A DNA stretch of 20,917 nt. It comes from a virus. The stretch spans positions 1 through 20,917 of IMG/VR virus record IMGVR_UViG_3300042905_001281; one strand, written 5' to 3'. Each line of letters begins with the position of its first letter. Positions within the stretch are counted from its first letter, which is position 1. The position numbers and the translations under genes were made by a program. Positions 1 through 20,917 of this stretch are shown here, piece after piece. The notes below the pieces were generated by a model, which was not told the DNA's origin, made no database searches, and saw only the letters and a list, made by a program, of their open reading frames with translations.

Positions 1-2
1 CT

Positions 3-515
3 AATGTAATGGATTTTTTGATGGATCAGTCCGTCATGACCTTTTCAGGGTCAGCCGCAAGAGGCTCTGCAATCGGCACAGCTACAGAAGGCATGGTGTC
101 TTATCTGACAGACACAAACAGAATCGAAGTCTTCACTACCTTTTGGGAGCAGGTCTGGCCTGTTTCGACCTTTGGCGGAACAATCAACGGCAATCAGGTT
201 GCCTTTGGCGGAACTACAACCACAACCTCGATGACTGCGACTTCCGCACTGGACAACGGAACAATCTTTGTCAACGGAACTTCAGCCGTCACGATTACAG
301 TCCCCGATGTTCTAAACACTTGGGACACTCTCACGATCTGGAGAAATGCTGGAGGCACAGTTACCATAGCCCCGGGCACCGGAGTGACCGACTGGGCAGG
401 TGCAGGAACAGCGGGAACAGCCGTCACCTTCAAGATCGACCAGACCTACAATGCCGCAACTGTTCAAAAGGTTGCAGCTAACACCTACCGAGTAGTTGGA
501 AAGATAACTGCATAA
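3..515 (+). CDS. Tail/fibre structural protein, 5'-truncated
   Basis: The reading frame is open to the left edge of the window, so the visible 170 residues are probably the C-terminal part of a longer protein. An ATG at 9 exists but has no room for a ribosome binding site. The early stretch FLMDQSVMTF, followed by an alanine/glycine-rich segment ending in EGMVSYL, is a motif I know from phage tail and fibre proteins, where it follows a short N-terminal anchor. The remainder is rich in Thr, Gly and Val, contains no cysteine, and looks like a beta-structured virion protein. Its stop codon overlaps the start of the glycine-rich gene (TAATG), so the two are probably translated together as part of the tail or receptor-binding module. 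The exact virion position cannot be told from the sequence. Confidence 0.6.
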   Translation, partial: NVMDFLMDQSVMTFSGSAARGSAIGTATEGMVSYLTDTNRIEVFTTFWEQVWPVSTFGGTINGNQVAFGGTTTTTSMTATSALDNGTIFVNGTSAVTITVPDVLNTWDTLTIWRNAGGTVTIAPGTGVTDWAGAGTAGTAVTFKIDQTYNAATVQKVAANTYRVVGKITA

Positions 516-2179
516 TGCCTATTCCTTTAGGAGTTCTTGCTGTTGCGGGAGCAGGGCCTCTCGTACCACTATTAACTGACTTTCTCGTCATCGCAGGTGG
601 CGGTGGCGGTGGTAATGGTGTTAGTGGAGTTTCTCAAGGTGGAGGTGGAGGTGCTGGTGGATACCGCACATCTGTTGGAACTTCTGGCGGTGGAGCTTCT
701 GCTGAATCTGCTTTCACTTTTGCACTAGGCACAAATTACACAGTCACAGTCGGTGCTGGCGGTGGTTCAAATACTCAAGGTTCTAATTCAGTTTTCAATG
801 CTATAACTTCAACTGGTGGTGGTAGGGGTAAAGGAACAAGCAACGCCGCTGATGGTGGTTCTGGTGGTGGTGGAGACAATGAATCAACCGCAGGTGGAAC
901 AGGCACAGCTAATCAAGGATTCAATGGTGGTGCTTACAATGATGTTGGCGGTATTAACCGAGGCGGTGGCGGTGGTGGAGCTGGCCAAGCTGGAAACTCT
1001 CTTGAGGCTGGTAGCGGTGGTAATGGTGTTGCTTCTACCATAACTGGCTCATCTGTCACTCGAGGCGGTGGCGGTGGTGGAGCAAGGGGTGGAGTAGCTG
1101 GTTCTGGCGGTGGTGGTGCTGGAGCTCCGAGTGTTTTTGATACTGGAACAGCGGGAACCGCTAATACTGGAGGAGGTGGTGGAGGTAGCGGCTCTGTTAC
1201 AGATAACCCTGGTGCTAATGGTGGTTCTGGTCTTGTTGTTCTTCGTTACCCTGACACCTACGGCCTGAGTGTTGGTGCGGGTCTAACATCTTCAACGACA
1301 ACTTCTGGCGGAAATAAAATCACAAGTTTCACCGCAGGTTCTGACACAGTTTCTTTTTATCAGCCAATTGCATTCACAGCAGATACTTTGATTGTCGCTG
1401 GCGGTGCTGGTGGTGGATTTGACTTTGGTGGCGGTGGTGGTGCAGGTGGTTATCGCACACAAAGCGGAGCGAGCTTTGAAACAGGCGTAAATTACACAGT
1501 CACAGTCGGTGGTGGTGGGGCTGGCGGAGTATCTGGCAACACAACAGGAGCATCAGGTTCAAATTCAGTTTTCGGAACTATCACTAGCAATGGTGGTGGT
1601 GGTGGTCGGATTTACTCTAATGCTGGTATAGCTGGTGGTTCTGGTGGTGGAGGTGGTGGTAACTCTGGTGCTGGAGGTGCTGGTAATACCCCAAGCACAA
1701 GTCCTTCACAGGGTAACAATGGTGGAACTGGTGGTGCTTCAAATGGTGGAGCTGGTGGTGGCGGTGGCTCTGGCGGCGTTGGTGGTAATGGTGCTGCTAC
1801 GACTAGCGGAGCTGGCGGTAATGGTGGAGCTGGAACTTCAAATTCAATAACTGGCTCTGCAGTTGTTTACGCTGGTGGTGGAGGTGGTGGTGCAAGTAAC
1901 GCTGCTGGTGGAACTGGTGCTGGTGGTGGCGGAAATGGTGGCCGTAACTTAGTCGCATCTGCTACCAACGGAACTGCCAACACAGGCGGTGGCGGTGGTG
2001 GTGGAGCATCTGATTCTTTTGGAACTTCTGGGAATGGTGGTTCTGGTGTTGTTATTATCAAATACCCAAACACTCGCACAATTACAGTAGGAGCGGGTTT
2101 GACCTCTTCTACCTCAACAAGTGGCGGATTCAACATCACAACATTTACCGCTGGCACAGGTTCGGTTTCTTTTAGTTAG
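515..2179 (+). CDS. Glycine-rich tail fibre protein with two tandem modules
   Basis: This 554-residue protein is dominated by glycine runs mixed with Ser, Asn, Ala and Thr. It is built from two related modules of about 260 residues. Each opens with a hydrophobic strand (FLVIAGG near residue 23, TLIVAGG near 290), continues with GGGGGAGGYRT, an NYTVTVG strand and GSNSVF, and ends with a VGAGLTSST...SGG segment and FTAG. Glycine-rich modules of this type occur in phage and bacterial adhesive or fibre proteins, where packed polyglycine helices can form receptor-binding tips. There is no enzyme motif. It follows a tail protein with a 1-base overlap and precedes a tail-associated gene, so a distal fibre or adhesin is the best guess. 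Codon-level GGT/GGC runs make it prone to recombination between modules. Confidence 0.75.
   Translation: MPIPLGVLAVAGAGPLVPLLTDFLVIAGGGGGGNGVSGVSQGGGGGAGGYRTSVGTSGGGASAESAFTFALGTNYTVTVGAGGGSNTQGSNSVFNAITSTGGGRGKGTSNAADGGSGGGGDNESTAGGTGTANQGFNGGAYNDVGGINRGGGGGGAGQAGNSLEAGSGGNGVASTITGSSVTRGGGGGGARGGVAGSGGGGAGAPSVFDTGTAGTANTGGGGGGSGSVTDNPGANGGSGLVVLRYPDTYGLSVGAGLTSSTTTSGGNKITSFTAGSDTVSFYQPIAFTADTLIVAGGAGGGFDFGGGGGAGGYRTQSGASFETGVNYTVTVGGGGAGGVSGNTTGASGSNSVFGTITSNGGGGGRIYSNAGIAGGSGGGGGGNSGAGGAGNTPSTSPSQGNNGGTGGASNGGAGGGGGSGGVGGNGAATTSGAGGNGGAGTSNSITGSAVVYAGGGGGGASNAAGGTGAGGGGNGGRNLVASATNGTANTGGGGGGGASDSFGTSGNGGSGVVIIKYPNTRTITVGAGLTSSTSTSGGFNITTFTAGTGSVSFS
578..2176 (+). repeat. Tandem duplication inside the glycine-rich fibre gene
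   Basis: Two diverged copies, about 578-1363 and 1379-2176, encode matching segments in the same order. Identical short DNA words recur at equivalent positions, for example ACACAGTCACAGTCGGTG near 738 and 1495. Within each copy, imperfect GGTGGT/GGCGGT runs form simple repeats. The copies are too diverged to be a recent duplication. Confidence 0.65.
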
Positions 2180-2188
2180 GATATACAC

Positions 2189-2563
2189 ATGGCACATTAC
2201 GCATTCTTAGATGAAAACAACATCGTGACCGAGGTTATTACTGGTCGGGATGAGTGGGAAGTCGTTGACCAAATCAAAGACTGGGAGCGTTACTACGGGG
2301 CAATCCGAGGCCAAGAGTGCAAGCGAACCTCTTACAACGGAAACATCCGAAAGAACTTTGCAGGTGTCGGCTACACCTACGACTGGGACAGAGATGCCTT
2401 TATCCCGCCAAAGCCTTACCCAAGCTGGATTCTGAATGAGGACACCTGCCAATGGGAAGCACCAATCCCTTACCCTAATGACGGCATAATGTATCAGTGG
2501 GATGAAGAAGCTGGTGATTGGGTCGCAATAGTTTTCCAGCAGGAAAACAAGGCACTTAACTAA
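2189..2563 (+). CDS. Conserved tail-associated small protein
   Basis: A 124-residue acidic, tryptophan- and tyrosine-rich protein with no signal peptide or membrane segment. It opens MAHYAFLDENNIVTEVI and contains KNFAGVGYTYDWDRDAFIPP, then PSWILNEDTCQWEAP and PYP. I recognise this arrangement from small proteins encoded beside tail genes of many aquatic phages, including T4-like cyanophages. Their biochemical role is not established. The order of a beta strand, the RKNFAG-GYTYD block and the W-L-x3-T-C-x-W block suggests a compact domain that may cap or attach to fibres. It lies 9 bases after the glycine-rich gene and 14 bases before the lysis genes, consistent with the last tail gene. Assignment to the family is fairly sure; function is unknown. 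Confidence 0.6.
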   Translation: MAHYAFLDENNIVTEVITGRDEWEVVDQIKDWERYYGAIRGQECKRTSYNGNIRKNFAGVGYTYDWDRDAFIPPKPYPSWILNEDTCQWEAPIPYPNDGIMYQWDEEAGDWVAIVFQQENKALN

Positions 2564-2577
2564 ATCGCAGGGTAAAA

Positions 2578-2820
2578 ATGGCTGAGGAAACAAACGGCGT
2601 TCGCATAACGCAACGAGACATCTACGAAAAGCTCATCGAGGTTCAATCGGTGCAGATTGAGCTTGTTGCCGATATCAAAAACCTCAAAGACTTACCTGCC
2701 CGCATGAATCGAGTAGAGCAGAAACTCGCTCGCATGGAGTGGATTGAGAAGCTGGTCTTTACCGCTTTAGGTTCGGGCATCACAGGCTTCATCGCAGCAA
2801 TCTGGGCTTTGATCCGATGA
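2578..2820 (+). CDS. Coiled-coil membrane protein of the lysis cassette
   Basis: This 80-residue protein has a charged helical N-terminal part (about residues 10-55) with heptad-like hydrophobic spacing, suggesting a coiled coil. One hydrophobic segment near residues 58-78 (VFTALGSGITGFIAAIWALI) should cross the membrane, leaving a single Arg at the end. The layout resembles XhlA-type and related holin-associated proteins of Gram-positive phages, though I see no diagnostic motif. Its stop overlaps the endolysin start by four bases (ATGA), so the two are translationally coupled. It probably helps holin assembly or endolysin release. It could also be a virion-linked membrane protein, because it follows the tail genes. 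Confidence 0.55.
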   Translation: MAEETNGVRITQRDIYEKLIEVQSVQIELVADIKNLKDLPARMNRVEQKLARMEWIEKLVFTALGSGITGFIAAIWALIR

Positions 2821-3239
2821 GACATCCCTTCTCAAAGAAACTCATAACCTCACGCTTTGGAACTACGGCGAGGAGACTCACCGCACACAGGGGGCTTGAC
2901 TACGCACCCAAAGAAGGCAAGGCGATTCCTGCGGTGGCAGCGGGAACAGTTCAAGCGGTGAAGTGGTCTTCAATACTTGGTCATGTCCTAGTGCAGTCAG
3001 CATGGGATGAGATAAACGGCAGAACTGTTTTCATCGGCTACTGCCACCTTCAGGAAAAGCCAACGCTAAAAGTTGGTGACAGGGTAAAAGAAGGTCAGAC
3101 AATCGGCAAGGTTGGGAATACTGGTTCTGCATCTAGGGGCTCACACTTACACCTGACCATTGGGCCTAAAGTCACATCAGTCACCTTTGGTTTAGTTTTT
3201 GACCCTGAAACCTTCATTGACGAGCGACTAAGTGCCTAG
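2817..3239 (+). CDS. M23-family peptidoglycan endopeptidase (endolysin)
   Basis: A 140-residue zinc metallopeptidase of the lysostaphin/LytM type, which cuts peptide cross-bridges of peptidoglycan. The expected ligands and catalytic residues are all visible: H24 and D28 in HRGLD, H77 in the GYCHL motif, and H110/H112 in SHLHL. The glycine-rich turn GNTGSASRGSH just before the last motif is typical. The protein is essentially the catalytic domain alone, with no signal peptide and no recognisable cell-wall binding domain, so export must depend on the holins encoded next to it. Its position after the tail genes and among membrane proteins makes endolysin more likely than a tail-tip wall-degrading enzyme. 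The GTG start of the following gene lies within its last codons. Confidence 0.88.
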   Translation: MRHPFSKKLITSRFGTTARRLTAHRGLDYAPKEGKAIPAVAAGTVQAVKWSSILGHVLVQSAWDEINGRTVFIGYCHLQEKPTLKVGDRVKEGQTIGKVGNTGSASRGSHLHLTIGPKVTSVTFGLVFDPETFIDERLSA

Positions 3240-3453
3240 CTGGAAACACCGCAGAAGACTTATCTATTTATCCTTTGCCCTGTCTGCATTCATGATCCTG
3301 TTTGGGGCGATTACTTATGAGGCAGATTCCTCAGTTAGCCGAGAACTAATCATCGGCGGAGTGGCTTTGATTTCTATCATCCTGACCGCTTATACTGCTT
3401 TTGCTACTTACGAAGATGTAAAAACTAGAAAGGGCAACCATGAAGATCTTTAG
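3232..3453 (+). CDS. Two-helix membrane protein, holin-like
   Basis: A 73-residue protein read from a GTG that overlaps the end of the endolysin gene by 8 bases. The N-terminus is basic (KHRRR). Two hydrophobic stretches, about residues 10-30 and 39-58, should span the membrane, separated by a short polar acidic loop (YEADSSVSRE). The C-terminus is charged. Size, topology and position beside an M23 endolysin and an r1t-like holin fit a second holin, antiholin or lysis-timing protein. There is no sequence motif that decides between these. The next gene starts inside its last codons. Confidence 0.55.
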   Translation: MPSWKHRRRLIYLSFALSAFMILFGAITYEADSSVSRELIIGGVALISIILTAYTAFATYEDVKTRKGNHEDL

Positions 3454-3634
3454 TCTGGACTTCCTAAACTACGCTGGCGAGAGAGCTATCAAGACTGTCG
3501 CTCAGGCAGCAATCGCATTCCTTGGATCAGGCTCAATTGGCCTATTCGCCATTGACTGGGCTGGGCTTGCTTCGGTATCTCTGGGTGCAGGGTTTTTGAG
3601 CCTGCTGACCTCTGTCGCATTCAAAAAGGATTAA
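3440..3634 (+). CDS. r1t-like holin
   Basis: A 64-residue membrane protein with two predicted helices, about residues 17-37 and 43-60, and a short charged C-terminus (FKKD). The N-terminal segment LNYAGERAIKTVAQ, followed by a hydrophobic helix, a short turn with DWAGLASVSL and a second helix ending LLTSVA, matches the pattern of r1t-type holins common in actinophages and lactococcal phages. Such holins form lesions in the cytoplasmic membrane that let the endolysin reach the wall. The ATG lies 14 bases inside the preceding membrane-protein gene. It is the last gene of the lysis unit and is followed directly by a terminator. Confidence 0.8.
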   Translation: MKIFSLDFLNYAGERAIKTVAQAAIAFLGSGSIGLFAIDWAGLASVSLGAGFLSLLTSVAFKKD

Positions 3635-3636
3635 AA

Positions 3637-3669
3637 GAAAAAACCCCCGACTTTCATCAGGGGATTTTC
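3637..3669. terminator. Bidirectional rho-independent terminator
   Basis: A hairpin pairs AAAACCCCCGA-like sequence (left arm, about 3638-3650) with TCAGGGGATTTT (right arm, 3657-3668) around a six-base loop, with two mismatches. Read on the plus strand it ends in TTTTCT. Read on the minus strand it ends in TTTTTTCTTTT. It lies between the convergent ends of the lysis genes and the minus-strand whiB gene and should stop both transcripts. Confidence 0.75.
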
Positions 3670-3706
3670 TAAGGTAAAAACCTTTAGCCGTTGCGGTCCA
3701 CTCAAG

Positions 3707-3738
3707 ACTAATCGGGTCAAGCAACACGCATGATTAGT
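3707..3738. repeat. 7-bp inverted repeat in the lysis-whiB gap
   Basis: ACTAATC at 3707-3713 and GATTAGT at 3732-3738 are exact reverse complements separated by 18 bases. A second small hairpin (AAGGT/ACCTT) lies just upstream near 3671-3684. The repeats sit downstream of the whiB stop and downstream of the lysis terminator, so they could be an RNA structure in a 3' end or a protein site. No function is shown. Confidence 0.3.
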
Positions 3739-3773
3739 GCTTTTAGCATAGGGACTTTCTGAATACCTGTCAA

Positions 3774-4025
3774 CTACCTTTCAGAGGGCAAAGTTGCAGC
3801 CCAAATCCCATACTTCTGACCTGATTCCACCGCATACCTAAAGCACTCAGCCTTGACTGGGCAGGTGTCACAGAGCCTCTTGGCGATCACGATAGACAGC
3901 CTTCGGCGTGTCTCATCTCGAATATCCTCGGGATAGAAAAGCTCAGGGAAATCCTCACAGGGCACGCCATTAGCCGCATGAATAGCCTTCAGAAGGCGAT
4001 AGTGCTTCTGGTCAAAATGTGCCAT
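3774..4025 (-). CDS. whiB: WhiB-family iron-sulphur transcription regulator
   Basis: An 83-residue WhiB-like protein, the only gene on the minus strand. The four cysteines that bind a [4Fe-4S] cluster are present: C23, then C52-x2-C55-x5-C61. They are followed by the tryptophan turn GIWAA (73-77; usually G[VI]WGG), which contacts the sigma factor in known members. The positively charged tail after the turn is short, ending LPSER, so DNA contact by an AT-hook-like tail is doubtful. WhiB proteins occur only in Actinobacteria and their phages, and some phage members repress host whiB genes or block superinfection. Here it lies divergent from the recombination and replication genes and convergent with the lysis genes, a good position for a switch protein. 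The spacing C23 to C52 is wider than usual but within a plausible insertion. Confidence 0.9.
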   Translation of the reverse strand: MAHFDQKHYRLLKAIHAANGVPCEDFPELFYPEDIRDETRRRLSIVIAKRLCDTCPVKAECFRYAVESGQKYGIWAATLPSER

Positions 4026-4031
4026 TGTAGA

Positions 4032-4037
4032 AGCCTA
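4032..4037 (-). promoter_or_regulatory. Possible -10 element of a leaderless whiB promoter
   Basis: On the minus strand, TAGGCT (a TANNNT actinobacterial -10 pattern) ends six bases before the whiB ATG. Transcription would then begin at or next to the start codon, as in leaderless actinobacterial genes. No clear -35 is visible. The plus-strand exonuclease gene shares this 49-base gap. Confidence 0.35.
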
Positions 4038-4074
4038 CGGAATAAATGTCGGAGGCAGGGGAGAAAATACAGAC

Positions 4075-4965
4075 ATGTTCAAAATACATGCACCTGAGAA
4101 ATTCAATGAAGCGACACTACTCGGAGTCTTTGAGGCTGGCACGCCTGAATGGCACGAAGCCCGCAAGGGATCTATCGGGGGATCTGAGATCTCCACAATT
4201 ATGGGACTAAATCCTTTCGAGTCACCTATGGCTCTATTTCTGAAGAAGACAGGAAAGATACCCTCGCAGATCGAAGAGAACTGGGCCATCAGATTTGGCA
4301 AAGCCTTCGAGTTGCCTATCCTGCAGCTCTGGGCCGAAGAGCACCCAGAATACGATGTTTATCTCACAGGCACTTATCAAGATGCCCTGCTGCCCTTCCG
4401 ACACGCCAATCCTGATGCCTTAGCTCAGCACAAAGAGACAGGCGAATGGATCGTCATCGAGGTCAAGACAGGCAGACAGACATGGGAGGAATTGCCTGCT
4501 GGCTACTACGCTCAGGTGCAGCATTACCTAGACATTCTCGGACTACAAAGGGCTGCTCTAGTAGCAGTAGCGGGAATGACATGGCATGACTACTGGATCG
4601 AGCGTGATGACTTTGAGATTGACATTGCTCGACAGAGAGCCATCGATTTTCAGGCCTGCCTATTCTCAGACCAGAGACCCGAATGGGATGGATCTGAATC
4701 CACCTATGAGGCCATTCGATTTATGCACCCACTCATTGATGAGACTGAGGTCGAGATAGATTCCTTGCATTATCTAGTCAATGCTCAGGCAAAATACGAT
4801 CAGGCCGCAGAAGAACTTAGGCTCATAAAGTCACAGGTGATGGACATTATGGGTAAAGCAAAGTATGCCTATATGGAAGTCGATGGAGAGAAAATCCGCA
4901 TCGCATCCAGACAGGCTAAAGGAAATGGACTGCCCTATTTGGTAGTCAAGAAAGGAAAGAAATAA
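4075..4965 (+). CDS. YqaJ-type viral recombination exonuclease
   Basis: A 296-residue nuclease of the lambda Exo/YqaJ branch of the PD-(D/E)XK fold. Such enzymes digest one strand of a DNA end to expose single strands for annealing. Key motifs are in order: R30 and GGSEIS-TIMG (35-44), GKAFE with E79, HANPDALA with D114, the core EVKTG with E129 and K131, and Q147-VQHY. These match the conserved acid, lysine and QxxHY-type positions of the family. The C-terminal third (about 200-296) is helical and charged and may mediate oligomerisation. It is the first plus-strand gene after the whiB gap, with GGGGAG 11 bases before the ATG. Its stop overlaps the start of the annealing-protein candidate, the usual exonuclease-annealase pairing. 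Confidence 0.88.
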   Translation: MFKIHAPEKFNEATLLGVFEAGTPEWHEARKGSIGGSEISTIMGLNPFESPMALFLKKTGKIPSQIEENWAIRFGKAFELPILQLWAEEHPEYDVYLTGTYQDALLPFRHANPDALAQHKETGEWIVIEVKTGRQTWEELPAGYYAQVQHYLDILGLQRAALVAVAGMTWHDYWIERDDFEIDIARQRAIDFQACLFSDQRPEWDGSESTYEAIRFMHPLIDETEVEIDSLHYLVNAQAKYDQAAEELRLIKSQVMDIMGKAKYAYMEVDGEKIRIASRQAKGNGLPYLVVKKGKK

Positions 4966-5489
4966 TGGCCCGCTTTGATCTCTCACAGTATGCGACTGTC
5001 GAAGAAAGACTGAAAGCATTTTGGTCAGCACCTGAATCACAGGATGCTCGAATCGTGACCATCAATCACACTAAGGATTCGAGTCTGTGGATCATCGAGA
5101 CTCGCTTGTATCTCACCGCTGGAGATCAGGCCAATGAGCTTCCAAAGACCACAGGCTGGGCAAGTGAGGCAAACTCAGACCCATTTGCTCTGGAGCGATG
5201 TGAGACCAGCAGCATTGGCCGGTGCCTCGCAAATTACATTTACTCAGGCAACAAGAGGCCAAGTCGAGAAGAGATGGAAAAGGTCGCAAGGATGGATTGG
5301 CTTGAGAGAGCTGGTAGTCTTGGCACAATCGAAGAACTGCGAGACCTTTATGCACAAGCTAAAGCCAACAACGCTTCTCAGGAAATCCTAGAAGGGTTGA
5401 AACTTTATGCTCAGCGATTTGAAGAGAGCCAAGCTCCAAGAGCTGGAGGAGGCGTATCTGGTGGCAAGGTTTCGAGGACAGGAAAGTGA
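4965..5489 (+). CDS. Putative single-strand annealing protein (ERF/Sak-like)
   Basis: A 174-residue soluble protein whose start overlaps the exonuclease stop by one base. The segment ALERCETSSIGRCLANYIY (about 76-94) resembles the E-T-S-A-I-G-R-A-L-A-N block seen in ERF-type annealing proteins and in a group of actinophage proteins next to YqaJ exonucleases. It is followed by KRPSREEMEKV. The second half is a charged helical segment and a glycine-rich tail with basic end (GGKVSRTGK). Together the pair would promote strand annealing during phage recombination. The protein is shorter than most ERF proteins, so it may be a distinct single-strand binding factor. The neighbour evidence is stronger than the sequence evidence. 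Confidence 0.6.
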   Translation: MARFDLSQYATVEERLKAFWSAPESQDARIVTINHTKDSSLWIIETRLYLTAGDQANELPKTTGWASEANSDPFALERCETSSIGRCLANYIYSGNKRPSREEMEKVARMDWLERAGSLGTIEELRDLYAQAKANNASQEILEGLKLYAQRFEESQAPRAGGGVSGGKVSRTGK

Positions 5490-5539
5490 AGCTCAGTTCT
5501 GGAACAGGGAACTCATCGAGCTTCTGTTAGGGGTATTGA

Positions 5540-5863
5540 GTGATACAGGAAATCCAGAGGCAACTAGCGGAACTGATAGCTGAGAACTCTAAGGGTTCGA
5601 CTGCTCTATTCGATGCTGAGAGAGCTTTGGCTGAGGCTGAATACGATTTGGATCTAGCTGAGCAAAAGGCTTACATAAAATCACAGGGCACAGTCAGGGA
5701 TCGTGAAGCTATGGCTCGACTTGAGTCTGCTGATCTGAGGCTTCAGCGGGATCTACGCAAGGCAGAACTAAACAGAATCAGGCAGAAAATCAGGTCTATA
5801 GAAACTGCCTCTATGGTGCTTGCGACACAGGCCAAACTCATGGGGCAGGAAACCCGCCTGTGA
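5540..5863 (+). CDS. Coiled-coil protein of the recombination cluster
   Basis: A 107-residue protein read from GTG at 5540 with an AGGGG ribosome site about seven bases upstream. Nearly the whole sequence is helical with strong heptad character, rich in Glu, Arg, Leu and Ala, with a short break near GTVRDR (50-55). Similar coiled-coil proteins with AEAEYDLDLAE and AELNRIRQKIRSIE-like stretches are common between annealing proteins and HNH genes in actinophages. No enzymatic motif is visible. It could be a scaffold or regulator of the recombination complex. Its stop overlaps the next GTG start by four bases, so they are coupled. Confidence 0.6.
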   Translation: MIQEIQRQLAELIAENSKGSTALFDAERALAEAEYDLDLAEQKAYIKSQGTVRDREAMARLESADLRLQRDLRKAELNRIRQKIRSIETASMVLATQAKLMGQETRL

Positions 5864-6201
5864 AGCGACTGGAGGCGATTAGGCGGGCTGTCGAGGCTCA
5901 CCCCTACTGCCCACATTGCGGAGCTACAAATGGTCTCCAAACGCATCACAGGGCTAATAGAGGCATGGGTGGCTCGAAGGCTATGGATAGGTTCGACAAT
6001 CTGCTCAGGATTTGCCCTGATTTGAACTACAGCATGGAATCTGATCCCGCTGTGGCTACTGAGGCCAGAGACATGGGCTGGAAGCTGGGCAAATGGGATG
6101 GTTTTGACACGCCGTATTTTGACAGGGTGCAAATGAAATGGTATTCATTGACTGAGTCAGGGGAGAAAAGAGAGAGTGACCCTCCTAATTACTTGATCTA
6201 A
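5860..6201 (+). CDS. Degenerate HNH-like zinc protein
   Basis: A 113-residue protein with C17-x2-C20, then H29-H30 followed by RANRGMGG, then N47 and C52. This is the layout of phage HNH endonucleases whose core reads CxxC...HH-x-x-RGMGG...NL-x-x-LC-x-x-x-x-x-CH. The last CxxxCH part is altered: C52 is followed by PDLNYSMES, so the second cysteine and the final catalytic histidine are missing and an asparagine (N56) sits near the histidine position. It may be an HNN variant or an inactive DNA-binding relic. The rest is a tail ending DPPNYLI. It is coupled to the coiled-coil gene upstream and belongs to the recombination cluster. Confidence 0.6.
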   Translation: MKRLEAIRRAVEAHPYCPHCGATNGLQTHHRANRGMGGSKAMDRFDNLLRICPDLNYSMESDPAVATEARDMGWKLGKWDGFDTPYFDRVQMKWYSLTESGEKRESDPPNYLI

Positions 6202-6213
6202 GAAAGGATAAGA

Positions 6214-6423
6214 ATGGATGTCGAGGAATTAGCTTGCAAGATGAGGTTAAGGGCTATCAAGATCGAAGATGAGATTGGCCCAAATGAAAGACAGCAGCAC
6301 CTAGTAGAGCAAGAAAGACTAGAGGCTCTACAAAAGCTCTATTTCAATGCTGGTCGATGGGCTGGAGGGGCTAGAGATCGCATTGCCAAAGAGGCCTATC
6401 AGAAGATAGCTCTGGGGGCTTAG
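6214..6423 (+). CDS. Small helical protein of unknown function
   Basis: A 69-residue, mostly helical, charged protein with a good ribosome site (AGAAAGGA, six bases before ATG). The C-terminal half YFNAGRWAGGARDRIAKEAY has glycines spaced within a helix and resembles the Y-x-x-G-x-x-x-G pattern in several other small proteins of this window. There is no cysteine pair, membrane segment or known motif beyond that. It lies 1 base before the Mom-like gene and is part of the same transcript. Confidence 0.55.
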   Translation: MDVEELACKMRLRAIKIEDEIGPNERQQHLVEQERLEALQKLYFNAGRWAGGARDRIAKEAYQKIALGA

Positions 6424-6424
6424 C

Positions 6425-7069
6425 ATGGCACTAGCTGAGAACTACAGCATCGAACGCATTAGCTACCAAATGGCTCAGGATGCTGTGATAGCAAATCACT
6501 ATCTGCACCGCAAAGCTCCATGCACATTCGCATTTGGGATGTTTGATTCAGTCGGACAGCTAGTAGGGGTAGTGATCTATGGCGTGCCTGCTTCTAGCAC
6601 CCTACTGAAGGGCATTTGCGGGCCTGATGAGGCACAGAATGTCTATGAGCTGACTCGCCTATGGGTGGATGACTCAGTCCCCAAAAACGGAGAAAGCTGG
6701 CTCATAGGGCAAACGCTAAAACAGCTAGACAGAGAGATCGTGGTCAGCTTTGCAGATAGTTCTGCTGATCATGTTGGCTATGTCTATCAAGCCACCAATT
6801 TCATTTACACAGGCCTGAGTGCAAAGTTCAAAGATCCTAAGGTCATGGGTATGGAGGGTCAGCATCATGCCAGCTATGCCAATGGCCTGACAAACGCTGA
6901 GGTCATCGAGAAGTTCGGTGACAGGGTCTATTGGGTCGAGAGACCCCGCAAACATCGTTACATTTACTTCAACGCTAGCAAAACCAGAAAGAGAATCCTT
7001 ATGTCCAAGCTCAGATACAAGCCATTGCCCTACCCAAAAATCCATGCGGGGGTGCTTGAAGGCAAATGA
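6425..7069 (+). CDS. Mom-like adenine DNA modification protein
   Basis: A 214-residue protein resembling phage Mu Mom, a GNAT-fold protein that turns adenine into N6-methylcarbamoyl-adenine and so blocks many restriction enzymes. Matching landmarks are NHYLHRKAP (24-32), a central glycine-rich strand GMFDSVGQLVGVVIYG (38-53), ELTRLWVDD (75-83), the SFAD-x5-HVGYVYQATNFIYTG block (108-130) and a C-terminal KHRYIYF...KPLPYPK segment. The last two are the most diagnostic for the family. It is soluble, single-domain and close to the usual Mom length. The next gene starts at its stop (ATGA). No Com-like translational activator is visible next to it. The exact modification chemistry is inferred from the family. 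Confidence 0.75.
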   Translation: MALAENYSIERISYQMAQDAVIANHYLHRKAPCTFAFGMFDSVGQLVGVVIYGVPASSTLLKGICGPDEAQNVYELTRLWVDDSVPKNGESWLIGQTLKQLDREIVVSFADSSADHVGYVYQATNFIYTGLSAKFKDPKVMGMEGQHHASYANGLTNAEVIEKFGDRVYWVERPRKHRYIYFNASKTRKRILMSKLRYKPLPYPKIHAGVLEGK

Positions 7070-7566
7070 TTATCACATTAAATGCTGATGAGGTGGCTAT
7101 GGCAGCAGCCGTAGCCGTAAATCGTGGGCTGGAAGCAATCAAACTCAATCGCAGAAACAATCATGGCTTTGTGGGTAACGGCTGGACTGAGAACATCGAG
7201 GGCTACTGTGCTGAGATGGCTGTCTCTAAAGCCTTGCAGATTTATTACGATGCTGGCGATGGCAAGGGTTTCAAAGGGGCTGATGTATCAGAAAAGATAC
7301 AGGTTCGCTGGGCTAGTAGGGATAGCTATCGATTGATCATCAGACCCGCTGATCACTCAGATTACTTCTATGTCTTAGTGACAGGCTATGCTCCAACTTT
7401 CACTATCCAAGGATTCATGCATGGCTCACAGGCTAAGAAGGATCAATACTGGGAAAACCCGGGCAATGGCAGGCCTGATGCTTGGTGGATACCCAAAGAG
7501 GCCCTGAGGCCCATAGCTGAAATCAAGAAAGAACTACAAACAATGAAGGGGCAAAATGAGCATTGA
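7066..7566 (+). CDS. Conserved phage protein, possible nuclease fold
   Basis: A 166-residue soluble protein overlapping the Mom-like gene by four bases. The core has EGYCAEMAVSKAL (45-57), GADVSEKIQVRW (71-82), a strand RLIIRP and FYVLVTGY, then GRPDAWWIP near the end. Proteins with this order are common in actinophages and other phages. The pattern of a conserved Glu in a helix, then Asp and a following strand with a charged residue, is compatible with a PD-(D/E)XK-like fold. However the usual ExK is here QVR, so activity is uncertain. Its place directly after a DNA modification gene suggests a role in DNA metabolism. Overlap with the initiator gene is 11 bases. Confidence 0.5.
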   Translation: MIITLNADEVAMAAAVAVNRGLEAIKLNRRNNHGFVGNGWTENIEGYCAEMAVSKALQIYYDAGDGKGFKGADVSEKIQVRWASRDSYRLIIRPADHSDYFYVLVTGYAPTFTIQGFMHGSQAKKDQYWENPGNGRPDAWWIPKEALRPIAEIKKELQTMKGQNEH

Positions 7567-8290
7567 GATTATGAATGCGGTCTGGCGTGAGTCCAAATCT
7601 GATGGTAGAGCAAGGTTGGTCTTACTAGCTATTGCTGATCATCAGGGCGAGATAGGGGCATGGCCTTCCATTAGGAGGATAGCCCAAATGGTCAATTCGT
7701 CAGAGAGAAGTGTCCAGCGTGACATTCAGTATCTGCAGAAAATTGGGGAGCTAAGGATCGAGGTCCAAAATGCACCTACTCAGGGCCAATACAAATCCAA
7801 CCGCTACTGGGTAACCCTGCCAAGCACCTCAGGGGTGACAGAATCGCAGTCAGGGGTGACAAATAAAGCGTCAGGGGTGACAGCAGGTGGCGTGCAAACC
7901 CTTATAGAACCATTAAAAGAACCTAAATATGCTTATGAGGAATTATTTGAGGAATTCTGGAATGCCTATCCTAGAAAGATCGACAAGGCCAAGGCTTTTA
8001 GGGCGTTCAAATCGGCACTTAAGAAGGCAAAGTTTGAGGACATTTTGGCTGGCGTCATTGCCTATCGAAATGACCCAACTAGGAATCCTGACTACACAAA
8101 GTATCCAGCCTCATGGCTAAATGCCTGTTCTTGGGAAAACGCTGCTGCCGCACCCGAGGTCAAGGCCGCCATTGATGCTCGCAGGGCAAAAGAAAAAGAG
8201 GCTAGTGATGCCTACCTTCGAGAGATGGAAGAGATCGCTCAGAGGGCTGTCCCACTCACTCCAGAACTGAAAAAGAAGTTAGGCTTATGA
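7556..8290 (+). CDS. Replication initiation protein, winged-helix/DnaD-like
   Basis: A 244-residue protein with the two-part plan of phage O-type initiators. Residues about 1-88 form a winged helix-turn-helix (AWPSIRRIAQMVNSSERSVQRDI as helix-turn-helix, then ELRIEV wing) that should bind origin DNA. Residues about 90-112 are a low-complexity linker containing SGVT three times at exact seven-residue spacing, encoded by the iterons. Residues about 130-193 (EEFWNAYPRKIDKAKAFRAF ... WLN-x3-W) match the C-terminal domain of phage initiators and helicase loaders. The last 50 residues are charged and helical. No helicase or polymerase gene is in the window, so it probably recruits host helicase. 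The ATG overlaps the preceding gene by 11 bases. Confidence 0.78.
   Translation: MSIEIMNAVWRESKSDGRARLVLLAIADHQGEIGAWPSIRRIAQMVNSSERSVQRDIQYLQKIGELRIEVQNAPTQGQYKSNRYWVTLPSTSGVTESQSGVTNKASGVTAGGVQTLIEPLKEPKYAYEELFEEFWNAYPRKIDKAKAFRAFKSALKKAKFEDILAGVIAYRNDPTRNPDYTKYPASWLNACSWENAAAAPEVKAAIDARRAKEKEASDAYLREMEEIAQRAVPLTPELKKKLGL
7829..7882 (+). repeat. Three iterons, candidate replication origin
   Basis: TCAGGGGTGACA occurs three times without a mismatch at 7829-7840, 7850-7861 and 7871-7882, each start exactly 21 bases apart, or two helical turns. They lie inside the initiator gene, as in phage lambda oriL within gene O. An AT-rich stretch follows at about 7895-7962, a good unwinding region. The fixed spacing also keeps the reading frame, giving SGVT repeats in the protein linker. 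Confidence 0.75.
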
Positions 8291-8291
8291 G

Positions 8292-8534
8292 GTGCAAAAA
8301 CAATGTCCCCGCTGTGGCATAGTCTGGGAAATACTCTTGACCCGCAAGAACCCTGACACTTGTCAATCTTGCAGGGCAAGGAAACAAACAAAAATAGGTG
8401 ACTGTTTGATTTGGCAGGGAAACTATGCCGAAGACATGGTCACTCCAATAAGAGAAGACGGAAGTCTAGTGATGGCAGGGGAAAGAACTTGTGGTCATTC
8501 AGATTGCGTGTCTCAAGAGCATAGGAAGAAATAA
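8292..8534 (+). CDS. Zinc-binding protein, HNH-zinc-like tail
   Basis: An 80-residue protein from a GTG start one base after the initiator gene. It has one CxxC pair (C5, C8) and a second (C24, C27) that make a zinc ribbon, then C38 in GDCLIWQGN. The C-terminus ERTCGHSDCVSQEH (C67, H69, C72, H77) resembles the zinc part of phage HNH proteins (C-x4-C-V-x-x-x-H). The central catalytic histidine pair of HNH enzymes is not evident, so a DNA-binding or adaptor role is more likely than nuclease activity. Its stop overlaps the SSB-like gene by one base. Confidence 0.5.
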   Translation: MQKQCPRCGIVWEILLTRKNPDTCQSCRARKQTKIGDCLIWQGNYAEDMVTPIREDGSLVMAGERTCGHSDCVSQEHRKK

Positions 8535-8806
8535 TGAGAGTAAAAGCAACAGTAGAAGTAACACGCATCATCGATGGTTATGGCTTCAAGGGTGTCGAGA
8601 AGAAGAAGACCAAAGATGGCAAGGACATAAATGTCTGGGTCACAGTCTGGACTAAGGAGCAGGTCAGAGAAGGGGAGATCCTAGAGGTCTCGGGTGATCT
8701 GTCAGTCAAGATTGAATCCTTTACAGGGCGAGACAACCAGCCCAAGCAGGTTGCAGCAATAAACATAAACAATCCGACTCTTCAGAGAGCAGAAATGCCC
8801 TTCTAA
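8534..8806 (+). CDS. SSB-like OB-fold single-strand binding protein candidate
   Basis: A 90-residue protein, shorter than bacterial SSB, with no membrane segment. The order VWVTVWTKEQ (34-43), REGEILEVSGDLSVKI (45-60) and QVAAININNPTL (72-83) follows the OB-fold strands of SSB proteins, including the typical turn G-(D/E)-x-hydrophobic-x-V-x-G. The C-terminus AEMPF resembles the SSB tail that ends PF and recruits replication partners, though it has a single acidic residue here. It sits between the initiator and RusA, a normal place for SSB. The similarity is by pattern, so a different OB-fold DNA-binding protein is possible. Confidence 0.55.
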   Translation: MRVKATVEVTRIIDGYGFKGVEKKKTKDGKDINVWVTVWTKEQVREGEILEVSGDLSVKIESFTGRDNQPKQVAAININNPTLQRAEMPF

Positions 8807-8815
8807 ACTAGAGGG

Positions 8816-9205
8816 GTGATTGAACTCGATGTTAAGGGCAGGCCTACCCCACAGGGGTCTAAGCGTGTCTTCAATGGAAGGATTGTCGAGGCTCAGTCTG
8901 CTAACCTGAAGAAATGGCGAGCTGCCATAGAAGAAGCTTGTCATCCATTCACAGAAATCCACCTTGGCCCTATCAGGCTCGAGGTGGATTTCTACTTAGA
9001 GAGACCCAAAACAGTCAAGTTCTCAGAAAGGCCCTATCCCATAGTTGCACCGGATCTTGACAAGCTGGTCAGGGGCGTAGGCGATGGCATAGGCCAGTCA
9101 GGCCGAATCTGGGGCGATGACAGCCAAATTATTGAAATCTCAGCCCGTAAGTTCTATGCCGATGACAGGGAAACAGGGGCAATTATTAGGGTCATCGCTT
9201 TATAA
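8816..9205 (+). CDS. rusA: RusA-family Holliday junction resolvase
   Basis: A 129-residue protein close to the length of E. coli RusA (120). It carries the family core: YPIVAPDLDKLVRGVGDGI with D80, D82 and K83, followed by WGDDSQI with D101/D102 and a later K112. D82 to D101 is 19 residues, as in RusA between D72 and D91, so the metal-binding acids appear intact. RusA cuts four-way junctions at specific dinucleotides and resolves recombination or replication intermediates before packaging. It starts at GTG 8816, with GAGGGGT overlapping the start region, and closes the replication block. A gap of 92 bases follows. Confidence 0.85.
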   Translation: MIELDVKGRPTPQGSKRVFNGRIVEAQSANLKKWRAAIEEACHPFTEIHLGPIRLEVDFYLERPKTVKFSERPYPIVAPDLDKLVRGVGDGIGQSGRIWGDDSQIIEISARKFYADDRETGAIIRVIAL

Positions 9206-9233
9206 CAGTTAGATAACGACACGCTCTTTGCCC

Positions 9234-9262
9234 TTTACCCTGTCCCTAACTTGGTCTAGCCT
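9234..9262 (+). promoter_or_regulatory. Candidate promoter in the 92-base gap after rusA
   Basis: TTTACC (9234-9239) and TAGCCT (9257-9262) are separated by exactly 17 bases, giving four of six -35 matches and a TANNNT -10. The following leader is about 35 bases with a strong AAAGGTAAGGA ribosome site before ATG 9298. A TTGCCCT/AGGGCAA inverted repeat (about 9229-9235 and 9271-9277) flanks the promoter and could form an operator or RNA stem. Confidence 0.4.
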
Positions 9263-9297
9263 GTTTCTATCAGGGCAAGAAAGGTAAGGAAACCCAG

Positions 9298-9546
9298 ATG
9301 ACAACTAAGGCAAAAGTTATTGCCAAGGCAAAAGCATTAGGTTGCAGCATTGACCTCAATGATTTAGACATAGCGATTCACGCACCACAAGGCTTGCTAC
9401 TCGGTGGGGAATTGCATATTTCAGTTTATGACTTTGAATGCACAAGCAAGAAATCTATTTGGCAAAGTCTTTGGTATGAACTCAATTCCATTAGCAAGTG
9501 TGGTGGATCAAAGTATTGCACTTGTGTATCAGAGCAGGTTGCATAA
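9298..9546 (+). CDS. Conserved phage protein with cysteine-rich end
   Basis: An 82-residue protein preceded by a strong ribosome site (AAGGTAAGGA). The middle section GLLLGGELHISVYDFE and KSIWQSLWYEL, followed by the end CGGSKYCTC (three cysteines), resembles a small protein frequently found in phages of aquatic bacteria, where the C-terminus carries two or more cysteine pairs. A metal site is possible but incomplete. It is the first gene of the small-gene run and its stop overlaps the next start by one base. Confidence 0.5.
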   Translation: MTTKAKVIAKAKALGCSIDLNDLDIAIHAPQGLLLGGELHISVYDFECTSKKSIWQSLWYELNSISKCGGSKYCTCVSEQVA

Positions 9547-9650
9547 TGACCATCATTCAATTCATCAAGGTCTTCATCGTGCTCACACTCACACTCATAG
9601 CACTTCATGCCATACCAGATTTACTATTCAGCATCATCACAGGGAGATAA
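9546..9650 (+). CDS. 34-residue membrane protein
   Basis: ATG at 9546 overlaps the previous stop (TAATG). The 34 residues begin MTIIQFIKVF and form one hydrophobic helix to about residue 30, ending SIITGR. Position, coupling to the previous gene and hydrophobic content support a real small protein that inserts in the host membrane. No family is recognised. Confidence 0.45.
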   Translation: MTIIQFIKVFIVLTLTLIALHAIPDLLFSIITGR

Positions 9651-9653
9651 GAA

Positions 9654-9821
9654 ATGGAAGAAACACTAACTAGCCACAGCCTGCCAAAGGAAAACGCACA
9701 GGTTGTCTATTGCACACAATCAATCATCGACATGCTCGAAGGTCTGAAGGAAGACGGATACTCAGGTCTTGGACTAGGGCTGATTGTCGATCTAATCGAA
9801 AGGGATGCTCATGTCAGTTGA
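9654..9821 (+). CDS. 55-residue hypothetical protein
   Basis: A 55-residue ORF starting ATG 9654, three bases after the small membrane-protein gene, with GGGAGA as ribosome site. The sequence MEETLTSHSL...QSIIDMLEGL...GLIVDLIERDAHVS is helical and acidic, with two amphipathic segments. It overlaps the next start by 11 bases. No known domain; the tight packing and good ribosome site support translation. Confidence 0.5.
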   Translation: MEETLTSHSLPKENAQVVYCTQSIIDMLEGLKEDGYSGLGLGLIVDLIERDAHVS

Positions 9822-10005
9822 CGAATTCAAGCAGCAGGTCGATAGGCAGATTGACCTCTATGGCATGGCTCAATTTAGTCGAGGCTTTGAAGCGTGCATT
9901 GAGGCTCTGGAAGAACTAAGCAATCAGAAACACAATGAGGGTCTCAAGGAAACCGCTGAGGTCCTGAGATGGGCCGCAAGGGAACTACTAGGAGAGAACG
10001 CATGA
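9811..10005 (+). CDS. 64-residue helical protein
   Basis: The start at ATG 9811 is preferred over ATG 9805, because AAAGGG (about 9799-9804) lies six bases upstream of 9811 and would be too close to 9805. The protein MSVDEFKQQVDRQIDLYGMAQFSRGFEACIEALEEL... is helical, with a RGFEACIEALE segment like that of other small proteins in this cluster. The end AARELLGENA is amphipathic. No enzymatic motif. It overlaps the next start by four bases (ATGA). Confidence 0.5.
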   Translation: MSVDEFKQQVDRQIDLYGMAQFSRGFEACIEALEELSNQKHNEGLKETAEVLRWAARELLGENA

Positions 10006-10253
10006 GAGCAACTTGGAGAGACATTAAGTTCTGGATAGCAGACAGACTTTTTGAGTATGAGCTGGATGAGGCCTTCCGTCATGGTATTCAAGAAGGGGCA
10101 CAGTATGCAACCACTTGGCTATCAATGAGAACCCAGCTCATGGCTGATCGAGTCAAAATGACTAAGGTCGAGCGTAAAGGCTACGATAAGTGCCTTGACA
10201 TAATCAAAGACGAACGCAAAGAAATCGCCTTGAGAACAGGGGCAAAGCTGTGA
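10002..10253 (+). CDS. 83-residue helical protein
   Basis: ATG 10002 is preferred over the longer frame opening at 9969, because AGGAG lies eight bases upstream of 10002 and the ATG overlaps the previous stop. The N-terminus MRATWRDIKFWIADRLFEYELDEAF is amphipathic and may touch a membrane. The HGIQEGAQYATTW segment repeats the G-x-x-x-G/A pattern seen in neighbouring small proteins. The C-terminus is basic and helical (KGYDKCLDIIKDERKE). Function unknown. Confidence 0.5.
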   Translation: MRATWRDIKFWIADRLFEYELDEAFRHGIQEGAQYATTWLSMRTQLMADRVKMTKVERKGYDKCLDIIKDERKEIALRTGAKL

Positions 10254-10582
10254 TGACCATAACTGTCTGGGAGCTAGCACCGGGATCTTGCGTCCAATGT
10301 TCCCAAACCAAGCGGGAGTTTGACCGCAGGGGCATTATTTACAAGACACGCCGACTGGATAAGTCTTACAAAGCTATAGAGCGATTCAAGGAGCTAGGTC
10401 TGATGGCTGCACCGATAGTCGAGACTGATGATCGCCGCTGGTCTGGATTCAGGCTAGAGAAGATCAAAAGCCTAGAGACTCACCTAAAGAATGAGCGTGC
10501 TCATGGGATCAATGTCCCCCTAGAGCCAATCCGTCAGGTAGCTGATGAGCTAGAAGATGAGGGCACTACAAATGAACTATGA
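10253..10582 (+). CDS. Glutaredoxin/NrdH-like redox protein
   Basis: A 109-residue thioredoxin-fold protein. A strand TITVWEL is followed by C13-V-Q-C16, the CxxC redox site in the form common to NrdH and actinophage glutaredoxins. A helix (TKREFDRRG), a strand (IIYKTRRL) and then MAAPIV with the cis-proline position typical of this fold follow, and then a WSGFRLEKI segment. NrdH proteins reduce ribonucleotide reductase, but no reductase gene is in the window, so the partner is probably the host enzyme. The C-terminal 30 residues are an acidic extension without a known match. GTG 10250 is an alternative start one codon upstream. Confidence 0.75.
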   Translation: MTITVWELAPGSCVQCSQTKREFDRRGIIYKTRRLDKSYKAIERFKELGLMAAPIVETDDRRWSGFRLEKIKSLETHLKNERAHGINVPLEPIRQVADELEDEGTTNEL

Positions 10583-10826
10583 ATGGAAAGAGCCAAGCCT
10601 GAGGGCAAGGGGCAGAAATAACAAGTTGGTGACTCGAGAATTGCTTGATTTATTGCAATCGAATCCCGGCAAATGGCTTTCGATTGGTATTCAAAACAGA
10701 TCCAGTTGGTCAAGAAGCATTGCCAACCATCACAAAGATCAAATTGAACTAACTGCCAGAAACATCCAAGGCCAACAGGCAGAGGTTTTTTTGAGATGGA
10801 TAGTTAATGAGGTGCAAAATGCTTGA
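10572..10826 (+). CDS. Conserved actinophage small protein
   Basis: ATG 10572 is chosen because GAGGG lies about eight bases upstream; a longer frame opens at 10557 but has no ribosome site of its own. The 84 residues include RNNKLVTRELLDLLQSNPGKW and SWSRSIANHHKDQIELTARN, then a strand VFLRWIVNE. Short proteins of the type GxW...RS...A.HH...E.TAR...FLRW are common in actinophages. Helix and strand arrangement looks compact, perhaps nucleic-acid binding. Function unknown. It overlaps the glutaredoxin-like gene by 11 bases. Confidence 0.5.
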   Translation: MNYEWKEPSLRARGRNNKLVTRELLDLLQSNPGKWLSIGIQNRSSWSRSIANHHKDQIELTARNIQGQQAEVFLRWIVNEVQNA

Positions 10827-10908
10827 ATACATCCTCATATTGTCGGTGGTCAACACTTTACTTATAGCAATACTTTTACTAAAGACAGGGGCAGAAAATG
10901 ACAAATAG
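10819..10908 (+). CDS. 29-residue membrane protein
   Basis: ATG 10819 has GAGGTG six bases upstream. The peptide MLEYILILSVVNTLLIAILLLKTGAENDK is one clean transmembrane helix with a polar end. It overlaps both neighbours in the dense +1/+2 frame stacking seen across this region. Too short to classify. Confidence 0.4.
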   Translation: MLEYILILSVVNTLLIAILLLKTGAENDK

Positions 10909-11104
10909 CGAGTTCCAAGAAACCATCCACAAGGCTTGCATGGCAGCCTATGAAACAGGTGTCAGAGAAGGCAGAAGGCTAGAGGCCGAACGCTTCTGGA
11001 AAGCAATAGACTTGCACCACACAGGTAATCAGCATGGAGACTATATTTACCTGTCTGATCTAACTGAGGCCTTAGAGGAATTAGAGAATGTCAAGGTGTC
11101 CTGA
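10898..11104 (+). CDS. 68-residue helical protein with AYETGVREG motif
   Basis: ATG 10898 follows AGGGGCAGAAA. The protein contains AAYETGVREGRRLEAERFWKAI (about 16-37), a glycine-spaced helix like several other small proteins here, and an acidic, leucine-rich end. It has H39-H40 near HHTGNQHGDY, but not a recognised metal motif. It overlaps the peptidase gene by 17 bases. Function unknown. Confidence 0.5.
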   Translation: MTNSEFQETIHKACMAAYETGVREGRRLEAERFWKAIDLHHTGNQHGDYIYLSDLTEALEELENVKVS

Positions 11105-11432
11105 TGTTGTCAAAATTGGATTCCAGCAATACCGCATCGTTCAACTCACATCAAAAGAAGACCCACTACTCGCCGATTCAAGTGCAGGTTACACACAAGA
11201 TTCCCGAAACATTATCGTCATTGACCGAGAGCTTGGAGAGAGCAAAAAGAGAGTCACAGTCTTTCATGAGCTACTTCACGCCTGTCGGTTTATTTTCCAG
11301 AACGATTCGCCTTCCAAAAAAATGGAATATGAAGAATGGGAACACCATTTCATTAGTGTTTGGGAGAACCCGATTCTCATGGTCCTCAAGGAAAACCCGG
11401 AGCTTACGCAATGGCTACTAGAAGAGAACTGA
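11088..11432 (+). CDS. ImmA/IrrE-like zinc metallopeptidase
   Basis: A 114-residue soluble protein with the zinc site H60-E61-L-L-H64 (TVFHELLHA), preceded by a strand NIIVIDREL. An acidic patch EYEEWEHHF (about 79-87) holds a likely third ligand (E82 or E83). In this family a downstream Glu or Asp completes the zinc site. Short ImmA/IrrE-like phage proteins with an LHE-x-LHA core and a NP-x-L-x-x-L ending (here ENPELTQWL) are common in actinophages. ImmA enzymes cleave repressors in mobile elements, but no repressor is in the window, so the substrate is unknown. Its length is at the short end of the family. Confidence 0.75.
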   Translation: MSRCPDVVKIGFQQYRIVQLTSKEDPLLADSSAGYTQDSRNIIVIDRELGESKKRVTVFHELLHACRFIFQNDSPSKKMEYEEWEHHFISVWENPILMVLKENPELTQWLLEEN

Positions 11433-11629
11433 GGATCGCCGCTGACTTCAAGCAGGCTGCTGCCCTACTGAGAGATCCACATCTGGTCTGGTCTGCAGAT
11501 CTTGAATCTATCCGAGAAGACCTTGCCCGATACATTGAGGGATCTCTTGCTGATCATGCATGGCAGAACCCAACCCTCCAACGCATCGTGCAGTCGCTAA
11601 TCGCCGATGAGAATGATTTGAGTATCTAA
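11411..11629 (+). CDS. 72-residue acidic protein
   Basis: ATG 11411 is chosen over the longer frame from 11360, since CGGAG lies eight bases upstream and the longer start sits inside the peptidase coding end without a ribosome site. The 72 residues (ATRRELRIAADFKQAAALLRD...WSADLESIREDLARYIEG...) are helical and amphipathic. The gene overlaps the peptidase end by 22 bases and the next ATG by one base. Function unknown. Confidence 0.5.
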   Translation: MATRRELRIAADFKQAAALLRDPHLVWSADLESIREDLARYIEGSLADHAWQNPTLQRIVQSLIADENDLSI

Positions 11630-11883
11630 TGGAAAACTACGAACCCGAAGATCTAATCAAGCTATGGGCATTCCAAGACAAGGTAAATGACCACTCAAAG
11701 TTTCTGATCGCACAGGGCATCAAGCTAGGAGTGTTGTCTGTCAGGGTGGAGATGTCCAAGCTATTGTTGCAGAAGTTCAACCAGCCGCTGAGTCAGGATG
11801 ACATTGATGAGGCTGCTGCAATAGCGGAAAACTTTGCATTGACCGAACTAGAGAAGGGAATGAAGAATGCTAGAGGGTCTTGA
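11629..11883 (+). CDS. 84-residue helical protein
   Basis: The ATG overlaps the previous stop (TAATG). The protein has EDLIKLWAFQDKV, then SKFLIAQGIKLGVLSVRVEMSKLLLQK (about 23-49), a hydrophobic helix with glycine spacing G-x-x-x-G like other small proteins here, and an acidic helical end. Some of it could lie against a membrane. No known domain. Its last 17 bases overlap the next start. Confidence 0.5.
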   Translation: MENYEPEDLIKLWAFQDKVNDHSKFLIAQGIKLGVLSVRVEMSKLLLQKFNQPLSQDDIDEAAAIAENFALTELEKGMKNARGS

Positions 11884-12091
11884 GCCAGTCACAGGTAAAA
11901 GAAGATGCAAAACCAGAGCCACGCTTGAGAGCATGGATGCAGGGGATAAGAAAATCCTGACCGAAGCTCTTGCGAACAAAACCAAATGGAGTGACAAGGG
12001 TCTCTCTGTTGCCCTAAGTCAGAGGGGCGTGCAATTGTCCAACGAAGCAATCGGAAGGCATCGCAGGGAACTCTGCTCCTGCTATAACTAA
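11867..12091 (+). CDS. HTH-like DNA-binding protein
   Basis: A 74-residue basic protein with C14, C70 and C72 and a helix-turn-helix-like middle. Helices KILTEALAN and KGLSVALSQRGVQLSNEAIGRHRRELC follow the pattern small helix, G-x-x-L/V-S, second helix beginning with N-x-x-I, with a final RHRRELCSC cluster. I recognise this arrangement from actinophage proteins that precede MRE11-like phosphoesterases or terminases. It may bind DNA or regulate the next gene. Its opening MLEGLEP resembles the start of the following gene. Confidence 0.55.
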   Translation: MLEGLEPVTGKRRCKTRATLESMDAGDKKILTEALANKTKWSDKGLSVALSQRGVQLSNEAIGRHRRELCSCYN

Positions 12092-13237
12092 ATGCTAGAG
12101 AACTTAGAGCCAGCTCCAAAGATTCTGGCACAGCCGAACTTCAAACCTGCTATCGAGTTCGATGGCTTCGAGGGCCAAGCTACCACGCCGGGCTACTCAG
12201 AGCAGCCAGCCAACTTCGATGACTTCCTGCTAAGTGCAGGCATAGATCCAAATGACATTGAGGTCATCCCGCCAATCAAGACTTCACGCTGGCAGCAGCG
12301 TGAGGGTGGAGAGTGGCTGGTCTCTTATAGATTCACTTTTAGAAGAAAGAATCGAGAGATAGATCTACCGCTTCTTATGTCTGAGGCCCGCAAGTCAGCA
12401 GGGAAAAGAAAAGACATCAAGACAACCGACAAGGCCCTGATAGTCGCACCCTCAGACTTCCAAGTTGGCAAGACAGGCTCAAGAGGCGGAACACAAGAAC
12501 TTATCGCTAGAGTCATACGGTCCTATGAGCGTATCGAGCAACAAATGAAGGCAGGCAAGTATGAGCGTATCTTCATCATGGACATCGGTGACATCATTGA
12601 ATCGTTCTCAAACGCCGCACACTATAACCAGCTAGAGAGCAACGACCTTTCGCCAATGCAGCAAGTCGATGTTGCGACTTCGCTGATGCTTGACCTAATC
12701 AAGCGAGCAAACAAATACGCACCTGTCACCTATGGATCAGTAGCCTCGAACCATTGCCAAAACCGATTCAAGGGTCAGCAGGTAGGAAGGCCGGGACTCG
12801 ATGACTGGGGCATCGTCATCCTCCAACAACTTCGCAGGGTAACAAAAGAACTAGGGATGGATGTTGAATACCTAATCCCACAGCCTCATGACGAGGGCTT
12901 TGCATTTCAATACGGCGTCAATACAATCGGCGTTATGCATGGACATCAAGCATCGAGGCCAGAAGGAATCCCTAAGCATTGGGCATCAAGTAGCTTCGGC
13001 TCACAATGGAATCAGCCATGTGACACCCTACTGACCGGGCATTTCCATCATCTCCGCATTGAAGAGCTTGGTCAAAGACATGATGGCAACGGCTCAAAGT
13101 TCTGGGTTCAATGTCCCACGATGGATGCGGGAAGCGATTGGTTTAGACGCTCCAACGGACTCGACAGCACCTGTGGCATCCTGACTATCGAGCTAGAGAA
13201 GAACACGCCTTTTGCGGGCGAGGTGAGGAAGCTCTAA
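12092..13237 (+). CDS. MRE11-like calcineurin-type metallophosphoesterase
   Basis: A 381-residue protein with an N-terminal extension of about 115 residues and a calcineurin-like core. Core motifs in order are APSDFQVGK (D122-F-Q124), MDIGDIIE (D164-G-D167), ASNHCQNR (N220-H221), MHGHQ (H283, H285) and GHFHH (H317, H319). These match the two-metal site except that the first motif reads D-x-Q where most have D-x-H. The same change occurs in related actinophage proteins I know of. Such proteins are usually annotated as MRE11/SbcD-like nucleases, which act on DNA ends or branched DNA, but activity is not proven for the phage group. It starts directly after the HTH stop (TAAATG) with no strong ribosome site, so coupling is likely. 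The next gene overlaps its stop by one base. Confidence 0.8.
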   Translation: MLENLEPAPKILAQPNFKPAIEFDGFEGQATTPGYSEQPANFDDFLLSAGIDPNDIEVIPPIKTSRWQQREGGEWLVSYRFTFRRKNREIDLPLLMSEARKSAGKRKDIKTTDKALIVAPSDFQVGKTGSRGGTQELIARVIRSYERIEQQMKAGKYERIFIMDIGDIIESFSNAAHYNQLESNDLSPMQQVDVATSLMLDLIKRANKYAPVTYGSVASNHCQNRFKGQQVGRPGLDDWGIVILQQLRRVTKELGMDVEYLIPQPHDEGFAFQYGVNTIGVMHGHQASRPEGIPKHWASSSFGSQWNQPCDTLLTGHFHHLRIEELGQRHDGNGSKFWVQCPTMDAGSDWFRRSNGLDSTCGILTIELEKNTPFAGEVRKL

Positions 13238-13413
13238 TGCCAACCTATGACTACAAGTGCAACACCTGTGAGCAGACCATAACCATCCACGCAGGGATAG
13301 AAGAAGAAGTAGAGACACCTATCTGTGTCAAATGTAAAGAGGGGATGGCTAGAGACTATAACTTTCGCTCATTCAAATTTAATGGCAAGGGCTTTTACTC
13401 TACGGATAAATGA
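13237..13413 (+). CDS. FmdB-like zinc ribbon protein
   Basis: A 58-residue protein opening MPTYDYKCNTCEQ with C8-x2-C11, then C30-x2-C33 and the end FKFNGKGFYSTDK. The MPTYxYxC start, two CxxC pairs and the GFYxTD end are hallmarks of the FmdB family of putative regulatory zinc ribbons, usually 60-110 residues. The pairs should hold one zinc. The gene overlaps the phosphoesterase stop by one base and precedes the HNH gene by 13 bases. Its role in phages is not known; DNA or RNA binding is a guess. Confidence 0.7.
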   Translation: MPTYDYKCNTCEQTITIHAGIEEEVETPICVKCKEGMARDYNFRSFKFNGKGFYSTDK

Positions 13414-13426
13414 AGGCAGATAGTCC

Positions 13427-13804
13427 ATGCCCATCTCCCAGCCAGCCACTCAGGCAGTATCATTTAGTATGAGGTTCGCTAGACCTTGTCTCGAATGCCA
13501 GAGGCTGCACACCGATAAAGGTGAATTCTGTGCAGACTGTAGGACCAAGCGAGAGCGAGACAGGGAAAGACAAAGAAGCCTAGATCCCAAACACAGAGCA
13601 AAAAAACGGGAGCTATACTCTTCTGCCTATAAAGCCACAGCCAAGATACTCAAGGCCAACGCTACTCATTGCCACATTTGTAAGAATCCTTTTACCTCTA
13701 GGGCAGAGATCACAGCAGACCACCTGATAGCGGGAGACCCTGCCTCCCCACTAGCTCCAGCTCATAAATCCTGCAATTCAAGCAGGGGCAATAAGCCTCT
13801 ATAA
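13427..13804 (+). CDS. HNH endonuclease
   Basis: A 125-residue protein with two zinc knuckles in the N-terminal part (C21/C24, C35/C38), a basic helical linker (about 40-77), and an HNH core in the C-terminal third: CHIC (82-85), TADHLIAG with D98-H99, and APAHKSCNSSRGN with H113, C116 and N117. HNH nucleases encoded near terminase genes assist terminase in cutting cos ends in several phages. Here it lies 211 bases before the methyltransferase, with terminase after that. ATG 13427 is used; an internal ATG at 13469 has no better site. Activity is plausible because the catalytic His and Asn are present. Confidence 0.8.
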   Translation: MPISQPATQAVSFSMRFARPCLECQRLHTDKGEFCADCRTKRERDRERQRSLDPKHRAKKRELYSSAYKATAKILKANATHCHICKNPFTSRAEITADHLIAGDPASPLAPAHKSCNSSRGNKPL

Positions 13805-13822
13805 ATAAACAAAATCCGTTTT

Positions 13823-13836
13823 CGAACAAGTGTTCG
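13823..13836. promoter_or_regulatory. LexA (SOS) box candidate
   Basis: CGAACAAGTGTTCG is a perfect palindrome apart from its two central bases and matches CGAAC-N4-GTTCG exactly. This is the LexA operator of Bacillus and Actinobacteria. It is 40 bases upstream of a TTGACT motif and about 180 bases before the methyltransferase ATG. It could tie this region to host DNA damage. Confidence 0.6.
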
Positions 13837-13841
13837 CATAG

Positions 13842-13850
13842 TTATCCACA
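13842..13850 (+). promoter_or_regulatory. DnaA box
   Basis: TTATCCACA is an exact match to the canonical DnaA-binding 9-mer (actinobacterial forms usually vary only at the third base). It starts five bases after the LexA-type box. A single box is not a replication origin by itself but could modulate transcription or host replication contact. Confidence 0.5.
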
Positions 13851-13928
13851 GGAATTGCCGCAAGTCTAGTAGCCCTTGACTACCCTCCACCACTACATCT
13901 AGGGGTGGGGTCTATCTTCAACCACTAG

Positions 13929-13957
13929 CTCTGGGTTTCACCCCGAGACCACTTTTT
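13929..13957 (+). terminator. Weak terminator-like hairpin
   Basis: CTCTGGG (13929-13935) pairs with CCCCGAG (13941-13947) around TTTCA, with one mismatch, and five T bases follow at 13953-13957 after a five-base gap. It could end transcription from the HNH gene. The T run is distant and the stem short, so it may equally be a leader hairpin of the methyltransferase gene. Confidence 0.35.
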
Positions 13958-13989
13958 CTCACACACCCGCAAAATTATTGGTTTTCAGT

Positions 13990-13995
13990 TAGGCT
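13990..13995 (+). promoter_or_regulatory. Possible -10 element before the methyltransferase gene
   Basis: TAGGCT is a TANNNT-type -10 and repeats the hexamer found before whiB. ATG 14016 is 20 bases downstream, after GAAAGGTAAG as ribosome site. No good -35 lies at the usual distance, so confidence is low. Confidence 0.3.
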
Positions 13996-14015
13996 AGAAA
14001 TACGAAAGGTAAGAC

Positions 14016-15188
14016 ATGAAAATTGAACGCATAGCTATCACGAAGCTGATACCTGATCCCACGAATGCTCGAACCCATGATGAGAAGAATCTGAGTGCAA
14101 TCGAGGGCAGCCTCAAAGAGTTCGGACAGCGAAAGCCCATAGTCATCACACAAGACAACATCATCGCTGCAGGCAATGGCACAGTCGAGGCAGCCAAGCG
14201 ACTTGGCTGGACTGAGATGGATGTTGTGCGAGTGCCAGCCGATTGGGATGCTGACAGGATCAAGGCTTATGCCCTAGCTGACAATCAAACCGCTGAGTTG
14301 GCTGAGTGGAATCCTGAGGTCATGGCTGCTCAGTTGCTCGACCTGCAAGAAGCGGGCTTTGACATTGAGTCATTTGGCTTCGAGCTTGTCAATCCCCCAG
14401 TAGATCTTGAGTCCATCGAGGAAGATGAGATACCAGAAGATGCACCTACCCGAACAGCACTAGGTGACATTTGGAAGCTAGGCAGACACAGACTTATGTG
14501 CGGGAGCACTACCAGCCTCGATGACATGGACAAGCTAATGGAAAAGAAGAAGGCTGACATAGTCTTCACAGATCCTCCTTATGGAGTGGCCTATAGAGGT
14601 GGTATTCAGTTCAAGGATGGACAGGTCCAGAAGAACAATCGAGAGATGATTCAGAATGATGACGCTGACATTTATGAAGCAGTCATGCAAACTCTAGGAG
14701 CTTATGCAAACGGCCCTTGCTACATTTGGTTCGCAGGAACTAGAGCATCCACCCTCTATGAGGCAGCAGAAAAGTATGGAGACATTCACGCTCTAATCAT
14801 TTGGGTGAAGAATGGTGGCTATGGTGCATTGAATGCAAACTACAAACAGAAGCATGAGCCATGTCTCTACTGGAAACCCAGAGGCAAGTCTTTGAACTTC
14901 ACAGGCTCGACCACAGAAACTACTGTCTGGCAGATAAACAAAGATGGAAAGAACACCTTGCATCCAACTCAGAAGCCAGTAGCCCTAGCGGCTAAGGCAA
15001 TCTCTAATCACTCTGGAGATTTAGTCTTCGATGGATTCGGTGGATCAGGTGCAACACTCATAGCATCGGAGCAGGTAGGAAAGACATGCTTCATGATGGA
15101 GCTTGACCCGAAGTATTGCGATGTCATTATCCAGCGTTGGCAAAACCTAACAGGCAAGAAAGCTGAGCTAGCCAATGCCAGCAGGTAG
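14016..15188 (+). CDS. ParB-domain DNA methyltransferase fusion
   Basis: A 390-residue protein with two parts. Residues about 1-95 are a ParB/Srx-type domain (KLIPDPTNARTHDEKNL, the GQRKPIVI strand, IIAAGNGTVEAAKRLGW). Residues about 150-390 are an N6-adenine/N4-cytosine methyltransferase with motif IV TDPPYG (185-190), HPTQKP near 310-315 and motif I FDGFGGSG (338-345) at the end. Motif IV before motif I makes it a beta-class, permuted enzyme. It uses S-adenosylmethionine to methylate DNA. No restriction nuclease partner is nearby, so it is probably an orphan enzyme that guards phage DNA. The target sequence cannot be read from the gene. It overlaps the terminase small subunit by 14 bases. 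Confidence 0.85.
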   Translation: MKIERIAITKLIPDPTNARTHDEKNLSAIEGSLKEFGQRKPIVITQDNIIAAGNGTVEAAKRLGWTEMDVVRVPADWDADRIKAYALADNQTAELAEWNPEVMAAQLLDLQEAGFDIESFGFELVNPPVDLESIEEDEIPEDAPTRTALGDIWKLGRHRLMCGSTTSLDDMDKLMEKKKADIVFTDPPYGVAYRGGIQFKDGQVQKNNREMIQNDDADIYEAVMQTLGAYANGPCYIWFAGTRASTLYEAAEKYGDIHALIIWVKNGGYGALNANYKQKHEPCLYWKPRGKSLNFTGSTTETTVWQINKDGKNTLHPTQKPVALAAKAISNHSGDLVFDGFGGSGATLIASEQVGKTCFMMELDPKYCDVIIQRWQNLTGKKAELANASR

Positions 15189-15648
15189 GCCAGCCAAACC
15201 AATCGAGCAGAAACGCATGCTAGGCAATCCCGGCAAGCGAGCTTTGCCATCCAATGCATTAGAGATCTCGATGGTTACTAAAGTGCCAGAGCCACACAGG
15301 CCCTTGCTCAAGTATGGGCAAGAGCTATGGAACAAGGTCTGGGGCATGGGGGCAACATGGATCAGCCCGAACACAGACAGCGAACTGCTACTGATGACTT
15401 GCGAGATGATTGATGAGAGATGGAACTTGCGAGTCAAGGTAATGCAGACTGATGATGCCAGACTCAGGCGTGGCCTGAGAGAACTGGACAGGCAGATAGT
15501 CTCCAATCTTTCTCTTCTTGGCTTCAGCCCAGCAGATAGAAGTCGCTTGGGAGTGGCAGAAGTCAAGGCTGCAAGCAAGCTAGAGGAACTGATGCAAAGA
15601 AAGGCTCAGCGTGTTTCCACCGCAATGGCTAACCCCAGTTCCGACTGA
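15175..15648 (+). CDS. terS: Terminase small subunit, P27-like
   Basis: A 157-residue protein with the P27-family plan. The start MPAGRPAKPIEQKRMLGNPGKR is the family's typical N-terminal segment (GRP-x-K-P...GNPGKR). A middle region of helices follows (ELWNKVWGMG, LLLMTCEMIDER), and the end SLLGFSPADRSRLGVAE carries the conserved G-x-x-P-x-x-R-x-x-L block. Small subunits bind the packaging site and regulate the large subunit. It overlaps the methyltransferase by 14 bases and the large subunit by 38 bases, so all are co-expressed. Confidence 0.88.
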   Translation: MPAGRPAKPIEQKRMLGNPGKRALPSNALEISMVTKVPEPHRPLLKYGQELWNKVWGMGATWISPNTDSELLLMTCEMIDERWNLRVKVMQTDDARLRRGLRELDRQIVSNLSLLGFSPADRSRLGVAEVKAASKLEELMQRKAQRVSTAMANPSSD

Positions 15649-17116
15649 TGCCATCGAGCAGGGTGAGGGTGAGCTGGTCATCGACTTCATCGAGGGCTTC
15701 GGCATAATTACCAAAGACTCAGTCGCAGGTAAACAAGGAGAAAGGCTGACCCTCAGGGATTGGCAGAAAGACCTTATCCGACACATTTATGCCAGCGATG
15801 GTCAGGGCTTCAGATCAAGAGTCAATCTCATAGGCATGCCCCGCAAGTCAGGTAAGTCAGCCATCGCTTCAGCTATGGCAATCTTCGACACATACTTTGG
15901 ACCTGCTGGAGGTGAGACCTATTCGGTGGCCGCTACTAGAGAGCAGGCCCGCATTGTGTTCTCTGATGCCAAGCGAATAGTCGAGGCAAATGATGAGCTA
16001 CTGAAGCTAGCAAAGCTATACAGGGATGCAATCGAGATCCCCTCTACAGGCTCTATCTATCGAGTGCTATCAGCAGAAGCCTTTTCTGCCGAAGGTTTGA
16101 ACATCTCAGCCTGCTGGTTCGATGAGCTTCACGCTCAGCCCAATAGAGAGCTTTTCGATGTTATGTCTTTAGCTATGGGTGCTAGAGGTTCGCTTGCTCA
16201 CCTAGTCGCTATCACAACAGCTGGAGTAAAGACCGATTCGACAGGTCAGGATTCCATAGCTTTCAGTCTTTACAACTATGGCAAAAGGGTGGCCTCAGGG
16301 GAAGTAGAAGATCCATCATTCTTCATGGCATGGTGGGAAGCACCTGCTGAGTCTGATCACAGAGATCCAGAGACATGGAAGATAGCCAATCCCGGATTTG
16401 GAGATCTATCAGACCCGCAAGACTTTGAGTCAGCAGTCAGGCGAACCCCAGAAGCTGAGTTCCGCACGAAGCGATGCAATCAATGGGTCTCATCGCAGGT
16501 CTCATGGCTACCAACAGGAACATGGGAAGCCTGCAAGGGTGAGGTAAGCATTGGGGGCAAAGACTATGTCATCGGATTCGATGGATCATTCTCAGGTGAC
16601 TCGACTGTCCTAGTGGGAGTGACTATCGAAGAAACCCCACAGGTTTTCATGATCAAGGCATGGGAGAAAGACCCAAACATTCATGATGATCTATGGAGGG
16701 TAGATATTCTCGATGTCGAGAATCAGATTCGTGAGTTCGTAAAGACTCACCCAAATGTCAAAGAGATTGTCTGTGACCCTTACCGCTGGCAGCGATCTAT
16801 GCAAGTCCTAGCAGAAGAAGGCTATCCGATTGTGGAGTATCCCAGCACCAATGCAAGAAGGATGATACCTGCCTGTGCGAAGTATTTTGACGCTGTAGTC
16901 GAGGGAAGGATTGTGCATGATGGAGATCCATTACTAGCTCGCCACCTATCGAATGCTGTAGTAAAGTCCGACAATCTGGGAGTGAGGATAGTGAAAGAAA
17001 ACAGAGCATCATCCCGCCGTATTGACGCAGCGGTAGCGGCAGTCATCGCCTATGACAGGGCAACGACAAGTAGAATAGAACCCGAACAACTAACTCCGGG
17101 TGTCTATGTCTTCTAA
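15611..17116 (+). CDS. terL: Terminase large subunit
   Basis: A 501-residue motor and nuclease. The ATPase has Walker A GMPRKSGKS (75-83), Walker B ISACWFDE (165-172) and a coupling region ITTAG (201-205). The nuclease domain has the acidic triad positions D324 (GFDGS), D389 (VCDPY) and D472 (RRIDAA), which bind metal and cut the packaged DNA. Length and motif order match HK97/P27-type enzymes. The GTG at 15611 is the only in-frame start before the conserved region; no upstream ATG exists in frame. It moves concatemeric DNA into proheads through the portal encoded next. Confidence 0.92.
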   Translation: MFPPQWLTPVPTDAIEQGEGELVIDFIEGFGIITKDSVAGKQGERLTLRDWQKDLIRHIYASDGQGFRSRVNLIGMPRKSGKSAIASAMAIFDTYFGPAGGETYSVAATREQARIVFSDAKRIVEANDELLKLAKLYRDAIEIPSTGSIYRVLSAEAFSAEGLNISACWFDELHAQPNRELFDVMSLAMGARGSLAHLVAITTAGVKTDSTGQDSIAFSLYNYGKRVASGEVEDPSFFMAWWEAPAESDHRDPETWKIANPGFGDLSDPQDFESAVRRTPEAEFRTKRCNQWVSSQVSWLPTGTWEACKGEVSIGGKDYVIGFDGSFSGDSTVLVGVTIEETPQVFMIKAWEKDPNIHDDLWRVDILDVENQIREFVKTHPNVKEIVCDPYRWQRSMQVLAEEGYPIVEYPSTNARRMIPACAKYFDAVVEGRIVHDGDPLLARHLSNAVVKSDNLGVRIVKENRASSRRIDAAVAAVIAYDRATTSRIEPEQLTPGVYVF

Positions 17117-17258
17117 ATTGGTCACAGCCTTACAGGTTGCAGGTGCAATCCTGATTAGCACAGGGTTAGGAATGATTTTTCCACCTCTTGGCCTCATCGG
17201 CCTCGGAGTCTTTTCCGTTCTATTCGGCCTAGCACTAGAGAGAACAAATGCTCAATAA
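17106..17258 (+). CDS. 50-residue membrane protein between terminase and portal
   Basis: ATG 17106 lies inside the end of terL and the stop at 17258 lies inside the portal start, so the gene overlaps both by 11 bases. The 50 residues form two hydrophobic helices with a P-P-L-G turn (GAILISTGLGMIFPPLGLIGLG) and a basic-polar end ERTNAQ. Small two-helix proteins at exactly this spot are common in actinophages. Function is unknown; a role in head assembly at the membrane or in lysis is possible. Confidence 0.6.
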   Translation: MSSKLVTALQVAGAILISTGLGMIFPPLGLIGLGVFSVLFGLALERTNAQ

Positions 17259-18603
17259 CCTATTTGAGAAGCGAGCAGTAACCCCTAATAGCCTTTGGGG
17301 AGCTGGTCTTGACTTTGAGCTTCAAAACAACTCAGGCACATTCATCGATGAAGAGAATGTCTATAAGCTCTCTGGAGTTTCTGCTGCCATCTCTCTGATT
17401 GCTGGCACGATATCTACCCTGCCTATGGATGCTTGGATGAGGCGTAATGGTCAGAAGTTCTTGATGAGGCCAAAGCCTGATTGGGTAAATAGACCTGATG
17501 TTTCATTTGTAGATAGAACACCATTCATCAGCTCAATCATCGCATCTTTAATGCTTGATGGAAATGCATTCATCAGAATCTTCCGAGATGAAGACGGCCT
17601 GCCAATCAATCTAATGGTTTTGAATCCCACGAAGATTGAAGTCAAACGCAACCGCAATGGTCGAGTCATGTTTACCTATGAAGAAGACCAAAAGACTTAT
17701 ACCTCTGATGAGATTCTGCACATTGTGGAATCGGTGATGAGACCCGGTGCTATTCGTGGTGTCTCAAGAGTCGAGGCCATGAAGGATGCACTTGGGCTAG
17801 GTCTTGCTCTTGACTCTTATGCACAGAGATTCTTCGGGCAGGGTGCATCAGGAAACTATGCCCTAGTCACGCCTCAGTCGCTGACAGAGGATCAGGCAAA
17901 ATCTCTAGCTAAGTCAGTCGATGCTAGACATGGTGGCTGGAGAAAAGCTCACAAGACAATCGTTCTGCACTCGGGCCTTGACATAAAAGACATTGGCATC
18001 AATCCAGAGGACTCGCAACTTCTCGACTCTCGCAGAATGTTTATTGAAGACCTCTGTCGAATCTGGAATATCCCAAGCCACATGATGAATCTGCCGGGAA
18101 CCAACACCTACAGCAGCGTGGAAGCCACCCAGATTGAATTCGTAACTCACACACTCAGGCCCTATGTGGCAATCATCGAAAACTCACTCTCTACCTTGCT
18201 GCAGGTTTATCCAAATGGTCAAGGTGCATTTGTCGAGTTCAATATGAATAGCCTGCTTCGAGGCGATGCACAGTCACGCTTCTCTGCCTATTCACAGGGT
18301 ATTCAGGCAGGCATCTTGACTGCAAATGACGCAAGAGTTGCTGAGGGGCTTTCTAAGATCGATGGTGGAGACATCCTTAGAGTCCCACTAGCCAATGTGA
18401 ATATCGATGCTGCTGATCTAGTAGCAACAGACAAGCGAGTTCTGATGGCACAGCGTTTGGTAGTTGCAGGTTTTGATCCAGTAGAGACCTTGGCTGCTAT
18501 GGGTCTGCCCGCTATTGCACACACAGGTGTTCCTAGCGTTCAACTTCAGGGTGTTGCACAGATCAATCCTGAAGATCCACAATCTGTCTATCCGGAGGGC
18601 TAA
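17248..18603 (+). CDS. HK97-family portal protein
   Basis: A 451-residue portal, the twelve-copy ring at one head vertex through which DNA enters and leaves. Family landmarks include an N-terminal helix region with VSAAISLIAGTISTLP (44-59), LMLDGNAFI (101-109), VLNPTKIEV, the DEILHIVE strand, a long helical stem (MKDALGLGLALDSYAQRFFGQG), QLLDSRRMFIEDLCRIWNIPSHMM (about 258-281) and THTLRPYVAIIENSL. These are characteristic of the HK97 portal group (PF04860). Length is typical. It comes directly after terminase, the normal order. Confidence 0.92.
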   Translation: MLNNLFEKRAVTPNSLWGAGLDFELQNNSGTFIDEENVYKLSGVSAAISLIAGTISTLPMDAWMRRNGQKFLMRPKPDWVNRPDVSFVDRTPFISSIIASLMLDGNAFIRIFRDEDGLPINLMVLNPTKIEVKRNRNGRVMFTYEEDQKTYTSDEILHIVESVMRPGAIRGVSRVEAMKDALGLGLALDSYAQRFFGQGASGNYALVTPQSLTEDQAKSLAKSVDARHGGWRKAHKTIVLHSGLDIKDIGINPEDSQLLDSRRMFIEDLCRIWNIPSHMMNLPGTNTYSSVEATQIEFVTHTLRPYVAIIENSLSTLLQVYPNGQGAFVEFNMNSLLRGDAQSRFSAYSQGIQAGILTANDARVAEGLSKIDGGDILRVPLANVNIDAADLVATDKRVLMAQRLVVAGFDPVETLAAMGLPAIAHTGVPSVQLQGVAQINPEDPQSVYPEG

Positions 18604-18864
18604 ATGGGACTATTAGCAATCAACTTCAGTATCGGAACAGTTGCAGCTGAAATTGCACCTGCTGACTCCAACCCTGTAAGTGTTCACATTCATAACAACT
18701 CAGAACATACTGTGTATCTTGGCGGAAGCAATGTCACCACTACAACAGGATTGAATCTTCCTAAGCAAACAACTGAAGAGTTTTATTTGACTCCCGGAGA
18801 TAGTCTTTGGTGCATTTCAGACGGAGCAACTAGAAATGTGAGAGTTCTGAGGTTAAGTAAGTGA
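18604..18864 (+). CDS. Small virion decoration-like protein
   Basis: An 86-residue beta-rich protein directly after the portal stop (TAAATG). The central segment VSVHIHNNSEHTVYLGGSNVTTTTG-like region, LYLTPGD-like strand EFYLTPGDSLWCISD and VRVLRL end match a small group of phage proteins found next to fibre or head-surface genes. No signal peptide, membrane helix or enzyme motif. It probably is a small surface or joining protein, with the two following fibre-like genes. Confidence 0.5.
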   Translation: MGLLAINFSIGTVAAEIAPADSNPVSVHIHNNSEHTVYLGGSNVTTTTGLNLPKQTTEEFYLTPGDSLWCISDGATRNVRVLRLSK

Positions 18865-19201
18865 TTACACCGGGCAGATATAACATTACCGCTTATCAAG
18901 GTGCAACTTACGACCTGTCTCTAAGCTGGTCAATCGGTGGCACAGCAGTTAATCTGACTAACTACACCGCAGCCATGCAGGTCAGAGATTCTTATGATTC
19001 AGATCCTGTTCTTTCTTTAACCAATGGATCAGGCATTACTCTTGGCGGAACTGCTGGAACAATTGGAATCAGCGTAAGTGCAAGCACAATGGGTTCGATT
19101 GTTGCAGGGCAATATCTCTACGATCTTGAACTTAATTCAGGCTCAGCAATTACTCGATTAGTTCAGGGTATTTTCAACATTGAGGCTGAGGTCACTCGGT
19201 A

Positions 19202-19202
<1 letters not shown>
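18861..19202 (+). CDS. Fibre-associated beta protein
   Basis: A 113-residue protein starting at GTG 18861, overlapping the previous gene by four bases. The run [56 protein letters not shown] and [10 protein letters not shown] is a well-known pattern of small phage proteins placed beside fibre genes (G-A-T-F-x-L-x-L-x-W...L-T-G-Y-x-A-x-M-Q-V-R). They are thought to join or chaperone fibres. It immediately precedes the collagen-like gene and shares its stop-start overlap. Position between portal and protease is unusual for this kind. Confidence 0.6.
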
Positions 19203-20115
<913 letters not shown>

Positions 20116-20116
<1 letters not shown>

Positions 20117-20917
20117 TGCCCTATTACATAAGCGATAAGAATCCTGATTGCTCTGGTTGGGCTGTGGAGAAAGAAGATGGCGAAGTCATTGGCTGTCACA
20201 CAACCAAGCAGGGTGCTATTGATCAAATGGTCGCTGTCTCAATCGCTGAGGACATGGAGCCGGGTGGCGAAAGAGCCAGACCCACCGAACTAGAAGTTGG
20301 AGACTATGTCTCTTGGAATTCTTCAGGTGGTCGAGCCAGAGGTGAGATCGTGCAGATCGAGCGAGATGGCACAATCAATGTGCCCGATTCCTCATTTTCA
20401 ATCACAGGCACTCCTGATGACCCTGCTGCTTTGATTCAGGTCTATGAAAGAGTCGAGGGTGGCTGGGATGATACTGATGTTTATGTTGGACACAAATTCT
20501 CTACTCTGACAAAGATTAACCCACTACCAGAACCAATGGATGAGCCTGATGACATGGATGATGATGAGGTCAGACAGGTAAATCTGACTGCACCTGCCTA
20601 CATGAGGGCTTCTGCCCGCAGGGGGCTTGAGTGGTATTCAGAGGGCCTTGGTGGCGATGGTCTAGTAGATCGCACAATCAGAGAAGCTCGACAAATGGCT
20701 GAAGGCAATGTCTCAGCAGATAAGTGGGTTCGCATAGCTGCTTGGATTGCAAGACACTTGGGAGATCTCGATGCACCTGCTGCCAATCCAAACTCAGAAG
20801 ATTTCCCATCACCCGGAATTGTTGCAATGGCTCTGTGGGGTGGAGGAACTACAAAGCGTTCTGCAAGAAGAGCAATGGCCTATGCCGAAGGTGTAGTGAC
20901 TAGACTAGAAGCCGAAC
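20116..20917 (+). CDS. Head maturation protease leader with TUDOR-like domain, 3'-truncated
   Basis: The first 267 codons of a longer gene run off the right edge. Residues 1-50 are an N-terminal domain (SGWAVEKEDGEVIGCHTTKQGAIDQMVAVSIAE). Residues about 58-135 (VGDYVSWNSSGGRARGEIV ... DDPAALIQVY ... VGHKFSTLTKI) are the hypervirulence-associated TUDOR-type domain (HVA1), and about 136-152 an acidic linker. Residues about 155-266 are helical (APAYMRASARRGLEWYSEG ... WIARHLGDLDAP ... ALWGGG). In related actinophages I know, this order leads into an HK97-type prohead protease, which trims capsid and scaffold during maturation. Position after portal fits. The protease itself is beyond the window, so the call is inferred. 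Confidence 0.6.

Follow-up and report, generated by a model that had tools for sequence, protein, structure and literature searches.

A candidate iteron-type replication origin within a phage initiator gene, with a second repeat element that recurs in other phage initiator genes

Three perfect repeats in the middle of a phage replication initiator gene raise the question of what preserves them, the peptide they encode or the DNA itself, and whether the DNA marks the place where replication starts. To our knowledge, the origins of most sequenced phages are unknown. We addressed this question in the virus record IMGVR_UViG_3300042905_001281, a linear fragment of 20,917 bases that we refer to, in its entirety, as the window.

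The repeats lie in an open reading frame of 244 amino acids on the plus strand (7556–8290). Its N terminus matches HTH_36 (PF13730; E 1.6e-7, 31.4 bits against a curated cut-off of 25) and residues 1–213 match phrog_270, "replication initiation protein" (E 6.5e-36), which identifies the product as a phage replication initiation protein of the HTH_36/phrog_270 type. The Pfam scan returned HTH_36 and HTH_11 only; Phage_rep_O (PF04492), RepA_N (PF06970) and Bac_RepA_C were absent from the matches. An AlphaFold2 model, for which 30 relatives served as input, contains two confident domains, giving a layout of an N-terminal winged helix, a disordered linker (pLDDT below 50 at residues 91–122) and a helical C-terminal domain. 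The winged helix (7556–7807, plus strand) presumably binds the iterons, and R51 and R55 of its recognition helix are invariant across 19 relatives and at least 90% conserved across 43 diverse ones. The C-terminal domain (FEEFWNAYPRK...YPASWLN; 7925–8278, plus strand) presumably recruits the helicase or primosome, a role that we infer with caution because its profile match to the SPP1 helicase loader G39P (PDB 1no1) is weak (E 0.048). A Foldseek search of the initiator against the PDB yielded generic winged-helix (MarR) structures and weak "initiator" matches (4pql, 4pt7), none with E below 0.001. Genes for a RecE-like exonuclease, an HNH protein, a Mom-like protein and a RusA resolvase are among the neighbors.

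The repeats are exact copies of TCAGGGGTGACA on the plus strand, conserved in relatives and each 21 bp from the one before (iteron 1, 7829–7840; iteron 2, 7850–7861; iteron 3, 7871–7882). A preliminary description of this DNA had reported three perfect 12-bp copies at this spacing, had placed them in the linker of a winged-helix initiator and had noted that they encode a seven-residue SGVT repeat, and we could reproduce each of these points: every copy is in frame and encodes S-G-V-T, 7 residues from the next, and the iteron codons specify residues 92–109, inside the predicted disordered linker of a protein with HTH_36 and phrog_270 matches. The shorter word GGGGTGACA occurs three times in the 20.9-kb window, always within an iteron. 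The array starts approximately 270 bp 3' of the initiator start codon, away from any promoter position, and three iterons is at the low end for such arrays. A GC-skew shift near 7.85 kb, which had been suggested as a check, did not appear; skew is positive throughout 5–9 kb, with no turn. Because the genes of the fragment run one way here, the missing turn speaks neither for nor against an origin. No DnaA boxes were found near the array, and the three loose matches in the whole window are at chance level.

The in-frame arrangement, with 7 residues between copies in the window and in most close relatives, would suit an SGVT heptad that serves the linker in folding, oligomerization or processing. 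Codon usage argues against this reading. Close IMG/VR relatives with the window's winged helix carry 1–5 GGGTGAC copies each, most of them at least three, and in L016, L017, L020 and L025 the last copy lies 22 bp on, out of frame, so that RGDT stands in place of SGVT. For a set free of bias toward the repeat, 80 loci were picked by the winged-helix domain alone (narrow alignment A4) and dereplicated to 41, of which 33 have at least three GGGTGAC copies. Linker Gly-Val-Thr in these 41 loci is spelled GGGGTGACA in 126 of 126 triplets, counts that are inflated by shared ancestry and do not represent independent events; GGG, GTG and ACA make up 14%, 21% and 25% of the codons for their respective amino acids across these genes. 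The density of GGGTGAC in the 41 dereplicated relatives is 0.0237/nt over the 150 nt that follow the winged helix versus 0.000017/nt elsewhere, and the word appears outside the linker region of the loci 4 times in 239 kb-strand. Third positions at conserved residues, compared across 13 relatives that likewise share ancestry, are identical in 135 of 135 cases within the iterons versus 1045 of 2112 (49%) outside them.

Variation within the arrays is concerted. In 13 loci most or all copies have been converted together to GAGGTGACA or GATGTGACA. Jointly changed arrays of this kind are found in L457, L459, L462, L468, L475, L483, L490, L491, L493 and L496, and they offer a possible natural series for a change of initiator–iteron specificity. 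Recognition-helix changes, which we considered as the cause of these GAGG variants, give no simple account of them: E is replaced by P before R51 in one clade and not in the others.

When viral contigs were searched for triplets of the GGGGTGAC word at 18–24 bp intervals, at least 120 loci were obtained, versus 11 for the reversed word; counts from the collection scans are made among the matches listed, and their frequencies are not prevalence. HTH_36 is present in 47 of 63 dereplicated ORFs with GGGGTGAC arrays, among the matches listed, and phage replication-initiation families dominate the PHROGs matches of such ORFs, again among the matches listed. When the GVT peptide repeat is spelled in other codons, HTH_36 is found in only 5 of 58 representative ORFs, so GVT repeats encoded by other codons rarely occur in such proteins. 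We defined 47 dereplicated winged-helix arrays, among the matches listed, with our own winged-helix profile. Their spacings are 21, 22 or 23 bp in 98 of 141 cases, copies fall in more than one reading frame in 40 of the 47 arrays, and 10 of the 47, found by the motif, lie on the strand opposite to the gene. The frames in use yield the peptides GVT and RGD/GGD, and inverted arrays yield VTP, SHP and SP. The copies in other reading frames refute a protein feature, and with the frozen codons, the inverted arrays and the predicted disorder of the linker they make this explanation extremely unlikely. The inverted arrays bear equally on an mRNA signal for frameshifting, structure or translational control. 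The repeats are G-rich and lie within a transcribed gene, which would suit such a signal, but an inverted array gives a different transcript and we found no inverted repeats around the window array; an RNA role is therefore vanishingly improbable. Constraint on the repeats acts at the DNA level. The preliminary description had named this among the points on which its proposal could fail, and the frozen codons, third positions, shifted frames and inverted arrays all uphold it.

Among the named phages that we examined, Bifidobacterium phage PMBT6 and Mesorhizobium phage P1 carry GGGTGAC arrays. Galaxy, vB_PaeS-D14B, EBPR podovirus 2, Vibrio D65 and Aeromonas AsXd-1 have direct repeats of other sequence, for the most part approximately 22 bp apart, and phages LZ35, Jessica and MooMoo have less regular ones. 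One ORF (L154:4748–5971, plus strand) belongs to the lambda O family (Phage_rep_O, PF04492, E 6e-26) and has GGGTGAC repeats in several frames; the word therefore also occurs outside HTH_36 proteins. Most matches to the triple word in a scan of genome contigs fell in long ORFs of high-GC genomes, and we draw no host range from them.

The type of repeat follows the domain that is presumed to read it. Four relatives (L026, L029, L031 and L032) combine the window-type C-terminal domain with a different N-terminal winged helix; these are without GGGTGAC and carry CGGA-NNN-TCCG-type (CGGAAAATCCG-type) units, spaced 15 bp in L026, L031 and L032; L029 has one clear copy. The AT-rich tract is kept in these relatives. 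More broadly, iteron-word similarity rises with winged-helix identity across 54 diverse initiators (Mantel r 0.38, 0/2000 permutations). As judged from these sequence comparisons, a change of winged helix goes with a change of repeat type.

A studied Staphylococcus plasmid, pPR9, bears on the swapped type. Its Rep N terminus, which belongs to pfam13730 (HTH_36) (PMC5703833), is 41% identical to the winged helix of the swapped relatives (E 7e-16), and its gene contains CGGAAAATCCG-like units at 15 bp, an arrangement reached by 0 of 500 codon shuffles. According to a review, pPR9 and pSK41 differ over approximately 500 bp that cover the N-terminal domain and the origin, and the pPR9 mini-replicon, which replicates autonomously, is compatible with pSK41 (PMC5703833). 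The swapped domain-plus-repeat module thus carries origin function in a studied replicon, a precedent that applies to the swapped winged-helix type and not to the window's own. These exchanges also bring up the idea that the repeats are mainly crossover points for swapping initiator domains between phages. Domain swaps are real, as demonstrated by different winged helices joined to one type of C-terminal domain and by the pPR9–pSK41 pair (PMC5703833), and the common AACC element described below could still aid crossing over. In the swaps, however, each winged helix brings its own iterons, which are not alike in the two partners and are therefore not a shared sequence at the junction, and recombination has no need of a spacing held at 21–23 bp. 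We consider it very unlikely that crossing over is their main role.

The preliminary description had also pointed to an AT-rich stretch after the repeats. Of all 60-bp segments of the gene, the one at 7896–7955 (plus strand, 72% AT) is the richest in AT, and we take this stretch to be the presumed unwinding element; the 60 bp from 7900 are 70% AT, at the 99.95th percentile of the window. Of 46 arrays, 41 show a rise in AT content 3' of the iterons (+12%, Wilcoxon 1.5e-11); the rise is 0.12 in forward and 0.10 in inverted arrays. What the earlier description missed is that this stretch has a repeat structure of its own. A second element (7897–7923, plus strand) contains AACC at 7897, 7908 and 7920, with spacings of 11 and 12 bp, and GAACC at 7907 and 7919; its first copy starts 14 nt past the last iteron. 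Among the repeat-unbiased loci, 39 could be scored, and 37 of these have two or more downstream AACC words at intervals of 11 or 12 bp, in all three frames, the first AACC usually being 14 nt past the last iteron. The codons are frozen here as well: Glu-Pro-Ser in the element is spelled GAACC[AG]TC in 14 of 14 cases in an iteron-selected set, versus 16% expected.

Three features of a lambda-type origin, namely in-gene phased repeats, DNA-level constraint and an adjacent AT-rich element, are all present. We consider the region from 7829 to approximately 7955, iterons plus unwinding element, very probably to be a theta origin of the lambda type within the initiator gene, which supports the iteron-type origin first proposed for it on the grounds of DNA-level constraint and lambda-like anatomy. 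In the mechanism that we infer, the N-terminal winged-helix domain would bind the three TCAGGGGTGACA iterons; since these are approximately two helical turns apart, the bound copies would stack on one face and bend the DNA. Strain from this bending would open the adjoining AT-rich element with its 11–12 bp AACC repeats, and the C-terminal domain would then recruit the replicative helicase, probably that of the host. Because the linker is predicted to be disordered, the DNA there would be free to evolve as an origin, with the peptide serving just as a tether. The phage may have a second origin elsewhere, as the window is a 20.9-kb linear fragment.

DNA-level constraint taken alone fits a different use of the same contacts, in which initiator bound to the repeats would act in autoregulation, copy control or partition (a centromere-like site) and not in starting replication. 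In plasmids, proteins that bind iterons commonly regulate their own genes or pair their iterons as well. The position of the array within the gene, not at a promoter, and the near absence of GGGTGAC elsewhere in the loci weigh against such a site, as does the AT-rich element with its own 11–12 bp repeat that nearly always follows. Replication origins occupy this position in lambda, SPP1 and pSK41 (PMC5043065, PMC6316719, PMC5703833), and the pPR9 module supports replication. A purely regulatory site is, on this evidence, unlikely.

The second element also recurs in other phages as (A/T)GAACC(G/A)TCA, with the repeat unit GAACCATCA. We scanned for three GAACC[AG]TC words alone, the 11–12 bp spacing being imposed by the search, and found 55 winged-helix initiators in 93 representatives, among the matches listed; the remaining representatives are mostly simple-sequence or truncated ORFs. 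At least two iteron spacings of 18–25 bp lie just upstream in 54 of these 55 initiators, versus a codon-shuffled mean of 0.54. Their iteron words are diverse, many with a GGGTG/CACCC core, while the element is on the gene strand in 55 of 55 and in more than one frame in 39 of 55. Arthrobacter phage Galaxy (L412, gene 42), with iterons GGGGTGAAC 22 and 44 bp apart and three copies of GAACCGTCC at 11 bp, is a cultured isolate that shows the two-part candidate origin. We propose tentatively, at slightly less than even chances, that a large class of dsDNA phages whose winged-helix initiators are unrelated, or related at a distance, share a two-part in-gene origin: initiator-specific iterons spaced approximately 22 bp apart, then a common 11–12 bp (A)GAACC[A/G]TCA element on the gene strand that is read by a common host factor or acts as a sequence-specific unwinding or loading element, a role comparable to that of DnaA-trios at oriC. 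A common factor or an unwinding or loading role is suggested because the element stays constant across differences in iterons, in C-terminal domain and in genome GC, which ranges from 0.42 to 0.71.

One other gene of the window gives some indication of its host. A gene for a WhiB-family transcription factor is at 3777–4025 on the minus strand (PF02467, E 7.5e-13). WhiB proteins are actinobacterial, and the gene thus suggests an actinobacterial host, which fits the initiator's Arthrobacter phage relatives. A Mom-family protein (6425–7069, plus strand; PF25680, E 1.2e-43), of the DNA-modification type known from phage Mu, adjoins the replication genes. An N6_N4 DNA methylase (14016–15188, plus strand; PF01555) has an N-terminal stretch that looks ParB-like by eye. 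A collagen-like Gly-X-Y protein (19202–20116, plus strand; PF01391, E 4.9e-29) lies among structural genes, and a Gly_rich_2 protein is at 515–2179 (E 3.5e-27).

Neither the recurring GGGGTGAC word nor the shared second element appears to have been described; the open-licence literature yielded no account of GGGGTGAC as an iteron that recurs among phages, none of the GAACC[A/G]TCA element and no general description of such origins, an absence that is weak evidence. Phased linker iterons followed by 11–12 bp AACC repeats would permit origins to be called from sequence alone in metagenomic and isolate phages, the second repeat may allow start sites to be found in many uncharacterized phages, and these signatures would predict which initiator domain pairs with which iteron word. 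The shared element raises the question of what reads one DNA word beside so many initiators. As one stretch of DNA that would be both gene and origin, the region is a clear case in which the DNA role wins.

An origin inside the initiator gene is of a known kind, with lambda, SPP1 and pSK41 as examples. In mycobacteriophage Miko, repA together with 171 bp of upstream DNA is enough for autonomous replication, and its authors suspected an in-repA origin (PMC7157519). We considered it as an experimental precedent and rejected it, as we found neither in-gene iterons of this type nor significant similarity of its RepA to the window protein.

The likeness to lambda that the preliminary description drew holds for the anatomy: gene O has four annotated iterons, spaced 20, 24 and 23 bp and lying in frames 0, 2, 2 and 1, and the stretch that follows is 72% AT. 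The name it used does not hold, as oriL is the SPP1 origin and that of lambda is ori-lambda. The lambda iteron is an 18–19 bp inverted repeat of other sequence, without GGGTGAC or the GAACC element, and lambda O is a Phage_rep_O protein, whereas the window protein is of the HTH_36 type; the working would thus be lambda-like, outside the lambda O family. In lambda, O binding opens the adjoining AT-rich region (PMC5043065, PMC7466680). SPP1 oriL likewise lies in an initiator gene, gene 38, and consists of direct repeats plus an AT-rich element for unwinding (PMC6316719). Its initiator G38P and loader G39P, however, are separate proteins, their sequence relation to the window protein is weak, and SPP1 has a second origin, oriR. 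The staphylococcal RepA_N plasmid pSK41 has its origin repeats within the rep gene, where they encode a dispensable linker (PMC5703833). The C-terminal domain of pSK41 and pPR9 is Bac_RepA_C, which binds primase, unlike that of the window, and the iteron word and 15-bp spacing of pPR9 match the swapped relatives and not the window. pPR9 Rep is nonetheless chimeric in the same manner as the window's relatives, its N-terminal domain and origin having been exchanged for a phage-like HTH_36 module.
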